64,000 nt of DNA from contig NZ_JACLAF010000005.1 of NCBI RefSeq assembly GCF_015355625.1, positions 186,001-250,000 on the forward strand, read 5' to 3'. The stretch is from Tamlana sp. I1. Lineage in GTDB: Bacteria; Bacteroidota; Bacteroidia; Flavobacteriales; Flavobacteriaceae. This document shows positions 1-64,000 of this stretch, one piece after another. The notes under the pieces are model-generated. The model was not told the DNA's origin, searched no databases, and worked only from the letters and a program-made list of their open reading frames with translations. Position 1 is the stretch's first letter, and each line of letters begins with the position of its first letter. A program made the position numbers and the translations under genes.

Positions 1-1848
1 CATGTCTACAGCTGCATCATACTGGATTGGGCCTTCAATTTTTAAGTTTGGAGCCTTTTCTTTTGCGATTTCGGTAGCGGTTCTCACTTTATCAACTTCT
101 TCTCCTTTACCTGAAGATCCAGAAGAATAAGATAATAAGGCTACTTTAGGTTCTACACCAAAGTTTTGAGCCGTTTCAGCCGAAGAAATTGCAATTTCTG
201 CTAACTGTTCAGCATTTGGGTTTGGGTTGATGGCACAATCACCAAAAATAGATACACGATCTTCTAAACACATAAAGAATACAGAAGACACAATATTTAC
301 ACCTGGTTTTGTTTTAATAAATTGTAACGCAGGTCTTAAAGTGTGTTGTGTGGTGTGAACTGCACCAGAAACCATACCGTCGGCATGACCTTTATAAATC
401 ATCATGGTTGCGAAATATGAAACATCGCACATGGTATCTTTAGCCATTTGAAGGTTTACATTTTTATGTTTTCTTAGTTCGTAAAACGTGTTGGCGTAAT
501 CTTCATAATGTTCCGATTGTTGCGGTGTAACCACATTAACATCCTTTAAATCTAAAGGAATATCGTTTCTAGTAATAATTTCTTGAATTTTATCTTTTTC
601 ACCAATTAAAGTTAAATCTACCACATGGGCATCAATTAATCGGGCTGCTGCTTTTAAAACACGCTCGTCGTAACCTTCTGGTAAAACAATGTGTTTTTTG
701 TTTTTTAAAGCACGTTGCAATAAATTATATTGAAACATTCTTGGTGTGAAAATTTCAGATTTAAAGGTGATTAAATCATTTGCCAATTTATTGGTATCCA
801 CGTGTTTTTCAAAAGTAGCAATAGCCGTTTCTATTTTTTCAACATTATCGGCGTAAATTTTAGTTCTAATTTTACCAATTTTGTTGGTGATAGAGAAAGT
901 ACCTTCTTTAGCGCTAATAATTGGCACCACGCTTGAAAGTCCTTCTACTAACCGTAAAATAGTGTCTTCTGGAATTAAACCTCCAGTAAGTACAATGCCT
1001 GATACTTTAGGGTAGTTTTTGGAAATGTGCGCTTGCATACCCCCTAAAAGAATGTCGGCTCTATCGCCAGATGTAATAATTAAACAGTCGTCTTTTATAT
1101 GGTTTAAGAAATTACGCAATTGCATGGTACCAAGAATGGCACTATCCACTTGATTGTTTAGCATATCTTTACCAAGAAGTACTTCGCCATCCACTTGTTT
1201 AATGATTTCCTTGATGGTCGGGTTGGCTAAACTTGGAATTTTAGGGATTACAGTAATATCGGTATTTCCTCCAATTCTGTCTTTTAAAAGTGCTTTTAAG
1301 TCCTTAACATTTTCTGGAGCGACTTTATTAGCCATGATTGACAGTACGTCTACTTCTTCTTTAAAAGTATCGTAGGCCAATTGCATATTGTCTGCAATTT
1401 CAGAAATAATTAAATTATCGCCACGCGACACAAGAATGACTGGCAAACTTAAGTTTTTGGCGATAAGCGTATTGATGTCTAGTTCTATGCTTGAATTTTC
1501 ATGTGAAAAATCGGTGCCTTCAACTAAAATAAAATCAAAGCGTTCTTCTAGATATTTATATTTTCTAATAACTTCATCAATCACTTCTCCCGATTTTCCT
1601 TTGTTGTATAAATCAAGGACTTCACTTCGTTTAAAAGCGTATGTTTTTTTGTAGTTAATATCAATTTCAAAATAAGAAACCACTGTGTTGATGTGGTTGT
1701 CTGTTTCACCTTCTTCAGTGTCTTCAATTATAGGTCTGAAGTATCCTACTTTTGCTGTCTTTCCTAGTAACATGCGCATTAAACCTAATACGATAACAGA
1801 TTTTCCGCTGTTAGGTTCAATAGTTGCTACATAAATACCTTTACTCAT
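1..1848 (-). CDS. pta: Phosphate acetyltransferase, 3' end cut by window edge
   Basis: Pta interconverts acetyl-CoA and acetyl phosphate in the cytoplasm, usually paired with acetate kinase. The minus-strand frame opens at ATG 1846-1848 (MSKGIYVATIEPNSGKS) and stays open to base 1, giving 616 residues of a protein that is about 700 in this family. Visible parts in order are an N-terminal P-loop-like CobB/DRTGG module (PNSGKS near residue 11), a DRTGG-type middle domain (SGDRADILLGG near residue 255) and the start of the PTA_PTB catalytic domain (ALKNKKHIVLPEGYDERVL near residue 380). The C-terminus lies outside the window, where ackA is the usual neighbour. A TAATTTTG promoter element sits about 95 nt upstream. 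The call is firm. Confidence 0.93.
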   Translation of the reverse strand, partial: MSKGIYVATIEPNSGKSVIVLGLMRMLLGKTAKVGYFRPIIEDTEEGETDNHINTVVSYFEIDINYKKTYAFKRSEVLDLYNKGKSGEVIDEVIRKYKYLEERFDFILVEGTDFSHENSSIELDINTLIAKNLSLPVILVSRGDNLIISEIADNMQLAYDTFKEEVDVLSIMANKVAPENVKDLKALLKDRIGGNTDITVIPKIPSLANPTIKEIIKQVDGEVLLGKDMLNNQVDSAILGTMQLRNFLNHIKDDCLIITSGDRADILLGGMQAHISKNYPKVSGIVLTGGLIPEDTILRLVEGLSSVVPIISAKEGTFSITNKIGKIRTKIYADNVEKIETAIATFEKHVDTNKLANDLITFKSEIFTPRMFQYNLLQRALKNKKHIVLPEGYDERVLKAAARLIDAHVVDLTLIGEKDKIQEIITRNDIPLDLKDVNVVTPQQSEHYEDYANTFYELRKHKNVNLQMAKDTMCDVSYFATMMIYKGHADGMVSGAVHTTQHTLRPALQFIKTKPGVNIVSSVFFMCLEDRVSIFGDCAINPNPNAEQLAEIAISSAETAQNFGVEPKVALLSYSSGSSGKGEEVDKVRTATEIAKEKAPNLKIEGPIQYDAAVDM

Positions 1849-1940
1849 GTTGTTTGTTTTCTAATTTAACAATGGTTAATTAATTCTAATTTTATTTAAA
1901 ATGAATGAATTATAGATTGCTAAAGGATTAATTCCTTTGG

Positions 1941-1948
1941 CAAAATTA
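1941..1948 (-). promoter_or_regulatory. Probable -7 element of the pta promoter
   Basis: On the minus strand this reads TAATTTTG followed by C, a full match to the Bacteroidota -7 consensus TAnnTTTG. It lies about 95 nt upstream of the pta ATG. No good TTTG -33 box is seen at the expected distance, so the call rests on the -7 match alone. Confidence 0.45.
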
Positions 1949-2002
1949 GTAGGTAGTTGTTTAGCTAAAGATGATATTTGTCATAATCGAATTTTAAGAT
2001 AG

Positions 2003-2899
2003 TTAATTTGTGGTTAAATTCCTAAAAAGCGATTCTAAGCTAGCGTTTTTCTGATTGAGTTGTAGTATTTTCAATTGATTATCGTGTGCGAAATCAAAAA
2101 CATGAGAACGCATATCTTCTGTAGTTTTAAAAGTGATTTCATATACAAATCCATGCGTATTTTTTACACTTTCAACTTTAGGAAGTTTTAGTAAAAAGGC
2201 GTTTTCAATACGGTAATCGAATTCAACAATAACCACTTGTTCGGCATCATTTCTAAGGTCGTTTAAGTTTTTATCGGCCACAATTTCACCTTTGTTAATA
2301 ATAATAACACGGTCGCACATGGCTTCAACCTCTTGCATGATATGCGTTGAAAGAAAAACAGTTTTGGTTTTTCCAACGGATTTAATCAGGTTTCTAATAT
2401 CAATTAATTGGTTGGGATCTAGTCCGGTAGTAGGTTCGTCTAGAATTAAAACATCGGGATCGTGTAGTAGGGCATTAGCTAAACCAACACGCTGGCGATA
2501 TCCTTTAGATAGTTGTCCGATTTTTTTGTGAGCTTCAGGCGTTAATCCTGTAAGTTCGATAACCTCATTGACGCGCTGTTTATCAATTTTATAAACCTGC
2601 GCGTTAAACATTAAATATTCCTTAATATATTGTTCTAAATATAGGGGATTATGTTCCGGAAGATAGCCCACACTTAGTTGCACGGCCTTTGGGTTTTTGT
2701 TTACATCAAACCCATTAACCAAGGCTTGGCCATCATTAAGTTTTAAATAGGTGGTTAAAATCTTCATTAATGTAGACTTTCCAGCACCGTTTGGGCCTAA
2801 AAAACCAACTATTTCGGGCTTTCCTACATGAAATGAAATGTTGTTAAGGGCTTTTTGGTTTCCGTAAAGTTTTGAAACACCGAGGACTTCAATGGACAT
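2003..2899 (-). CDS. gldA: Gliding-motility ABC transporter ATP-binding protein GldA
   Basis: This is the ATPase subunit of an ABC transporter; in Flavobacterium johnsoniae GldA works with GldF and GldG and is needed for gliding. The 298 residues show Walker A GPNGAGKST (35-43), signature LSKGYRQRV (130-138), Walker B VLILDEP (150-156) and the switch His in STHIMQE (H186), followed by a C-terminal domain of about 80 residues. Length and sequence character fit GldA. It stands alone, with no permease next to it, as in F. johnsoniae where gldFG are elsewhere. A generic ABC-2 ATPase is the alternative; gldB and gldC in the same window support the GldA reading. Confidence 0.83.
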   Translation of the reverse strand: MSIEVLGVSKLYGNQKALNNISFHVGKPEIVGFLGPNGAGKSTLMKILTTYLKLNDGQALVNGFDVNKNPKAVQLSVGYLPEHNPLYLEQYIKEYLMFNAQVYKIDKQRVNEVIELTGLTPEAHKKIGQLSKGYRQRVGLANALLHDPDVLILDEPTTGLDPNQLIDIRNLIKSVGKTKTVFLSTHIMQEVEAMCDRVIIINKGEIVADKNLNDLRNDAEQVVIVEFDYRIENAFLLKLPKVESVKNTHGFVYEITFKTTEDMRSHVFDFAHDNQLKILQLNQKNASLESLFRNLTTN

Positions 2900-3005
2900 A
2901 ATTAAAATTATTTATTCAAAAATAAATGAATATCTAAAGTAATGGAAGTTTTACTGTAAAATCTTTAAAACTTTTAATAAAAGCGTAAAAAATAAAATAT
3001 TGTGT

Positions 3006-3035
3006 TTTGATTTCTCGAAATAATAATTACTTTAG
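3006..3035 (+). promoter_or_regulatory. Probable promoter of the aromatic amino-acid operon
   Basis: TTTG (3006-3009), an 18-nt spacer and TACTTTAG (3028-3035) match the Bacteroidota promoter with one mismatch in the -7 element. Transcription would start near 3039-3041, only about 5-7 nt before the leader-peptide ATG, so the leader would be translated from a very short 5' UTR. Inference from consensus only. Confidence 0.55.
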
Positions 3036-3045
3036 CGCCGTAATT

Positions 3046-3123
3046 ATGACAACAACAGTATATTATACATATTTTAACAACTATTTCTTTTTTAGCAAAA
3101 GAAACGAGGCGTTGTATGTATAA
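3046..3123 (+). CDS. Tyr/Phe-rich leader peptide of the pheA-tyrA operon (25 aa)
   Basis: A 25-codon frame, starting MTTTVYYTYFNNYFFF and ending ALYV-stop, contains five Tyr and four Phe, i.e. nine aromatic residues in 25, with Y6-Y7, Y9-F10 and Y13-F16 clustered. It begins just after a promoter match, ends 25 nt before a perfect 8-bp hairpin with a T run, and precedes genes that make exactly these two amino acids. That is the layout of a classical translational attenuator: scarcity of charged tRNA-Tyr or tRNA-Phe stalls the ribosome on the clusters. The peptide itself probably has no other role. It is too short for routine gene calling. Confidence 0.85.
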   Translation: MTTTVYYTYFNNYFFFSKRNEALYV

Positions 3124-3155
3124 TTTATAAATATAAATTAATGATATGAGTCTCG
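3105..3155 (+). promoter_or_regulatory. Possible antiterminator pairing within the leader
   Basis: CGAGGC (3105-3110, leader codons 20-22) can pair over 6 bp, with one G-U, with GTCTCG (3150-3155), which is inside the first arm of the terminator. A ribosome stalled on the Phe codons at 3085-3093 would leave 3105-3110 mostly free and allow this pairing; one that reaches the stop at 3121 would cover it and release the terminator. An AT-rich inverted repeat (3121-3129 with 3132-3140) sits between. The pairing was found by eye and its energy was not computed. Confidence 0.5.
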
Positions 3156-3177
3156 ATGAAAATCGAGACTTTTTTTT
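3149..3177 (+). terminator. Intrinsic terminator of the aromatic attenuator
   Basis: Perfect 8-bp inverted repeat AGTCTCGA (3149-3156) / TCGAGACT (3163-3170) with a 6-nt loop, followed at once by seven T. It lies between the leader peptide and pheA, so it would end transcription before the structural genes unless prevented. Confidence 0.85.
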
Positions 3178-3234
3178 GTTTAAGCGTTACAAAAATAAAT
3201 GCTACGGCATTAGAACTTAATAAAAGTTGAAAAT

Positions 3235-4062
3235 TTGATTAAAACAGTAGCCATACAAGGAGTAAAAGGGTCTTTTCATCATATTGTTGCACAACAATTT
3301 TTTGAAAACCCTGTGGATTCTATCGAGTGTATGACATTCGACAGAGTGGTGGATTCTTTAATGACCAAAGAATGCGATGCAGGTATTATGGCTTTAGAAA
3401 ACTCAATTGCGGGGTCTATAATTCCTAATTATGCCTTAATTGATAAATATGGTTTACATATTGTAGGCGAACATTATTTAGATATTCAGCATAATTTAAT
3501 GGCTTTACCAAACCAAACGATTGAAGATATTAAGGAAGTGTATTCGCATCCAATGGCTTTATTACAGTGTAAAAAGTTTTTTAGACAATATCCTCATATT
3601 AAACTGGTTGAAGATAAAGATACGGCCGAGGTGGCACAGCGTATCAGCGAAAATCAACTAAAAGGGATTGGCGCCATTGCGAGTGTAACGGCTGCCGAAA
3701 TTTTTAATTTAGACATTCTGGCGCACAGCATTCAAACCATAAAACATAACGAAACCCGTTTTGTTATTGTTAAGCGTAAAAATTCGGTGTTTCCAGAAAA
3801 TGAAATCAATAAAGCTTCAGTAAAATTTGAAGCAAACCATAAACGCGGAAGTCTAGCTGCTATTTTAAATGTGATGAGCGATTGTAGGCTGAATTTAACA
3901 AAAATTCAATCTTTACCCATTGTGGAAACACCTTGGAAATATGCCTTTTTTGTTGATGTTACTTTTGAAAGTTACAACGATTTCAAAAAAGCAAAAACCA
4001 TCATTGAAATTATGGGCGATGCTTTTAAAGTGTTAGGCGAATATAAAAATGCGAAGTTATGA
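3235..4062 (+). CDS. pheA: Prephenate dehydratase
   Basis: Converts prephenate to phenylpyruvate, the committed step to phenylalanine. The 275 residues hold a PDT domain with ENSIAG (55-60) and the catalytic TRF motif (174-176), then an ACT regulatory domain from about residue 192. In the ACT domain the usual Phe-binding motifs GALV and ESRP appear as GSLA (206-209) and QSLP (225-228), so feedback binding may differ from the textbook enzyme. The start is TTG at 3235; the first in-frame ATG is 32 codons later and would cut into the domain. It is a stand-alone dehydratase with no chorismate mutase domain, which here is fused to DAHP synthase. The stop overlaps the next gene by 4 nt (ATGA). Confidence 0.92.
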   Translation: MIKTVAIQGVKGSFHHIVAQQFFENPVDSIECMTFDRVVDSLMTKECDAGIMALENSIAGSIIPNYALIDKYGLHIVGEHYLDIQHNLMALPNQTIEDIKEVYSHPMALLQCKKFFRQYPHIKLVEDKDTAEVAQRISENQLKGIGAIASVTAAEIFNLDILAHSIQTIKHNETRFVIVKRKNSVFPENEINKASVKFEANHKRGSLAAILNVMSDCRLNLTKIQSLPIVETPWKYAFFVDVTFESYNDFKKAKTIIEIMGDAFKVLGEYKNAKL

Positions 4063-5204
4063 TTGAGGTAGCGAATCGATTACAGACGGTTGAAGAATAC
4101 TACTTTTCAAAAAAATTAAGAGAAGTAGGAGGGCTTATTGCAAGCGGAAAACCTATTATAAGTTTAGGGATTGGAAGTCCAGATATGCAGCCGCCAACTG
4201 CGGTGCTAGAAGCAATATCGGAGAGTTTTACAAACCCAAACGCACACAAATACCAAAGCTACCAAGGTTTGCCTGAGCTTAGAGAAGCGGTTTCTGGGTT
4301 TTATAACGAACATTTTTCGGTAAATCTAGATCCAGCTTCAGAAATTCTGCCTTTAATGGGGAGCAAGGAAGGGATTATGCACATTTCGATGGCTTATTTA
4401 AATGAAGGCGACGAAGTTTTAATTCCAAATCCAGGTTATCCAACCTACCAATCGGTTACCAATTTGGTTGGTGCAAAAGGCGTGTTGTATAATTTGGATG
4501 CCGCTAATAATTGGCAACCAGATTTTGAAGCTTTAGAAAAATTAGATTTAAGTAAAGTAAAGCTTATGTGGGTTAATTATCCGCATATGCCAACGGGAGC
4601 ACAGCCTTCAGAATCGTTGTTTAAAGATTTAGTCGATTTTGCAACCCGTCATAATATTTTAATTGTAAACGATAATCCGTACAGTTTTATATTAAACGAT
4701 GCGCCAAAAAGTTTATTAAGTGTTCCTGGTGCTAAAGCGGTTTGTTTGGAGCTTAATTCGCTAAGCAAAACCTTTAATATGGCAGGCTGGCGCGTAGGTA
4801 TGGTTGTTGGTTCGGCGGAACATATTAATAACATTTTAAAAGTGAAAAGCAATATGGATTCGGGTATGTTTTACGGCATACAAAAGGGTGCTATTGAAGC
4901 TTTAAAGTGTTCAAATTCATGGTATTCAGAATTAAACAAGGTGTACGAAGAGCGCCGAAAACTAGTGTGGAAACTAGCCGATGCCTTGAATTGTACTTAC
5001 GATAAAAATGCCACCGGATTATTCATTTGGGCGAAGTTGCCAGAAGGTTTAACTTCGGAAGCTTTTATCGATGAGGTTTTGTATGAGAAACATATTTTTA
5101 TCACTCCAGGAACCGTTTTCGGAACCCAAGGAGAAGGCTATATTAGGTTTTCGCTATGTGCAACAAATGAAGCCATAGAAGAATGTATAGCGCGAGTAAA
5201 ATAA
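4059..5204 (+). CDS. Class I/II PLP aminotransferase, probably aromatic
   Basis: A fold-type I aminotransferase of 381 residues. SLSKTFNMAGWR (234-245) carries the Schiff-base Lys237; NDNPYS (204-209) and the Arg in YIRFS near the C-terminus fit PLP and carboxylate binding. It overlaps pheA by 4 nt and precedes tyrA, so transamination of phenylpyruvate and 4-hydroxyphenylpyruvate is the likely job. Sequence alone does not exclude an aspartate or LL-diaminopimelate aminotransferase specificity, since these enzymes look alike. Confidence 0.85.
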   Translation: MIEVANRLQTVEEYYFSKKLREVGGLIASGKPIISLGIGSPDMQPPTAVLEAISESFTNPNAHKYQSYQGLPELREAVSGFYNEHFSVNLDPASEILPLMGSKEGIMHISMAYLNEGDEVLIPNPGYPTYQSVTNLVGAKGVLYNLDAANNWQPDFEALEKLDLSKVKLMWVNYPHMPTGAQPSESLFKDLVDFATRHNILIVNDNPYSFILNDAPKSLLSVPGAKAVCLELNSLSKTFNMAGWRVGMVVGSAEHINNILKVKSNMDSGMFYGIQKGAIEALKCSNSWYSELNKVYEERRKLVWKLADALNCTYDKNATGLFIWAKLPEGLTSEAFIDEVLYEKHIFITPGTVFGTQGEGYIRFSLCATNEAIEECIARVK

Positions 5205-5315
5205 GTTTACAGTCGCAGTTACAGTTTGTAGTTGCTGTAAATTATAAAAAGATTAAAAACAGATAACTCTTAGTCCCGAGAAAGAGTTCCCTTCAGGGGT
5301 TATGGGGCAGTTAGG
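5205..5315 (+). repeat. Repeat-like spacer between the aminotransferase and tyrA
   Basis: The 111-nt gap holds an inverted repeat TTTACAG (5206-5212) / CTGTAAA (5235-5241) and then a stretch containing CTTAGTCCC and AGGGGTTATGGGGC that runs right up to the tyrA ATG. The second part resembles the paired elements at 28975-29060 and 29167-29252. It looks like a degenerate interspersed element inserted in an operon whose other junctions are tight. Not a clear terminator. Confidence 0.4.
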
Positions 5316-6167
5316 ATGAAAAATATATATGCAATAGGTGTTGGTTTAATAGGCGGAAGTCTTGCTAAGGATATTAAAAAGTATAATCCAGATGCGGTTA
5401 TTCACGGTATTAGTAGAAAAGATGAAACCTTAAACAAAGCACTAGAGCTTAATATAATTGATAAAAAAGCAACTTTAGACGATTTGGAATTTGCCGATTT
5501 GGTTATTGTGTCTATTCCAGTAGATGCTACGGTAAAGTTGTTGCCAACCATTTTAGATAAAATATCGGATAATGGTTTGGTAGTCGATGCGGGTTCAACA
5601 AAAGTTGATATTTGTAAGGCTGTTGAAAATCATCCGAAGCGAAGAAATTTTCTTGCCATGCACCCTATTGCAGGAACGGAACATTCGGGGCCAACAGCAG
5701 CGATTGAAGGCTTGTTTATAGGGAAAACAAATATTGTTTGCGAGGTAGAAAAAACCACGTTTAAGCTTCAAGAGAAAGCCTTGAAATTGTTTTCAGATAT
5801 TGGGATGCGCATGCGTTACATGAATCCGGAAGCACATGATAAACACATCGCTTATGTGTCACATTTATCGCATATTAGCTCGTTTATGCTGGGTAAAACA
5901 GTGATTGAAAAAGAAAAAAACGAACGCGATATTTTCGATATGGCGGGTAGTGGATTTGCTTCTACCGTACGTTTGGCAAAAAGTTCACCAGAAATGTGGA
6001 CACCCATTTTTAAGCAGAATAAAACCAATGTTATCGAAACATTAGAAGAGTATATTAACAATCTCACACATTTTAAAACGCTGATGCAAAATGATGATTT
6101 TGATGCGATTTTTAGTGAGATGGAAAGTACCAATTATATAAAAGATATTTTAAAAGGAATTAGTTAA
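5316..6167 (+). CDS. tyrA: Prephenate dehydrogenase
   Basis: Oxidatively decarboxylates prephenate to 4-hydroxyphenylpyruvate for tyrosine, using NAD(P). The 283 residues begin with a Rossmann motif GVGLIGGS (8-15) and contain MHPIAGTEHSG (115-125), the conserved catalytic-His region of TyrA, followed by the helical dimerisation domain (HDKHIAYVSHLSH). There is no chorismate mutase or ACT domain, so regulation probably falls on transcription and on the DAHP synthase. It is third in the pheA-aminotransferase-tyrA-aroF operon, with only 10 nt to the next start. Confidence 0.92.
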   Translation: MKNIYAIGVGLIGGSLAKDIKKYNPDAVIHGISRKDETLNKALELNIIDKKATLDDLEFADLVIVSIPVDATVKLLPTILDKISDNGLVVDAGSTKVDICKAVENHPKRRNFLAMHPIAGTEHSGPTAAIEGLFIGKTNIVCEVEKTTFKLQEKALKLFSDIGMRMRYMNPEAHDKHIAYVSHLSHISSFMLGKTVIEKEKNERDIFDMAGSGFASTVRLAKSSPEMWTPIFKQNKTNVIETLEEYINNLTHFKTLMQNDDFDAIFSEMESTNYIKDILKGIS

Positions 6168-6177
6168 GAGTGAAATT

Positions 6178-7260
6178 ATGGAAAACAACAAAGAAATGAG
6201 AGCCTGGTTAGATGATTTAAATTTAGATCATCCATTGGTAATTGCAGGACCGTGTAGTGCAGAAACTGAAGAACAAGTTTTAAAAATAGCACATGAGCTA
6301 AAAGATACAGATGTAACTTATTTTAGAGCAGGAATCTGGAAACCAAGAACCCGTCCAGGGATGTTTGAAGGTGTAGGCGCTTTAGGTTTAAAATGGTTAC
6401 AAAAAGTTAAAGCTGAAACAGGTATGAAAATCTGTACGGAAGTTGCCAACGCAGCTCACGTAAAATTAGCTTTAGAGCACGATGTCGATTTATTATGGAT
6501 TGGTGCGCGTTCTACAGTAAGCCCATTTATCATGCAAGAAATTGCAGATGCGCTTGAAGGGACCGATAAACCGGTTTTAATTAAAAATCCTGTAAACCCA
6601 GATTTAGCTTTATGGTTAGGTGGTATTGAAAGAATTTATGCTGCTGGTGTAAAAAATATTGGAGCGATTCACAGAGGATTTTCAACTTACGAAAAAACCA
6701 AATACAGAAACAATCCAGAATGGCAATTGGCAATCGAATTTCAAAACAAATTCCCAGATATTCCATTAATTAACGATCCTTCTCACATTACAGGGAAAAG
6801 AGATATGATTTTTGATGTATCTCAAGCGGCATTAGATTTGAATTTTGATGGTTTAATGATTGAAACACATTACGATCCTGAAAATGCATGGAGTGATGCG
6901 GCACAGCAAGTAACCCCTTCAACTTTAGTTCAAATTATGAAAGATTTGAAAATTAAAAAGGAAACTAATGCTGAAGCAGATTACAATAATGCTTTAGATA
7001 CTTTAAGAGCGCAAATAGACGTAGTTGATAATCAAATTATTGAATTATTAGGAAAACGTATGAAAGCTGCCGATGGTATTGGACAATTGAAAAAAGATAA
7101 AAACGTTGCTGTACTTCAATCGAAACGTTGGAACGAAATTTTAGGAAAAATGGTTCTTGAAGGTGAGCAATATGGTTTAAGTGAAGAATTTATTTTAAAG
7201 ATGTTTAAAGCGATTCACCAAGAGTCTATTAATCATCAAGAAAAAATTATTAACGGATAA
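6178..7260 (+). CDS. aroF: Bifunctional DAHP synthase / chorismate mutase type II
   Basis: The N-terminal 255 residues are a KDO8P-synthase-like DAHP synthase that joins phosphoenolpyruvate and erythrose 4-phosphate, with GPCSAE (24-29), KPRTRP (55-60), IGARS (108-112) and DPSHITG (200-206). From about residue 270 an AroQ-type chorismate mutase follows (LRAQIDVVDNQIIELLGKR, 276-294). The fusion thus supplies both the first step of the shikimate pathway and the prephenate used by the two enzymes upstream. In such fusions the mutase domain often helps feedback control of the synthase. It is last in the operon and is followed by a strong terminator. Confidence 0.93.
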   Translation: MENNKEMRAWLDDLNLDHPLVIAGPCSAETEEQVLKIAHELKDTDVTYFRAGIWKPRTRPGMFEGVGALGLKWLQKVKAETGMKICTEVANAAHVKLALEHDVDLLWIGARSTVSPFIMQEIADALEGTDKPVLIKNPVNPDLALWLGGIERIYAAGVKNIGAIHRGFSTYEKTKYRNNPEWQLAIEFQNKFPDIPLINDPSHITGKRDMIFDVSQAALDLNFDGLMIETHYDPENAWSDAAQQVTPSTLVQIMKDLKIKKETNAEADYNNALDTLRAQIDVVDNQIIELLGKRMKAADGIGQLKKDKNVAVLQSKRWNEILGKMVLEGEQYGLSEEFILKMFKAIHQESINHQEKIING

Positions 7261-7280
7261 TTTTTCGTTATTATATTTTA

Positions 7281-7308
7281 AAAAGCTCCCTATTCGGGAG
7301 CTTTTTTT
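7281..7308 (+). terminator. Intrinsic terminator of the aromatic operon
   Basis: AAAAGCTCCC (7281-7290) and GGGAGCTTTT (7296-7305) form a 10-bp stem around a 5-nt loop and run into a T tract, 21 nt after the aroF stop codon. Confidence 0.93.
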
Positions 7309-7345
7309 GTTGTTTAAAATGGACAGTCCTTTAAAATAGGATGTT

Positions 7346-7353
7346 TATATTTG
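7346..7353 (+). promoter_or_regulatory. Probable -7 element upstream of the beta-barrel gene
   Basis: TATATTTG matches the Bacteroidota TAnnTTTG -7 consensus, about 50 nt before the next ATG and downstream of the operon terminator. No -33 TTTG is found at the expected spacing. Confidence 0.45.
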
Positions 7354-7403
7354 TAAGAATCACATACTAAAATTTCTATTTTGTTCAATTTAATCCATGA
7401 ATA

Positions 7404-7931
7404 ATGAATAAAGTTTTTGCCTCCCTTTTAGTTTTTTCTCTTTTCACACTATCTGTTTTTGCTCAAGAAGAAAACGAATTTACTTCCGAAAAGAAAAATC
7501 AAATCAATTTTGTTTTTGGTTACACTCATATTCCTAGTGCTTTTGAAGATGGCGACAGGGAAGACCCTGTATTTGTGCCCACTATTGGTTTGGATTACTT
7601 TAGAACTTTAAATGAAAAATGGGTGCTAGGTATGATATTAGATTTAGAGCTTGCTAACTATATCGTAGAATTTAATAGAGAAGATTTAGAGCGCGACAAG
7701 GCTTTGTTGGTTGGTGTTTTGGCAGGTTATAAAGTCATAGAAGAATTAACAATTATGGCAGGTCCTGGATTGGAGTTTGAAGATCATAAAAATTTATTCG
7801 TTATGCGTATTGGCGCCGAATATGAAATTGAATTGGGTAATTCGTGGTTGCTTTTACCATCAATCGATTTCGATTTTAAACAAGAATACACCAGTTACGG
7901 ACTTAATGTTGGTATTGGAAAAAAGTTTTAA
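7404..7931 (+). CDS. Predicted secreted outer-membrane beta-barrel protein
   Basis: A 175-residue protein of no recognised family. It has a clear signal peptide (MNKVFASLLVFSLFTLSVFA, then Q) and after it alternating aromatic and glycine-rich strands (for example NQINFVFGYTHIPSAF, WVLGMILDLELANYIVEF, GLNVGIGKKF) ending in an aromatic residue, typical of small outer-membrane barrels. It has its own promoter-like element and is followed after 54 nt by the VOC gene. Function unknown. Confidence 0.7.
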   Translation: MNKVFASLLVFSLFTLSVFAQEENEFTSEKKNQINFVFGYTHIPSAFEDGDREDPVFVPTIGLDYFRTLNEKWVLGMILDLELANYIVEFNREDLERDKALLVGVLAGYKVIEELTIMAGPGLEFEDHKNLFVMRIGAEYEIELGNSWLLLPSIDFDFKQEYTSYGLNVGIGKKF

Positions 7932-7985
7932 TCTCATTTCTTTTCAGAAGAAAAAAACAACATATTTAATTTAAAATAGTTCATT

Positions 7986-8357
7986 ATGACATTAGGTGCA
8001 TTTTCCATCAGTTTAAATGTAAAAGACATTAAGGTTTCTCAGCAATTTTACGAAGCCCTAGGTTTTTCGGTGTTTGCAGGCGATTTAGATAAAAATTATC
8101 TCATCATGAAAAACGGTCAGTCTTTAATTGGGTTGTTTCAGGGCATGTTCGATACCAATATTTTAACCTTCAATCCAGGTTGGAATCAAGAAGCTGAAAC
8201 TCTAGAAAATTTTGATGATATTAGAGCAATTCAAAAACAATTAAAAGCGCAAGGCGTGCAATTATCTACAGAAGTAGATGAAAACACTAAAGGCCCTGGA
8301 AATATCATTATTATAGATCCCGATGGTAACCCTATTTTATTAGATCAGCACGTGTAG
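7986..8357 (+). CDS. VOC family (glyoxalase/dioxygenase fold) protein
   Basis: A single vicinal-oxygen-chelate unit pair of 123 residues: the beta-alpha-beta-beta-beta modules are visible as ISLNVKDIKVSQQFYEALGF (8-27) and GPGNIIIIDPDGNPILLDQH near the end. Substrate cannot be read from sequence; members include glyoxalase-like, dioxygenase-like and antibiotic-resistance proteins. It stands 44 nt before the SDR gene and could be cotranscribed with it. Confidence 0.8.
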   Translation: MTLGAFSISLNVKDIKVSQQFYEALGFSVFAGDLDKNYLIMKNGQSLIGLFQGMFDTNILTFNPGWNQEAETLENFDDIRAIQKQLKAQGVQLSTEVDENTKGPGNIIIIDPDGNPILLDQHV

Positions 8358-8401
8358 TTTTTTGAGTTGAGATGCTATCAACTTTATAATGATTCATTTT
8401 T

Positions 8402-9817
8402 ATGAAGATTCTTTTAACAGGCGCAACAGGATATATTGGCAAACGCTTGCTTCCTGTGTTAGTTGCTCAGGGACATCATGTTGTTTGCTGTGTTAGGGAT
8501 AAGAAAAGATTTAATCCTCCAAAATCGTTAGCTTTAAAATTAAGCATCATTACCTTAGATCTTCTAAAGGAAGCAACCTTAAATAATATTCCAAAAGATA
8601 TTGATGCGGCTTATTATTTAGTGCATTCTATGTCGGCAGCTAAAAATTACGAAGCTTTAGAAAAAGAATCGGCTATAAACTTCACAAAAACCTTAGATAA
8701 AACATCTGTAAATCATGTTGTTTATTTAAGCGGTATAATTAACGATGATGATTTATCAGAACATTTAAGTTCAAGAAAAGCAGTAGAATTTGAGCTTCAA
8801 AAAGGGAAATGGCATTTAACTACTTTTCGCGCAGGTATTATTATTGGATCTGGAAGTGCTTCCTTTGAAATTATTAGAGATTTAGTTGAAAAACTTCCAG
8901 TTATGATTACGCCTAAATGGCTTAATACCAAATGCCAGCCTATAGGGATTACCGATGTTATTTCGTTTTTAAGTAAAACCCTTACTGTGCCTGAAACCTA
9001 CGATAAGAATTTTGATATTGGCGGACCAGATGTTTTATCATACAAGAACATGCTCTTACAATTTGCAGAAATTCGTGGTTTGAAAAGACGAATTTGGATT
9101 GTACCTGTTATGACGCCTCGATTATCTTCATATTGGTTGTATTTTGTAACCTCAACGTCTTACCGCCTTGCTGTGGCTTTGGTTAATAGTATGAAAGTGG
9201 AAGTGATTTGTAGAAATCAGAATATTAATTCCATTTTAAATATTCAGCCAATATCTTATAAACAAGCACTTAATAAAGCCTTTAAAAAGATAGAATCTAA
9301 CGAGATTGTTTCCAGTTGGAAAGACGCTTTAAGTAGTGGGGTGATGACTATTAATGTGTCCGATTTTATTCAAGTCCCTACGCATGGTTGTTTTTTAGAT
9401 CATCGTGAAAAAATAATGACTAACCGAGAAGTTACCATTAATAGAATTTGGCGTATTGGAGGTGAAACAGGTTGGTATTATGGCGATAATTTATGGAAAC
9501 TACGTGGTTTTATAGATAAGCTTTATGGAGGGGTTGGACTTCGTCGTGGACGCACCCATACCGATGCCCTTTACTCAGGAGATCCTCTAGATTTTTGGCG
9601 TGTTTTGTATGCGAATAAAGCCGAAGGACGCTTGCTTTTATTTGCCGAAATGAAACTTCCAGGCGATGCGTGGTTGGAGTTTAAAGTGGAGGGTAACAAA
9701 CTTGTGCAAACAGCAACCTTTAGGCCTGTTGGATTGTCTGGTCGTTTGTATTGGTATAGTGTTTTGCCTTTTCACGGTTTTATTTTTAAAAACATGCTTA
9801 ACAAACTAACAGCTTAA
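8402..9817 (+). CDS. SDR-family NAD(P)-binding protein with C-terminal DUF2867
   Basis: The N-terminal half is a Rossmann domain of the atypical SDR/NmrA type (GATGYIGKRL, 7-16), and the C-terminal part from about residue 320 is DUF2867 (WRIGGETGWYYGDNLW and the GDPLDFWRV stretch). The 471-residue length matches this two-domain family. It is 17 nt upstream of the photolyase gene on the same strand; SDR/DUF2867 and photolyase genes are often neighbours in light- or stress-related loci of marine bacteria, but the reaction is unknown. Confidence 0.82.
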   Translation: MKILLTGATGYIGKRLLPVLVAQGHHVVCCVRDKKRFNPPKSLALKLSIITLDLLKEATLNNIPKDIDAAYYLVHSMSAAKNYEALEKESAINFTKTLDKTSVNHVVYLSGIINDDDLSEHLSSRKAVEFELQKGKWHLTTFRAGIIIGSGSASFEIIRDLVEKLPVMITPKWLNTKCQPIGITDVISFLSKTLTVPETYDKNFDIGGPDVLSYKNMLLQFAEIRGLKRRIWIVPVMTPRLSSYWLYFVTSTSYRLAVALVNSMKVEVICRNQNINSILNIQPISYKQALNKAFKKIESNEIVSSWKDALSSGVMTINVSDFIQVPTHGCFLDHREKIMTNREVTINRIWRIGGETGWYYGDNLWKLRGFIDKLYGGVGLRRGRTHTDALYSGDPLDFWRVLYANKAEGRLLLFAEMKLPGDAWLEFKVEGNKLVQTATFRPVGLSGRLYWYSVLPFHGFIFKNMLNKLTA

Positions 9818-9834
9818 TTTCAGGCTCAATTTAT

Positions 9835-11112
9835 ATGAAATATAACATTTTTTGGTTTAGACGTGATTTACGATTAACAGATAATATAGGTTTATTAGAA
9901 GCATTGAAGCATCAAGAAAAGCTGCTGCCTATTTTTATTTTTGATGAAGCTATTTTAAATGAATCACCTACAAACGATGCTCGTGTTACCTTTATTTACG
10001 AGCGCTTAAAGAGCATTAATTCTGAATTAAAAAAGCATAATTCGTCTTTACTTTGTTTAAAAGGAAATGTATTAAATATTTGGAAACAACTTACTGAAAC
10101 GTATGCTATTGAAGCAGTTTATACAAATACAGATTACGAGCCTTATGCCAGAGAACGCGATGCTGAAATTAAAGCGTTTTTGAAAACCAAAAGTATAGCC
10201 TTTCATAGCTATAAAGATCAAGTAGTTTTTGAAGCTAACGATATTTTAAAACATGATGGTACGCCTTACACAGTATACACGCCTTATAAAAACAAATGGC
10301 TTGAACAATTTTCGGGAAATGAAGTGTCTTCGGAGTTGTCTTTTGAAAGCTTTCATGAGCATCAATTTGAGTTTCCTACTTTAGAAAGTATAGGTTTTAA
10401 ATCCTCTAAAATTCAAGTGAAGCCCTTTAGTTTGAAAGAGGTTGCTAACTACAGTAAGTTTCGTGATTATCCGTCGCAGGATGTGGGCAGCTATTTAGGG
10501 CCGCATTTACGCTTTGGAACGATTAGTATTCGCGAGATTATTTCAGAATTAAAACCTGGAGATGCTACTTTTTTAAGTGAATTAATTTGGCGTGAATTTT
10601 TTATGCAGATTTTGTATCATTTTCCTAAAGTGGTACATCGTAACTTTAGAAGTAAGTACGATGGTATTGCATGGCGGAATAATGAAACTGAGTTTAAATT
10701 GTGGTGCGAAGGTAAAACAGGGTATCCCTTAGTTGATGCAGGTATGAGGCAATTAAACGAAACGGGTTATATGCATAACCGCGTGCGTATGGTTACCGCG
10801 AGTTTCTTGTGCAAACACTTACTAGTAAATTGGCAATGGGGTGAAGCTTATTTTGCTGAAAAATTGTTAGATTATGAATTGGCATCCAACAACGGAAACT
10901 GGCAATGGGCAGCAGGAACAGGTTGCGATGCGGCGCCCTATTTCCGAATATTCAATCCGATTACACAGCTTGAGAAATTTGATAAAAACCTAGACTACGT
11001 AAAACAATGGCTTCCTGACTACGACACAAAAGATTACCCAGAACCGATGATAGACCATAAAACTGCTAGGTTACGGGCTTTGGAGGTTTATAAAAAGGGG
11101 ATTGGTAGTTGA
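9835..11112 (+). CDS. phr: Cryptochrome/photolyase family DNA photolyase
   Basis: A flavin enzyme that uses blue light to split pyrimidine dimers in DNA. The 425 residues start with the antenna-binding alpha/beta domain (NIFWFRRDLRLTDNIGL, 4-20) and continue into the FAD domain with GYPLVDAGMRQLNETGYMHN and NNGNWQWAAGTGCDAAPYFR, which contain the conserved Trp and FAD-contacting residues of class I CPD photolyases. Slightly shorter than E. coli PhrB (472). It follows the SDR gene closely and lies near the carotenoid cluster and a CarH-like regulator, suggesting a light-response neighbourhood. Confidence 0.9.
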   Translation: MKYNIFWFRRDLRLTDNIGLLEALKHQEKLLPIFIFDEAILNESPTNDARVTFIYERLKSINSELKKHNSSLLCLKGNVLNIWKQLTETYAIEAVYTNTDYEPYARERDAEIKAFLKTKSIAFHSYKDQVVFEANDILKHDGTPYTVYTPYKNKWLEQFSGNEVSSELSFESFHEHQFEFPTLESIGFKSSKIQVKPFSLKEVANYSKFRDYPSQDVGSYLGPHLRFGTISIREIISELKPGDATFLSELIWREFFMQILYHFPKVVHRNFRSKYDGIAWRNNETEFKLWCEGKTGYPLVDAGMRQLNETGYMHNRVRMVTASFLCKHLLVNWQWGEAYFAEKLLDYELASNNGNWQWAAGTGCDAAPYFRIFNPITQLEKFDKNLDYVKQWLPDYDTKDYPEPMIDHKTARLRALEVYKKGIGS

Positions 11113-11113
11113 T

Positions 11114-11172
11114 AATTAACAATTAACAATTAACAATGTACAATGTGCAATGTGCAATGAAAAGTTAAAAAG
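11114..11172. repeat. Heptamer-based direct repeat, left copy flanking the TA module
   Basis: AATTAAC and AATGTGC type heptamers in tandem followed by AAAAGTTAAAAAG. The same arrangement recurs at 11888-11940, identical apart from one extra AATGTGC unit and one base, on the other side of the toxin-antitoxin genes. Confidence 0.8.
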
Positions 11173-11243
11173 AGCATGAATTTGGTGCGTAATTTTGTAA
11201 TAAATTGTTTTTGAAGGGGGCTGTGAAGTAATATGAACTGGCT

Positions 11244-11561
11244 TTATTTAGTCCGTTTCATTTTAGGTGGGTTTTGTCGGGTGTCAAAAACATCGGCAAT
11301 TTTTATAAATCCTTTTTTTTCGTCAACAGAGTAAATCAATTTATAATTTTTGAAAACCAAATAACGATAATGAACTTTTCTTTCCTTAAGTAATTCCTCC
11401 TCCTGCCCAATGAATGATGCTTTAATCAATTTTTCCGATTCTTCAATAATACCAGTAACAATTTTGGTGGCAACTTTTAAGCTTGCCTTTTTTTCATAAT
11501 ATTCAAAGATTTCGTCAAGTTGAGTTTCAGAAAAGCTAGACCAAATAATTTTAAAATTCAT
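11244..11561 (-). CDS. Type II toxin, RelE/ParE superfamily
   Basis: A small basic protein of 105 residues with the RelE/ParE pattern: an N-terminal strand and helix (KIIWSSFSETQLDEIFEYYE, 4-23), a central helix, and C-terminal strands YRYLVFKNYKLIYSVDEK and IKIADVFDTRQNP ending in basic residues. ParE-like members poison gyrase and RelE-like members cut mRNA; which applies here cannot be told. Its ATG overlaps the antitoxin stop by one base (TAATG), the usual coupling in such pairs. Direct repeats flank the pair. Confidence 0.82.
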   Translation of the reverse strand: MNFKIIWSSFSETQLDEIFEYYEKKASLKVATKIVTGIIEESEKLIKASFIGQEEELLKERKVHYRYLVFKNYKLIYSVDEKKGFIKIADVFDTRQNPPKMKRTK

Positions 11562-11806
11562 TATTTATATTTAGCTAAAAGCTCAGAACTCGTTTTAAAC
11601 CGATTGTTCTTGAAATCCGATTCCGATTGGTCAATTCGTTTATTTAATTCCTCAATTGTCATTGGATTAAAAACCTTTTCTTCAGAAGTGATTTTTTCCT
11701 TTTTCAAGATGCTCTCAAGCTTGGAAATTACTTCCTCGCTTTGAAGTTTTAAGAATTCTTGAACAAATTGTATTTTTCGAGCTTCTATATTCATTTCGGT
11801 TTTCAT
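11561..11806 (-). CDS. Antitoxin partner of the RelE/ParE-like toxin
   Basis: An 81-residue, highly charged, helical protein upstream of the toxin, with the length and gene order of a type II antitoxin. The C-terminal part (ELNKRIDQSESDFKNNRFKT) resembles the toxin-wrapping tails seen in Bacteroidota antitoxins. No obvious DNA-binding fold is recognisable. Two Met codons are possible starts (11806 and 11794, MNIEARKIQF); a -7 element at 11812-11819 leaves almost no 5' UTR for the first, so the second may be the real one. Confidence 0.7.
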   Translation of the reverse strand: MKTEMNIEARKIQFVQEFLKLQSEEVISKLESILKKEKITSEEKVFNPMTIEELNKRIDQSESDFKNNRFKTSSELLAKYK

Positions 11807-11811
11807 TTTAT

Positions 11812-11819
11812 CAAAGATA
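11812..11819 (-). promoter_or_regulatory. Probable -7 element of the toxin-antitoxin promoter
   Basis: Reads TATCTTTG on the minus strand, matching TAnnTTTG, directly upstream of the antitoxin. Confidence 0.45.
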
Positions 11820-11887
11820 CTAAATTATCAAATTCATGCTATGACTTTCTTGGATTAACGAATTTTTCAGCCTGTTGTAAAAGTTTG

Positions 11888-11940
11888 AATTAACAATTAA
11901 CAATGTACAATGTGCAATAAAAAGTTAAAAAGTTAAAAAG
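11888..11940. repeat. Heptamer-based direct repeat, right copy flanking the TA module
   Basis: Near-exact second copy of the 11114-11172 repeat, again ending in the GTTAAAAAG motif, here doubled. Together the two copies bracket the toxin-antitoxin genes. Confidence 0.8.
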
Positions 11941-11982
11941 AATCCTAATATATACTGAAACCTAAAATAGAATTTTTATTTT

Positions 11983-12049
11983 CCAATAACCAATAACCAA
12001 TAACCAATAACCAATAACCAATAACCAATAACCAATAACCAATAACCAA
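11983..12049. repeat. Tandem 7-bp repeat (CCAATAA)n
   Basis: Nine exact tandem copies of CCAATAA (11983-12045) plus a partial unit, ending a few bases before the crtY stop codon. Likely variable in copy number between strains. No sign of coding. Confidence 0.92.
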
Positions 12050-12055
12050 CTACCA

Positions 12056-12739
12056 TCAATTAACCTTCGATTGAAAATATTGAAAGCCTTCAATGTTTAA
12101 AAAGATGAGTAGCAGACCGTAAATGCTGTCTTCAATCGGGATTGTGAAAATGCGTATGCTTAAGTTTTCTGCATTATTGTACCATACAATAGCTGCGTCT
12201 AAAAAAGATCCTGTTAGTAAGCCATTACTTAAAAAGAAAAAAGGTAAAATTAGAAAATAGCTGAGGTAATGAAAACTTAAATCGATTTGCTTCCATGACA
12301 AATAAATTAAATAGAAAGTAGTAAAGCCACAGGCTGTAACCGTGTACCATTTGTTGTAATTAAATAGTGCGAGTAGGCTAAATGTTAGAATACATAGTAG
12401 GGTTATATAACGCTGTGATTTTTCTAAATAAGATTTTTTAATTAGGTATTTTAATGCAAAAAAGGTGAAGACACAGGCGAAGGGAATGCATATAAAAAAC
12501 AATACTTCTTCAATAGGTAAGTTTCCAAGATAAATTCCTGAAAGGTAATCAGGATTAAAACCCCAAACCCCCATTTTGGTAAAGAAGTAATCCCAAATCA
12601 AAAAAAACAGGGCAACAATAATATTTGCTTTAAAAAACGATTTCCATTGTTTGTAAAACGCATGTTTCGGATAAAAACTGGCTAAAAACGGAATAGTTAT
12701 GCAAGCCAAATCGATAAGCAAATAGGTGTATGGCTTCAT
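12056..12739 (-). CDS. crtY: Lycopene beta-cyclase, fused CrtYc-YdYd type membrane protein
   Basis: An integral membrane protein of 227 residues with two copies of the lycopene cyclase domain motif, PIEEV (75-79) and PIEDS (201-205), each opening a hydrophobic segment, and about six or seven membrane spans. This heterodimer-derived type, here fused in one chain, closes the ends of lycopene to give beta-carotene and is usual in Flavobacteriaceae. Its start overlaps the crtZ stop by one base. It is the last gene of the leftward carotenoid cluster. Confidence 0.87.
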   Translation of the reverse strand: MKPYTYLLIDLACITIPFLASFYPKHAFYKQWKSFFKANIIVALFFLIWDYFFTKMGVWGFNPDYLSGIYLGNLPIEEVLFFICIPFACVFTFFALKYLIKKSYLEKSQRYITLLCILTFSLLALFNYNKWYTVTACGFTTFYLIYLSWKQIDLSFHYLSYFLILPFFFLSNGLLTGSFLDAAIVWYNNAENLSIRIFTIPIEDSIYGLLLIFLNIEGFQYFQSKVN

Positions 12740-13197
12740 TACTTTTTATACTGTTTGTGGTATTTTTTTGGGACAAGCAACATTCCAAAACACTCGCCAT
12801 CTTCTTTGTCTAAATGTTTGTGGTGAACTTTATGCGCTTTTCTTAACGCTATTAAATATTTGTTTTTTACATTTTTAAACCACTTAAAGCGCTGATGAAT
12901 TAATACATCATGAACGAGAAAGTAAGCAATGCCGTAAAACAAAATACCTAAGCCAATAAAGAATAAAATATTAAGTTCTGGGTTTACTCCGAAATAGAAT
13001 AAGGCTATACTAGGAATTGCGAAAATAACAAAAAACGCATCATTTTTCTCGAACACATGTGGGTATTTAGGCTCGTGATGATCGGCGTGTAAGTACCATA
13101 AAAATCCATGCATTACATATTTATGTGTTAACCATGTAATGGCTTCCATGACTAAAAAAGTTGCTATGGTAACTGCTATGTAAATTACGATATGCAT
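12739..13197 (-). CDS. crtZ: Beta-carotene hydroxylase
   Basis: A membrane di-iron hydroxylase of 152 residues that adds the 3-hydroxyl groups turning beta-carotene into zeaxanthin. The histidine clusters are HKYVMH (25-30), HADHH (37-41), HDVLIH (96-101) and HKVHH (122-126), the pattern of the fatty-acid hydroxylase superfamily in CrtZ. It is coupled by TAATG overlaps at both ends, to the hypothetical gene upstream and to crtY downstream. No crtW ketolase is seen, so zeaxanthin is the expected end product of this cluster. Confidence 0.9.
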   Translation of the reverse strand: MHIVIYIAVTIATFLVMEAITWLTHKYVMHGFLWYLHADHHEPKYPHVFEKNDAFFVIFAIPSIALFYFGVNPELNILFFIGLGILFYGIAYFLVHDVLIHQRFKWFKNVKNKYLIALRKAHKVHHKHLDKEDGECFGMLLVPKKYHKQYKK

Positions 13198-13661
13198 TAC
13201 TTATTGGTGTGTTTATAGATGTTTTGTTTCATTTTATTTTTATAATCTTCAGGAAGATTTGAGGCTTCAATATGAGCTTCAATAAACTGCTTATCTTCCA
13301 AAATTTCATTATTGTAATTTAAAAAACTTGGCGCATTAGTTTGCGTTAGTAGCCTAATATAGCGCCCTTCAATAGAATTAGGGTGTTTTAAAATAAAATC
13401 TTCAAGTAACGCTTTGCCTTCTTTAAAATACTTTAATTTTTTATGTGGCCAACTCGTAAATTCAGCTTGTCTCATGATTGTAGAAGCTAAATAAGGTTCT
13501 TTTTCAATACAATTTATAATTTCAATTTCATGTAAAAGTTCGGTTAATTGCGCTTCTGTTTTTACATTATGATAAGCCATTCGAATAGCATTCATGCCGT
13601 CGCAATTAATAAAAGGTTTTCCTAATATGACCATTGTAACTAATACGATTTTATATAACAT
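13197..13661 (-). CDS. Conserved-looking hypothetical protein inside the carotenoid operon
   Basis: A 154-residue protein of no recognised family, with an N-terminal hydrophobic segment (MLYKIVLVTMVILGKPF) that could be a signal peptide or anchor, and a helical, charged remainder with one central Trp-Pro and several Tyr/Phe. It overlaps crtB by 11 nt upstream and crtZ by 1 nt downstream, so it is translated with carotenoid enzymes. A helper role in membrane assembly or pigment handling is possible but is only a guess from position. Confidence 0.7.
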   Translation of the reverse strand: MLYKIVLVTMVILGKPFINCDGMNAIRMAYHNVKTEAQLTELLHEIEIINCIEKEPYLASTIMRQAEFTSWPHKKLKYFKEGKALLEDFILKHPNSIEGRYIRLLTQTNAPSFLNYNNEILEDKQFIEAHIEASNLPEDYKNKMKQNIYKHTNK

Positions 13662-14487
13662 TTAATTTATATCGGATATAGGCTTTGGTTAAAATAACAA
13701 GTTTTAAAGGATTCGAAATTCGAATGCGCTCATATAATAAACGCTTAGAATCCAATCGCTCTAATTTATGCAATAATTTTAAATAATACTTATAAGCCAA
13801 ATAAACACCTAGTCGGCTTTCTATTGGTAATTGTACAATGCCTTTGTAGGCTTCGTTAAAATCCTGTTGAATGTCTTTAATAATATCTTCCTTTGCTACG
13901 TTACTTATTCCGTTTGTGTTTACATTTGGGAAATACGAACGCCCTAAAATTTCGGTATCATCTTTAATATCTCTTAAAAAGTTTACTTTTTGAAATGCTG
14001 ATCCTAAAAACTGTGCAGACGTTTTTAAGTGATTAAATTGTGCTTCATCATTATTAACAAACACACGTAAACACATAAGTCCTACCACATCGGCAGACCC
14101 ATAAATATAGTTTTTATAGGCTTCTTCCGTGTTGTAATCGGTCACGTTCAAATCGTATTCCATGCGTTTTAGAAAGTCTTCAACAAATTGTTGTAAATCA
14201 TATTTTAAAACCACTTCCTGAAAAGCATTCAAAATAGGATTTAAACTTATTTTTCGTTCTAATGCTTTATGATAATCGGCAACAAATTCATGAAATAACT
14301 CCTCTTGATTATAAGCGTCAAACGAATCGACAATTTCATCTGCATAGCGTACAAATCCATATATGGCATATATTGCTGGACGAATAGAAGGTGAAAAAAG
14401 TTTAATGCCCCAGGAAAACGATGTGCTGTATTCTTGAGTTACTATTTTGCTACATTTTAAACTAGATGTGTCGAATAATGCTTTCAT
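13651..14487 (-). CDS. crtB: Phytoene synthase
   Basis: Condenses two geranylgeranyl diphosphates head to head to phytoene, the entry to C40 carotenoids. In 278 residues the two aspartate-rich substrate-binding motifs are ADEIVD (49-54) and LRDIKDD (171-177), and SFSWGIKLFSP (23-33) is the family N-terminal signature. Only one base separates it from crtI, and it overlaps the hypothetical gene that follows. The nearest prenyl synthase in the window (30521) is probably a longer-chain quinone enzyme, so the crtE function is likely elsewhere. Confidence 0.93.
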   Translation of the reverse strand: MKALFDTSSLKCSKIVTQEYSTSFSWGIKLFSPSIRPAIYAIYGFVRYADEIVDSFDAYNQEELFHEFVADYHKALERKISLNPILNAFQEVVLKYDLQQFVEDFLKRMEYDLNVTDYNTEEAYKNYIYGSADVVGLMCLRVFVNNDEAQFNHLKTSAQFLGSAFQKVNFLRDIKDDTEILGRSYFPNVNTNGISNVAKEDIIKDIQQDFNEAYKGIVQLPIESRLGVYLAYKYYLKLLHKLERLDSKRLLYERIRISNPLKLVILTKAYIRYKLNVI

Positions 14488-14488
14488 G

Positions 14489-15952
14489 TTATGCGTATTT
14501 TAAAATTAAATCGCTTACAATTTTCCCTGAAATTAAGGAAGGTGGCACGCCTGGACCTGGCACGGTTAATTGTCCGCAGAAATATAAATTATCAACTTTT
14601 TTACTTTTTAATTTTGGTCGTAACACATGGGTTTGTGTTAAGGTGTTTGCTAAACCATAGGCATTACCTTTATATGAGTTATAGTCATCTTTAAAATTAT
14701 TAACGCAATATGATTCTTTAAATAGAATATGTTGTTTAACGTTTACGTCCACTGTTTTTTCCAGTCGATTAATTAATTTTTCAAAATACCGTTCACGTAT
14801 TTCTGGTGTATCTTCTAAATCGGGTGCGATGGGTACTAAAAAAATCCCAGCTTCTTTTCCTTCAGGTGCTGCAACAGCATCTGTTTTACTTGGGAAACTG
14901 GCGTAAAACAAAGGTTTTTCGGGCCAGGTTTTAGTGTCGTAAATGGTTTCGGCATGGGTTTCAAAATCGGTGTCGAAAAACAAGGTGTGATGCGATACTT
15001 TTTCAATTTTTTTATTGAAGCCAACAAAGAATAATAAGGCTGAAGGCGCAAATGTTTTTTTATTCCAGTAGGCGTCAGAATATTGTCTGAAGCTTTCTGG
15101 AAGCAAGGTTTCTGTATGATGGTAATCGGCGCCACTTAACAGGATGTCACAATCGAAATCTTTAGTTTCAGTAGAAACTTTTTTTACTTGTTTATTTTCT
15201 AAATGTATTTTGGTAACTGCCCGATTGGTTTCAATTTTCACACCTAAACTCAAGGCTAAATCCTCAATTGCTTTAACCACTTCATACATGCCGCCCTGCG
15301 GATGCCAAGTGCCGAGTTTAAAATCAGCATAATTCATAAAATTGTAAAAAGACGGCGTGTTGCTAGGTTTTGCGCCCAAAAACAAAACAGGAAATTCTAA
15401 TACTTTCTGAAGGTTTTTGTTTTTAACATAACGTGCCACTTGTTTTTTAATCGTGGTTAAAAAGCCATTTATTTTGGTAATGGTTTTTAAGTTCACAATT
15501 TCCATTAGGTTTTCCCCTGGGTTATACACCAAGTCTTTAATGGCGATGTTGTAATGCGATTCGGCATTATCCATAAATCCTTGTAATGCTTTGCTACTAT
15601 TGGGTTCTATGCTTTCAAAAGTTGCTTTAATTTTTTCAAATTCATTTTCAATGCTAATCGATTCATTGGTGTCAAAATATATTTTATAGGCTGGATTTAG
15701 TTTGTCCAACGTATAAAAGTCGGAAGTTTTTGTGTTGAAATCATTAAAAAACGATTCAAAAACATCGGGCATCCAGTAAAATGTTGGACCAATATCGAAA
15801 ACAAAACCATCTTTTTTTAATTGTCTGGCTCGCCCACCAATGCTGTCGTTTTTTTCTAAAATGGTCACATCAAAACCGGCTTTAGCTAAATAGCAACTCG
15901 CTGATAAAGACGAAAACCCCGAACCTATAATAACAACTTTTTTGTTTTGCAT
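14489..15952 (-). CDS. crtI: Phytoene desaturase
   Basis: An FAD-dependent desaturase that takes phytoene to lycopene. The 487 residues begin with the dinucleotide-binding motif VVIIGSGFSSLSASCYLA (6-23) and GGRARQLKKDGFVFDIGPTF, and end with the CrtI signature CGQLTVPGPGVPPSLISG. It is one base from crtB. The 5' side has a 96-nt gap to the fasciclin gene holding a perfect 10-bp inverted repeat, so it may start its own transcript or be read through from the fasciclin promoter. Confidence 0.94.
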   Translation of the reverse strand: MQNKKVVIIGSGFSSLSASCYLAKAGFDVTILEKNDSIGGRARQLKKDGFVFDIGPTFYWMPDVFESFFNDFNTKTSDFYTLDKLNPAYKIYFDTNESISIENEFEKIKATFESIEPNSSKALQGFMDNAESHYNIAIKDLVYNPGENLMEIVNLKTITKINGFLTTIKKQVARYVKNKNLQKVLEFPVLFLGAKPSNTPSFYNFMNYADFKLGTWHPQGGMYEVVKAIEDLALSLGVKIETNRAVTKIHLENKQVKKVSTETKDFDCDILLSGADYHHTETLLPESFRQYSDAYWNKKTFAPSALLFFVGFNKKIEKVSHHTLFFDTDFETHAETIYDTKTWPEKPLFYASFPSKTDAVAAPEGKEAGIFLVPIAPDLEDTPEIRERYFEKLINRLEKTVDVNVKQHILFKESYCVNNFKDDYNSYKGNAYGLANTLTQTHVLRPKLKSKKVDNLYFCGQLTVPGPGVPPSLISGKIVSDLILKYA

Positions 15953-15979
15953 AATTTTCTTTGAGCTTGACTTAATAAA

Positions 15980-16012
15980 CCGGCAACAAGTTAATTTACA
16001 ATTTGTTGCCGG
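15980..16012. promoter_or_regulatory. Perfect 10-bp inverted repeat between the fasciclin gene and crtI
   Basis: CCGGCAACAA (15980-15989) and TTGTTGCCGG (16003-16012) pair perfectly around a 13-nt spacer, 28 nt upstream of the crtI ATG. There is no T run on the minus-strand side, so it is not a standard terminator; it could be an RNA hairpin that attenuates or stabilises the crtI part of the transcript, or an operator. Confidence 0.6.
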
Positions 16013-16048
16013 CTACACTACTAACCAACTAAGCTAACATTTTTTTTA

Positions 16049-17077
16049 TTAATTTGGTAATAGTACACGGTCTATAACGTGCGCTACACCATTAGAAGCC
16101 ATGACATCGGCCGCTAAGATATTGGCTTGCTCTCCTGTGGTATCTTCAATAACATAAGTATTTCCAGAAGCAATAACCTTAATATTATTTCCTGTAAAAG
16201 CGGTTTCTACCGAGGTTTCAGATAAATCAGTAGAATATATTGCAGAAGGAATGGCGTGATACAAAACAATGTTTCTTAATAAATCGATTTCTGCTTCTGT
16301 GTCAAAATCATCTAGACTATTATATTCATTTCCTAAAGCTTCAAGTAAAGCAACGAAAGCATCGTTTGTAGGTGCAAATACCGTGAAAGGCCCTGAGCTA
16401 TTTAAAGTGTCAACTAAACCTGTTTTGATTACTGCCGCTTCAAGAATTGATAAATTGTCGTTTTCAACTACTAGTTCAACTAGAGTTTTAGCATTTAACA
16501 TATCTAAAATTTCTTGTGGAAGTAATACTTTATTAATCACATGAACAACTCCGTTAGTAGCTAATATATCTGCTGTAGAAACCATAGCAGAGGCGTCTGT
16601 AGCGTCTTCAATGTAAACACCATTAGGTGTTAAATCGACCATTAGCTTTCCGCCTTGAACGGTTGATATTTCTTGGTTGTCGTTAAGCTGATTGGAAAAT
16701 ACGGCAGCCCCAGAAACAACATGATATTTTAATATGATAGCTAACATTTTTCTGCCTTCAGTGGTATCGAAATCATCTAAACTGTCATATCCGTCTAATT
16801 GCGATAAAAGGCTATTAAAAGCATCGTTTGTAGGTGCAAAAACTGTGAAAGGTCCTGTGCTGCTTAGTGTGCCTATTAAATCGCTATCTGTTTCTTTATC
16901 TGCTACAGTTAAAGCAGCAACTAAACTGCTTAAGCTATCGGCACCCTGTGCTGTTTCAACGATATTTTTTGTTGGTAATGGGTTAATAGGGGTAGAATTA
17001 TCATCGTCATTACTACAAGATACTATGAGAAGAAGTATGCTAAATATCGATACTAAAAATTTTACTTGTGTTTTCAT
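16049..17077 (-). CDS. Surface lipoprotein with two fasciclin domains
   Basis: A 342-residue protein with a lipoprotein signal (lipobox LLIVSC about 20 residues in, followed by SNDDDNS) and two FAS1 domains, recognisable from the paired motifs GPFTVFAPTNDAF and GVVHVINKVLLP / GVAHVIDRVLLP. FAS1 domains mediate adhesion, and some bind carotenoids or other small lipids. The frame could extend 90 residues upstream to 17347, but that part has no features and would cross the promoter; ATG 17077 gives a clean signal peptide. It sits 5' of crtI on the same strand and shares the divergent promoter region with the CarH-like gene. Confidence 0.85.
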   Translation of the reverse strand: MKTQVKFLVSIFSILLLIVSCSNDDDNSTPINPLPTKNIVETAQGADSLSSLVAALTVADKETDSDLIGTLSSTGPFTVFAPTNDAFNSLLSQLDGYDSLDDFDTTEGRKMLAIILKYHVVSGAAVFSNQLNDNQEISTVQGGKLMVDLTPNGVYIEDATDASAMVSTADILATNGVVHVINKVLLPQEILDMLNAKTLVELVVENDNLSILEAAVIKTGLVDTLNSSGPFTVFAPTNDAFVALLEALGNEYNSLDDFDTEAEIDLLRNIVLYHAIPSAIYSTDLSETSVETAFTGNNIKVIASGNTYVIEDTTGEQANILAADVMASNGVAHVIDRVLLPN

Positions 17078-17126
17078 GTCTATTTTTTTACTGTTAAACT
17101 TATACAAAACTATAAATATTATTTTA

Positions 17127-17160
17127 TTTGTCCAACTTATTTTTAATATAATTAGACAAA
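17127..17160. promoter_or_regulatory. Inverted repeat overlapping the fasciclin-crt promoter, candidate operator
   Basis: TTTGTCCAA (17127-17135) and TTAGACAAA (17152-17160) are inverted copies with one mismatch and a 16-nt spacer. On the minus strand they coincide with a promoter match: TTTG (17160-17157), 17 nt, TAAGTTGG (17139-17132), giving a start near 17128 and a leader of about 50 nt to the fasciclin ATG. An inverted repeat spanning both promoter boxes is a natural site for a MerR-type regulator, and the adjacent CarH-like gene is the obvious candidate. Confidence 0.5.
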
Positions 17161-17209
17161 ATAATTTTAATCTGTTAATTTTATTCTTTAAATAAAGGAT
17201 ATTTTTGTT

Positions 17210-17217
17210 TAACTTTG
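17210..17217 (+). promoter_or_regulatory. -7 element of the CarH-like gene promoter
   Basis: TAACTTTG followed by C is a full match to TAnnTTTGC. A TTTA (17187-17190) lies 19 nt upstream as an imperfect -33 box. The expected start near 17221 lies between the TTG codon at 17215 and the ATG at 17236, which decides for the ATG as start codon. Confidence 0.6.
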
Positions 17218-17235
17218 CTGTATAAATACTTAGAC

Positions 17236-18114
17236 ATGAGTAACTATTCAATGGCTCACATTGTGGCTTTAACAGGCATAAAATCGCATACTTTAAGAAA
17301 ATGGGAGAGTCGTTACGACTTTTTAAAACCCAAACGCACCGAAACAAACATTCGTTATTATACCGATGAGCAACTAAAAAAATTGTTGAACATTTGTATT
17401 CTTACACGCAACGGTATAAGAATTTCTCAGATAAATAAATTAACTGATGAGGATATTCGTGTCAAGGTAACTGAGATTTTATTAGAAGGCACTTCGGAAG
17501 ATGAAATAAGCGCTTTAATATTAAGTACCCTCTCTCTTAATGAAGATGAATTTGATAAAGTAATTAATGCTCAAATTTTAAAAACAGGCTTAATTTCAAC
17601 CATTACGGGGCTTATTTATCCTTTTTTAGCTCAAGTTGGTGTGCTTTGGGGGGTTAATAAAGTGATGCCAGCTCAGGAACATTTTATTTCGAATTTGATT
17701 AGACAAAAAATATTTTCTGCTATAGAGCTTTTGCCTAAACCATTGCCAAATGCACCCAAAGCCGTAATGTTTTTACCTGAAAACGAAGACCATGAAATTG
17801 GCTTGTTGTTAGCGTCGTTTATTGCACAAAAACTAGGTTGGCGAGTGTATTATCTTGGGCAAAATGTGCCTAACGAAAATATTAAAATGGTGACTGAAAT
17901 TACAAATCCAGATTTGTTGGTTACCATGTTTATAACTCAAGATTCAAAAACAATTGAAAGCAGGTTAGCAAGTCTTATTCAAGATGTAAATTTACCCATA
18001 GCGCTTTCTGGTTATATTGAAAAGCCAGAAAATTTAAAATCTTTATCTGCTCAAGTTCATTATTTAAGTAAACCCGAGGAGTTTATTCCTTTGTTAAATG
18101 GGTTAAGCGCATAA
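17236..18114 (+). CDS. CarH-like MerR regulator with B12-binding photoreceptor domain
   Basis: Numbering from a possible TTG start at 17215: a MerR winged helix at about 13-70 (HTLRKWESRYDFLKPKRTE), then a helical cap with Trp145-x9-Glu155-His156, then a cobalamin-binding Rossmann domain with E191-D-H-E-I-G (ExHxxG; His193 would be the lower cobalt ligand). In CarH these motifs bind adenosylcobalamin; in the dark the protein represses carotenoid genes and light releases it. It diverges from the fasciclin-crt cluster. The residue after Trp145 is Gly, where Thermus CarH has the His that ligates cobalt after light, so its light response may differ. The ATG start follows from the promoter position; it drops the first seven residues. 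Confidence 0.85.
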   Translation: MSNYSMAHIVALTGIKSHTLRKWESRYDFLKPKRTETNIRYYTDEQLKKLLNICILTRNGIRISQINKLTDEDIRVKVTEILLEGTSEDEISALILSTLSLNEDEFDKVINAQILKTGLISTITGLIYPFLAQVGVLWGVNKVMPAQEHFISNLIRQKIFSAIELLPKPLPNAPKAVMFLPENEDHEIGLLLASFIAQKLGWRVYYLGQNVPNENIKMVTEITNPDLLVTMFITQDSKTIESRLASLIQDVNLPIALSGYIEKPENLKSLSAQVHYLSKPEEFIPLLNGLSA

Positions 18115-18136
18115 TTTACAGGTTTTTTTAATGGTT

Positions 18137-19426
18137 CTATTTCCGTTTTTCAATCATAGAACGCATACGCTGTTTGTCTAACAAACTCGAGCAGTTTTTT
18201 TCAAAATCGGATAGTGTTGCTTCTATTTCTTTTTGAATAACCATGCGGTTTTCCAGAGATATGTTTGGGTTTTTTTCTAAAAATTGTAAAACTTGAATTA
18301 ATTCATAAATTACAGAAGAATCATTTTTAGAATAATAGCGTATGGGCTGAATTAGTAAACGCATCAATTCATCGGCACATACATTATTTCTATAGATGGT
18401 TAAATTTTTGTCTTTTATAACTTCCGAAGTGGCATCGGCATATTCTAAGGATGTATGTAATAGTCGTCCTAGTTTTATTAAAGCATCAATAGCTGTTCCA
18501 GGATCGTTAATTCCTGGCGACATGGCTTTAACCGCAATTTCCATTAATTTAATCATACCGCCAATGCCTTTTTCTCCTTCATGTCTGTCGGTAGAAATAT
18601 ATAATGAAAAGAGGAGGTTTTTTACGGTGTCGTCGCTTAATTTGTTTTTAGATTTAATAATGGGGTCGCCTTCCCAAACATGTTCATTCATATAGGGAAT
18701 AACAGCAATCTCTAAAGTGGGTTGGTCTGCATCGTTATCAAATAGAGCTGTATCAAACGCTCTGAAATAGCCTGTTTTTTCATTGTTAATGGTGTGCCAA
18801 TCTTCGTGCTTAATAGATTTTATAAGTTTTTTAGTTTCTTTTTGATGCTCTAATTCCTGGCGGATATATTGGTTACTTTTTTTGTGAATTTTATCAATAA
18901 TATTATGAATTTGAACCGCTGTAGAGATGTTGTGAATAAAGTAAACAAACAATGCGGTGCAAAAAACACCAAATAATGCAGCGAGCATGGCAGATAATCC
19001 CAGGGAATTTGTGTCTACGCCATTTGCGCCTAAGGCAATTAAAATTAGAATGCAATAAAGCAGGGTTCCAATATAAATGCCTAGAATTATTTGGTGTTTT
19101 TTGTTAGAAATTAAACTGGGTAAAAGTCTTGGCGAAAAATTGCTAGACGCTTGGTTTAAAACGACCATGACCATCGTGAAACTAAAAACAGTAAGCGATA
19201 AAATTCCACCAATTAAGGTTGATAAAATAGATCGTGCTGTTTCATAATCGTTAATAAAAAGGAAGGGAATGCTTTTTTTTAGGGAGCTAATAAGCTCTAA
19301 ATTTTCTAAACGGATTGAAGCATAGGTTAATATAATAAATAGAAAACTGATTAAAACAGGATAAAAAGCAATGCTCTGTAAAATTTTATTATAGCTGCTT
19401 TTAATGAGTTTTAAAATGGTTTTCAT
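18137..19426 (-). CDS. DUF2254 family membrane protein
   Basis: A 429-residue inner-membrane protein with about four transmembrane segments in the first 170 residues (for example FYPVLISFLFIILTYASIRL) and a long soluble C-terminal domain with AMSPGINDPGTAIDALIKL, the conserved core of DUF2254. Function is unknown. It converges on the CarH-like gene with a short gap and has no clear operon partner. Confidence 0.83.
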   Translation of the reverse strand: MKTILKLIKSSYNKILQSIAFYPVLISFLFIILTYASIRLENLELISSLKKSIPFLFINDYETARSILSTLIGGILSLTVFSFTMVMVVLNQASSNFSPRLLPSLISNKKHQIILGIYIGTLLYCILILIALGANGVDTNSLGLSAMLAALFGVFCTALFVYFIHNISTAVQIHNIIDKIHKKSNQYIRQELEHQKETKKLIKSIKHEDWHTINNEKTGYFRAFDTALFDNDADQPTLEIAVIPYMNEHVWEGDPIIKSKNKLSDDTVKNLLFSLYISTDRHEGEKGIGGMIKLMEIAVKAMSPGINDPGTAIDALIKLGRLLHTSLEYADATSEVIKDKNLTIYRNNVCADELMRLLIQPIRYYSKNDSSVIYELIQVLQFLEKNPNISLENRMVIQKEIEATLSDFEKNCSSLLDKQRMRSMIEKRK

Positions 19427-19492
19427 AAATATTTATAACATTTCCAATTGAAACTACAAGGTAGCAAACACTTTCTGTTTTACCTATACCAA

Positions 19493-19942
19493 TTACTTAT
19501 TCCTCTTAAAAAGGTAGCGTGTTATAAAAATTCCTTGTCCGTCATCTCTACCAGAATCACTTTCAACAGCGCTTGTAACAAAAGCCAATTCCCAGCCTTC
19601 AGCAACCATGTCGTTAATTTTAGATGCGATTACAGCATCATTAGCAGCGATGTTTTGAAAACGAATGCCCGCAATGTTATAAAAGTTTAAAAGTTTTGTT
19701 TCGTCGTAATCTTTAACGCGAATGTCGCTACGATTTGATTTATTACGCTTGTTGTTGTCTTCAGTTTGAGTACTGGTATATTCTTTAAAGTCCTTGTCTT
19801 CATTAGCACTAATTATTCTAGAACGCCCTAATCCGCTAGGAACAATAGATTCTACACTAGTAACTACTTTGTACTCTACTTGCGCGGTTGTTTCGGTAAA
19901 AGAGAATAAAGCAATCGTTAACGCAAATAATAATTTTTTCAT
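19493..19942 (-). CDS. Secreted protein of unknown function with a DUF4177-like tail
   Basis: A 149-residue protein with a signal peptide (MKKLLFALTIALFSFTETTA, then Q), a polar low-complexity middle (TQTEDNNKRNKSNRSD) and a C-terminal segment NDMVAEGWELAFVTSAV that resembles small DUF4177-type domains. No enzyme motif is seen. Stand-alone gene on the minus strand, divergent from rsgA. Confidence 0.65.
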   Translation of the reverse strand: MKKLLFALTIALFSFTETTAQVEYKVVTSVESIVPSGLGRSRIISANEDKDFKEYTSTQTEDNNKRNKSNRSDIRVKDYDETKLLNFYNIAGIRFQNIAANDAVIASKINDMVAEGWELAFVTSAVESDSGRDDGQGIFITRYLFKRNK

Positions 19943-20029
19943 GTTGTAATCGTATTTTTAAAGTTATGAGTCGAATATAATATTTTTCTTAAATTGAAAA
20001 GTTGTTAATTTGTATAATAATTATTTTTA

Positions 20030-20980
20030 ATGACAGGACAAGTATATAAATCTACAGGAAGCTGGTACACGGTAAAAAATGAATTAGGACATGTTTACGA
20101 ATGTCGTATAAAAGGTAAATTCCGTTTAAAAGGCATAAAAAGTACAAACCCTATTGCGGTTGGTGATTTGGTAGATTTTGAACTTGAAACCGATAATAAT
20201 CAAGAGTCTGGAGTTATTTATAACATCCATGACCGACGTAATTATATTGTTAGAAAATCGGTAAACCTCTCCAAACAAACCCATATTATTGCGGCAAATT
20301 TGGATCAGGTTTTTTTAATGATTACTATAAATAACCCGCCAACTTTAACCAGTTTTATAGACCGCTTTTTAGTAACTGCCGAAGCCTATTCGGTAAAAAC
20401 CGTTTTATTATTTAATAAAATTGATGTTTACGATGAAGATACGCTAAATGAAGTACGCTATTTAGCACATGTGTACCGAAAAATAGGGTATGAGTGCATT
20501 GGTGTTTCCGCGGTTACCGGAAAAAATATTGATAAGGTTAAAGCACTCATGAAGGATAAAGTGAGTATGTTTTCTGGACATTCTGGTGTTGGAAAATCAA
20601 CGCTTGTAAACAGTATCGAGCCTGGATTAAACATAAAAACAAAAGCCATTTCTACCCAACACATGCAGGGGCAGCATACCACAACATTTGCAGAAATGTT
20701 CGATTTAAGTTTTGGAGCCAAAATTATAGATACTCCAGGCATTAAAGGTTTTGGCGTGGTTGATATGGATAAAGAAGAAATTGGCGACTATTTTCCTGAA
20801 ATATTCAAACTAAAACAAGATTGTAAATTTAATAATTGTCTTCATGTTAAAGAACCCCATTGTGCGGTGAAAAAAGCTTTAGAAGATGAAGAGATAGAAT
20901 ACACCCGTTACCGCAGTTATTTGCAAATTATTGAAGGGGAAGATGAACATTACAGAACCGATATTTGGGATAATCAATAG
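20030..20980 (+). CDS. rsgA: Small-ribosomal-subunit-dependent GTPase A
   Basis: A circularly permuted GTPase that checks maturation of the 30S subunit. The 316 residues contain an N-terminal OB fold, NKID (G4, 129-132) before GHSGVGKST (G1/P-loop, 183-191), then DTPGIKGFG (G3), and a C-terminal zinc knuckle with Cys/His ligands (DCKFNNCLHVKEPHC). The order G4-G1-G3 is diagnostic. It is followed after about 94 nt by dtd on the same strand. Confidence 0.95.
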   Translation: MTGQVYKSTGSWYTVKNELGHVYECRIKGKFRLKGIKSTNPIAVGDLVDFELETDNNQESGVIYNIHDRRNYIVRKSVNLSKQTHIIAANLDQVFLMITINNPPTLTSFIDRFLVTAEAYSVKTVLLFNKIDVYDEDTLNEVRYLAHVYRKIGYECIGVSAVTGKNIDKVKALMKDKVSMFSGHSGVGKSTLVNSIEPGLNIKTKAISTQHMQGQHTTTFAEMFDLSFGAKIIDTPGIKGFGVVDMDKEEIGDYFPEIFKLKQDCKFNNCLHVKEPHCAVKKALEDEEIEYTRYRSYLQIIEGEDEHYRTDIWDNQ

Positions 20981-21074
20981 TCAATCTTTCAACAATCAAT
21001 TCAAAGTTGCAGTGTTCAGTTTAATTAATATAAAAACTTCAAAAAATAATTAGCTCCCGTTAAGAATTTAAAAA

Positions 21075-21527
21075 ATGAAAATTGTTATACAACGCGTTTC
21101 AAAAGCCAGTGTCACTATTGAAGGTGAAAAAGTAGCAAACATCAATCAAGGATTTTTAATTCTATTAGGCATTGTTGCCGATGATACTTTAGATGACATT
21201 AAATGGCTAACAAACAAAATTGTAAATCTTCGTGTTTTTGAAGATGATGACGGCGTGATGAACACATCTATAAAAGATGCTAATGGCGATGTTATTGCGG
21301 TAAGTCAATTTACTTTACACGCTTCAACCAAAAAAGGAAACCGCCCGAGTTATATTAAAGCTGCAAAACCAGATATAGCCATTCCTATGTATGAAACTTT
21401 TGTAAAACAACTCACAATCGATTTAGGCAAAACCGTGCAAACAGGGCAGTTTGGTGCCGATATGAAAGTTGAATTGATAAACGATGGTCCTGTAACAATA
21501 ATTATCGATTCTAAAAACAAAGAATAA
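21075..21527 (+). CDS. dtd: D-aminoacyl-tRNA deacylase
   Basis: Removes D-amino acids wrongly attached to tRNA. The 150-residue length and the two family motifs SQFTLHA (near residue 77) and NDGPVT (near 137), which make up the active-site cleft of the homodimer, are all present. The stop overlaps the next ATG as TAATG, so it is coupled to the membrane hydrolase-like gene. Confidence 0.95.
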   Translation: MKIVIQRVSKASVTIEGEKVANINQGFLILLGIVADDTLDDIKWLTNKIVNLRVFEDDDGVMNTSIKDANGDVIAVSQFTLHASTKKGNRPSYIKAAKPDIAIPMYETFVKQLTIDLGKTVQTGQFGADMKVELINDGPVTIIIDSKNKE

Positions 21528-22051
21528 TGGCTTCTATTTTTGGTCACGGCGTTGTTGGGTATGGCATCACTAAATTAATAGACAACAACGATTTGAAATG
21601 GTTGCTTTTGGCTGCTGTTTTTTCAACCATACTTCCCGATTTAGATGTGCTGGCTTTTCATTTTGGTATTCCTTACGAGCATGCTTTAGGGCATCGTGGC
21701 TTTACACATTCCATACTATTTGCATTTATTTGGTCACTTTTTTTAATGTTGACTTTAGGGCGGAAAAATAAAACCATTTGGATTTTTGTTATTTTTTTAT
21801 CCACACTATCTCACGGCCTTTTAGATGCGATGACCACAGGTGGTAAAGGCGTTGGTTTCTTTATTCCTTTTGATAATAGTCGTTATTTCTTCCCTTGTCG
21901 TCCTATTAAAGTTTCCCCTATTGGTGTAGAGCGTTTTTTCTCAGAATGGGGTTTAAAAGTGCTTTTCAGCGAATTTAAGTACATAGTTGTTCCTGTTTTT
22001 CTTATATTGGCAGCACGAAAATTATTAAGAAACCATCTCTCAAAAAAGTAG
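21527..22051 (+). CDS. Membrane-bound metal-dependent hydrolase of the YdjM/DUF457 family
   Basis: A 174-residue inner-membrane protein with about four spans and the family's conserved polar motifs within or next to them: FGHG (5-8), PDLDVLAF near residue 37, HRGFTHS near 56 and SHGLLDAMT near 88. Family members are predicted zinc-dependent hydrolases; E. coli YdjM is SOS-induced. The substrate is unknown. Translation is coupled to dtd by a one-base overlap. Confidence 0.85.
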   Translation: MASIFGHGVVGYGITKLIDNNDLKWLLLAAVFSTILPDLDVLAFHFGIPYEHALGHRGFTHSILFAFIWSLFLMLTLGRKNKTIWIFVIFLSTLSHGLLDAMTTGGKGVGFFIPFDNSRYFFPCRPIKVSPIGVERFFSEWGLKVLFSEFKYIVVPVFLILAARKLLRNHLSKK

Positions 22052-22125
22052 CATTAATTTTTTTCAATAATAAGCTGTAATAAACTAACCATTTATTACT
22101 TAAGCTAACACACTAACACCCAAAT

Positions 22126-24039
22126 ATGAACTTTAAATTTTGTGTGAATATTTATGTTCTATTCACAACAATGTTAGTTTTTGGACAAGAAAACTTGCAT
22201 CAAGTTAATACAATTCCACCTGAGCTTCTCGAAAAGTCTAATGCTGTAATTCGTTTAAACGAGGTGACTTACAATATGGAGTCGGTTCAAAAAATGCACG
22301 TTCAAGGCAAGCGTATCATAACCATTTTAAATGCACATGGCGACAAGCATATTGATGCGTTTATGCATTATGATGGCAACATCAAAATCAAGGATTTAAA
22401 AGTTTTGGTATACGATGCTCATGGCAACCTAATCGACAAAATAAAAGAAAGCGATTTTAAGGATGTGAGCGCTGTAAGTGGAGGTACTTTGTATTCCGAT
22501 TCTCGGGTTAAATATTTGTCGCATACTGCTATTAATTACCCGTACACTATTGAGTTTATTTATGATTTTACCGATGAAAATACCGCATTTATTAGGTCGT
22601 TTGTTCCTGTAAACGATTTTTTAGTAAGTGTTGAAAAAAGCAGTTATACGGTAAATTATCCTCGCGATATAACCATTAAAACTAAAGAGAAGAATTTTGA
22701 TGATTTTAATTTAGAAAAGGAGGAAGTCGAAGGGATAATTCATTTTGAAGTTAAAAATATTAAGGCTTTTAAAGATGAAGCTTACAGTCCTGAATTTTTC
22801 GATATGGCTCCAATGGTTTTAGTTACTTCAACCGAATTTCAATTGGAAGGCGTACAAACAAAAGTTGAAACTTGGAACGACTTTGGGAACTGGATGTACC
22901 ACGATTTAATTAAAGACACACACGATTTGTCTGAAGCTACAAAAGCTAAAATTAAGGCTTTGGTAAAAGATGAGCCTAACGATTACTCGAAAGCAAAAAA
23001 AATATACGAATACGTTCAAAATAAAACCCGTTACATAGGGGTGCAAGTTGGTATTGGTGGCTGGAAACCTTTTAATGCCTCAGAAGTTGATGCTTTGGGC
23101 TATGGCGATTGTAAAGGTTTAACCAATTATACTTTGGCGCTGTTACAAGCTGCGGGAATTAAATCTAATTATACAGTGGTTTATGCAAAAGCTTCGCAAC
23201 GTAGTTTTGAAAACGATTTTGTTTCCATGCAGGGCAACCATGTTATACTTAATATTCCTATGGAAAATGAAGATGTTTGGTTAGAATGTACCAGTCAAAA
23301 ACTTCCCTTCGGATTTATTGGCGATTTTACAGACGATAGAGATGTGTTGGTCATTTCCCCCGAAGGTGCCGAAATAAAACACACCAAGAAATATACGGTT
23401 GAAGACAATTTACAAACCATAAAAGCCAACTATGTGGTTTCAAATGAAGGTGCTATAGATGTAAATATTCATGTTGTTTCTGAAGGGATTCAATACGATG
23501 ATAAATATATGTTAGAAACCGAAACCGAACGCGATTTAGACAAAGCTTATAAAGAACGTTGGGGGTATATTAATCGAATTTCAATTGATGAGATGCATAT
23601 TGAAAACAATAAAACCGATGTGCAGTTTATTGAAAACATTCATTTTCAGGCAGGAAATTATGCTAAAAAAATAGGCGATAGAATGTTACTAACTCTAAAT
23701 ACAGTAAACAGAAATACGCATATTCCAGACAGATACAGAAATCGAATCTGGCCACTAAAAGTAAAAAGAGGTTTTAAAGATGTAGATGAAATAGAAATAA
23801 AATGGCCTGCAGAGTATAAAATTGAAGCCATGCCTAAAGCCATAACCATAGAAAACAAATTTGGAAGTTATAAAACAGCCATTGAGACCATAGATGAAAA
23901 CACATTAATTTATAAACGTGAATTTATAATTAAAGATGGCGCCTTTCCAAAGGAAGATTATGATGCATTTAGAAATTTTCACAAGGAAGTTTCAAAACAA
24001 GATAATGCCAAAGTAGCACTAATTAAAACCAATCTATAA
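22126..24039 (+). CDS. Secreted DUF3857 and transglutaminase-like protein, catalytic residues present
   Basis: 637 residues with a signal peptide (VNIYVLFTTMLVFGQ), an N-terminal DUF3857 domain and a central transglutaminase-like core: GYGDCKG with Cys329, GNHVIL with His372, and WLECTS where an acidic residue (Glu387) replaces the usual Asp. A DUF3858-like beta domain follows. Such proteins are common in Bacteroidota and probably act on periplasmic or surface peptides, but no substrate is known. It is coupled by TAATG to a paralogue that has lost the active site. Confidence 0.85.
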   Translation: MNFKFCVNIYVLFTTMLVFGQENLHQVNTIPPELLEKSNAVIRLNEVTYNMESVQKMHVQGKRIITILNAHGDKHIDAFMHYDGNIKIKDLKVLVYDAHGNLIDKIKESDFKDVSAVSGGTLYSDSRVKYLSHTAINYPYTIEFIYDFTDENTAFIRSFVPVNDFLVSVEKSSYTVNYPRDITIKTKEKNFDDFNLEKEEVEGIIHFEVKNIKAFKDEAYSPEFFDMAPMVLVTSTEFQLEGVQTKVETWNDFGNWMYHDLIKDTHDLSEATKAKIKALVKDEPNDYSKAKKIYEYVQNKTRYIGVQVGIGGWKPFNASEVDALGYGDCKGLTNYTLALLQAAGIKSNYTVVYAKASQRSFENDFVSMQGNHVILNIPMENEDVWLECTSQKLPFGFIGDFTDDRDVLVISPEGAEIKHTKKYTVEDNLQTIKANYVVSNEGAIDVNIHVVSEGIQYDDKYMLETETERDLDKAYKERWGYINRISIDEMHIENNKTDVQFIENIHFQAGNYAKKIGDRMLLTLNTVNRNTHIPDRYRNRIWPLKVKRGFKDVDEIEIKWPAEYKIEAMPKAITIENKFGSYKTAIETIDENTLIYKREFIIKDGAFPKEDYDAFRNFHKEVSKQDNAKVALIKTNL

Positions 24040-26048
24040 TGAGAATTTCAGTAATTTTATTAACCCTATTAGTATCAATAACAACCTTTGCACAGGATTA
24101 CGATTTTGGTAAAGTTTCAAAAGAAGAATTAGAAGAAACGGTAAATCCCATAGATTCTTCAGCATCTGCCGCTTATTTGTATAAATTTAGAAAAACGTAT
24201 TTTCAGTATGTAAAAGAAAAAGGTTTCCAAGTTGTTACCGAAGTTCACGAGCGTATTAAAATTTACAACCAAGAAGGCTTTGAGTATGCTACAAAAACAG
24301 TTAATCTATATAAAAATGGAAACGATAAAGAAGATTTAAAAAATATTAAAGCCTATACTTACAATTTGGTTGATGGTGAAGTAGAAAAGGAAAAACTTGA
24401 TAAAAAAGCTATTTTTAAACTCGAACAATCAAAATACAGAGATCAAGAAAAATTCACTCTACCTAATATTAAAAATGGCTGTATTGTAGAATATAAATAT
24501 AGAGTTGATTCTCCTTATATTTCGAATATAGACGATTATATCTTTCAAGAAGAAATACCAATTAAAAAGCTGGAAGCCGAATTTGAAGCTCCAGAATATT
24601 TTGTATACAAGCAAAATGTTAGAGGTTACTTGCCTATAACACCTATAAAAGAAACTAGAAATGATAAAATTACTTTTACCAATATGGTTAGAAGTTCAGG
24701 AGGTATGTCGGCAACTACAAGCTCATTTCAATCTCAAGATGTTAATTTTGTAAAAAATAGGTCGTCATATAATCTTTCTAATATTCCAGCATTAAAAGAG
24801 GAGGCTTATGTGAATAATATTAATAATTACCGTTCTTCAGTAAAATATGAGCTTTCTTATACGAAGTATCCAGATTCCCCTATGGATTATTATTCGACAA
24901 CTTGGGAGGCTGTGGTTAAAAATATTTATGAAAACCCAAGTTTTGGAAGTGAATTGGATAAAAAAGGCTATTATGAAGACGATATTGATGCTTTAATTGG
25001 TTCTATTTCAGATCCTGTACAACGTGCTTACTTGATTTTTAATTTTGTAAAAACTAGGATGAAATGGAATAGTTACCACAGTTATTACACCAACGAAGGA
25101 GTAAAAAGAGCCTATAAAGATCAGGTAGGTAACGTTGCCGAAATTAATTTAATGCTAACCTCTATGCTGCGTCATGCAGGATTAAGAGCCTATCCTGTAT
25201 TGGTGAGTACTAGAAATAATGGTGTGCCTTTATTTCCAACCCGAGAAGGTTATAATTACGTGGTAAGTTGTGTGCGTTTTCCAGAGGGCGATATGTTGTT
25301 AGATGCTACAAATAAATATGCAATGCCTAATGTCTTGCCAGAGAAAGCATTAAATTGGCAAGGGCGAATTATTTCAGAGCATGGCGGCTCGGAGTTGATA
25401 GATTTATACCCTAAAAAGAAATCGTTGAACAGTGTTTTTATGATGGTTAATTTACATGAAGACGGAAATCTTGAAGGCGCATACAGAAGTATAAAAACCA
25501 ACCATAATGCGTTAGCGTTTAGAGATAAGTATATTGATTATAATAAGGAAGAATATTTAGAAAAGTTAGAAAATAAATATGATGGCATGGAGGTTTCAGA
25601 GTATGAAGTTAAAGATCCATTAGATTTATCAAAACCCATCACCGAGTCTTATAAATTTGTAAAAGAAAGTCAAGCCGACATCATCGGAGACAAAATGTAT
25701 TTTTCGCCGCTATTCTTCTTAAGAGCCAGCGAAAATCCATTTAAATTAGAAGAGCGAGCCTACCCAGTCGATTTTAGCTATCCACAAGTTACTAAATTCC
25801 GCATTCAAATCGATTTGCCAGAAGGTTATAAAGTTGAAAGTATTCCTGAGTCAGGGGCGTTTAAAATGCCTGATAATTTAGGGGTTTTTAAGTATAATTT
25901 ATCAGTTCAGGATAATAAAGTGCAGCTCATGGTAAATTCAGATATAAACGAATCTATTATAACGCCTGCTTATTATGCCGCGTTAAAAGCGTATTTTAGC
26001 CAACTCGTAGAAAAACAAGGAGAACAAATCGTTTTAAGTAGAATTTAA
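24039..26048 (+). CDS. Secreted DUF3857 protein with a degenerate transglutaminase core
   Basis: 669 residues with a signal peptide (ISVILLTLLVSITTFAQ), DUF3857 and a transglutaminase-like fold, paralogous to the gene just upstream. At the position of the catalytic Cys it has Val (GNVAEINLML, V366), and at the His position Tyr (GYNYVV, Y407); only the Asp (LLDAT, D422) is kept. It is therefore probably a binding or structural protein rather than an enzyme. It overlaps its neighbours on both sides by one base (TAATG), so the two proteins are probably made together and may pair. Confidence 0.82.
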   Translation: MRISVILLTLLVSITTFAQDYDFGKVSKEELEETVNPIDSSASAAYLYKFRKTYFQYVKEKGFQVVTEVHERIKIYNQEGFEYATKTVNLYKNGNDKEDLKNIKAYTYNLVDGEVEKEKLDKKAIFKLEQSKYRDQEKFTLPNIKNGCIVEYKYRVDSPYISNIDDYIFQEEIPIKKLEAEFEAPEYFVYKQNVRGYLPITPIKETRNDKITFTNMVRSSGGMSATTSSFQSQDVNFVKNRSSYNLSNIPALKEEAYVNNINNYRSSVKYELSYTKYPDSPMDYYSTTWEAVVKNIYENPSFGSELDKKGYYEDDIDALIGSISDPVQRAYLIFNFVKTRMKWNSYHSYYTNEGVKRAYKDQVGNVAEINLMLTSMLRHAGLRAYPVLVSTRNNGVPLFPTREGYNYVVSCVRFPEGDMLLDATNKYAMPNVLPEKALNWQGRIISEHGGSELIDLYPKKKSLNSVFMMVNLHEDGNLEGAYRSIKTNHNALAFRDKYIDYNKEEYLEKLENKYDGMEVSEYEVKDPLDLSKPITESYKFVKESQADIIGDKMYFSPLFFLRASENPFKLEERAYPVDFSYPQVTKFRIQIDLPEGYKVESIPESGAFKMPDNLGVFKYNLSVQDNKVQLMVNSDINESIITPAYYAALKAYFSQLVEKQGEQIVLSRI

Positions 26049-26374
26049 TGGATATAAAAAACGCACAACTAGCAGTAGACGAATGGATAAACGAACACGG
26101 TGTTCGTTATTTTAATGAGTTAACCAATATGGCTCAGCTTACCGAAGAGGTAGGGGAGGTAGCCAGAATTATTGCCAGACGCTACGGTGAGCAAAGTGAA
26201 AAAGAAAGTGATAAGGATAAAGATTTAGGTGAAGAATTAGCCGATGTCTTATTTGTTGTTTTATGTTTGGCTAATCAAACGGGAGTCGATTTACAAAAAG
26301 CATTCGATACCAGAATGTACAAGAAAGGAAAACGAGATCACGATAGGCATCATAATAACGAAAAATTAAAGTAA
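26048..26374 (+). CDS. MazG-like nucleotide pyrophosphohydrolase
   Basis: 108 residues with the MazG/dUTPase-like helical core: LTEEVGEVARI (30s) and LGEELADVLFVVL (70s) provide the EExxE and ExxD metal-binding acidic residues. These enzymes hydrolyse non-canonical or excess NTPs to NMP and pyrophosphate. It is coupled to the DUF3857 pair by TAATG; the functional link is not obvious. Confidence 0.87.
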   Translation: MDIKNAQLAVDEWINEHGVRYFNELTNMAQLTEEVGEVARIIARRYGEQSEKESDKDKDLGEELADVLFVVLCLANQTGVDLQKAFDTRMYKKGKRDHDRHHNNEKLK

Positions 26375-26379
26375 ATTTG
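26372..26379 (+). promoter_or_regulatory. Probable -7 element of the aroA promoter
   Basis: TAAATTTG followed by C overlaps the stop codon of the MazG-like gene and stands 22 nt before the aroA ATG. A full TAnnTTTGC match; no -33 box is seen. Confidence 0.5.
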
Positions 26380-26401
26380 CCACTTCTTTAAAAAGAAATT
26401 T

Positions 26402-27625
26402 ATGCACTTTACACTTCAAAAATCTAAAATAGCAAAACAATCATCCATTCAAATCACCGGTTCTAAAAGTGAATCGAACCGATTGTTATTGCTTCAAGCT
26501 TTATATCCAGAGTTTAAACTGGAAAATGTTTCAAATTCAGACGATAGTAACATAATGACCAGCGCTTTAAGTTCATCAGAAGAACTAGTTGATATCCATC
26601 ACGCTGGAACAGCCATGCGTTTCTTAACGGCTTATTTTTCAATTCAAGAAGGTCGAGAAACCCTATTAACAGGTTCTAAAAGAATGACAGAGCGTCCTAT
26701 TAAAATATTGGTAGAAGCTTTAAAAATTTTAGGCGCTGAAATTAGTTATGTACAAGATGAAGGTTTTCCGCCTATAAAAATCACAGGAAAAAAACTCCTA
26801 AAAAATAAAGTATCCTTAAACGCCAATGTGAGTAGTCAGTACATTTCTGCACTATTATTAATTGGGTCTAAGTTAGAAAACGGGGTGGAATTAACCTTAG
26901 AAGGCGAAATTACTTCAATCCCTTATATTAAAATGACTCTAGCCTTATTAGACGAAATAGGCGTAGAATCATCGTTTGAAGGGAATATTATTTCAGTAAA
27001 ACCTAACACCAAAACTTTAACGCCAAAAACTTTAACGGTCGAGTCCGATTGGTCCTCTGCATCATACTATTTCAGTATTGTAGCATTAAGTGATATTGGA
27101 ACAGAAGTAACCATTTCATCGTATAAGGAAAATTCATTACAAGGTGATTCGGCCTTAATCGAGATCTATAAAAATTTCGGTGTTTCGGCAACTTTTAATG
27201 GAAACGCTTTAACCATAAAAAAAGAACGAGAAGACGATGGTCGTTTGCATTTAGATTTGCGAAACGCACCAGATATCGCTCAAACCATTGCCGTATCTTG
27301 TTTTGCTTTAGGCATGCCATGTTATTTAACAGGTTTGCATACCTTAAAAATTAAAGAAACCGATCGCTTGGTGGCCTTAAAAACCGAAATCGAAAAGTTA
27401 GGAGGCGAAGTTAGAATTACCGACGATTCCTTGCATTTAAAGGGTTCATGCGAAATAAACAGTATGGTTTCTATAGCCACTTATAACGATCATAGAATGG
27501 CCATGGCCTTTGCGCCTTTGGCTTTAAATGTGCCTATTATTATTGAAGACGCCATGGTGGTTTCAAAGTCTTATCCAACATTTTGGGACGATTTAAAAAC
27601 CCTAGGTTTCGAAATAACAAAATAA
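26402..27625 (+). CDS. aroA: 3-phosphoshikimate 1-carboxyvinyltransferase (EPSP synthase)
   Basis: Joins shikimate 3-phosphate and phosphoenolpyruvate to make EPSP, the step before chorismate synthase. The 407 residues show GSKSESNRLL (20-29), HAGTAMRFL near residue 63 (the LTAGTAMR-type motif), SSQYISALL, and the C-terminal KETDRLVAL and NDHRMAMAF motifs. Somewhat short for the family (about 430). It is separate from the aromatic operon at 3-7 kb and has its own promoter-like element. Confidence 0.95.
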   Translation: MHFTLQKSKIAKQSSIQITGSKSESNRLLLLQALYPEFKLENVSNSDDSNIMTSALSSSEELVDIHHAGTAMRFLTAYFSIQEGRETLLTGSKRMTERPIKILVEALKILGAEISYVQDEGFPPIKITGKKLLKNKVSLNANVSSQYISALLLIGSKLENGVELTLEGEITSIPYIKMTLALLDEIGVESSFEGNIISVKPNTKTLTPKTLTVESDWSSASYYFSIVALSDIGTEVTISSYKENSLQGDSALIEIYKNFGVSATFNGNALTIKKEREDDGRLHLDLRNAPDIAQTIAVSCFALGMPCYLTGLHTLKIKETDRLVALKTEIEKLGGEVRITDDSLHLKGSCEINSMVSIATYNDHRMAMAFAPLALNVPIIIEDAMVVSKSYPTFWDDLKTLGFEITK

Positions 27626-27639
27626 TAATCACGTATTTA

Positions 27640-27672
27640 CTTGACAACGCCTAGTCGCAGATTGTATATTTG
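27640..27672 (+). promoter_or_regulatory. Probable promoter of queA
   Basis: CTTG (27640-27643), a 21-nt spacer and TATATTTG (27665-27672) followed by C. The -7 element is a perfect consensus match. A start near 27676 leaves a leader of under 30 nt, too short for a riboswitch. Confidence 0.55.
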
Positions 27673-27703
27673 CGGTTCTCATATAAAATAACAAAGAACG
27701 CTT

Positions 27704-28753
27704 ATGAAATTATCAAACTTTGGTTTTGATTTACCTGATGAATTATTAGCAGAATATCCAGCAGAAAATAGAGATGAATCTCGTTTAATGGTTTTAAATA
27801 GAAAAGAGCAAACCATTGAACATAAAATGTTTAAAGATTTAATCGACTATTTTAATGAAGACGATGTTTTAATTTTAAATAACACTAAAGTTTTTCCAGC
27901 CAGATTATATGGTAACAAAGAAAAAACGGGTGCTAGAATTGAAGTTTTCTTATTAAGAGAGCTAAACGAAGAACAACGCCTTTGGGATGTTTTGGTAGAT
28001 CCTGCACGTAAAATTAGAATTGGAAACAAACTTTATTTTGGCGACGACGATACTCTAGTTGCAGAGGTTATCGATAATACCACTTCAAGAGGTCGAACTT
28101 TACGTTTTTTATATGACGGGTCGTACAGAGAATTCCGTTTAAAATTAAACGAACTTGGCGAAACACCACTTCCTAAATACATTAAAAGAGAAGTACAACC
28201 AGAAGATGAAGAGCGTTACCAAACCATTTTTGCTAAAAATGAAGGTGCTGTAGCGGCTCCAACTGCGGGACTTCACTTTTCAAAACACCTATTAAAGCGT
28301 TTAGAAATTAAAGGTGTTAATTTCGCAGAAGTTACTTTACACGTTGGTTTAGGAACTTTTAATCCAGTTGAGGTTGAAGATTTATCGAAACACAAAATGG
28401 ACAGCGAAGAGCTTAAAATCGATGAGAAAGCTGTTAGTATCGTAAATAAAGGTATCGATGAAAAACGTCGTGTTTGTGCCGTTGGTACTACCGCGATGCG
28501 AGCTATCGAAAGTGCTGTTTCTTCAAACGGTAGATTAAACGAGATTGATGGATGGACTAATAAATTTATTTTCCCTCCTTACGATTTTAGTATCGCCAAC
28601 AGTATGATTACAAACTTTCATACGCCAAAATCGACATTGTTAATGATGGTGTCGGCTTTTGCAGGTCACGATTTTATGAAACGTGCTTACGATGAAGCTG
28701 TAAAAGAAGGATACAAATTCTATAGTTATGGTGATGCGATGTTAATCATCTAA
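27704..28753 (+). CDS. queA: S-adenosylmethionine:tRNA ribosyltransferase-isomerase
   Basis: Makes epoxyqueuosine in the anticodon of queuosine tRNAs. Full-length at 349 residues, with the N-terminal [20 protein letters not shown] (3-22) and the core motifs [46 protein letters not shown] and [20 protein letters not shown]. It has its own promoter and terminator, so it is probably monocistronic. Confidence 0.96.
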
Positions 28754-28774
28754 TAACAAAATATTTTAAACATT

Positions 28775-28801
28775 AAGCCTCTTTTTTAAGGGGCTTTTTT
28801 T
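28775..28801 (+). terminator. Intrinsic terminator of queA
   Basis: AAGCCTCTT (28775-28783) and AAGGGGCTT (28788-28796) form a 9-bp stem with one G-U pair and a 4-nt loop, followed by a T run, 21 nt after the queA stop. Confidence 0.88.
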
Positions 28802-28828
28802 GTGCCTATTAATTTCTGTTTTAATGAT

Positions 28829-28936
28829 TTGGGCATTACCCAAGGGGCGGGCTTTATTCACTGTTTTCTATATTAAATTAAAGAGCTCCAGCAAGGCCTC
28901 AATCCCTGCCCGCCGGCAGGCAGGCCTAATGCGAAA
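28829..28936. repeat. GC-rich interspersed element between queA and rlmN
   Basis: A stretch from GGGCATTACCC to CCTAATGCG much richer in GC than its surroundings. It contains GGGGCGGGCTTT and a palindrome-like CCTGCCCGCCGGCAGGCAGG (28910-28929). From memory it resembles a degenerate copy of an intergenic repeat common in Flavobacteriia; a search would be needed to be sure. Confidence 0.45.
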
Positions 28937-28974
28937 CACTGCTTCAATTTATATGCATTTGTAATCTTCGAGAA

Positions 28975-29060
28975 ACACACCCCTTAGTCCCCTCTTTCTA
29001 GAGGGGAAACTCATGCATAACAGTTTCCCTCCTAAAAAGGAGGGATTAAGGGAGGTGTTT
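28975..29060. repeat. MITE-like palindromic element, copy 1
   Basis: Imperfect terminal inverted repeats (ACACACCCCTTAGTCCCCTC at the left, GAGGGATTAAGGGAGGTGTT at the right) enclose two short hairpins (CCCCTCTTTCTAGAGGGG and CCTCCTAAAAAGGAGG). Non-coding. A second copy lies 107 nt further on. Confidence 0.85.
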
Positions 29061-29166
29061 TTTGGTTTTCATCTAAAGAATAAGAGATGATGTTTTTTTG
29101 CAGTTTTAATTGATTAGGTTTTTGTGAATTCATGTTATGTTTTTAATAATGAGCAAACTTTTCGCA

Positions 29167-29252
29167 AACACACCCCTTAGTCCCCTCTTTCTAGAGGGGA
29201 AACTCAGGCACAACAGTTTTCCTCCTAATAAGGAGGGATTAAGGAAGGTGTT
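29167..29252. repeat. MITE-like palindromic element, copy 2
   Basis: Near-identical to the 28975-29060 element with a handful of substitutions (for example GCACAACAG for GCATAACAG, AAGGAAGG for AAGGGAGG). Same orientation. It ends about 46 nt before the rlmN promoter element. Confidence 0.85.
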
Positions 29253-29297
29253 CAATACTTTCCATCCATATACAATCAAGTAGGTTTTAATTTTCAC

Positions 29298-29305
29298 TAT
29301 TTTTG
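29298..29305 (+). promoter_or_regulatory. Probable -7 element of rlmN, giving a near-leaderless mRNA
   Basis: TATTTTTG followed by C is a full TAnnTTTGC match only 7 nt before the rlmN ATG, so the 5' UTR would be about 4 nt or none. The -33 region is not conserved. Confidence 0.5.
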
Positions 29306-29312
29306 CAGCACT

Positions 29313-30353
29313 ATGGCAACAGGAAAAAAAGACATACGCGCATTAACTAAGGAGCAACTTCGAGAATTCTTTGTAAAAGAAGGCGATAAAGCCTTTCGTG
29401 GCAATCAAGTTTACGAGTGGCTTTGGCAAAAAGCAGCACATACTTTTGAGGATATGACCAATATTTCAAAAGAAACGCGAGACATGCTAAAAGCTAATTT
29501 TGTAATCAATCATATAAAAGTTGATAATCTACAACGTAGTAGTGATGGCACCGTAAAAAATGCGGTACGCTTGCATGATGGTTTAATCGTGGAGTCGGTT
29601 TTAATTCCAACAGCAACCCGAACAACGGCCTGTGTTTCTAGTCAAGTGGGTTGTAGTTTAGACTGTAAGTTCTGTGCCACCGCACGTTTAAAACGCATGC
29701 GAAATCTTAATCCCGATGAAATTTACGATCAGGTTGTAGCGATTGATAACGAAAGCCGTTTGTATCATAACCGCCCTTTAAGTAACATCGTTTTTATGGG
29801 TATGGGTGAGCCGCTCATGAATTACAATAACGTCATTAAAGCTATCGATAAAATAACTTCCGATGAAGGTTTAGGAATGTCGCCAAAACGTATCACGGTT
29901 TCTACTTCAGGCGTGCCAAAAATGATTAAAAAAATGGCCGATGATGGCGTTAAATTTAATTTAGCCGTATCCCTGCATTCGGCAATCGATGAGGTAAGAA
30001 CCGCCATCATGCCTTTTAATGAAACCTTTCCATTACAAGATTTACGCGAAGCTTTAGAGTATTGGTATTTAAAAACAAAACGTAAAATAAGCTACGAATA
30101 TGTGGTTTGGAACGGGATAAACGACACCCAAAAAGACATCGATGCCTTCGTGAAATTTTGTAAATACGTGCCTTGTAAAGTCAATATTATAGAATACAAT
30201 CCTATTGACGATGGTGAGTTTCAGCAAGCCACGAATCAGGCATTAGAAAATTATATTCATACCCTTGAAAAAAATAGAATTGTCGTAAATGTACGTCGCA
30301 GTCGTGGTAAGGATATCGACGCTGCATGCGGCCAATTAGCAAATAAATCTTAA
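29313..30353 (+). CDS. rlmN: Dual-specificity rRNA/tRNA adenine-C2 methyltransferase RlmN
   Basis: A radical-SAM enzyme that methylates A2503 of 23S rRNA and A37 of some tRNAs. The 346 residues have the radical-SAM cluster CSLDCKFCAT (CxxxCxxC, near residue 118), the preceding SSQVGC motif, GMGEPLMNYNNV, and the C-terminal RRSRGKDIDAACGQL containing the second catalytic Cys. Stand-alone gene. Confidence 0.96.
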   Translation: MATGKKDIRALTKEQLREFFVKEGDKAFRGNQVYEWLWQKAAHTFEDMTNISKETRDMLKANFVINHIKVDNLQRSSDGTVKNAVRLHDGLIVESVLIPTATRTTACVSSQVGCSLDCKFCATARLKRMRNLNPDEIYDQVVAIDNESRLYHNRPLSNIVFMGMGEPLMNYNNVIKAIDKITSDEGLGMSPKRITVSTSGVPKMIKKMADDGVKFNLAVSLHSAIDEVRTAIMPFNETFPLQDLREALEYWYLKTKRKISYEYVVWNGINDTQKDIDAFVKFCKYVPCKVNIIEYNPIDDGEFQQATNQALENYIHTLEKNRIVVNVRRSRGKDIDAACGQLANKS

Positions 30354-30374
30354 ACTAATTTCAGTTTTGTTAAG

Positions 30375-30435
30375 CGAATCGAAGGTCTGTTCGAGTAATT
30401 TTCAGTAGAAAATGGCATCGAGAACGCGTTTTAAA
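30375..30435. repeat. Short inverted-repeat fragment downstream of rlmN
   Basis: ATTTTC (30398-30403) and GAAAAT (30408-30413) pair around AGTA inside a larger stretch with TCGAA/TTCGA and CGAG motifs. It looks like a worn copy of an interspersed palindromic repeat; it has no T run, so a terminator role is uncertain. Confidence 0.35.
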
Positions 30436-30492
30436 GCATAAAAATTTTACTCAAAAAGCACAATAGTCATAAAATATTTATTTTCTATAACT

Positions 30493-30500
30493 TATATTTG
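30493..30500 (+). promoter_or_regulatory. Probable -7 element of the polyprenyl synthase gene
   Basis: TATATTTG, a perfect TAnnTTTG match, 20 nt before the TTG start codon of the prenyl synthase. No clear -33 box. Confidence 0.45.
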
Positions 30501-30520
30501 AATCATCATAACTCCGACAT

Positions 30521-31498
30521 TTGAAAATAGTAGAGCAAATTAAACAACCTATAGCCTTTGAAATGGATCTTTTCGAACAAAAGTTCCTATTGTCAATGTC
30601 TAGTAAAGTGGCTTTACTTAACCGAATTACCACTTATATTGTAAACCGAAAAGGGAAGCAAATGCGCCCCATGTTCGTGTTTTTAGTGGCTAAAATGGTT
30701 TCAAACGGCGAAGTTAGCGAGCGTACTTATCGAGGCGCATCGGTTATAGAGCTTATTCACACCGCAACTTTAGTACACGATGATGTAGTAGACGATAGTA
30801 ATCGTCGTCGCGGATTCTTCTCTGTAAATGCCCTTTGGAAAAATAAAATAGCCGTTTTAATTGGCGATTTTTTACTTTCAAAAGGTTTGTTGTTATCCAT
30901 CGATAATAATGATTTTGATTTATTAAAAATCATATCCATCGCCGTTAGAGAAATGAGCGAAGGCGAGTTACTTCAAATTGAAAAAGCCCGAAAACTAGAT
31001 ATCACCGAAGACGTTTATTACGAAATTATTCGCCAAAAAACAGCCACTTTAATAGCGGCTTGTTGTAGTTTGGGTGCCGCTTCAGTAAAACCAGAATCGG
31101 TTCACGTAGAAACCATGCGTAAATTTGGTGAGCTTATAGGTATGGCTTTTCAAATTAAAGATGATTTGTTCGATTATGGCGATGCGCAAATAGGCAAACC
31201 AACAGGCATTGATATTAAGGAGCAAAAAATGACTTTACCCTTAATTTATGTCTTAAATCACGCTTCGAAATCAGATAAAAAATGGTTGATAAATTCCATA
31301 AAAAACCATAACAAAGACAGTAAGCGCGTTAAAGAAGTCATCACTTTTGTAAAAGATCAAGGTGGTTTAGATTATGCCGTTACCAAAATGAAAGCATTCC
31401 AAGAAGAAGCACTTCAACTTTTAAGTACTTACCCAAATTCTAAATTCAAAGATTCCTTAGAACTTATGGTCAATTATGTAATTGACAGGAAGAAGTAG
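30521..31498 (+). CDS. Polyprenyl diphosphate synthase
   Basis: A trans-isoprenyl synthase of 325 residues with both aspartate-rich motifs: HDDVVDDSNRRRG (FARM, near residue 85) and KDDLFDYG (SARM, near 215), plus GGxxxR-like KGKQMRPM. The residues before the first motif are small or polar, as in longer-chain (heptaprenyl/octaprenyl) synthases that make the menaquinone side chain. A geranylgeranyl synthase for the carotenoid pathway is less likely. TTG is the start codon; the first ATG is 14 residues later. Confidence 0.88.
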   Translation: MKIVEQIKQPIAFEMDLFEQKFLLSMSSKVALLNRITTYIVNRKGKQMRPMFVFLVAKMVSNGEVSERTYRGASVIELIHTATLVHDDVVDDSNRRRGFFSVNALWKNKIAVLIGDFLLSKGLLLSIDNNDFDLLKIISIAVREMSEGELLQIEKARKLDITEDVYYEIIRQKTATLIAACCSLGAASVKPESVHVETMRKFGELIGMAFQIKDDLFDYGDAQIGKPTGIDIKEQKMTLPLIYVLNHASKSDKKWLINSIKNHNKDSKRVKEVITFVKDQGGLDYAVTKMKAFQEEALQLLSTYPNSKFKDSLELMVNYVIDRKK

Positions 31499-31545
31499 GG
31501 GTGTTTGTTGTTTAGATACAACCATACAACTTAAAACTAACCAAA

Positions 31546-32079
31546 ATGACTGAATGTAAAAATTGTAAAACAGAAAGAATAGAATCTGAAGAATTTTGTG
31601 ATTTGTGTAACTATCCTATTAAAGGAACTGAAAAAGAGCAAGCAGCCTTTATCGCAAAGCAAATTATGCAAAAAAGTGATGTGTTACAATCTATTGAACG
31701 CCTAAAAAAATCAAGAAACATTCTTTTTTTATTAGGAGCATTTAATATAATAGTGCCTTTCTTGCCAATATTTAAAATATCAACCACTTTTGAATATGTA
31801 TTTAGTATTTCACTTGGACTCATATTAGTAGGTTTTGGTTTTTTAACGTTTAAGAAACCAAAAATTGCCCTTTTTATACCGCTTAGTCTATTTATTATCT
31901 ATTATGTTATTTTGTTCTTAATTAATCCTATTTATCTTTTTTCAGGAATGATATGGAAGATGATAATTATTATGGGATTAGGCTACGGATATTTAAGCGT
32001 AAAGAAATCTGATAAAATTTTAAAGGAAAATACATATTTAGCTTCTGTTTTAGGATTTGTGAAAATAGAAAATCAATAA
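31546..32079 (+). CDS. Small membrane protein with an N-terminal zinc ribbon
   Basis: A 177-residue protein of unknown family. CKNCKTERIESEEFCDLC (4-21) gives two CxxC pairs of a zinc ribbon, followed by a helical linker and four hydrophobic segments (for example ILFLLGAFNIIVPFLPIF) ending in a short cytoplasmic tail. Many Bacteroidota membrane proteins with such a ribbon are uncharacterised. It follows the prenyl synthase after 47 nt on the same strand. Confidence 0.72.
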   Translation: MTECKNCKTERIESEEFCDLCNYPIKGTEKEQAAFIAKQIMQKSDVLQSIERLKKSRNILFLLGAFNIIVPFLPIFKISTTFEYVFSISLGLILVGFGFLTFKKPKIALFIPLSLFIIYYVILFLINPIYLFSGMIWKMIIIMGLGYGYLSVKKSDKILKENTYLASVLGFVKIENQ

Positions 32080-32146
32080 AATAACCTATAGAAGAACGGT
32101 ACGCAATGTATGCTGATTTAAGCTTGGAATTACTCTAGCAATCAAC

Positions 32147-32533
32147 TCATTCCCCTCCATTAACAAAAGCTAAAGCTTCAGCCATTTCGGTTTTATCAAA
32201 ATAATGTTCCATTCGGCCTTCATCAGCATTTTTGAAAAATAAATTATCAACAGGCACTAAAGCTTTCAGTAAGTTAGAATCGGCTACAATGGCAAGATGG
32301 CCAATGTGTTTGTAGTTTTTTAAAGCAAAAACACTGTCTTCCATAAAAGCTTTAATACTTGTGTGGCTAAGTTTCATTTCGTCTAGTTTTACTAAAATAT
32401 GAACTTGTTTAGAGCCGTCATCGACTTTTTCTTTGAAGAATTTCTGGCATAACTTTTCGTCGGTTTCAGTAAAACCATCAATCACTTCTATGGCAAGCAC
32501 ATTTTTTCCTGAAGTTATAATTTGTTCAATCAT
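32147..32533 (-). CDS. SpoIIAA-like (STAS-fold) protein
   Basis: A 128-residue cytoplasmic alpha/beta protein of the STAS/SpoIIAA-like type: alternating strands and helices (VLAIEVIDGF, VHILVKLDEM, HLAIVADS, ALAFVNGG) but with no phosphorylatable Ser in an anti-anti-sigma motif that I can see. It follows the transglutaminase gene on the minus strand with a 56-nt gap. Role unknown. Confidence 0.7.
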   Translation of the reverse strand: MIEQIITSGKNVLAIEVIDGFTETDEKLCQKFFKEKVDDGSKQVHILVKLDEMKLSHTSIKAFMEDSVFALKNYKHIGHLAIVADSNLLKALVPVDNLFFKNADEGRMEHYFDKTEMAEALAFVNGGE

Positions 32534-32589
32534 AATGTTTTTTCTTAAAGATAAGATTTTTCAAAAAAAAGACATCCATCAACTTTTAA

Positions 32590-33549
32590 TTATTGTTGCT
32601 GCTGTTGTTGGTGATTTGATGTTCGTGGTCTTTCAAGACTTTGTCTGTAGCTATTTTGGTTTTTCGTATAGGTTGCATCGTTATTCGAAAAAGGGTCGGT
32701 GTTTTTAGTTGTATTTATTTCTACTTTTACTATTAAATCTTCTTCAACATTGCCTTTGTAAATGCCTTTTACAGGCGTGCAATCTTTGTAATTTCGCCCA
32801 ACCGAGAGGCGTACATGAAATTCATTAGCAATAAGGTTATTAGTAGGGTCTAATCCAATCCAGCCATAGAACGGGATATAAACTTCTACCCATGCATGTG
32901 TAGCACCTTCTCCTCTTGAGGCAGATTCATTAGGGCAAATATAGCCACTTACGTAACGCGCAGGAATGCCTAACATTCTAACAAGTTGAAGTAATAAAAT
33001 TGTAAAATCTTGACAAACACCTGCTTTTAATTCCCAAACATCATTAAGGTTAGAATCTACATTAGTGATGCCTTTAATGTATTTAAAATGGTTAAAAACA
33101 TAATCGGAAAGGGCTACAGTGGCTTTAAATGGTGTTAAATTAAAGAGGGCTTTGTTTTTTATGAGTTCTAAAATTTCAGCAGATCCATTAAACGGTTTGT
33201 GTTTTAAATAATCTATAAACAACGGATTTGTATGAAGTTGTTTTAAAGCTTCCCATTGTTCTAGAGCTGGCATCGTATCTTCTGGATTTGATTTTTGAGA
33301 TGTTCTGACTTCAATTTCAGAAATAATAGAGAGTTGCCTATGTGGTTCAATTATCATAATGGTAGCAACGGTATTCCCAAATGAATCTTTACGAGATTCA
33401 ATCTTAGGATTATTCGTGATACTTAAAGTATGTGATGAAATACTTTGAAATTCATCTTGAACAGGATGTAGCATCATTTGGTTAGCAGCATCGAAAACCA
33501 AATCACTATAATTGTACTGAGTTGTATGTTTGATATAAAATTTTGGCAT
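32590..33549 (-). CDS. Transglutaminase-like cysteine protease-fold protein with poly-Gln tail
   Basis: 319 residues with an N-terminal beta domain and a transglutaminase core whose triad is present: AGVCQDF (Cys), THAWVEVY (His) and IGLDPTNN (Asp). The C-terminus ends NHQQQQQQ after a polar, probably disordered stretch. It is the third gene of a conserved set with an alpha-E protein and a circularly permuted ATP-grasp; such sets are predicted (Iyer and colleagues, amidoligase work) to make and process a peptide. Here the set lies in reading order ATP-grasp, alpha-E, transglutaminase on the minus strand. Confidence 0.9.
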   Translation of the reverse strand: MPKFYIKHTTQYNYSDLVFDAANQMMLHPVQDEFQSISSHTLSITNNPKIESRKDSFGNTVATIMIIEPHRQLSIISEIEVRTSQKSNPEDTMPALEQWEALKQLHTNPLFIDYLKHKPFNGSAEILELIKNKALFNLTPFKATVALSDYVFNHFKYIKGITNVDSNLNDVWELKAGVCQDFTILLLQLVRMLGIPARYVSGYICPNESASRGEGATHAWVEVYIPFYGWIGLDPTNNLIANEFHVRLSVGRNYKDCTPVKGIYKGNVEEDLIVKVEINTTKNTDPFSNNDATYTKNQNSYRQSLERPRTSNHQQQQQQ

Positions 33550-33566
33550 GTTCTTGATTAATTAAT

Positions 33567-34484
33567 TTATGAAAAATATATTTTATTTAAGCTTAATGAA
33601 ATGTCACTAATGTCTTTTTTTATTTCATTTATAAAGTGGTCAAGGCCTTGTTTGTTAATACTTTCAATAGAAGTGTATTTAATTATGCTCTCTAATTTCC
33701 CTAAAGAAAATTCAATATTTTGTTTGTCTAATTGCCCGCCTTCTATCAATTTTAAAACACTAATATTTAATTTGTTTACACAATAATATAGGGACCGTGG
33801 AAATAATTTTTCTTGAAAAACCATAGAAATAACATGGTCTTCTTTAAATGTTGATTTATATTTTTTTACGTAAAGTTGATAACCACCAATAGAAAATAAT
33901 AGGTTTTTCCAATAAAAACTCTGTTCAAGTTGATCTGTTGTTTTTGCAATTTCAGTCAGTTTAATAGTTGTAAAATCTGAAACTAAAATCATCCGTTCAA
34001 GATACTTTCCGATATTAAGAAAATAGTAGGGTGCGCCACGTTCTTGGGTAACATCTATAGTCCCATAATACATTAAATGAAAGTTTTTTAAGCTATCAAG
34101 AAATTCAATAGGGTCTTCGCTTTGTAGTTTTTCACGTAGCCCTTTTTTGGTTAAAAAGAGGTAGTAATTATTAACGCAAATCCATAATTCTCTAGAAATA
34201 TGTTCTTGTACACCTCGAGCATTTTCTCTGGCTCTGCTAACAATATTTAGAATAGAGTTTGAATTATCGGTGTTAAAAATCATAAAATCAAGACATTCTA
34301 CGGTGTTTTCGGTAAAAAATGTATTGTTATAATCGGCATAATTTTTTATAATGGGTGTCCAAGGAAACAGTTCTGATGAGTCTTGATTGGCATAAAAGTT
34401 TACTTTAAGCAAGCTTAATATGCCATTGCCGCGTTCCATATAGCGTTCTAACCAAATTAAATTATTTGCAACTCTACTAAGCAT
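33567..34484 (-). CDS. Alpha-E domain protein
   Basis: 305 residues, predicted all helical, with the family N-terminus MLSRVANNLIWLERYMERG and conserved Arg/Glu pairs (SRARENARGVQEHISREL). Alpha-E proteins almost always accompany a circularly permuted type 2 ATP-grasp and a transglutaminase, and may serve as scaffold or substrate carrier. It lies 17 nt upstream of the transglutaminase gene, 14 nt downstream of the ATP-grasp gene. Confidence 0.9.
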   Translation of the reverse strand: MLSRVANNLIWLERYMERGNGILSLLKVNFYANQDSSELFPWTPIIKNYADYNNTFFTENTVECLDFMIFNTDNSNSILNIVSRARENARGVQEHISRELWICVNNYYLFLTKKGLREKLQSEDPIEFLDSLKNFHLMYYGTIDVTQERGAPYYFLNIGKYLERMILVSDFTTIKLTEIAKTTDQLEQSFYWKNLLFSIGGYQLYVKKYKSTFKEDHVISMVFQEKLFPRSLYYCVNKLNISVLKLIEGGQLDKQNIEFSLGKLESIIKYTSIESINKQGLDHFINEIKKDISDISLSLNKIYFS

Positions 34485-34498
34485 ATTTTATTTTTTAA

Positions 34499-35941
34499 TT
34501 ATTGAATTACCCATGTGTCTTTACTGCCACCTCCTTGAGAACTGTTTACCACTAGCGAACCTTTCTTTAAAGCAACTCTTGTAAGTCCTCCAGGAGTAAT
34601 GTCTATACCACTTGGTCCCGAAAGGGCAAAAGGTCTTAAATCAATACAGCGTGGTGATAGTATGCCGTTTATACAACAAGGTGCTGTGGATAGTTTTAAA
34701 ATAGGCTGAGCGATAAAACCTTCGGGTTTTTTCTGTACGTTTTCTAAATAATCAGCAATTTCTACTTCAGAAGCTTCATGCCCCATAAGCATACCATAGC
34801 CGCCACTACCATCCGTTTTTTTAATTACCATTTCCTTTATGTTTTCAACCACATATTTAAACTTTTCAGGTTTTGCAAGCTGATAGGTTTTTATGTTTTT
34901 TAGAATAGGTTCTTCATTAAGATAATAACGAATCATATCAGGAACATAAATATAAATGGCCTTATCGTCGGCAATGCCAGTTCCCGGAGCGTTTACAATA
35001 TTAACGTTACCTTTTCTGTAGGCCGCCATAATACCTGCAACGCCCAATGTGCTGGCGGCATTAAATTCTAGAGGGTCTAGGAAATCATCATCAACACGTC
35101 TGTAAATCACATCAACGCATTTTAATCCGCTTGTGGTTTTCATATAAACCATATGATCTTGAACCACTAAATCGCTACCTTCCACAAGTTCTATCCCCAT
35201 TAATCGTGCTAATGTGGTGTGTTCGTAGTACGCCGAGTTATAAATCCCGGGGGTTAAAAGCACAATATTAGGATCGCTTTTATTCGATAATTCTCTAAGC
35301 TTTTGGTACAATACATTGGGGTAATTAGATACGGGTCTAATATTGTTTTTAGGTAAAATTCCTGGGAAAATACGTTTCGATATTTCTCTGTTTTCTAACA
35401 TATAACTTACGCCTGATGGGGTTCGTAAATTATCTTCAAGTACATAAAATTCACCATCGCTATTTCTTATTAAATCTACGCCAGCAATGTGTACATAAAT
35501 ATCATGCGGCACATGAACGCCTTGCATTTCGCGAAGATAATAAGGGCAAGAATAAATTAAATCGGCAGGAATTATACCATCTTTAATTATAAATTGGTCG
35601 TGATAAATGTCCTTAATAAAAAGATTAAGTGCTTTTAGGCGTTGTTTAATGCCATTATCGATGTGTTCCCACTCGGCAGCTGTAATAATTCTTGGTACAA
35701 TATCAAACGGAAAAATTTTCTCTACGCCTTCTTTATCATTGTATACGGTAAAAGTGACGCCCTGACTCATAAACAATTGTTTAGAAAGTTCTTCTTTTTT
35801 ATATAAAACATCAGAAGACGTGTTTCGTAAATAATCATTAATGATTTCATATTGTGATCGGATGGCCGATGCTCCACTATACATTTCATCCCAAGTATTT
35901 GGAAGTAGTTGGTATGAAGAAAATAACTGTTTATTATCCAT
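34499..35941 (-). CDS. Circularly permuted ATP-grasp type 2 protein
   Basis: An ATP-dependent carboxylate-amine ligase family (DUF404/DUF407 type) of 480 residues. Recognisable motifs are VDLIRNSDGEFYVLEDNLRT (ATP/Mg site), RRVDDDFLDPLEF, VVNAPGTGIADDK, VIKKTDGSGGYGM and FIAQPILKLSTAP. It is the first gene of the trio on the minus strand and probably forms a peptide bond on an unknown substrate. ATG 35941 (MDNKQLF) is preferred to the GTG at 35950. Confidence 0.9.
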   Translation of the reverse strand: MDNKQLFSSYQLLPNTWDEMYSGASAIRSQYEIINDYLRNTSSDVLYKKEELSKQLFMSQGVTFTVYNDKEGVEKIFPFDIVPRIITAAEWEHIDNGIKQRLKALNLFIKDIYHDQFIIKDGIIPADLIYSCPYYLREMQGVHVPHDIYVHIAGVDLIRNSDGEFYVLEDNLRTPSGVSYMLENREISKRIFPGILPKNNIRPVSNYPNVLYQKLRELSNKSDPNIVLLTPGIYNSAYYEHTTLARLMGIELVEGSDLVVQDHMVYMKTTSGLKCVDVIYRRVDDDFLDPLEFNAASTLGVAGIMAAYRKGNVNIVNAPGTGIADDKAIYIYVPDMIRYYLNEEPILKNIKTYQLAKPEKFKYVVENIKEMVIKKTDGSGGYGMLMGHEASEVEIADYLENVQKKPEGFIAQPILKLSTAPCCINGILSPRCIDLRPFALSGPSGIDITPGGLTRVALKKGSLVVNSSQGGGSKDTWVIQ

Positions 35942-36221
35942 TGGCTTCACTTTTTTTAAAGATAGTTAATTTATGATAAATTCAGTAAAATAAGTTTAAT
36001 TCAGATGATAAATCATTAAATTTAAATAAACGTTATTAATTTTATTATAAAATATCAGTTTTTATTATTTTTTTTAAGAATATTATATCTTCGTGAGTTG
36101 TTGATGTTTAATTGTTGTCAGGATAGTTTCACATGAATCTTATATGAATGAAAAGTGATTATTCTTATTTTTACAAAAATGATTTCTTTAATATTGCAAT
36201 TCTAATTCACAACACAATATT

Positions 36222-38180
36222 TTGATATCTCCTTCTTCCATAGATCAAATTTTTGAAACTGCTCGCGTCGAGGAAGTTATTGGCGATTTCGTGCAATTAA
36301 AAAAGGCAGGAAGTAATTTTAAAGGCTTAAGCCCCTTTAGCGACGAGCGTTCGCCAAGTTTTATGGTGTCGCCAGTAAAACAAATTTGGAAAGATTTCTC
36401 AACCGGAAAAGGCGGTACTGCGGTGTCCTTTTTAATGGAACACGAGCATTTTACCTATCCTGAAGCTTTACGCTATTTAGCGAAAAAGTATAATATTGAA
36501 ATTGAAGAAACTGTTCAATCCGACGAGCAAAAGGAAAAGGCAAACGAAAAAGAAAGTTTGTATTTGGTAAGCGAGTTTGCGAGCACGTATTTCCAAAATG
36601 TAATGCACAAAACCGATCAAGGGAAAGCCATCGGGTTAGGCTACTTTAAAGAGCGTGGTTTTACTGAAGAAACCATTAAAAAATTCGATTTAGGCTATTC
36701 GCTTAACGAGTGGCAAGCGTTTACAGATGAAGCTTTAAAACAAGGTTATAATATAGATTATTTAGCAAAAACAGGGCTTACCATTGTAAAGGAAGATAAA
36801 CGTTTCGACCGTTTTAAGGGGCGTGTTATGTTTCCTATTAAAAGTATGAGTGGGCGTGTTTTGGGTTTTGGCGGACGCATTCTTATTGCCGATAAAAAAG
36901 CGGCTAAATATGTAAATTCGCCAGAGAGTGAGATTTACTATAAAAGTAAAGTGCTGTACGGTATTCACTTGGCGAAACAAAGCATTGCCAAAGAGGATAA
37001 TTGTTATTTGGTTGAAGGTTACACCGATGTGATTCAGTTTCATCAAACAGGAATCCATAATGTGGTGTCATCTTCTGGTACGGCTTTAACTTCAGAGCAA
37101 ATCAGATTAATAAACCGATTAACAAAAAACATTACCGTGCTTTTTGATGGTGATGCGGCAGGGATGCGTGCTTCCCTTCGTGGTATCGATTTAATTCTAG
37201 AGCAGGGTATGAATGTTAGGGTATGCACCTTTCCAGAAGGCGAAGATCCCGATAGTTTTGCAAAACAGAATACGCTTGAAGAATTAGCAACGTATTTAAA
37301 TGAAAACGCTAAAGATTTTATTCAGTTTAAAGCTTCGGTTTTATTTGAAGAATCTAAAAACGATCCCATAAAAAAGGCCGATACAGTTAGGGATATTGTA
37401 CAAAGTATTTCTAAAATTCCAGACCGTATTAAAACCGAAATCTATATCCAGGAATGTGCAAGAATTATGGATATAAGTGAGGAAGTACTGTTTAGTACTT
37501 TAGCGCAAATGACCAAAAAAGAAGGTCAGGAAGAAAGTAAAAAAGCAAAAACCGAGCAGAAAGCTTTTGAAGTTATTAGGCATGAAGAACCGCCCGAAGA
37601 AATTGATGTTCAGTATCTTTTGGAACGAAAAATTATTGAACTCCTATTACTTTACGGTGATAAAACCGAAGATTTTGAAGATTTGGTGCTAAAAGAAAAC
37701 GAAAAAGGGGAGTTGGGTTTAGAGCCTGTTATTCAACAAGCTAGAGTTTTTGAAAAAATATTTTTAGATCTGCAAGATGATGAAATGGAGTTTGGTAATT
37801 CCCATTTTAAAACCTTGTATTACACCATTATAGACAGGCTTAATCAAGATGCCGATTTTGACCTTAAAACTTTTGTGAATTCGGTCGATCAAAATATGGC
37901 AAGAGAAATCACTACCATATTAATGGAAGATGAACGTTATAGCCTGGATAACTGGAAAAGAATGAATATTTTTCCAAAGGAAAAAGACACCACAATAGCG
38001 CAATTAGTAAGCGAAACCATATTGAGTTTACGCTGTTTTTTAATTGACCAAAAGGTGAAAGGTTTTCAGCAGGAAACTTTACAAAACAAAATAGACACGA
38101 ATAGAAATATACTTGAAGAAGTAAAAGACTATTCGGGTCTAAAAATGTTGTTGTCTAGAAAACTTAGCCGAGTTTTATAA
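36222..38180 (+). CDS. dnaG: DNA primase with a degenerate zinc-binding domain
   Basis: Makes RNA primers at the replication fork. Start TTG 36222. The 652 residues have the N-terminal zinc-finger fold LSPFSDERSPSFMVSP (36-51) and WKDFSTGKGG, but the four ligands CHC2 are Ser37, Ser40, Asp58 and Thr61, so zinc cannot bind there. The TOPRIM core is intact (LVEGYTDVIQF; LFDGDAAGMRAS), and a helicase-interacting C-terminal domain follows. Loss of the ligands appears shared with other Bacteroidota DnaG proteins as far as I recall. It ends in a 6-bp overlap with the convergent response-regulator gene. Confidence 0.94.
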   Translation: MISPSSIDQIFETARVEEVIGDFVQLKKAGSNFKGLSPFSDERSPSFMVSPVKQIWKDFSTGKGGTAVSFLMEHEHFTYPEALRYLAKKYNIEIEETVQSDEQKEKANEKESLYLVSEFASTYFQNVMHKTDQGKAIGLGYFKERGFTEETIKKFDLGYSLNEWQAFTDEALKQGYNIDYLAKTGLTIVKEDKRFDRFKGRVMFPIKSMSGRVLGFGGRILIADKKAAKYVNSPESEIYYKSKVLYGIHLAKQSIAKEDNCYLVEGYTDVIQFHQTGIHNVVSSSGTALTSEQIRLINRLTKNITVLFDGDAAGMRASLRGIDLILEQGMNVRVCTFPEGEDPDSFAKQNTLEELATYLNENAKDFIQFKASVLFEESKNDPIKKADTVRDIVQSISKIPDRIKTEIYIQECARIMDISEEVLFSTLAQMTKKEGQEESKKAKTEQKAFEVIRHEEPPEEIDVQYLLERKIIELLLLYGDKTEDFEDLVLKENEKGELGLEPVIQQARVFEKIFLDLQDDEMEFGNSHFKTLYYTIIDRLNQDADFDLKTFVNSVDQNMAREITTILMEDERYSLDNWKRMNIFPKEKDTTIAQLVSETILSLRCFLIDQKVKGFQQETLQNKIDTNRNILEEVKDYSGLKMLLSRKLSRVL

Positions 38181-38804
38181 CTGCTCGGTAAGTTTTGCTT
38201 GATTAACTAAATCAACCAAGTTAGTTACTTTTAATTTACGCATTAAACGTGCTTTGTAAGTACTAACTGTTTTTTCGTTAATATCTAATTCCTTAGATAT
38301 TTCTTTGTTTTTCTTACCAATAGTTAGAAGTTTTAATACTTCTGACTCTCTAGTAGAAAGTTTTTTGTAAAAAGTTCCACCTTTATTTACGCGTGAACCA
38401 AATGCTAATTGTTGCGTTAAGTCGTTGCTTAAATAAATCCCTCCATCAGCAACTTTTAAAATCGCTTCATTGATAGTAATCACATTAACCGATTTGTTTA
38501 AATAACCTGCAGCGCCAGCTTTAATGGCGTTTATGGCATAAACTTCTTCGGGTTGTGCACTAAAAATAATTGTTTTAATGTCTGGGTAGTCATTTTTTAA
38601 ATAACGTAAAACCGTTAATCCGTTTAATTTCGGAAAATCTGTTTCTGTTAAAATAATGTCTACGGGATTCTTCTTTACGAAGTCTAAGATGGCTTCGCCA
38701 TCGTCTACGCTACCTACAATTTTAATGTTAGGTGAAGCTGAGAAAAGAACTTCCAGTCCCTTTCTAGTAATTGGGTGATTGTCTGCTATTAATAAATTTA
38801 TCAT
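38175..38804 (-). CDS. NarL/FixJ-type response regulator with Glu at the phospho-acceptor
   Basis: 209 residues: a receiver (LLIADNHPITRKGLEVLF, 4-21) and a LuxR-type HTH (RESEVLKLLTIGKKNKEISK). In the receiver the usual Asp of the D-x-x-M-P position is Glu54 (DIILTETDFP, 49-58), and the acidic pair reads Asp8-Asn9. This points to a phospho-mimicking or phosphorylation-independent regulator. No kinase is adjacent. A TACTTTTG promoter element lies about 60 nt upstream. Confidence 0.88.
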   Translation of the reverse strand: MINLLIADNHPITRKGLEVLFSASPNIKIVGSVDDGEAILDFVKKNPVDIILTETDFPKLNGLTVLRYLKNDYPDIKTIIFSAQPEEVYAINAIKAGAAGYLNKSVNVITINEAILKVADGGIYLSNDLTQQLAFGSRVNKGGTFYKKLSTRESEVLKLLTIGKKNKEISKELDINEKTVSTYKARLMRKLKVTNLVDLVNQAKLTEQL

Positions 38805-38866
38805 AATATGAAGCTTTTTTAAATAATCAATTAGGGGCTGATTACATTGAGAGATTAAGCCTACTG

Positions 38867-38874
38867 CAAAAGTA
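38867..38874 (-). promoter_or_regulatory. Probable -7 element of the response-regulator promoter
   Basis: Reads TACTTTTG then C on the minus strand, a full consensus match; transcription would start near 38863, about 60 nt before the ATG. Confidence 0.5.
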
Positions 38875-38900
38875 ATGATTTTTTACATATTCTGCAATTC

Positions 38901-39689
38901 TTATGATAAATTTATAGGTATTTTACAAATTGGTATAGGAATCATTTTGTGTTTGTTGCTATTATTTAAACGTTTGTAAATGTTAAACACCTCTAATTCC
39001 CTGCCAGAAAACGTATTAGATGTCTTACCTGCTTCATCCATTTTCATGGCCCATTCCAGTTCTGGATACGAAGCACCTATTTGATCTTCATCACTTCTGG
39101 CATCTCCAAACAAGCCATCACTTGGTGTGGCGTTTAAAATAGACTCCGGAACGTCTAAATGTCTGGCTAATTCAAATACTTCAGATTTTAATAAATCGGC
39201 AATCGGACTCAAATCTACGCCGCCATCGCCATACTTTGTGTAAAAACCAACACCAAAATCTTCTACTTTATTTCCTGTGCCTGCAACCAGAAGTTTGTAA
39301 AGTCCGGCGTAATAATACAATGTTGTCATACGTAAACGGGCACGTGTATTGGCTAAAGCCATGTCTACCGTGGCTTGGTCGGCATCAAAAAGCACTTCGG
39401 TTTTAAATTCTTCAAACACTGGTGTTAAATTAGTTCGGGTATCTTTTACATTAGAAAACCGCTTTTTAAGTTGTGCAATATGTTCTTGAGCTCTAGAAAC
39501 ATGACTTTCGGCTTGGTGAATAGGCATTTCAATACACAAAACATCAAGGCCAGTTTTGGCACATAACGTTGAGGTTACCGCAGAATCTATGCCTCCAGAA
39601 ATTCCAACAACAAAGCCATTAACACCTGCTTTAGTCGCATAATCTTTAAGCCAATTTACAATGTGATCAATTACTTTTTCTGTTTGCAT
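38901..39689 (-). CDS. nadE: NAD synthetase
   Basis: Ammonia-dependent NAD synthetase that amidates nicotinate adenine dinucleotide. With the start at ATG 39689 (MQTEKVIDHIV) it has 262 residues, the single-domain size. The ATP pyrophosphatase loop GISGGIDSAV is near residue 30, and NKVEDFGVGFYTKYGDGGVD carries the substrate-binding lid. An upstream in-frame ATG at 39731 would put the divergent gldB promoter inside the coding region, so the shorter start is preferred. It lies next to gldB as in other flavobacteria. Confidence 0.93.
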   Translation of the reverse strand: MQTEKVIDHIVNWLKDYATKAGVNGFVVGISGGIDSAVTSTLCAKTGLDVLCIEMPIHQAESHVSRAQEHIAQLKKRFSNVKDTRTNLTPVFEEFKTEVLFDADQATVDMALANTRARLRMTTLYYYAGLYKLLVAGTGNKVEDFGVGFYTKYGDGGVDLSPIADLLKSEVFELARHLDVPESILNATPSDGLFGDARSDEDQIGASYPELEWAMKMDEAGKTSNTFSGRELEVFNIYKRLNNSNKHKMIPIPICKIPINLS

Positions 39690-39716
39690 TTTAAATGAAT
39701 TTAAATCTAAGAATAG

Positions 39717-39724
39717 TACCTTTG
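39717..39724 (+). promoter_or_regulatory. -7 element of the gldB promoter
   Basis: TACCTTTG followed by C, a full TAnnTTTGC match, about 40 nt before the gldB ATG. No clear -33 TTTG at the expected spacing. Confidence 0.55.
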
Positions 39725-39763
39725 CAAACAAAAATAACCCATACGCTTAATTTATAAAAATTT

Positions 39764-40738
39764 ATGTCGTTTAAGTTTTTAATGAGATTGTTGATTTTAC
39801 TTGTTTTTATGACGAATATGTCGTGCAAAACTGAAGATAAATTGGCAAACGATATTGCAAAGATTAATACCGATGTTAAAATTGAACGGTTTGATAGGTT
39901 ATTTGCTGAAGTTCAACCTGATAGTTTGCCAAAATTGAAAAAGGCTTATCCTTTTTTGTTTTCTTCTAACTATCCAGACGATTTTTGGTTGCATAAAAAA
40001 ACAGATTCTATACAGATTGAATTATTTAATGAAGTAGATAAAACATTTTCAACTTTTGATGCTATTGAGTTTGAAATTGAAAGTTTGTTCAATCATCTAA
40101 AATATTATTTTCCTCAATTTAAAGCGCCAAGAGTGATTACCGTAACAAACGATGTAGATTACAGAAACAAAGTTATTGTTACCGACACCATTGCAATTAT
40201 TGCTTTAGATTCTTATTTAGGTAACACACACAAGTTTTATGGTAGCATTCCAGCATATATAAGAGAAGGCTTAAAAAAAGAACAAATTGTGGTTGATTTA
40301 GCTGAAGCTTATTCTGAGAAATATATTTTTCAGTCCAAGCGGAAAACCTTATTGGATGAAATGATTTATTTTGGAAAGCAACTTTATTTTAAAGATGCAG
40401 TTATTCCGTTTAAAACCGAAGCCGAACGTATTGGTTATAGTGAAGACCAATTAAATTGGGCACAGGCGAACGAAAGTTACATCTGGCGCTATTTTGTAGA
40501 GCGTGAATTACTATATAGTACAGATTCAAAAATTCCGGGAAGGTTTATAAACCCAGCACCGTTTTCTAAATTTTATTTGGAAGAAATAGACGCCGATTCT
40601 CCAGGGCGTTTAGGACAATATATAGGATGGCAAATAATTCGTTCTTATATGGAACATAATGATGTGTCTTTAGCAGAAATGCTGACAAAATCTTCGGAAG
40701 ATATTTTTAATAATTCAAAGTTTAAACCACGTAAATAA
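39764..40738 (+). CDS. gldB: Gliding-motility lipoprotein GldB
   Basis: A lipoprotein of 324 residues needed for gliding in F. johnsoniae, anchored to a membrane by a lipobox (LIL LVFMTNMSC, lipidated Cys about residue 21). The mature part is soluble with a GldB-like motif set, including the tail YIGWQIIRSYMEHNDVSL. It overlaps gldC by one base (TAATG), and nadE is divergent, the same order as in F. johnsoniae. Its exact biochemical role is unknown. Confidence 0.9.
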   Translation: MSFKFLMRLLILLVFMTNMSCKTEDKLANDIAKINTDVKIERFDRLFAEVQPDSLPKLKKAYPFLFSSNYPDDFWLHKKTDSIQIELFNEVDKTFSTFDAIEFEIESLFNHLKYYFPQFKAPRVITVTNDVDYRNKVIVTDTIAIIALDSYLGNTHKFYGSIPAYIREGLKKEQIVVDLAEAYSEKYIFQSKRKTLLDEMIYFGKQLYFKDAVIPFKTEAERIGYSEDQLNWAQANESYIWRYFVERELLYSTDSKIPGRFINPAPFSKFYLEEIDADSPGRLGQYIGWQIIRSYMEHNDVSLAEMLTKSSEDIFNNSKFKPRK

Positions 40739-41076
40739 TGGCCAATACACATAAATCTAGAATTGAACTTAATGTAGAACTTGATGAAAATCGTGTTCCA
40801 GAAAAACTGCATTGGACGGCGGAAGATGGCGGAATAACTAACGAAGAAGCTAAAGCCATGATGCTTGCCGTTTGGGATGCTAAAACTAAAGAAACGCTAC
40901 GTATCGATTTATGGACAAAAGATATGCCTGTAGATGAAATGAAAGTGTTTTTTCATCAAACCTTAGTGGCGATGAGCGATACGTTTCATAGAGCAACTCA
41001 AGATGATAAAATGAGTGCAACCATGAAGGATTTTTGCGATTATTTTGCTGAAAAATTAGAGTTGAAAAAAGACTAG
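40738..41076 (+). CDS. gldC: Gliding-motility protein GldC
   Basis: A small soluble protein of 112 residues, beginning with a strand-rich segment (KSRIELNVELDENRVPEKLHW) and ending in a helix (MKDFCDYFAEKLELKK), the standard GldC length. In F. johnsoniae it is not essential for gliding but is encoded directly after gldB. Coupled to gldB by TAATG. Confidence 0.92.
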   Translation: MANTHKSRIELNVELDENRVPEKLHWTAEDGGITNEEAKAMMLAVWDAKTKETLRIDLWTKDMPVDEMKVFFHQTLVAMSDTFHRATQDDKMSATMKDFCDYFAEKLELKKD

Positions 41077-41083
41077 CTAGTCT

Positions 41084-41698
41084 TTAATGTTTGGCGTCTT
41101 GCAGCTCTTTTTCTAAATGATCTAAATAAAGAATGCCATTTAAATGATCTATTTCATGCTGAAAAATAACTGCTGTAAATTTTTCAACGGTTTCTTCTTC
41201 ATGTTTGTTTTCCATAGTATCATAGGCAATCTTAATTGAAAGTGATCTGCAATTTAAAGTGTCGCTTCTATTAGGAATAGACAAACAGCCTTCTCTTACA
41301 TTTTGTTTTGTTTCAGAATAATACGTGATTTTTGGGTTCAAATAGACTTCAAAAGGAAAATTTTCCTTGTCAAATCGCTGTACCCAAATAATGTTTTTTA
41401 AAATCCCCACTTGTGGTGCTGCAATGCCAACTCCCATAGAAATACTATCTCGAACCGTTGCGTAAAGTCGGCTTACAAAATGTTTTAAAACAGGGTCGTT
41501 TGGGTTTGCTTTTACAGGGCTGCTTTTTGTGCGTAGCAATAATGAGTCTTGCGTGTTGGTTATTTTGTAAACACGCATCGGACTTAAACTATCTCCGCTC
41601 ATAATCAATTTGGTTTCAGCTTCAGAAAATGTTTTTTTTGAAAGTGAACAACTTGTTGTTAAAAGGATAAGGAGCGTGAAATAGAATGCGTTCTTCAT
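41084..41698 (-). CDS. Lipoprotein-type peptide deformylase
   Basis: All three deformylase motifs are present: GVGIAAPQVG (89-98), EGCLS (136-140, metal Cys) and HEIDH (181-185, metal and catalytic residues). What is unusual is the N-terminus: a hydrophobic segment ending in a lipobox (LLTTSC, Cys17), which predicts export and membrane anchoring rather than the usual cytosolic enzyme acting on nascent chains. Its substrate may be formylated peptides outside the cytosol, or the N-terminus may be processed differently. It converges on gldC with a 7-nt gap. A cytosolic def elsewhere in the genome is expected. Confidence 0.85.
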   Translation of the reverse strand: MKNAFYFTLLILLTTSCSLSKKTFSEAETKLIMSGDSLSPMRVYKITNTQDSLLLRTKSSPVKANPNDPVLKHFVSRLYATVRDSISMGVGIAAPQVGILKNIIWVQRFDKENFPFEVYLNPKITYYSETKQNVREGCLSIPNRSDTLNCRSLSIKIAYDTMENKHEEETVEKFTAVIFQHEIDHLNGILYLDHLEKELQDAKH

Positions 41699-41710
41699 TA
41701 AAGTAAAATA

Positions 41711-43909
41711 TTATTGAATGTCTTTGGGCTGTGCTTCTTGGGTATCCGATGGGTCTAACATCGTATAGTTTATTTTAAATCGCGATGCAGAACCTGTATT
41801 TTCAGGAGTGTTAACATCCGATTTTAATGCCGTGATATTTGTGAATTTTTTTATGGTTTTTAAATATTGATTCGTGTTTTTAATTAAAGCCGCATTATAA
41901 ATGCCTGCTAAGGAATCTAAGGTTGTAGTGCCGTACCATTTAACGACTTCAGCTTTTATATCTAAAGAATCGTTTTCTAGATTATTTCCTGAAACTTTAG
42001 TTTTTACAAACGCATCAAAGGCTTTCTCGTCTTTTGTGTAATCCGAATTTGTTTCTGTATTAAACTGTTCGCCAAACTTAGAATAAGCAATAGCTTCGCG
42101 CTGCAAATCGGGATCTACAAAATGTTGAAGTTCAATTTTAATACCCTCTTTTTTGCTTTCAATGTCTAACAGCTTATCTAATTTTCGCAATTGCTTTTCC
42201 GAAGGAATGGTGTCGGTGTAGTTAAACTTTAATTCTTGAAGTTCTTTCGGGTCGCCTCCAACTAATCCGGCCAAGAAATTTACAGGGCTTGCGGCGGTTT
42301 TGATTATGGCATTTTTAAAGGTGGTCCAGATAATTTTACCAACATTAATTTTAGGGTCGTTTAAATCGCCACGTACAGGAATATCGAGGTTAACATCGCC
42401 ATTTTTGTCTTTTAGTAAAAACAAGGCGAATTTTAAAGGCAAGCTAAATAAACCCCCTTTTGTGTTTTCAATTGAAACATTTTTAACCATGAGGTGGTTT
42501 TCACTTTCAATATTTCCATCAGTTATTTTCGATTTTGAGAGGTAATAGAAATCACCATCAACAATATTATGCCCGATGTAATAATTGGAGTATATATTGA
42601 TATCAGATAACAAGAATTTTTCAATGGATAGATCTAAATTCATATTCGTATAATCCGAAGGGTTTATTTCAAGGCTCGCCTTTAGTGTCCCTCTGTTATT
42701 AAGCAGCATTTGCGATTGGATATCAATCCATTCTGAATTGCTGTTAATACTATCGGTATCAATGGTTATTTTGTTAAGATGATAATTAAAGCGTTCGCCT
42801 GTTAAATTGTCGCTGTAATCCATAATCCCATCATTAACTCTTAAATTATTTATGGCATAATAGAGTTTCGAGTTTGTGCTGTCTGCTTCTTGAGTTGTGT
42901 TCGTTTCTTTGGTAGTAGGGTCGCCGTTATTGTTCAGTTTAAATAAGGTAAACATGTTATTGGTGATGGAATCCATTTCGAAATACACATAAGGTTGCGT
43001 AAAGGTTAAGGCTTCAATTTGGTAAGAACTATTGGCGTAATTGATGTTTTTAAGTTGGCAATTTATGTTTTTTGATGCCAGAACTTTTTTGCTGTTTTGG
43101 TCTTTCATTTCAAAATCACTTACAATAACTTCTCCCGAAACAATAGAATTTACAGGTTCGTTGGTGTTTCCGGTAATTTTTATTTTGGAATTTAAAACCC
43201 CATTTAAACTTGTAATTTCAAGATGCTCTAAGGCATATTTGTAAAACGGATTTAAGAGTAAGTCGTTAATATTAATTGTTGCATCAAATTCGCCATCAAC
43301 AGGGTGTATGTTTAATGACGACTCTAAAGAACCTCCATTTTTAAAGTTGAATTTTAAATCGGCATTACTTTTTTCCTCCTGATCCCAACCTATATTAGGA
43401 ATGAAAAAGGAAAAGTTTTCAATGTCTGTAACATGATTAACATTTCTATTGTCGAAATAAAAATTAGCATCTTTTAGTTCAATATTAGAAATACTGTATT
43501 TGAAAGTGTCTGTTTCAGGCGCTGTAATACTGTCTTCGGTGGCATGGAAAGCAATTAAATCATCAAAATTAAAAGTAGAGTCCTGTAAAATTGTATTTAC
43601 TTTCAGCCCTTTAATGTAAAATTGTTCGATAACCTTTTCATTAAAAAGAAAACGGTAGGGTTCTAGGTTTATAATTAAGGTGTCGAATGTGGTAAATTTG
43701 TCTGTTTCATTTTGTTCAAACATTTTAAAATCACAAACCTTAATGGTGCTAGAAAAATAATTATAATATAAATTATTGATGTCTATTTTACGTCCCAATA
43801 ATGCCTTGCTATTCTTTACAGCATAATTTTTTATAAGTGTAGGTAAAAAGGAAAGCACTAAAAATAGTATGATGGTCGTGCTTAATAAAATGAGTTTCTT
43901 TTTATTCAT
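41711..43909 (-). CDS. DUF748/AsmA-like inner-membrane-anchored protein
   Basis: 732 residues with one N-terminal transmembrane anchor (LILLSTTIILFLVLSFLPTL) followed by long repeated beta-rich modules typical of the AsmA/DUF748 group (for example NFSFFIPNIGWD, DIKAEVVKWYGTTTLDSL). Such proteins form elongated structures between the membranes and some help lipid transport. Separated by 12 nt from the deformylase gene on the same strand, probably cotranscribed. Substrate unknown. Confidence 0.78.
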   Translation of the reverse strand: MNKKKLILLSTTIILFLVLSFLPTLIKNYAVKNSKALLGRKIDINNLYYNYFSSTIKVCDFKMFEQNETDKFTTFDTLIINLEPYRFLFNEKVIEQFYIKGLKVNTILQDSTFNFDDLIAFHATEDSITAPETDTFKYSISNIELKDANFYFDNRNVNHVTDIENFSFFIPNIGWDQEEKSNADLKFNFKNGGSLESSLNIHPVDGEFDATININDLLLNPFYKYALEHLEITSLNGVLNSKIKITGNTNEPVNSIVSGEVIVSDFEMKDQNSKKVLASKNINCQLKNINYANSSYQIEALTFTQPYVYFEMDSITNNMFTLFKLNNNGDPTTKETNTTQEADSTNSKLYYAINNLRVNDGIMDYSDNLTGERFNYHLNKITIDTDSINSNSEWIDIQSQMLLNNRGTLKASLEINPSDYTNMNLDLSIEKFLLSDINIYSNYYIGHNIVDGDFYYLSKSKITDGNIESENHLMVKNVSIENTKGGLFSLPLKFALFLLKDKNGDVNLDIPVRGDLNDPKINVGKIIWTTFKNAIIKTAASPVNFLAGLVGGDPKELQELKFNYTDTIPSEKQLRKLDKLLDIESKKEGIKIELQHFVDPDLQREAIAYSKFGEQFNTETNSDYTKDEKAFDAFVKTKVSGNNLENDSLDIKAEVVKWYGTTTLDSLAGIYNAALIKNTNQYLKTIKKFTNITALKSDVNTPENTGSASRFKINYTMLDPSDTQEAQPKDIQ

Positions 43910-44062
43910 TACTTTGGCGATAACCTAGTGTTAGTATTAATGATTTTGAATGTAAAAGAATGCGATACAGACTTTTATAAGTCAATACGATTGATTTTCT
44001 TTAAGAGATATAAGATACAAAAAAACGTTAATAGTTAATCTAACATTTTAGTTATTAAAATA

Positions 44063-45340
44063 TTACCATTCGTTAATTCTATTGGAATCTAATTTCACGA
44101 AAATAAAAATTAAAAACGTGAACGATAAAAGGCCAGAGCCACCAAAGCTAAACATTGGAAGCGGAATTCCAATAGTTGGTATTAAGCCCATAACCATACC
44201 AATATTTATTAAAAAGTGAATAAATATGATGGCTGCTACGCTATAGCCGTAAATTCTACTAAATTGCGATTTTTGTAATTCGGCTAAATGAAGAATACGC
44301 AATAGGAGTAGAACAAAGGCAATTACTACCATAGAACTTCCTAAAAAGCCCCATTCTTCGCCAACAGTACTAAAAATATAATCGGTGTGCTGTTCTGGTA
44401 CAAACTTTCCTGTAGTTCGTGTGCCTTGCATAAACCCTTTTCCTGTAAGCCCTCCAGAACCAATTGCTTTTTCAGATTCGTTAAGGTTGTAAGCAAAGGT
44501 TTTCTTCATTTTATGAAGTTTAATAGGGTCTTTTTCAAGACGTAACCACAGACTTATTCTATCCTTTTGGTGAGGTTGTAGTATGTTATTATAAAATAGT
44601 TTGATACTAAAGGAAACTGCAATTGCAGCAATTAAGACTAAAACGGTATAATGAATCCTAGTTTTTTTCTTACTTAAAAAATGAAAACCTAATGCCACTA
44701 ATATGGCTATGATTGAAGTGATTATGGCTCCAAATTTTAGCGATAAAATAGCAATTAAAATGAGGGACACCCCAATGTTTAAATAGTGTTTTGGTAAACC
44801 TTCACGGTATAAAACAAAAAAGAAGGCGCCATAAACAATAGTACTTCCTGTATCGTTTTGCAGTAATACTAAAATGGCTGGCGTAATAATAATCGCAAAA
44901 ACTTTAATTTGATCTTTAAAGGTGTTTAAGTTGGTATTTAAATCGCTAACAAATTTGGCGACTGCTAGTGCTGTTGCGAATTTAGCAAACTCACTGGGCT
45001 GAATAGTAAAACTACCAAAGGAATACCATGAGGTTGCACCGTTTACGTTTTTTCCGAAAATAAACAGCCCAACAAGCGAAAGCATGGAAATAAGGTAAAT
45101 GACACTGGCAAACCGTTCATAAAATTTAGCATCAATGGCCAATAAAAGAATGATGAGAATAATGGAGATGCTAATGAAAATAATTTGTTTCCCGAAAGGT
45201 TGCGAAATATCGAAATAATTAAGGCTGCTTCCTGTGTGCGACGCCGATAAAATATTAAGCCAACCAAAGCCAACTAAAAAAAAGAAAAGTAAAATGGTAA
45301 TCCAGTCAAATTTAAAATGTCTGTTCGTTTCCCTAGCCAT
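44063..45340 (-). CDS. rodA: Rod-shape peptidoglycan glycosyltransferase RodA
   Basis: A SEDS-family integral membrane glycosyltransferase of 425 residues with about ten spans; family motifs include WYSFGSFTIQPSEFAKFATA and SGGLTGKGFMQGTRTTGKFVP, then QHTDYIFSTVGEEWGFLGS. It polymerises glycan strands of the lateral wall together with the transpeptidase encoded just upstream. It overlaps mrdA by one base (TAATG). Last gene of mreBCD-mrdA-rodA. Confidence 0.95.
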   Translation of the reverse strand: MARETNRHFKFDWITILLFFFLVGFGWLNILSASHTGSSLNYFDISQPFGKQIIFISISIILIILLLAIDAKFYERFASVIYLISMLSLVGLFIFGKNVNGATSWYSFGSFTIQPSEFAKFATALAVAKFVSDLNTNLNTFKDQIKVFAIIITPAILVLLQNDTGSTIVYGAFFFVLYREGLPKHYLNIGVSLILIAILSLKFGAIITSIIAILVALGFHFLSKKKTRIHYTVLVLIAAIAVSFSIKLFYNNILQPHQKDRISLWLRLEKDPIKLHKMKKTFAYNLNESEKAIGSGGLTGKGFMQGTRTTGKFVPEQHTDYIFSTVGEEWGFLGSSMVVIAFVLLLLRILHLAELQKSQFSRIYGYSVAAIIFIHFLINIGMVMGLIPTIGIPLPMFSFGGSGLLSFTFLIFIFVKLDSNRINEW

Positions 45341-47286
45341 TAATCTTCGAGTTTATTAGCGTTTTCTAATTTCTTTACTTTTTCTTTAAGACTTGCATAT
45401 TCTTTATCGTCTACAACTTGATAAACTGCACCACGATTTATGGAAAAAGGTTTTCCAGAGTAGGGTTTCTCATATTCATCTTCTAAGCTGTGTTTAAGCA
45501 CAAAATCTTCTAAATCGGTACGCGTAATATAGCCTTTAATGTATTTTTCAATCATTAAACTGGCAATTTTACCAGCATATCTACTTCCCCAATAGCCGTT
45601 TTCAACAAAAACAGAAATGGCTATTTTAGGATTGTCTTTTGGTGCAAATGCTAAAAATATTGAGTGATCGGTTAATTGCATTTTTACACTATCCACCACG
45701 GTGAAGTTTTCAACCGTACCTGTTTTTCCACAAATATCAATGTCTTTTACTTGTAACGATGCAGCTGTACCTCTACGATACACCTGTAACATACCTTCAA
45801 TCACGGGTTCAAAATGTGCCTTGTCTATACTGGTATGTTTAGGTTTAGTAAACTGGTCGGGCAAAGTTTCGTTTTCAATATGTTTAATAATATGTGGGGT
45901 AAAATAATGACCTCTATTGGCAATGGCAGCCGCCATATTTGCAAGCTGAATTGGGGTGGTTGCAACCTCACCCTGACCAATAGCGTTTGATATGGTATAA
46001 GTTGAATAAAATGTTTTAGGGTATGCAAACTTATAATATTCACGATCTGGAATTCTACCCTTTTGGCCTACGTATAAATCGTTGTTTAAAAACTCACCCA
46101 AACCAAAACTTTTAGCGTGATGACTCCAAGCATCTATCCCTTCTGAAGCATTTCCGTTTCTATCTAAAATTTTTCGGTAAACTGTTGCGAAATAAGCATT
46201 GCATGAATGTTGAATCCCTGCTACAAGATTATTTCGAGTACCATAGGCACAGTGGCATTTCATGAATCGATTCCCGTAATGGTACCCGCGATAACAGGTT
46301 ACAATATCTGATGGGGAAATAACACCTTCTTGAAGACCAATTAAAGCATTCATTAATTTAAAAGGTGAGCCAGGTTCGTAAACTCCTTGTAAACTTCTAT
46401 TAAAAAGAGGTTTTGCGATAGAATCGTTATATAGTTTTGTGAAGTTTTTAGAACGGTCTCGACCAACCAAAAGGTTCGGGTCGTAAGTGGGAGCCGCAAC
46501 CATGGCAAGAATCTCACCAGTCGCAGGTTCTATGGCAATTACACCGCCACGTTTGTTTTTCATTAAAATTTCACCATAAGCCTGAAGGGTTTCATCAATT
46601 GTTATGGTAATGTCTTTTCCTGGTTCTGGAATGGTGTCGTATTCGCCATTTTTGTAAGGGCCAATATTGCGGTTAAACCGGTCTTTTTGAATGAATTTGA
46701 TGCCTTTTACACCGCGTAATGTGTTTTCATAAGACGCTTCAATACCTTGTTTTCCTATTAAATCACCCATTTTATAATAGGGGTGTTTTTCAATAGTACG
46801 ATTGTTTACCTCACCCAAATCTCCTAAAACGTTAGCGCCAATATTAGTTTCGTAACTTCTTAAAGAACGTTTTTGAATATAAAAACCATGAAATTTTCGC
46901 ATTTTTTCCTGTAAAACAGCATAGTCTTCTTTAGATAAATGCGACACAAAAACAGAAGGTAATCTTGGTGAATAATGTCTTGCTTTATTGTATTTGTCTA
47001 TAAACTGGTCTTTGTTTATTTTTAATAAGGCACAAAACTCAAGCGTATCTAAGGGTTCTACTTCACGAGGAATGACCATGACATCGTATGAGGGCTGATT
47101 GGCAACAAGTAGCTTGCCGTTTCTATCGTAAACAAAGCCTCTTTCGGGGTAATCGTAGACTTTTCTAATGGCATTATCATCAAAAAGACTATGTGCCTCC
47201 GAGTTATAAACTTGAAGGTAAAAAAGTCTTGAAATAAATATTAGGCCAACTACAATTATAGAAATAAATAGTAAAAATTGTCTCAT
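45340..47286 (-). CDS. mrdA: Penicillin-binding protein 2 (MrdA)
   Basis: The class B transpeptidase partner of RodA in wall elongation. In 648 residues: an N-terminal membrane anchor (FLLFISIIVVGLIFISRLFYLQ), a pedestal domain, and the transpeptidase domain with the active-site SPFK (GVYEPGSPFKLMNAL), SCN (HSCNAY) and KTG (CGKTGTVEN) boxes. Overlaps mreD by 4 nt (ATGA) and rodA by 1 nt. Confidence 0.95.
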   Translation of the reverse strand: MRQFLLFISIIVVGLIFISRLFYLQVYNSEAHSLFDDNAIRKVYDYPERGFVYDRNGKLLVANQPSYDVMVIPREVEPLDTLEFCALLKINKDQFIDKYNKARHYSPRLPSVFVSHLSKEDYAVLQEKMRKFHGFYIQKRSLRSYETNIGANVLGDLGEVNNRTIEKHPYYKMGDLIGKQGIEASYENTLRGVKGIKFIQKDRFNRNIGPYKNGEYDTIPEPGKDITITIDETLQAYGEILMKNKRGGVIAIEPATGEILAMVAAPTYDPNLLVGRDRSKNFTKLYNDSIAKPLFNRSLQGVYEPGSPFKLMNALIGLQEGVISPSDIVTCYRGYHYGNRFMKCHCAYGTRNNLVAGIQHSCNAYFATVYRKILDRNGNASEGIDAWSHHAKSFGLGEFLNNDLYVGQKGRIPDREYYKFAYPKTFYSTYTISNAIGQGEVATTPIQLANMAAAIANRGHYFTPHIIKHIENETLPDQFTKPKHTSIDKAHFEPVIEGMLQVYRRGTAASLQVKDIDICGKTGTVENFTVVDSVKMQLTDHSIFLAFAPKDNPKIAISVFVENGYWGSRYAGKIASLMIEKYIKGYITRTDLEDFVLKHSLEDEYEKPYSGKPFSINRGAVYQVVDDKEYASLKEKVKKLENANKLED

Positions 47287-47789
47287 TTAACTTTTCGACT
47301 GAAAATAATAGTGATTAGCACGCTTAATAAAATAGTAAAAATACTTGAGTATAACGTTTTTTCAAGAATGAAAATTATTTTTGAAACGTTAAAAACTTCT
47401 AATAAAAACAAGATAAAGTGGTGTGTCACCGTTAATAGCGTAAAATAGGTGAGCTTTGAACCAAATTCTACAGTATTAAATTTAATAATTTGATGCTCAT
47501 ACATGGTTCCGAAGGAAAACTTCAAAAATAGCGGTCGAGCATACGCTATAAATACGCAGGCTCCAGCATGAATACCACCGGTGTCTTGAAACATATCTAT
47601 AATTAAACCTAAAAAGAAGCTTAACAGAATGAGTGTAATTCGGTTATTCTTTATTGGGTATAATGCAATAAATATGATGTAAATGTATGGGTTGATAAAC
47701 CCTAAAAAATTAATATGATTTAAGACTAAAACCTGTAATATTATTAAGGAAATAAAACGGGCAGTATGTACAGAGAAAATACTATTCAT
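47283..47789 (-). CDS. mreD: Rod-shape-determining protein MreD
   Basis: A 168-residue integral membrane protein with about five or six spans (for example ISLIILQVLVLNHINFLGFI, IYIIFIALYPIKNNRITLIL). MreD sequences are poorly conserved; the identification rests mostly on size, topology and position between mreC and mrdA. Overlaps both neighbours. Confidence 0.87.
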   Translation of the reverse strand: MNSIFSVHTARFISLIILQVLVLNHINFLGFINPYIYIIFIALYPIKNNRITLILLSFFLGLIIDMFQDTGGIHAGACVFIAYARPLFLKFSFGTMYEHQIIKFNTVEFGSKLTYFTLLTVTHHFILFLLEVFNVSKIIFILEKTLYSSIFTILLSVLITIIFSRKVK

Positions 47790-48606
47790 CGCCGGTTTCG
47801 TTTAATAAATTATCAATTTCATTAGCGGCTAAATTTTCAATAATATAAACATGCTCAAGGTTGGTCATGTCATTGAAAAGTTCGACTCTTAATTTATAGT
47901 AGTTTTCAGCACGATCCAATTCAAAATCTTTAATGGTGCCAATAGGGACACCTTTAGGAAAAATAAATGAACGTCCTGAAGTAATAATGGTATCACCTAC
48001 AACCACGGGTGCTATTTTTGGGATGTCGATAAGCTTTATATATTGTGGCGAATTGCCTTCCCAAACTAAAGTTCCAAAATGATTGGTTTTTTTTAATTGA
48101 GCACTAATTCTACTGGTGCTGTTTAAAATAGAAAGGACACTGGAATAATTTCCACTAGTTCTATCGATAATACCAATTAGACCTTTTGATGATATAACAC
48201 CAAAATCTTGTTTAATGCTATCGTTTTCCCCTTTATTAATAGTTAAAATGTTATTAGTTAAGGCGTAGCTGTTTTTAATAACGTTAGCGCTGTAAATGCG
48301 ATAAGCCCTATCATACGAGACAGTGTCTATGTAAGTAGAATCGATGTCGGTTTCAGAATTGTATAACAAGGCTCTTAATTCCTTATTCTCTTCGGCTAAA
48401 ATTGCATTTTGAGAATTTAAACTAAAATAACGACTAATATGATGGAAAGAACCATAAAATCCGCCTGTTAAATAATTTGCCGAGTTTATAAATTTACTAG
48501 TATGATAAGCATGTGTTAAAATAGTAAGCGCAAGTGAAATACAAAACAAAAAGATGAACAACAAGAAGTTTTTGTATCTTATTATAAAATTAATAATTTG
48601 CTGCAT
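47782..48606 (-). CDS. mreC: Rod-shape-determining protein MreC
   Basis: A periplasmic scaffold of 274 residues with one N-terminal membrane span, a short coiled coil (SQNAILAEENKELRALLYN) and a beta-barrel domain with GLIGIID, SGRSFIFPKGVPIGTI and the tail. It links MreB to the periplasmic wall enzymes. Overlaps mreD by 8 nt; 18 nt after mreB. Confidence 0.94.
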   Translation of the reverse strand: MQQIINFIIRYKNFLLFIFLFCISLALTILTHAYHTSKFINSANYLTGGFYGSFHHISRYFSLNSQNAILAEENKELRALLYNSETDIDSTYIDTVSYDRAYRIYSANVIKNSYALTNNILTINKGENDSIKQDFGVISSKGLIGIIDRTSGNYSSVLSILNSTSRISAQLKKTNHFGTLVWEGNSPQYIKLIDIPKIAPVVVGDTIITSGRSFIFPKGVPIGTIKDFELDRAENYYKLRVELFNDMTNLEHVYIIENLAANEIDNLLNETGDE

Positions 48607-48624
48607 AGTGTTGTTTTGGTACGC

Positions 48625-49653
48625 TTATTTTATAAGTACACTTTTAAATTTAGCTAAGTTTTTAAGGGTTATACCTGTACCTCTAACCACAGCACGTAAT
48701 GGGTCTTCTGCGATATAAACTGGTAAGTCTGTTTTTTGAGACAAACGTTTGTCTAAACCACGAAGCATAGAACCACCACCAGCTAAATAGATACCTGTGT
48801 TGTATATATCGGCAGCTAATTCGGGAGGTGTTTGTGATAAAGTCTCCATTACAGCATCTTCAATTCTTAGAATAGATTTATCTAATGCTTTTGCTATTTC
48901 ACGATATGAAATCTGTACTTGTTTAGGTTTTCCTGTAAGCAAATCTCGTCCTTGAACACTCATATCTTCAGGAGGTAACTCTAAATCTTCAGTAGCAGCA
49001 CCAATTTGTATTTTTATTTTTTCAGCAGTACGTTCACCCACATATAAATTGTGTTGTGTACGCATGTAATATACAATATCACTAGTAAAAACATCACCTG
49101 CAATTTTAACCGATTTATCGCAAACAATACCGCCTAAAGCGATTACCGCAATTTCTGTAGTACCACCACCTATATCGACAACCATATTTCCTTTAGGTTG
49201 CATAATATCGACCCCAATACCAATAGCGGCTGCCATAGGTTCGTGAATTAGATACACTTCTTTTCCGTTAACACGTTCGGCACTTTCTTTTACCGCACGC
49301 ATTTCCACTTCGGTAATTCCTGAAGGGATACAAATAACTAGGCGTAGGGCAGGGGTGAAAAACTTCTTTTTTAATGCGGGAATGTTTTTAATAAACATGC
49401 TCATCATTTGTTCTGAAGCATCAAAATCGGCAATAACGCCATCTTTTAAAGGGCGAATGGTTTTAATGTTTTCATGGGTTTTACCTTGCATTAAGCTGGC
49501 CTCTTGACCAACAGCAATAATTTTTCCCGAAATCCTATCCCTTGCTACTATTGAAGGTGCATCAACAACAACCTTGTCGTTATGAATAATAAGTGTATTT
49601 GCTGTACCTAAATCTATCGCAATTTCCTCGGTTAGGAAGTCAAAAAAGCCCAT
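48625..49653 (-). CDS. mreB: Cell-shape-determining actin homologue MreB
   Basis: The bacterial actin that orients wall synthesis. 342 residues with phosphate 1 motif IDLGTANT (14-21), IHEPMAAAIG, phosphate 2 VVDIGGGTTEIA and the adenosine motif LAGGGSMLRGL. First gene of the shape operon, reading leftwards from a 211-nt gap that has a 9-bp inverted repeat. Confidence 0.97.
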   Translation of the reverse strand: MGFFDFLTEEIAIDLGTANTLIIHNDKVVVDAPSIVARDRISGKIIAVGQEASLMQGKTHENIKTIRPLKDGVIADFDASEQMMSMFIKNIPALKKKFFTPALRLVICIPSGITEVEMRAVKESAERVNGKEVYLIHEPMAAAIGIGVDIMQPKGNMVVDIGGGTTEIAVIALGGIVCDKSVKIAGDVFTSDIVYYMRTQHNLYVGERTAEKIKIQIGAATEDLELPPEDMSVQGRDLLTGKPKQVQISYREIAKALDKSILRIEDAVMETLSQTPPELAADIYNTGIYLAGGGSMLRGLDKRLSQKTDLPVYIAEDPLRAVVRGTGITLKNLAKFKSVLIK

Positions 49654-49689
49654 GTGCTATTAAAAATTATAAAGTGATATAAAACGAAT

Positions 49690-49733
49690 TCCGTAAATGT
49701 AATAAAAGTAAATAAATATATACGATTTACGGA
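49690..49733. promoter_or_regulatory. Inverted repeat upstream of mreB
   Basis: TCCGTAAAT (49690-49698) and ATTTACGGA (49725-49733) are perfect inverted copies with a 26-nt AT-rich spacer, 37 nt upstream of the mreB ATG. The spacing favours an operator-like or RNA-structure role in the mreB leader over a terminator; no function is known. Confidence 0.35.
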
Positions 49734-49864
49734 GTTCATTTTATTATTAAAATAAAGGATCTGAATCTTATACGTTACTCATCGGTTTTTAGACTATTAT
49801 TTAATAATTCGAAAGACAGATGACTTGGTTTTAAGCGCTCCTTTTTTTATGATTTCAATTGCTT

Positions 49865-51397
49865 TTAGTGTTTGAAATGACGTGTACCTGTCATAACCAT
49901 AGACAAGTCGTTTTCATTACAATAATCGATACTTAGTTGATCTTTTATCGAGCCACCTGGTTGAATTACTGTTGCAATTCCTGCGTTTTTAGCAATTTCT
50001 ACACAGTCTGGGAATGGGAAAAAAGCATCACTAGCCATAGCTGCACCATTTAAATTGAAGTTAAATGATTCTGCTTTGTGAATCGCTTGTTGTAAAGCAT
50101 CTACACGACTTGTTTGTCCAGTTCCGCTAGCACATAATTGTTTGTTTTTTGCTAAAACAATAGTATTCGATTTGGTATGCTTGCAAATTTTTGAAGCAAA
50201 TAATAAATCTTCAATTTGCTCTGGAGTTGGTGCTGTATTTGTAACGTTTGTTAAATCTTCAGCTTGGTCTGTAATGTTGTTTCTATCTTGAACCAATACT
50301 CCGTTTAAACAACTTCTTACGTTAGTTTGAGGCAATTCTATATCGTGAATCACTAATAAAATTCTATTCTTCTTACCTTGTAATAATTCTTGGGCTTCAG
50401 GAGCAAAAGCTGGTGCGATTACTACTTCACAGAATAATTTATGAATTTCTTCGGCAGTTGCTAAATCAATTTCTTTGTTACTAATTAAAACACCTCCAAA
50501 AGCCGAAACAGGATCGCCAGCTAAAGCATCTACATAAGCTTGGTGCAGGGTTTCGCGTTGTGCAACACCACAAGCGTTATTATGTTTTAAAATCGCAAAT
50601 GTTGGGGCATCATTTTTAAATTCATTCATTAAATTAACAGCGGCGTCAACATCTAGTAAGTTGTTGTAGCTTAATTCTTTACCGTGTAATTTGGTGAATA
50701 ATTCATCAAAGTTTCCAAAGAAAAATCCTTTTTGGTGTGGGTTTTCACCGTAACGTAAAACTTTTCCGTTTTGGTCGCTTATTTTTAAAACAGTTTCTTC
50801 GTTATTCTGATTGAAATAGTTGAAAATTGCTGTGTCGTAATGTGATGACACGTTAAATGCTTTTCCAGCAAAACGTTTTCTGTTTTCTTCTGAAATAGAT
50901 CCGTTATTTTCAGAAATAAGTTCTAAAAATTCAGCATAATCATTTACTGAAGACACACAGATTACATCGGCATAATTTTTAGCTGCAGCACGAATTAATG
51001 AAATTCCTCCAATGTCAATTTTTTCAATAATATCTTGATTACTAGCACCAGAAGCTACGGTTTTTTCAAAAGGATATAAATCGACAATAACCACATCAAT
51101 TTGCGGAATTTCGTATTCTGCTAATTCGGCAACATCACCTTCGTGGTTTTGTCTGTTTAAAATACCACCAAAAACTTTTGGGTGTAATGTTTTTACACGA
51201 CCACCAAGAATTGACGGATACGAAGTAACATCTTCAACAGGAACAACTTTGATGCCTAAATCGTTAATAAATTTTTCTGTACCACCAGTACAGTAAATGG
51301 TAACCCCTTGTTTGTCAAGTTCTTTAACTATTGGCTCTAAACCATCTTTACTGAATACTGAAATTAAGGCAGATTTAATTGTTTTTTCGTTGCTCAT
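49865..51397 (-). CDS. purH: Bifunctional AICAR transformylase / IMP cyclohydrolase
   Basis: Carries out the last two steps of IMP synthesis. The 510 residues have the N-terminal IMP cyclohydrolase/MGS-like domain (SALISVFSKDGLEPIVKELD) and the AICAR transformylase domain with LRYGENPHQKGFF, LSYNNLLDVDAA, KHNNACGVA and SDAFFPFPDCVE. Full length. Upstream of mreB on the same strand but with a 211-nt gap, so probably a separate unit. Confidence 0.97.
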   Translation of the reverse strand: MSNEKTIKSALISVFSKDGLEPIVKELDKQGVTIYCTGGTEKFINDLGIKVVPVEDVTSYPSILGGRVKTLHPKVFGGILNRQNHEGDVAELAEYEIPQIDVVIVDLYPFEKTVASGASNQDIIEKIDIGGISLIRAAAKNYADVICVSSVNDYAEFLELISENNGSISEENRKRFAGKAFNVSSHYDTAIFNYFNQNNEETVLKISDQNGKVLRYGENPHQKGFFFGNFDELFTKLHGKELSYNNLLDVDAAVNLMNEFKNDAPTFAILKHNNACGVAQRETLHQAYVDALAGDPVSAFGGVLISNKEIDLATAEEIHKLFCEVVIAPAFAPEAQELLQGKKNRILLVIHDIELPQTNVRSCLNGVLVQDRNNITDQAEDLTNVTNTAPTPEQIEDLLFASKICKHTKSNTIVLAKNKQLCASGTGQTSRVDALQQAIHKAESFNFNLNGAAMASDAFFPFPDCVEIAKNAGIATVIQPGGSIKDQLSIDYCNENDLSMVMTGTRHFKH

Positions 51398-51484
51398 TTC
51401 TATTAGATTATGTTTGAATTATCTGTTTTAAAAATAATTTGATATTGTTTATCAGTGTTTTACGCTGAATTTTAAAAATAAGTG

Positions 51485-51492
51485 CAAAAGTA
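51485..51492 (-). promoter_or_regulatory. Probable -7 element of the purH promoter
   Basis: Reads TACTTTTG then C on the minus strand, a full match, about 90 nt upstream of the purH ATG. No -33 box evident. Confidence 0.5.
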
Positions 51493-51548
51493 CTTATTTC
51501 TTTAAAAAAATAGGCTTGAAGATTTGAAAAATATTGTTTTTTTAAACA

Positions 51549-51685
51549 AAAGAGGCTGTCTAAAAAGTATACTTGATGTCATATTGAGCTTGTCGAAATA
51601 TTTTTAATTGATTGCTAATCAATATCGGTTTCGACAAGCTCAACCTGACAAATCAAATTTAACTTACTTTTTAAACAGCCTCTTT
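51549..51685. repeat. Nested inverted-repeat element, MITE-like
   Basis: Three nested inverted repeats: outer arms 51549-51569 and 51665-51685 (21 nt, 20 match), middle arms TTGAGCTTGTCGAAA (51584-51598) and TTTCGACAAGCTCAA (51629-51643, perfect 15), and an inner TTGATT/AATCAA around GCT. It fills most of the 351-nt gap between purH and the next gene and lies downstream of that gene, where it could also end its transcript. Non-coding; typical of a miniature transposable element. Confidence 0.85.
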
Positions 51686-51748
51686 AATAAATTAATACCC
51701 ACTTTTGGAGGTACTAATAATTTCAATACTATAATTTTATGAAGGATG

Positions 51749-53518
51749 TTATTTTTTTACACACCCGCTATAAATATCTGCCATTTTAATATGGTCTTCC
51801 ATGGTGTTTGAGAACTCACCTTTTTCAATTTTTGCTTCAAGATCTTTACATTTTCCGTAAAAATCGGCCATTTCGGATAAAAATTTAGATGATGATAAAG
51901 TTTTCGAAATTTTAATCCCTTTTTCTTCTTTGTTTAATTTTAAGACAAAGCCATCAAAATCTACGGTAAGATCTTCATAAATTTTTACTTTTCCGGCGTC
52001 ATGTTTAACCAAGTAATATTTATGGTTACCTCCACCAAGTGTAGCCATTCCCATAAGTTTTTCTAAGGCATCTTTTTCGGTAGCAAATCCTTCATAGGTT
52101 TCTTGGGTATCATTTATGTAAAAAGAATACAATTCTTTAGCTTTGATTTTTTTAGCTTTAGTTTTGCCTTTTTTCTCGTATGCAATTAACACATCTTTTC
52201 CATAATCGGTACTTGGTACTTCAGTAGTTTGACCAGTGTCCATATTTAAAACTTTTTTAGTTTTATTTCCAATAAACTCAATATAAATAGTGCCTTCATA
52301 TTCTTTGTCTCCTTTGTCATTTAAAACATAACCAGCTAGTTTATCAATTTTAACTTCTTTGAAGCCTTCTGGAGCAGCGTTATTAGTGTCTCCAGACTCT
52401 AGAGAGGAAGCTGGTGCGTCTGGAGCTAAGCCTATGTAGTTAGGTGCAATCGGTTTTTTAGAGCCATCATCATTAAACACACGATTGTAACCATCTTTTG
52501 CAGTGAGAATATCTGTAAATAATAATTTTGAAACTTGTTTTCTTATTTTAAAATCAATTGCCTTGTTTGCGTAATCTTTAGCCTCATCATATTTTTTTGA
52601 AGCTTTTAGTAAAAAAGCTTGATTAAAATAAGATGCCCAAACAACTTTTTCAGCTTTATCGTCGCTACCATATTTATCAATAATGCTTTGATTGAAAGCC
52701 ATTTGGTTTTTAAAATCAGCTTGGTTAAGGTCATCAATACTTTCTATGTTTTCGTAGGTGTTTTGAAGCGATAGGTAAAGTTCGTCCGATTTTGGTTCTT
52801 CGTCTATTTTATTTAAAACATAATAGCGTTGCAAATATTTATTAACTCTTAAATCAAATTGTTTCTGCAAATCTTGACTAGCTTTAAGCATAAGGCGTGA
52901 TAGCTGAACGGCCAAAATTTGTTTTTGGTATGATTCTGTTAGTCTGAAGCTTTTTTCATCATCAGACAATATAAAATATTCTCCAACTTCTTCTTGGCTA
53001 ACGGTACGATCAATTTCATAATGTAATTCTTCAGGTTTTTGTTGTCTAAGATTTGAAGGCTGTCCTGTTGCAGGATCTAAGTATAAATTATCTAGTTTAT
53101 ACTGGTTTGTATAAAAAAGTTTTGTTGCAGTTGCGTCTAAAATGTTAACACTAATAGACATCATTGTTTTAACAGTAAACCGATATTCTTTCTCCTTGTT
53201 TTTGTTCACTCTTGGAGTTAATGTTTTTGTAATATATGGTTCAGACGTTCTATAAGCTAGAATAAAATCTGATGAGTCTTCTGAATAGTTAAAGCTTTGA
53301 AAATCAATAGTTGAAGCAACCTCTGTGTTGCTTAGTAGAGGTGCGCTATTTGTTTTGCTGGAAGCTAAAATTCTATAATTTTTAAAGTTTTCCGGAAATG
53401 GGTTTTTAGGATAGGAAACAACTTTAGTTTTTAACATTTTTGAGGTAAATGATTGTCCGATGACTTGTGTTGCCGTAAATATTAGGCACACAAGTGCTAG
53501 GTAAGTGGTTTTTTTCAT
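51749..53518 (-). CDS. Large secreted protein of unknown function
   Basis: 589 residues with a signal peptide (MKKTTYLALVCLIFTATQVI, then G). The body is polar, with a helical repeat-like middle (WASYFNQAFLLKASKKYDEA) resembling a single TPR and a later beta-rich stretch with several EYEGTIYIEF-type strands. I recognise no family. No T9SS C-terminal domain or lipobox is evident. Probably periplasmic or surface-associated. Confidence 0.65.
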   Translation of the reverse strand: MKKTTYLALVCLIFTATQVIGQSFTSKMLKTKVVSYPKNPFPENFKNYRILASSKTNSAPLLSNTEVASTIDFQSFNYSEDSSDFILAYRTSEPYITKTLTPRVNKNKEKEYRFTVKTMMSISVNILDATATKLFYTNQYKLDNLYLDPATGQPSNLRQQKPEELHYEIDRTVSQEEVGEYFILSDDEKSFRLTESYQKQILAVQLSRLMLKASQDLQKQFDLRVNKYLQRYYVLNKIDEEPKSDELYLSLQNTYENIESIDDLNQADFKNQMAFNQSIIDKYGSDDKAEKVVWASYFNQAFLLKASKKYDEAKDYANKAIDFKIRKQVSKLLFTDILTAKDGYNRVFNDDGSKKPIAPNYIGLAPDAPASSLESGDTNNAAPEGFKEVKIDKLAGYVLNDKGDKEYEGTIYIEFIGNKTKKVLNMDTGQTTEVPSTDYGKDVLIAYEKKGKTKAKKIKAKELYSFYINDTQETYEGFATEKDALEKLMGMATLGGGNHKYYLVKHDAGKVKIYEDLTVDFDGFVLKLNKEEKGIKISKTLSSSKFLSEMADFYGKCKDLEAKIEKGEFSNTMEDHIKMADIYSGCVKK

Positions 53519-53652
53519 AAAATGGTAGGTTTGTAGGTAAATTGGTTATTTAAAATAAGGGGCAATAATACAATTTTTTAAATAAAGTAAGATTTTATTG
53601 GTGATTTATCTCTTTTTATGAAGAATTACATCGCTATTCTGTAGCTCTAAAC

Positions 53653-54108
53653 CTATAAAATTTTTGCCACCTTTTTACAAACAAACTCCAAGAAACGTTC
53701 GTCTTGCGTGGTAAAAGGATCAATTGTGTTGGAGTCGATATCTATTTGGCCAATATTTTCGTTGTTTACAAAAATAGGCACGACAATTTCTGCTTTAACC
53801 GTAATGCTGCACGCGATGTAGTTGCTTTGAGCGGTTACATCTGGCACCACAAAGTTTTGATTACTAACGGCTACTTGGCCGCAAATCCCTTTTCCAAAAG
53901 GAATCACCGTATGATCGGTTGGAGCGCCAACGTAAGGGCCTAAATGAAGTTCGTGTTTAGTACCATTTCTAAAATAAAACCCTACCCAGTTGTAGTATGC
54001 AATGTTTTTTTCTAACAATTCACAAATACTTAATAAGCGTGCATCAACCGTAGCTTCTGTGTTGGAAACAATTGCTTCAATTTGTGGTTTTAATTGTTCG
54101 AAAATCAT
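53653..54108 (-). CDS. GAF-domain free methionine-R-sulfoxide reductase
   Basis: A 151-residue GAF-fold enzyme of the fRMsr type that reduces free methionine-R-sulfoxide. YNWVGFYF (39-46), GKGICGQ (72-78, Cys76) and NYIACS (97-101, Cys100) match the cysteine-bearing loops of the family, though one of the three Cys found in the E. coli enzyme is not evident here. Stand-alone gene, divergent from xrtF. Confidence 0.82.
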   Translation of the reverse strand: MIFEQLKPQIEAIVSNTEATVDARLLSICELLEKNIAYYNWVGFYFRNGTKHELHLGPYVGAPTDHTVIPFGKGICGQVAVSNQNFVVPDVTAQSNYIACSITVKAEIVVPIFVNNENIGQIDIDSNTIDPFTTQDERFLEFVCKKVAKIL

Positions 54109-54246
54109 GAGTTTTAAAAGTTTTGGTAAAAGTATTTAAAAAGACGTAATTTGATGCTTTATAAAGATAATATAAATAGATTTCTTTGTCGAGAGAAAAC
54201 GAAATCATTTCAAATAACTTAAAAGAAATAAGATTATATCAATTCA

Positions 54247-54798
54247 TTGAAAGCACTTTTCATAAAATATAAGTCGGTTATTAAATTCATGCTCACTTTT
54301 TTGGCGGTGTATGTTTTGCTTTCAAGTTTATATGGTTTGTTTTTAAAGTTTTCAGATGGCTCCAAATTTTATCCAGATTATATAACCCATTTGGTAGCTT
54401 TGCAGTGCGGTGATTTGTTAGAAGTTCTAGGTTACCAAGTTGAGTTGATAAAACACCCAGATGAACCTTCGTTAATGCTAGTTTTAAATGGTCGTTATTT
54501 AGCCCGAATTATAGAAGGCTGTAATGCCTTTAGCGTTATTATTTTGTTTATTTCGTTTGTTATAGCGTTTTCGGGGAAACTAAAAACTACTTTTTTTTAT
54601 GTCTTGGCGGGAAGTGTCTTAATTTATTGCGCCAATGTGCTTCGTATTGCAGTGCTAAGTATGGGTTTATACCATTTCCCTAAATATGAATCGGTTTTAC
54701 ACAATGTTATTTTTCCAGGGATTATTTATGGGATTGTTTTTATTTTATGGGTTTTTTGGGTGAATCGGTTTTCAAAACTAAAGCAAAAGGATGTCTAA
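54247..54798 (+). CDS. xrtF: Exosortase family protein XrtF
   Basis: An integral membrane cysteine transpeptidase-like enzyme of 183 residues thought to cut C-terminal sorting signals and anchor proteins. The predicted catalytic residues are Cys92 (IEGCNAFS), Arg133 (VLRIAVLS) and His152 (VLHNVIFPG), each next to membrane spans. The small gene after it is the usual XrtF partner. Start TTG 54247; no better start fits. The substrate in this organism is not visible in the window. Confidence 0.88.
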   Translation: MKALFIKYKSVIKFMLTFLAVYVLLSSLYGLFLKFSDGSKFYPDYITHLVALQCGDLLEVLGYQVELIKHPDEPSLMLVLNGRYLARIIEGCNAFSVIILFISFVIAFSGKLKTTFFYVLAGSVLIYCANVLRIAVLSMGLYHFPKYESVLHNVIFPGIIYGIVFILWVFWVNRFSKLKQKDV

Positions 54799-55219
54799 AG
54801 TCTATAAAATCATAGCGTTTTCTTTTTTAGTTTTAATACTAGTTTTAATTCGGTATTTCGAAGACAGTTTGTTTTACGACCCTTATTTGGATTTTTTTAA
54901 AAGCGATTATTTATATATCGATAGCCCTAGGCGCGAATTAGCAAAACTTCTTTTTTTTACGACGTTTCGGTATGCTTTAAATAGCGTGATTTCGTTGGGG
55001 ATTTTGTTTGTTGTTTTTAATGATAAAAGTATCGTGAAGTTTTCGGCAATGGTTTATGGTGCTGCTTTTATCGTTTTAATGCTTATTTATCTATATTTCG
55101 TTATACATCCAAAACAAGAGGATTACTACATGTTTTTTAATGTGCGTCGTTTTTTAATTCAGCCCATTATTTTAATCCTATTATTGCCTGCTTTTTATTA
55201 CCATAAACTTAAAAACTGA
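54791..55219 (+). CDS. Exosortase F system-associated membrane protein
   Basis: A 142-residue protein with about four membrane spans (for example IIAFSFLVLILVLIRYFED), overlapping xrtF by 8 nt. Such proteins accompany XrtF in Flavobacteriaceae and are probably needed for its activity; the mechanism is unknown. Confidence 0.82.
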   Translation: MSKVYKIIAFSFLVLILVLIRYFEDSLFYDPYLDFFKSDYLYIDSPRRELAKLLFFTTFRYALNSVISLGILFVVFNDKSIVKFSAMVYGAAFIVLMLIYLYFVIHPKQEDYYMFFNVRRFLIQPIILILLLPAFYYHKLKN

Positions 55220-55275
55220 TTTTCAATTTTATGTTAAACCCAAATTAAAACGCGTGTTTTATAGGTTCTATTTTG

Positions 55276-55283
55276 TAATATTG
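55276..55283 (+). promoter_or_regulatory. Possible -7 element of the HYC_CC_PP gene, leaderless
   Basis: TAATATTG followed by C differs from TAnnTTTG by one base and lies 4 nt before the GTG start codon, implying a leaderless mRNA if used. Confidence 0.35.
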
Positions 55284-55287
55284 CAAC

Positions 55288-55689
55288 GTGCTAAAACAAC
55301 TATTATATAAAGTTTTTACAAGTTTGCTTGCGTTACTTGTATTGTTTTCAACGGTTTCTTTTACCATTGAAAAGCATTTTTGTGGCGATGTTTTGGTTGA
55401 TGTTAGTGTTTTTACTGAAGCTGATAAGTGCGAATTAGAGTCTTTAGAAGTGCTTCTTAAGAAAACTTGTTGTAAAGATGAAATTAATGTTGTTAAAGGG
55501 CAGGATGAACTCAATGTTTCTTCGTTTGACGATTTAGATTTTCAGCAACAGCAATTTCTTTACGCCTTTACCTATGCTAATATTTTTGGTTTTGAAAGTT
55601 TAGAAAAACATCATATTCCACATAAAAATTATTCTCCACCAAGCTTGGTTGCCGATATTCAGGTGCTAGACCAAGTTTTCATCATTTGA
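55288..55689 (+). CDS. HYC_CC_PP family secreted protein
   Basis: A 133-residue protein with a signal peptide and the motifs that give the family its name: KHFCGD (His-Cys, here HFC), KTCCKDE (Cys-Cys) and NYSPPSL (Pro-Pro). The His/Cys groups suggest metal binding outside the cytosol. Such genes stand next to a TonB receptor and an HMA protein, as here (receptor 55809, HMA 58165), which suggests a metal-handling set. Copper is a guess from the motifs. The start is GTG; no Met occurs before the signal peptide. Confidence 0.85.
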   Translation: MLKQLLYKVFTSLLALLVLFSTVSFTIEKHFCGDVLVDVSVFTEADKCELESLEVLLKKTCCKDEINVVKGQDELNVSSFDDLDFQQQQFLYAFTYANIFGFESLEKHHIPHKNYSPPSLVADIQVLDQVFII

Positions 55690-55808
55690 TTTTTTTTACT
55701 CCTGAATACTCAGGAATCTTATCCTTAATTAAGTTACGTCTGTTTTGTAATCCTGTTTTTTTGCAGGAATTTCAAACGGATGAATAAAAAAATCAAATAA
55801 AAACACCT

Positions 55809-58055
55809 ATGAAACATATAATGTATCTGCTTTTTTTATGGCCAGCAATTTTACTGTCGCAAGAAAAAATTGAAGGGGTTATTTTAGAAGCAAATAACGA
55901 AAATAAAACACTGGTTTTGCCAGGAGCCAATGTGTATTGGTTGCATACTACGGTGGGCGCAGTGACCGATATTGATGGTAAATTTAGTCTACCTTATAAA
56001 ACAGAATACAAAAAAATGGTTGTAAGTTATGTTGGCTTTAAAACCGACACCATCACCATAAATAAAGTTAAACCAATTAGGCATACGCTACAACCAACCG
56101 ATAATTTAGATGCTGTTACTGTGAAGGTAAGAAAGCAAGCCACGGCAAAATCGTACATGAAAGCTGCCAATACATTTACAGTGACTCATGATGAATTATT
56201 GCGAGCTGCTTGCTGTAATCTTGCCGAAAGTTTTGAAACAAATCCCTCTATCGATGTTAATTTTTCCGATGCAGTAACAGGCACGCGTCAAATAAAAATG
56301 TTAGGACTTACAAGTCCGTATATTTTAATTGCTACCGAAAATATTCCTTCAATTCGTGGGGCTTCTCAGGCTTTCGGGTTGAGCTTTATTCCGGGTACTT
56401 GGGTAGAGAGTATTCAAATAACCAAAGGCGCAGGAAGTGTTACCAATGGTTTTGAAAGTATTGCGGGGCAAATAAATGCCGAACTGGTAAAGCCTGCAAC
56501 CGATAATAAATACTTTGTAAATTTTTATGCTGGGTCTAACGAGCGTTTCGAAATTAATACCCACATCAATACAAAAGTGAGCGAAAAATGGGATACAGGT
56601 TTGTATTTACACGGCAACTCGCACCAAGCTGAACACGATGTAAATAACGACGGCTTTTTGGATATGCCAAAATACAATCAAATAAATGTCATGAACCGTT
56701 GGCAATACACCAATCCTGAAAAAGGCCTTGTAAGTTTTATAAATTTAAAGTTTTTAAATGACGAAAAACAAGCTGGGCAAGTAGCTTTTGTGCCTCAAAC
56801 CGATAAACTAACTACGAATGCTTGGGGTAGTGAAATAGATACACAACGTTATGAGATTTCAGGGAAATTAGGTTATGTAAATCCTGAAATTCCTTACCAA
56901 AGTATTGGTGTTCAAACGGCTTTTAGCAACCATAAACAGGAGTCGTATTTTGGTTTAAATCAATATAATATCACTCAAAATAGCTTGTATACAAGTGCTA
57001 TCTATAATTCTATAATTAGCGATTCTCGACATAAAATTAAAACCGGGTTAAGTTATACCTACGATCATTATGATGAGTTTCTCGATGCTAAAAATCTAGA
57101 TTCAGATTATGAACGCACAGAACATGCTATTGGTGCTTTTTTTGAATACAATTTTGATAATTTAGATAAGCTGAATTTAACAGCAGGCATTCGCATAGAT
57201 CATCACAATTTATTAGGCACGTTTATCACGCCAAGATTTCATGCGAAATATACGCCTTGGGAAAAATCGGCGATACGTATGTCTTTCGGTCGTGGCAAAC
57301 GTAGTGCTAATATTTTTGCCGAAAACCAAAACATGTTTGCAACTTCTAGAACTTTTAATATTCAAAATTCAAACGGTGCTATTTATGGTTTAGATCCTGA
57401 AATTGCTTGGAATTATGGTGTTTCTTATTTGCAAGGATTTAATTTGTTTGGAAGAAAAGCGGATATTACTATTGATTTTTACAAAACCGATTTTACAAAT
57501 CAAGTGGTGGTCGATTATGAAAATCCTTTAGAAGTCAATTTTTATAATCTAAAAGGAAAAAGTTTTGCCAATAGTTTTCAAACGGAACTAAATTATAATG
57601 TTTTTAATCATTTCGATTTAAGATTGGCTTATAAATATTACGAGGTTAAAACGCAGTATGAATCTGGTTTGTTAGATAAACCTTTAGTGCCCAAACACCG
57701 TTTGTTTGGTAATGTTTCTTATGAAACCAATTTGCAAGAGCAGGGGCAGCAGTGGAAGTTTAATGCAACCTATAATTGGTTAGGCGAACAGCGTTTTTCA
57801 TCAACAGCAAGTAATCCTGTAGCCTATCAGCTTCCGGAATATACGCCTACTGTGGCAACTTTAAATGCTCAAATAACGCGTGTGTTTTCGCCAACTTTTG
57901 AACTATATTTAGGAGGTGAAAACATTACGAATGTAAGGCAACCTAACCCTGTTTTATCGGCAAACGATCCTTTTGGAGCAAATTTTGATACTACTTTTGT
58001 TTACGGTCCCATATTTGGAAGCCTATATTATGCAGGATTTAGAATAAAATTATAA
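55809..58055 (+). CDS. TonB-dependent receptor, probable metal uptake
   Basis: A 748-residue outer-membrane receptor with a signal peptide, an N-terminal carboxypeptidase-like domain (PGANVYWLHTTVGAVTDIDG), a plug domain that contains AACCNLAESFETNPS and TRQIKMLGL, and a 22-strand barrel ending in a terminal aromatic pattern (YYAGFRIKL). The Cys-Cys in the plug and the flanking HYC_CC_PP and HMA genes point to a transition metal, perhaps copper, instead of a siderophore or glycan. The substrate is not proven. Confidence 0.87.
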   Translation: MKHIMYLLFLWPAILLSQEKIEGVILEANNENKTLVLPGANVYWLHTTVGAVTDIDGKFSLPYKTEYKKMVVSYVGFKTDTITINKVKPIRHTLQPTDNLDAVTVKVRKQATAKSYMKAANTFTVTHDELLRAACCNLAESFETNPSIDVNFSDAVTGTRQIKMLGLTSPYILIATENIPSIRGASQAFGLSFIPGTWVESIQITKGAGSVTNGFESIAGQINAELVKPATDNKYFVNFYAGSNERFEINTHINTKVSEKWDTGLYLHGNSHQAEHDVNNDGFLDMPKYNQINVMNRWQYTNPEKGLVSFINLKFLNDEKQAGQVAFVPQTDKLTTNAWGSEIDTQRYEISGKLGYVNPEIPYQSIGVQTAFSNHKQESYFGLNQYNITQNSLYTSAIYNSIISDSRHKIKTGLSYTYDHYDEFLDAKNLDSDYERTEHAIGAFFEYNFDNLDKLNLTAGIRIDHHNLLGTFITPRFHAKYTPWEKSAIRMSFGRGKRSANIFAENQNMFATSRTFNIQNSNGAIYGLDPEIAWNYGVSYLQGFNLFGRKADITIDFYKTDFTNQVVVDYENPLEVNFYNLKGKSFANSFQTELNYNVFNHFDLRLAYKYYEVKTQYESGLLDKPLVPKHRLFGNVSYETNLQEQGQQWKFNATYNWLGEQRFSSTASNPVAYQLPEYTPTVATLNAQITRVFSPTFELYLGGENITNVRQPNPVLSANDPFGANFDTTFVYGPIFGSLYYAGFRIKL

Positions 58056-58164
58056 ATTCCAACGAAGCTGAGAATCTCAAGAAATAATCAACAAAAGGTG
58101 AACGAAATCTGAAAAATGATTCAGAAAAAAAATAAAAGAAGATAAAAAATTAAAGATTAAAATT

Positions 58165-58539
58165 ATGAAAAAAGTATTATTAGGATTGTTATTATTTGTA
58201 GGGTTTGCAACCTACGCACAAAACAAAAATGCCAAAGCTAGTTTGGAAGTTGATGGGGTTTGTTTAATGTGTAAATCTAGAATTGAAAAAGCGTGTTTAA
58301 AAACCAAGGGTGTAAAATCGGCGGTTTGGAATGTTAAAACACACGAATTGAAATTAATTTATGATGCACGTAAAACAGATGTTGCGACTATCGAATCAAG
58401 TATTCTAGCTGTTGGCCATGATACTGAAGCCTTAAAAGCTACCGATGAAGCTTACGCAAGCGTGCATCCGTGTTGTAGGTATCGCGATGAAGCTGTGCAA
58501 GACGATCATAAAGTTGAAGAGGAAGAACATCAACATTAA
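58165..58539 (+). CDS. Secreted heavy-metal-associated (HMA) domain protein
   Basis: 124 residues with a signal peptide (VLLGLLLFVGFATYAQ) and an HMA domain in which CLMC (VDGVCLMCKSRIEKA) is the CxxC metal site. The C-terminus has a second Cys pair (HPCCRYRD) and a His-rich tail (ending EEEHQH), both able to bind metal. A periplasmic metallochaperone that hands metal to or from the TonB receptor upstream is a reasonable guess. A terminator follows. Confidence 0.88.
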   Translation: MKKVLLGLLLFVGFATYAQNKNAKASLEVDGVCLMCKSRIEKACLKTKGVKSAVWNVKTHELKLIYDARKTDVATIESSILAVGHDTEALKATDEAYASVHPCCRYRDEAVQDDHKVEEEEHQH

Positions 58540-58560
58540 AATTATTGAAAACCATTTATA

Positions 58561-58600
58561 AACAACTTTTAGTATTTATGATATTGAAAGTTGTTTTTTG
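58561..58600 (+). terminator. Probable intrinsic terminator after the HMA gene
   Basis: AACAACTTT (58561-58569) pairs with AAAGTTGTT (58587-58595), followed by T-rich sequence. The loop is long (17 nt) but the position just after the HMA stop and the T run fit a terminator. Confidence 0.65.
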
Positions 58601-59135
58601 TTTATATGAGTGGTTGTTTAATGTTTTACAGGTTAAACTAAAAACCTTATTTGGATTTAGCTTTTAAATAAAATCTTAAATTTTGCTACTTTTTAAACAG
58701 GTTTCTATTTTATTTACTGAGCAATTATTTTTTACTTCTAAGTCATTAGTGCTAGTAATGGGAGGGCTAATTTTATTAAATACCCCTTTAACTGGCCATT
58801 CACCGAAACATACTTTAAGGAAGTTTTTCATTTGTATTAATTTTTAAGCAGGATGATTTTTTTTCAATCGTTATAAATACAATGTATTTATGGGTTGATT
58901 TAATTACAGTTCAAAAATATTGCTGCTAGTTAATTAAAAAAAAGAAAATGGGAGACTTATGGGAGACAGTATGTTTTTGTGAGCTTTGTAAAACTTAAAA
59001 CATGGTATTTCAAAGGGTGTGTTTCTATCGGAGTTTTTATTAAAAGCCTCAATAATATAGATGCAATCTACTGTTTGTTAGCAGTTTATGTTTGGGGTGT
59101 TTAGGTTGAATTGTTATCTGTATTCTTTGAAAAAA
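58601..59135. other. Gene-poor intergenic region after the metal-handling set
   Basis: About 530 nt between the terminator and the receiver-HTH gene. It is AT-rich and holds the possible small ORF at 58676-58831 and a 16-codon frame at 58948-58998 (three Cys, probably chance). No strong hairpin, RNA gene or repeat is visible. Confidence 0.5.
58676..58831 (-). CDS. Possible small ORF encoding a 51-residue Cys-containing protein
   Basis: An open frame of 51 codons (MKNFLKVCFGEWPVKGVFNK start, Cys at 8, 37 and 45) in an otherwise empty gap. It begins with ATG 58831 after an AT-rich stretch. No family is recognised, there is no signal peptide, and the expected number of such frames in this much AT-rich DNA is not small, so it may be chance. 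Confidence 0.25.
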   Translation of the reverse strand: MKNFLKVCFGEWPVKGVFNKISPPITSTNDLEVKNNCSVNKIETCLKSSKI

Positions 59136-59981
59136 TTAACTTTCAATCGTGAAAATATATTGTCTTAAAAATTCATCAGGTTTTAATTCAAGTCGTATTC
59201 GCAAGCGTTGTATGGCTTTTTTTACTCCAGCCATGGATACTCCTGTAAATAAACATATTTCCGAATTATTGAATCCCATTTTTATAAACGCAGCCAACCT
59301 TAGGTCGTTATTGGTTAATTTAGGATTTATGGCTAGTAATTTATTGAAGAATAAAGGGTGTACTTCTTCAAAATGTGCTTTAAATAATAAAAAGTTGTAT
59401 TCTCTACTTAAATTTTCAGAAATGGTTTTGTCTATTGTTTTTAGCTTTTCCTTGGTTTCTGTATTTGCTATACGACTTACCTCTTTAATTTGCTTTTGAA
59501 TGGATTCTAAACATTCATTCTTCGTGTCAAGAATTTGGTAGTTAGCCGATAAAATTCGATTTAATTGATTCGTCTTTATAAGGGCATTATTTAATTTTCG
59601 ATAGCACTTTATTGAAGCAAAAATTAAATGAATTAGAGATGTTTTATCGTTTTTGTTGATGCAAATGTAATCTTCATGCCAAGAGGTGGTTGCATCTGTT
59701 TTAACATCGGTTAATACTATAATTGGAAGTTCAGTATTTGTGTTTTGTGTTTTAAAATTAGAAAGATCGTCTTGCCAATTAGGGTATGTTGTACTATCAA
59801 TAATAATTGTTTCAGGAATGATTTCCCAAGCATTTGGTTCTTGAGGAATTTCAGTAACTACTTTAGTTTTTATATCATAATCTGAAAGCGCATCAATCAA
59901 TGCTAAGTTTTTATCTGCAGTAATAAATACTAATGTTATCGTTTTAGAATCGCCTGCATCTAGTGCATCAAAATCAATCAT
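59136..59981 (-). CDS. Receiver-like plus LuxR-type HTH regulator
   Basis: 281 residues in three parts: a receiver-like alpha/beta domain (TLVFITADKNLALIDALSDY, IIIDSTTYP, LPIIVLTDV, ICINKN) with partly kept active-site residues; a charged coiled-coil-like linker (about 130-205); and a C-terminal HTH (NDLRLAAFIKMGFNNSEICL, FTGVSMAGVKKAIQRLRIRL) of the LuxR-like type seen in Bacteroidota regulators. The gene downstream of a STAS-like gene (8-nt overlap) suggests a partner-controlled regulator. Target genes are unknown; the divergent TonB locus is a candidate. Confidence 0.75.
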   Translation of the reverse strand: MIDFDALDAGDSKTITLVFITADKNLALIDALSDYDIKTKVVTEIPQEPNAWEIIPETIIIDSTTYPNWQDDLSNFKTQNTNTELPIIVLTDVKTDATTSWHEDYICINKNDKTSLIHLIFASIKCYRKLNNALIKTNQLNRILSANYQILDTKNECLESIQKQIKEVSRIANTETKEKLKTIDKTISENLSREYNFLLFKAHFEEVHPLFFNKLLAINPKLTNNDLRLAAFIKMGFNNSEICLFTGVSMAGVKKAIQRLRIRLELKPDEFLRQYIFTIES

Positions 59982-60360
59982 CTAACAAATATTTTAAAGC
60001 AACCTCTTTATCTGTGAAAAATTTAATTTTACTTCCTGTATGGCTTATGTAAATTTTCATTAAAAGTGACACTATACCCATCGACCCAATTACAACCGAT
60101 CTTTTTAGTTTGGGTTGTACTTGTTTTCCTAGTTTTTTTATAACTCTTATAGCTTTGGGACTAGCTGTCGAATTTTTTAAATATACCATGGCTCTTACTG
60201 ATTTATCTGGCCTTTTCATGGCTTCCATTACAGAATCTTCAACAAGCTGAATAAACTTTTTTTCATCATTTAAACCTGTAAAATCTATAAAAATATACTC
60301 TATATTATTTACATGTTTCCAAATTGGTAATCGGGAATCCGTTAGTGTTTTGTCTTTCAT
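59974..60360 (-). CDS. STAS-like small protein coupled to a receiver-HTH regulator
   Basis: A 128-residue alpha/beta protein with STAS-like spacing of strands and helices (EYIFIDFTGLNDEKKFIQLV, VRAMVYLKN, VVIGSMG, IKFFTDKEVALKYLL). Similar in size and style to the protein at 32147, but no anti-sigma motif is clear. Overlaps the next gene by 8 nt, so the two proteins are probably made together. Confidence 0.65.
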   Translation of the reverse strand: MKDKTLTDSRLPIWKHVNNIEYIFIDFTGLNDEKKFIQLVEDSVMEAMKRPDKSVRAMVYLKNSTASPKAIRVIKKLGKQVQPKLKRSVVIGSMGIVSLLMKIYISHTGSKIKFFTDKEVALKYLLDD

Positions 60361-60727
60361 TATTATTCAATCAAGAGAATCTATTTGCTGTTTTTCGTTT
60401 TAAACAACATGCATTTTATAAAATAAAATTTAATCAGCATTGAAAAAGCGGCATGTTTAGCGCATGTATAGAGTGTTTTTAAATATTCCGCTCGTTATTT
60501 CTGGGTTAAAATTACTAATTCTTTCAATTTTGGTGGTCATTTTGTTTGGCTTTTAATTGGATTATTATGATAAAGCACTAGTTCTATCCAAAAAATAAAT
60601 ATAAATAAAGCATGTAAAAACAGAGGCTCTTTTGTAAGTAACTACAGTGTTGTTTGTAAGGTAATTATTCTGAAACAGAGCTATTTAATTAAATTTCAAA
60701 ACATCTATTTAGATTTATTATAAATAA
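60361..60727. other. Intergenic region upstream of the siderophore-type TonB receptor
   Basis: AT-rich, non-coding apart from a 30-codon hydrophobic frame at 60464-60556 that may be chance. No hairpin with a T run or clear operator is seen. The well-formed promoter follows at 60728. Confidence 0.5.
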
Positions 60728-60759
60728 TTTGCGAGTATTGAAATGAGGGTTTACATTTG
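60728..60759 (+). promoter_or_regulatory. Promoter of the TonB receptor-DUF4374 operon
   Basis: TTTG (60728-60731), a 20-nt spacer and TACATTTG (60752-60759) followed by C: both boxes of the Bacteroidota promoter match fully. The start near 60763 gives a leader of about 45 nt. Confidence 0.75.
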
Positions 60760-60809
60760 CGGTCGAAAAATTATTTATAATTAGTTTAAATAAAGATTTA
60801 GGTTTAAGG

Positions 60810-63194
60810 ATGAAGCAACTTTTGGTAGTTATACTAATTTGGGGTACATGGTTTACACAGTCGGTTTGGTCTCAAGATAAAAAAAGTGGCAACTTTCAAG
60901 GAACGGTTACTACAGAAAATAAGGCCCCATTGATAGGCGTCGATGTTGTACTGTTGCAAACCGGAATTGGGAGTATTACAAATGCCGAAGGGGGGTACAA
61001 AATTCAAAATTTACCAGAAGGAACCTATACCGTACAATTTAGTTATATAGGCTTTGTGACCCAAAAAATTACGGTTACTATAAAAGCCAATGAAACTGTA
61101 ACTGAAAACATAAGTTTAACTGAAGATGTTACACAAATTGACGAAGTGACAATAAGAGGCCGCTCTAAAGTCCAAACTGTAGAGCGACAACCATATACTG
61201 TAAAGGCGGTTTCAGCAAAACCGTTTTATAATTTGTCTACCGATGTTCAAAGCGTTTTAGGTCGTGTAGAGGGAGTGAAAATTAGGGAAGAAGGTGGTTT
61301 AGGATCGAATTCTGAATTTTCATTATTTGGTTTTTCAGGGAATCAGATTAAGTTTTTTATCGATGGGATTCCTATGGATAATTACGGATCGTCTTTAGGT
61401 TTAAACACCATTCCTGTTACAGCTATTGATCGTATCGAAGTCTACAACGGCGTTGTGCCAGTGTATTTAGGTACTGATGCTTTGGGGGGTGCGGTAAACA
61501 TCATCACGAAACAAAATAATAACTTTTTGGATGTAGCTTATACTTTCGGATCGTTTAACACACATCGAGCTGCGGTAAATGGCGCATATACCAATTTGAA
61601 AACAGGGTTTACGCTTCGAGGAAATTTCAATTTTAATTATTCCGATAATAATTATGAGGTATTAGCCGATATTACTGATGCCAATGGAAATATTGAAGAT
61701 ACACAATGGGTAGAGCGTTTTCATGATCGTTATAAATCTGGTATGGCAAAAATGGAAGCCGGATTTGTAAATAAAACTTTTGCCGATCAGCTATTAATTG
61801 GGCTTACTGCGGCTAAAGATGAAAACGATGTGCAAACCGGAGCAACAATGGAAACGGTTTATGGCGCTATAGAACAAAACAGCGAATCGTTAATTTCAAC
61901 TTTAAAATACAGTAAAGCAGATTTGTTTACTGAAGGTTTAGATGCGAGTTTCTATGCCGCGTATAATGTTACAAGAACCTTTAATTTAGATACTTTAACG
62001 GGTGTGCGCTATAATTGGTTAGGCGACCGTATTTACACGGGTAATACTGAAGGGGAGCAAGGGGATAGAAATGATGAAACTATGTCCGATAACGAAGCTA
62101 CAACGCAATTCAACTTAGGGTATCAATTAAACGATACGCATACGGTTTCGTTTAATCATGCTTTTCAATATTTTAATCGAGATGTAAACGATATTTTAAA
62201 TCCGGATAAAATTGAAAACCAATTTCCAAGGTCTTATTACAAAAATAATTTAGGCCTTTCGTATACCGTGTCACCTAACGATAAATGGAATGCTACTTTA
62301 TTTGGGAAAGGTTATTTTTTAAAGGTTGAAACTAGTAAGCAGTATGATTTTGGAACAGGAGACTCACGAATTGATGCTTATGAAAATTCACAAAACTCAT
62401 TCGGTTACGGAGTAGCGACCACCTATTTTATACTAAAAAATCTTCAAATAAAAGCCTCCTACGAGCATACCTACAGAATGCCTACGCCAGAAGAAGTATT
62501 TGGTGATAACCTGTTTGTAACCGCTAATCCGGAGTTAGGGCCTGAACAAAGCAATAATTTTAATGCAAATGCCAAATGGGAATTTGAGCCAGCAGAGAAG
62601 CATTATGTGCAATTGGACGGGAGTTTTATTTATAGAAATGCTTCCGATTTAATATATCAACGTGTCACAGTGGCAAGTCCGCAAACGAGTTATGCAAATT
62701 TAGCCGAGGTAAGAACAATTGGTTATGCTGGAACCCTTAATTACTCCTTTAAAGATTGGTTGCGTTTAGGTGCTAATGTTACTTATCAGGATATTACAGA
62801 TCAGGCCGATTTTGTTTATAACGATTATTCTGGTCAACAACCTAATTTTCAGAAAGGATTTCGTATTCCAAATATTCCGTATTTATTCGGAAACTTAAAT
62901 GCTGGTTTACAATTTAACGATGTGTTTACTGAAGATTCTAATTTAAGCGTAAACTATTTCTTCAATTATATTAAGGAATACTACTTAAGTTGGGCAGAGT
63001 ATGGATCTAAAGATACCAAGAAAATTATTCCAGAGCAATCGTCTCACGATTTAGCAGTGAGTTATAGTCTTAAAAATGGCAAATACAATATTTCCTTAGA
63101 ATGTAAAAATTTTACAGATCAGATGTTGTTCGACCAATACAAACTACAAAAACCAGGTCGTGCCTTTTATTTAAAATTACGATACGCATTATAA
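60810..63194 (+). CDS. TonB-dependent receptor, probable siderophore uptake
   Basis: A 794-residue outer-membrane receptor: signal peptide ending WSQ, carboxypeptidase-like domain (GVDVVLLQTGIGSITNAEGG), plug (GRVEGVKIREEGG, FFIDGIPMDN, YNGVVPVYLGTDALGGAVNI) and a barrel ending FYLKLRYAL. It is followed by a DUF4374 lipoprotein, the pairing seen in xenosiderophore systems such as XusA-XusB in Bacteroides. Iron-siderophore transport is therefore the likely role, not proven. Confidence 0.85.
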   Translation: MKQLLVVILIWGTWFTQSVWSQDKKSGNFQGTVTTENKAPLIGVDVVLLQTGIGSITNAEGGYKIQNLPEGTYTVQFSYIGFVTQKITVTIKANETVTENISLTEDVTQIDEVTIRGRSKVQTVERQPYTVKAVSAKPFYNLSTDVQSVLGRVEGVKIREEGGLGSNSEFSLFGFSGNQIKFFIDGIPMDNYGSSLGLNTIPVTAIDRIEVYNGVVPVYLGTDALGGAVNIITKQNNNFLDVAYTFGSFNTHRAAVNGAYTNLKTGFTLRGNFNFNYSDNNYEVLADITDANGNIEDTQWVERFHDRYKSGMAKMEAGFVNKTFADQLLIGLTAAKDENDVQTGATMETVYGAIEQNSESLISTLKYSKADLFTEGLDASFYAAYNVTRTFNLDTLTGVRYNWLGDRIYTGNTEGEQGDRNDETMSDNEATTQFNLGYQLNDTHTVSFNHAFQYFNRDVNDILNPDKIENQFPRSYYKNNLGLSYTVSPNDKWNATLFGKGYFLKVETSKQYDFGTGDSRIDAYENSQNSFGYGVATTYFILKNLQIKASYEHTYRMPTPEEVFGDNLFVTANPELGPEQSNNFNANAKWEFEPAEKHYVQLDGSFIYRNASDLIYQRVTVASPQTSYANLAEVRTIGYAGTLNYSFKDWLRLGANVTYQDITDQADFVYNDYSGQQPNFQKGFRIPNIPYLFGNLNAGLQFNDVFTEDSNLSVNYFFNYIKEYYLSWAEYGSKDTKKIIPEQSSHDLAVSYSLKNGKYNISLECKNFTDQMLFDQYKLQKPGRAFYLKLRYAL

Positions 63195-63224
63195 TAACAA
63201 TTAATAATTTAATATTTAAATACA

Positions 63225-64000
63225 ATGAAAATAACAAGAAAAATAACAGCTTGGAGTTTAGGTCTTATGGCAGCCGTGTCTATCATGTCTTGTAGCTCGG
63301 ATGATAATGACGATAATTCAGGAAATCCAGATATTACCCAAAAACCTTATGTTTTATCTTTAGCTATTCAAGGTAGTGAAGGCGGATTTACCTACTATAC
63401 CATACCTTTTGAAAACGTGATGGAAGGCTCGCTAACAGCAGTTGGAGAAGGTATAGATCAACCAGGTTATTACGATTTTACTAAAGTAGATAACACGCTT
63501 TATAGTATTGGAGGGTTAGACAATACCGATGTATCGGCAATTAGTCAGAATGAAGATCAAACACTTTCTACAGAAGGAAATGTGTCTTTAAGTGAAAGTA
63601 TTCGTGATTTGGTAAAAGCTGACGATGAAACTTTAATTTCAGCATCAATTGCCGAGGGCGCAGTAACCTTTCGTTTGTTTGATGCCAACACTGTAAGTAT
63701 TACAGAAACTATTGCTAAACCTACTAGCGACTTACATGCAGCAACAGATGCTAATCCATCGTTTTCTGGGATGCGTGTCGTAGGCGATCACGTATTTTTA
63801 AGTTATTATATGAGTAACCCAGATACATGGGCAACTAATTATACAGACCAAGCTCAGGTAGCGGTATATTCTTATCCAGAATTAGAATTCGAAAAAGTGA
63901 TTACAGACGACCGCGTTGGACCACTTGGAGGATTTAATATTAAATCTGGTTTAGAAGTTGATGAAGATGGAAACATTTATGCCATTTCGCACTCTAATCC
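63225..64000 (+). CDS. DUF4374 lipoprotein, 3' end cut by window edge
   Basis: The frame opens at ATG 63225 (MKITRKITAWSLGLM) and runs off the right edge after 258 codons. A lipobox (MSC, Cys near residue 23, then SSDDNDDN) predicts a lipoprotein. The rest has repeated beta-strand motifs (GGFTYYTIPF, GPLGGFNIKSGLEVD) of a beta-propeller, as in DUF4374 proteins; in Bacteroides XusB, which binds siderophore at the surface, is such a protein. It lies 30 nt after the receptor. Confidence 0.82.
   Translation, partial: MKITRKITAWSLGLMAAVSIMSCSSDDNDDNSGNPDITQKPYVLSLAIQGSEGGFTYYTIPFENVMEGSLTAVGEGIDQPGYYDFTKVDNTLYSIGGLDNTDVSAISQNEDQTLSTEGNVSLSESIRDLVKADDETLISASIAEGAVTFRLFDANTVSITETIAKPTSDLHAATDANPSFSGMRVVGDHVFLSYYMSNPDTWATNYTDQAQVAVYSYPELEFEKVITDDRVGPLGGFNIKSGLEVDEDGNIYAISHSN

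Follow-up and report, generated by a model that had tools for sequence, protein, structure and literature searches.

A probable ribosome-mediated transcription attenuator for phenylalanine and tyrosine upstream of pheA in Tamlana sp. I1 and other Flavobacteriaceae

The DNA in front of pheA in Tamlana sp. I1 most likely contains a real and conserved transcription attenuator for phenylalanine and tyrosine, which is of a classical kind and whose pheA element is already in print for a relative. Judged from the leader, the terminator, the conserved pairing, the spacing and the choice of codons as they can be read in the DNA, it is in all likelihood a ribosome-mediated attenuator that ties the output of the pheA operon to the charging of the Phe- and Tyr-tRNAs. 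Leader attenuation of a pheA-tyrA operon had been suggested in a sequence-only reading of this DNA, and it is now supported by a conserved spacing, by compensatory changes and by a codon content that fits the gene. The wording "translational attenuation" used there should be replaced by ribosome-mediated transcription attenuation. In the following, the window is the whole analysed stretch of 64000 bases, which comes from a genome of 4.04 Mb in 32 contigs.

The pheA operon and its leader region

The gene order pheA, aminotransferase, tyrA and DAHP synthase/chorismate mutase, as originally claimed, is borne out by profile matches, and the operon ends at a terminator-like hairpin:

3235 to 4062, plus strand: pheA, prephenate dehydratase, TTG start (PF00800, E 1.2e-57)
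4059 to 5204, plus strand: class I/II aminotransferase, 4-nt overlap with pheA (PF00155, E 2.4e-59)
5316 to 6167, plus strand: tyrA, prephenate dehydrogenase (NF006307, 373.6 bits, cut-off 295)
6178 to 7260, plus strand: DAHP synthase/chorismate mutase (PF00793, E 1.5e-39; PF01817, E 6.2e-23)
7280 to 7306, plus strand: terminator-like hairpin at the operon end

The prephenate dehydratase call is that of Pfam PF00800, the best NCBIfam model staying below its cut-off (197.3 versus 219 bits). Among the matches listed, the six best named relatives of this pheA belong to Tamlana or Algibacter and are 87-89% identical. The gap between the aminotransferase gene and tyrA is 111 nt long in the window (5205-5315) and 2 nt in the relative L002. 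The gene located 5' of the attenuator (2003-2899) has the opposite strand direction. On the plus strand, the stretch from 3000 to 3240 holds, in this order, TTTTG, TACTTTAG, the leader ORF, an AT-rich spacer with a small hairpin, the terminator and pheA. The single parts, the paired ones as predicted, are:

3005 to 3009, plus strand: TTTTG, candidate -33 promoter element, a conserved column block in an 80-sequence alignment
3028 to 3035, plus strand: TACTTTAG, candidate -7 element with 5/6 of TAnnTTTG, box position conserved
3046 to 3123, plus strand: leader peptide ORF MTTTVYYTYFNNYFFFSKRNEALYV, stop TAA at 3121-3123, control codons 6-16
3058 to 3078, plus strand: protector helix arm 1, pairing with 3111-3128
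3105 to 3110, plus strand: antiterminator 5' half, CGAGGC, within leader codons 20-22
3111 to 3128, plus strand: protector helix arm 2
3122 to 3139, plus strand: small AT hairpin, AATTTAT (3122-3128) with ATAAATT (3133-3139)
3148 to 3177, plus strand: intrinsic terminator, stem 3148-3171, T-run 3170-3177, with GTCTCG (3150-3155) being also the antiterminator 3' half

Concerning the promoter, we take TTTTG to have the form of a -33 element. In 39 of 79 close loci the -7 box ends 10 nt upstream of the ATG. As statistical evidence the box was rejected, since 5/6 matches to the consensus TAnnTTTG (PMC9723704) are common in shuffles, and what favours it is solely the conservation of its position. 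Transcription would then begin around 3040, leaving some 6 nt in front of the leader ATG. Such a 5' UTR would be unusual, because only 5.5% of the mRNAs are reported as leaderless in F. psychrophilum (PMC9723704) and leaders of more than 10 nt are given for 87% of the predicted transcripts in F. johnsoniae (PMC6847099).

The leader and its conservation in relatives

The leader peptide had been described as having 25 codons, nine of them aromatic, which is correct (Y6, Y7, Y9, F10, Y13, F14, F15, F16 and Y24). A putative leader ORF rich in codons for the product of the operon is therewith found just 5' of the first gene. In the 250 nt upstream of pheA, a leader with 8/12 aromatic codons plus a terminator arose in 0 of 2000 dinucleotide shuffles, and among 1650 dinucleotide shuffles of close and family sequences 28 had a 7/12 leader, none of them also with a terminator.

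For the counts, a leader was accepted at 7 aromatic of 12 codons. The close set comprised the best 80 of 560 relatives plus the window's own locus. The further family set comprised 84 loci, 80 of them chosen down the match list plus G177, G144, G184 and G292; they come almost all from different genera, and the least similar pheA genes lie mostly outside this set. At class level, 36 of the 37 non-family matches listed were used, G316 being left out as its match starts at residue 48. The 29 loci L082-L110 overlap the close set and were left out of the counts, and two of the 84 further loci (L111, L112) are copies of close loci. As the sets were picked by similarity, the counts are not a random survey. 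The check for relatives that keep pheA without leader or hairpin, which had been proposed along with the sequence-only reading, brought no refutation in the family: the leader is present in 80/81 close and 83/84 further loci, and leader plus terminator in 80/81 and 82/84. The single close miss is L076, whose contig breaks off within 128 nt of pheA, with the hairpin nevertheless visible, and in the further locus lacking the leader by the count, L132, the 3' part of the leader and the terminator are visible, displaced from pheA. In this locus a 110-bp repeat, present in 3.8 copies (417 bp, 95-511), separates the attenuator from pheA. Outside the family (n = 36), the leader was found in 19 class loci and leader plus terminator in 14; 17 had no leader at the 7/12 cut-off and 5 more had no terminator by the scan.

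The codons themselves are conserved as aromatic ones. When the 159 leaders are lined up so that the final codon of the aromatic cluster is position 0, all of them have aromatic codons at positions -3 to 0 (at position 0 by construction), and across these leaders TTT/TTC, TAT/TAC and Phe/Tyr are exchanged with T or C as the third base. Frame 0 is 77% aromatic versus 20% and 30% in the other two frames. Up to the end of the cluster, each of the 159 leaders has one or more Tyr and three or more Phe. The suggestion that the same leader could sense both Tyr and Phe is supported as a reading; for many relatives it is probably too narrow, as their leaders probably read all three aromatic amino acids: exactly one Trp codon is present in 102/159 leaders, none in 57/159. 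The window leader is without Trp and is two codons shorter where many relatives show Trp-Phe, so that Trp sensing, if it exists, would be absent in the window.

It is also conceivable that only Phe, or slow translation in general, is sensed and that the Tyr codons are incidental, as TAT and TTT are one base apart and the small hairpin takes U-rich RNA. The codons nearest the antiterminator are indeed mostly Phe (152/159 at position 0), and in the predicted folds a ribosome stalled anywhere up to codon 17 leads to antitermination. Against this stand Tyr at position -3 in 141 of 159 leaders (Phe in the other 18), the presence of both amino acids in every leader, the other two reading frames, which are not rich in aromatic codons, and Tyr-rich leaders that precede phenylalanine hydroxylase in three relatives. 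Sensing of Phe only is therefore unlikely, although it is the alternative that survives best.

Terminator and antiterminator pairing

The perfect 8-bp terminator stem seen earlier is present, with GTCTCGAT at 3150-3157, the loop GAAA and ATCGAGAC at 3162-3169, and weaker pairs extend this core to 3148-3171. The T-run at 3170-3177 holds eight T and not seven, as had been counted. An intrinsic terminator is thus located between the leader and the first gene, and the region 3038-3180 folds at z = -3.97. The pairings were followed in an alignment, A1, of 113 of the 120 loci with the terminator arm GTCTCG, from which L042 and L052 were omitted as near copies and L174, L178, L185, L188 and L189 as too diverged; L065 was begun at an internal GTG, and L001 is entered by its window coordinates. 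In A1 the terminator has 99.6% of its cells paired.

The 6-bp antiterminator noticed in the sequence-only reading exists as CGAGGC (3105-3110) with GTCTCG (3150-3155), including one G-U pair, but in the window alone it is not beyond chance. Its score is reached by 232 of 5000 mononucleotide shuffles, and by 20 of 5000 also at +12 to +15; significance from the window alone was consequently rejected, and the support for the pairing comes from the relatives. There, antiterminator and inner hairpin have 93.4% of the cells paired compared to 19-42% in slid versions. The inner hairpin is the small AT hairpin, whose two parts have 89.8 and 86.9% of cells paired; its predicted position is inside the antiterminator loop, and it competes with protector arm 2. 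Among the loci with GTCTCG (n = 120) the partner region has CGAG in 105 and CGGG in 5, among those with GTCCCG (n = 28) it has CGGG in 22 and CGAG in none, and 11 of 159 loci have another terminator arm. Hence, between lineages the terminator arm and its partner change jointly (CGAG/GTCTCG versus CGGG/GTCCCG), which means that an antiterminator excluding the terminator is conserved with compensation between lineages. Within the main lineage the helix varies on one side only, and no pair has a double change.

The position of this pairing relative to the control codons is conserved as well. Counted from base 1 of the last aromatic codon, the antiterminator starts after 12-15 nt in 78/79 close, 62/80 further and 8/14 class loci, compared to about 8% of mononucleotide shuffles (7.5% close, 8.5% further); a spacing of 9-15 nt is found in 77/80 further loci versus 14.8% in shuffles. 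These counts are without L076 (contig end), L132 (leader cut by the region end), L147 (no terminator by the scan) and the identical cores L005, L111 and L112. A ribosome stalled at a codon covers about 12 nt downstream (nucleotide 1 of the A site plus 12). A ribosome on the last aromatic codon would therefore end just short of the antiterminator, and the spacing in 78/79 close and 62/80 further loci fits such a stalled ribosome. The stop codon of the close set is located between 9 nt before and 25 nt after the antiterminator start. In 7/79 close and 6/80 further loci the leader ends before the antiterminator, so that masking by a ribosome at the stop codon would differ in those loci.

The C-terminal part SKRNEALYV is conserved in the window lineage well past the control codons, as would be expected if the leader peptide itself acted in trans, like the trp leader peptide of Sinorhizobium as described in PMC7298713. 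However, this part overlaps the antiterminator and arm 2, differs between lineages with compensating changes and is absent from seven close leaders that stop earlier. Since the RNA pairing accounts for its conservation, an action of the peptide in trans is very improbable.

Protector helix, folding with a ribosome and proposed mechanism

The protector helix has 88.3% of its cells paired in A1, with 41-62% in slid versions. In 0 of 500 shuffles was a value as high on any of five measures, whereby related sequences can exceed shuffles also without structure. Its 15 pairs with a double change are to be seen against 8-13 in slid versions and are hence less telling.

In the masked folding only the RNA 3' of the ribosome was folded, its edge being assumed 12 nt past the A site. 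In the window, a stall at codons 1-17 results in a predicted probability of the antiterminator of at least 0.93, and from codon 18 to the stop it is 0. The mean of 79 close loci is 0.99 at aromatic stalls and 0.00 at the stop codon. The zero is in large part a product of the set-up, in which nothing but the RNA past the ribosome is folded. For free RNA truncated before the terminator 3' arm, with no ribosome, the probability is 0.87 in the window and 0.66 on average in the 79 close loci. As the antiterminator is thus favoured also without a ribosome, equilibrium folding does not show the protector enforcing termination when there is no translation, an outcome that the order of co-transcriptional folding could alter.

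From these parts we infer the transcription start, the stalling, the coupling of ribosome and polymerase as well as the direction and size of the effect. The polymerase would start about 6 nt before the leader ATG, and a ribosome would translate the leader behind it. With ample charged tRNA the ribosome would reach codons 18-26 and cover CGAGGC (3105-3110), leaving GTCTCG free for the terminator, and transcription would end at the T-run. When charged tRNA for Tyr or Phe is scarce, the ribosome would wait within codons 6-16 with its edge just before CGAGGC, which would stay free to pair with the emerging GTCTCG, and the polymerase would read into pheA. In an untranslated leader, the partner strand may be kept occupied by the protector helix (3058-3078 with 3111-3128).

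Related leaders before other genes

With a covariance model built from the 113 sequences, 107 family genomes out of 149 give a match at E <= 0.001, and many of these genomes supplied training sequences. Of 13 places fetched from these matches, 9 have pheA-type aromatic leaders, 2 have leaders of other composition and 2 (L242 and L250) have no aromatic leader. One strong match (L240 625-753, 4.3e-16) is located where a contig ends; its genome has two matches and 6% contamination, which may point to a second strain.

In the own genome, the leader MKTILNNTWWWCFRN (WWW) and a terminator stand before trpE (L233 2892-3015; best NCBIfam model trpE_most with 415 bits, below the cut-off of 518). This leader is a match of the Rfam family Bacteroid-trp RF01692 (57.2 bits versus 49), and a simple pairing search gave only a weak 5-bp pairing at +4 for it. 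Before hisG (L231) of the same genome the leader is MTFIHTHHHFQICSQAK (HTHHH), with a 9-bp antiterminator at +15 from the last His codon. No clear leader was found at the own-genome chorismate-binding loci L232 and L234, and none by eye before the own ilvD. The two homoserine dehydrogenase loci yielded no leader, their frames extending beyond the flank covered. By Pfam, prephenate dehydratase is absent from two genomes of the family. In one of them MKNLNNTYYYYPILTRRIGQ (YYYY) precedes phenylalanine hydroxylase, and in the other (L239 665-783) MTNNNTWWSNSKFYLKR (WW..FY) and a terminator precede a lone DAHP synthase/chorismate mutase. Two further genomes have Tyr-rich leaders before phenylalanine hydroxylase, namely VINTNIYYYYYPLLNFRIG, which begins at GTG, and MKTNRIYTIYMYTFYHRWRAR. 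The codons of all these leaders match the downstream gene, as attenuation predicts.

Tyr leaders before phenylalanine hydroxylase are not general. Among the loci of the short type, 3/7 have a Tyr-rich leader plus terminator (L255, which is the place of L238, L253 and L258), and L252, L254 and L257 have no Tyr leader by eye; L256, whose frame has two stops, is outside these verdicts. Among 12 long-type loci that were inspected (L259-L267, L270-L272), none has a Tyr-rich leader followed by a terminator. For the three phenylalanine hydroxylase leaders the antiterminator pairing begins at +18, +19 and +11, and for the DAHP synthase leader at +35, counted from its last Trp; a spacing of 12-15 nt is thus absent from most of the retargeted leaders.

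Tentatively, and with a chance that we put somewhat below even, a single flavobacterial attenuator design has been retargeted by codon swaps. The nearly fixed spacing of the pheA leaders would then imply tight coupling of transcription and translation in bacteria without Shine-Dalgarno sequences, the leaders starting very near the 5' end of the mRNA. This would cover the pheA operons with Phe and Tyr (and Trp), the Tyr-rich hydroxylase leaders and the WW..FY leader of the lone DAHP synthase/chorismate mutase. Its probability is lowered by the retargeted leaders without the 12-15 nt spacing, and also because model matches, the basis for common descent, exist for only two of the retargeted leaders. 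To our knowledge, Bacteroidota lack Shine-Dalgarno sequences.

Comparison with known systems

Rfam 15 has 0 matches at gathering score in the 64000-base window, T-boxes and riboswitches included, and assignment of the element to an Rfam family was rejected, as none was usable at gathering score or at E <= 10. The element reaches 14.8 bits with Phe_leader RF01859, for which the gathering score is 55, and Bacteroid-trp RF01692 has no match in the window and does not include the pheA element. A T-box that binds tRNA, or a metabolite riboswitch in which the ORF is accidental, would likewise present itself as a structured 5' region with a terminator before an amino-acid operon. However, no family of this sort is matched at gathering score anywhere in the window, the sole weak related match is the one to Phe_leader, and the aromatic codons stay in the same reading frame while synonymous codons replace each other, which makes this possibility highly improbable. 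That the element is simply an intergenic terminator next to an ORF arisen by chance is still less credible, to the point of being negligible, for although AT-rich DNA readily yields Phe and Tyr codons, leader and terminator came together in 0/1650 shuffles, the layout is conserved across genera, and the reversed gene at 2003-2899 leaves no same-strand gene that would need termination there.

Ribosome-mediated transcription attenuation, in contrast, has well-known precedents. Leaders of the pheL/trpL type have runs of codons for the regulated amino acid and mutually exclusive protector, antiterminator and terminator pairings, and the position of the ribosome decides between them. The element of the window shares with the enterobacterial pheL and trpL attenuators (RF01859 and the Trp leaders) the codon-run leader and, as predicted features, the exclusive pairings and the ribosome-position logic. 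It differs from them as it mixes Phe and Tyr, often with one Trp in relatives, as one leader here precedes an operon for Phe and Tyr together with the first committed step, and by its very short presumed 5' UTR. Bacteroid-trp RF01692, listed in a table of a 2010 survey (PMC2864571), is also a leader attenuator of Bacteroidetes, but one with Trp codons and trp genes. A comparative attenuation survey by Lopatovskaya and colleagues from 2010 may cover Bacteroidetes.

An experimental case in Flavobacteriaceae was not found in searches of open-licence papers, in agreement with what the sequence-only reading had stated; still, a pheA element is already in print. The main text of the F. johnsoniae ribosome profiling study (PMC6847099) has no mention of a leader peptide, of attenuation or of pheA. 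For Flavobacterium psychrophilum, PMC9723704 (2021) reports structured 5' regions, among them one of pheA that was found in other genera of the Flavobacteriaceae, and strong clues for leader-peptide attenuation 5' of amino-acid operons. That element likewise occurs in other genera and has no Rfam hit; as gene and family agree, it would be the same element as the one described here. Section 19 of PMC9723704 describes neither its leader sequence and codons nor an alternative pairing or a spacing. In another genus, leader-peptide-like sORFs in long 5' UTRs are described for Bacteroides thetaiotaomicron (PMC7366714).

Implications

For an element that is listed but left unexplained in section 19 of PMC9723704, a leader sequence, a codon set, a pairing scheme and a spacing are now given, and the alignment with its covariance model could be the seed of a new Rfam family. 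The proposed mechanism depends on a ribosome that follows the polymerase closely, and for this reason the conserved spacing of 12-15 nt would make the coupling of transcription and translation in Bacteroidota directly testable.
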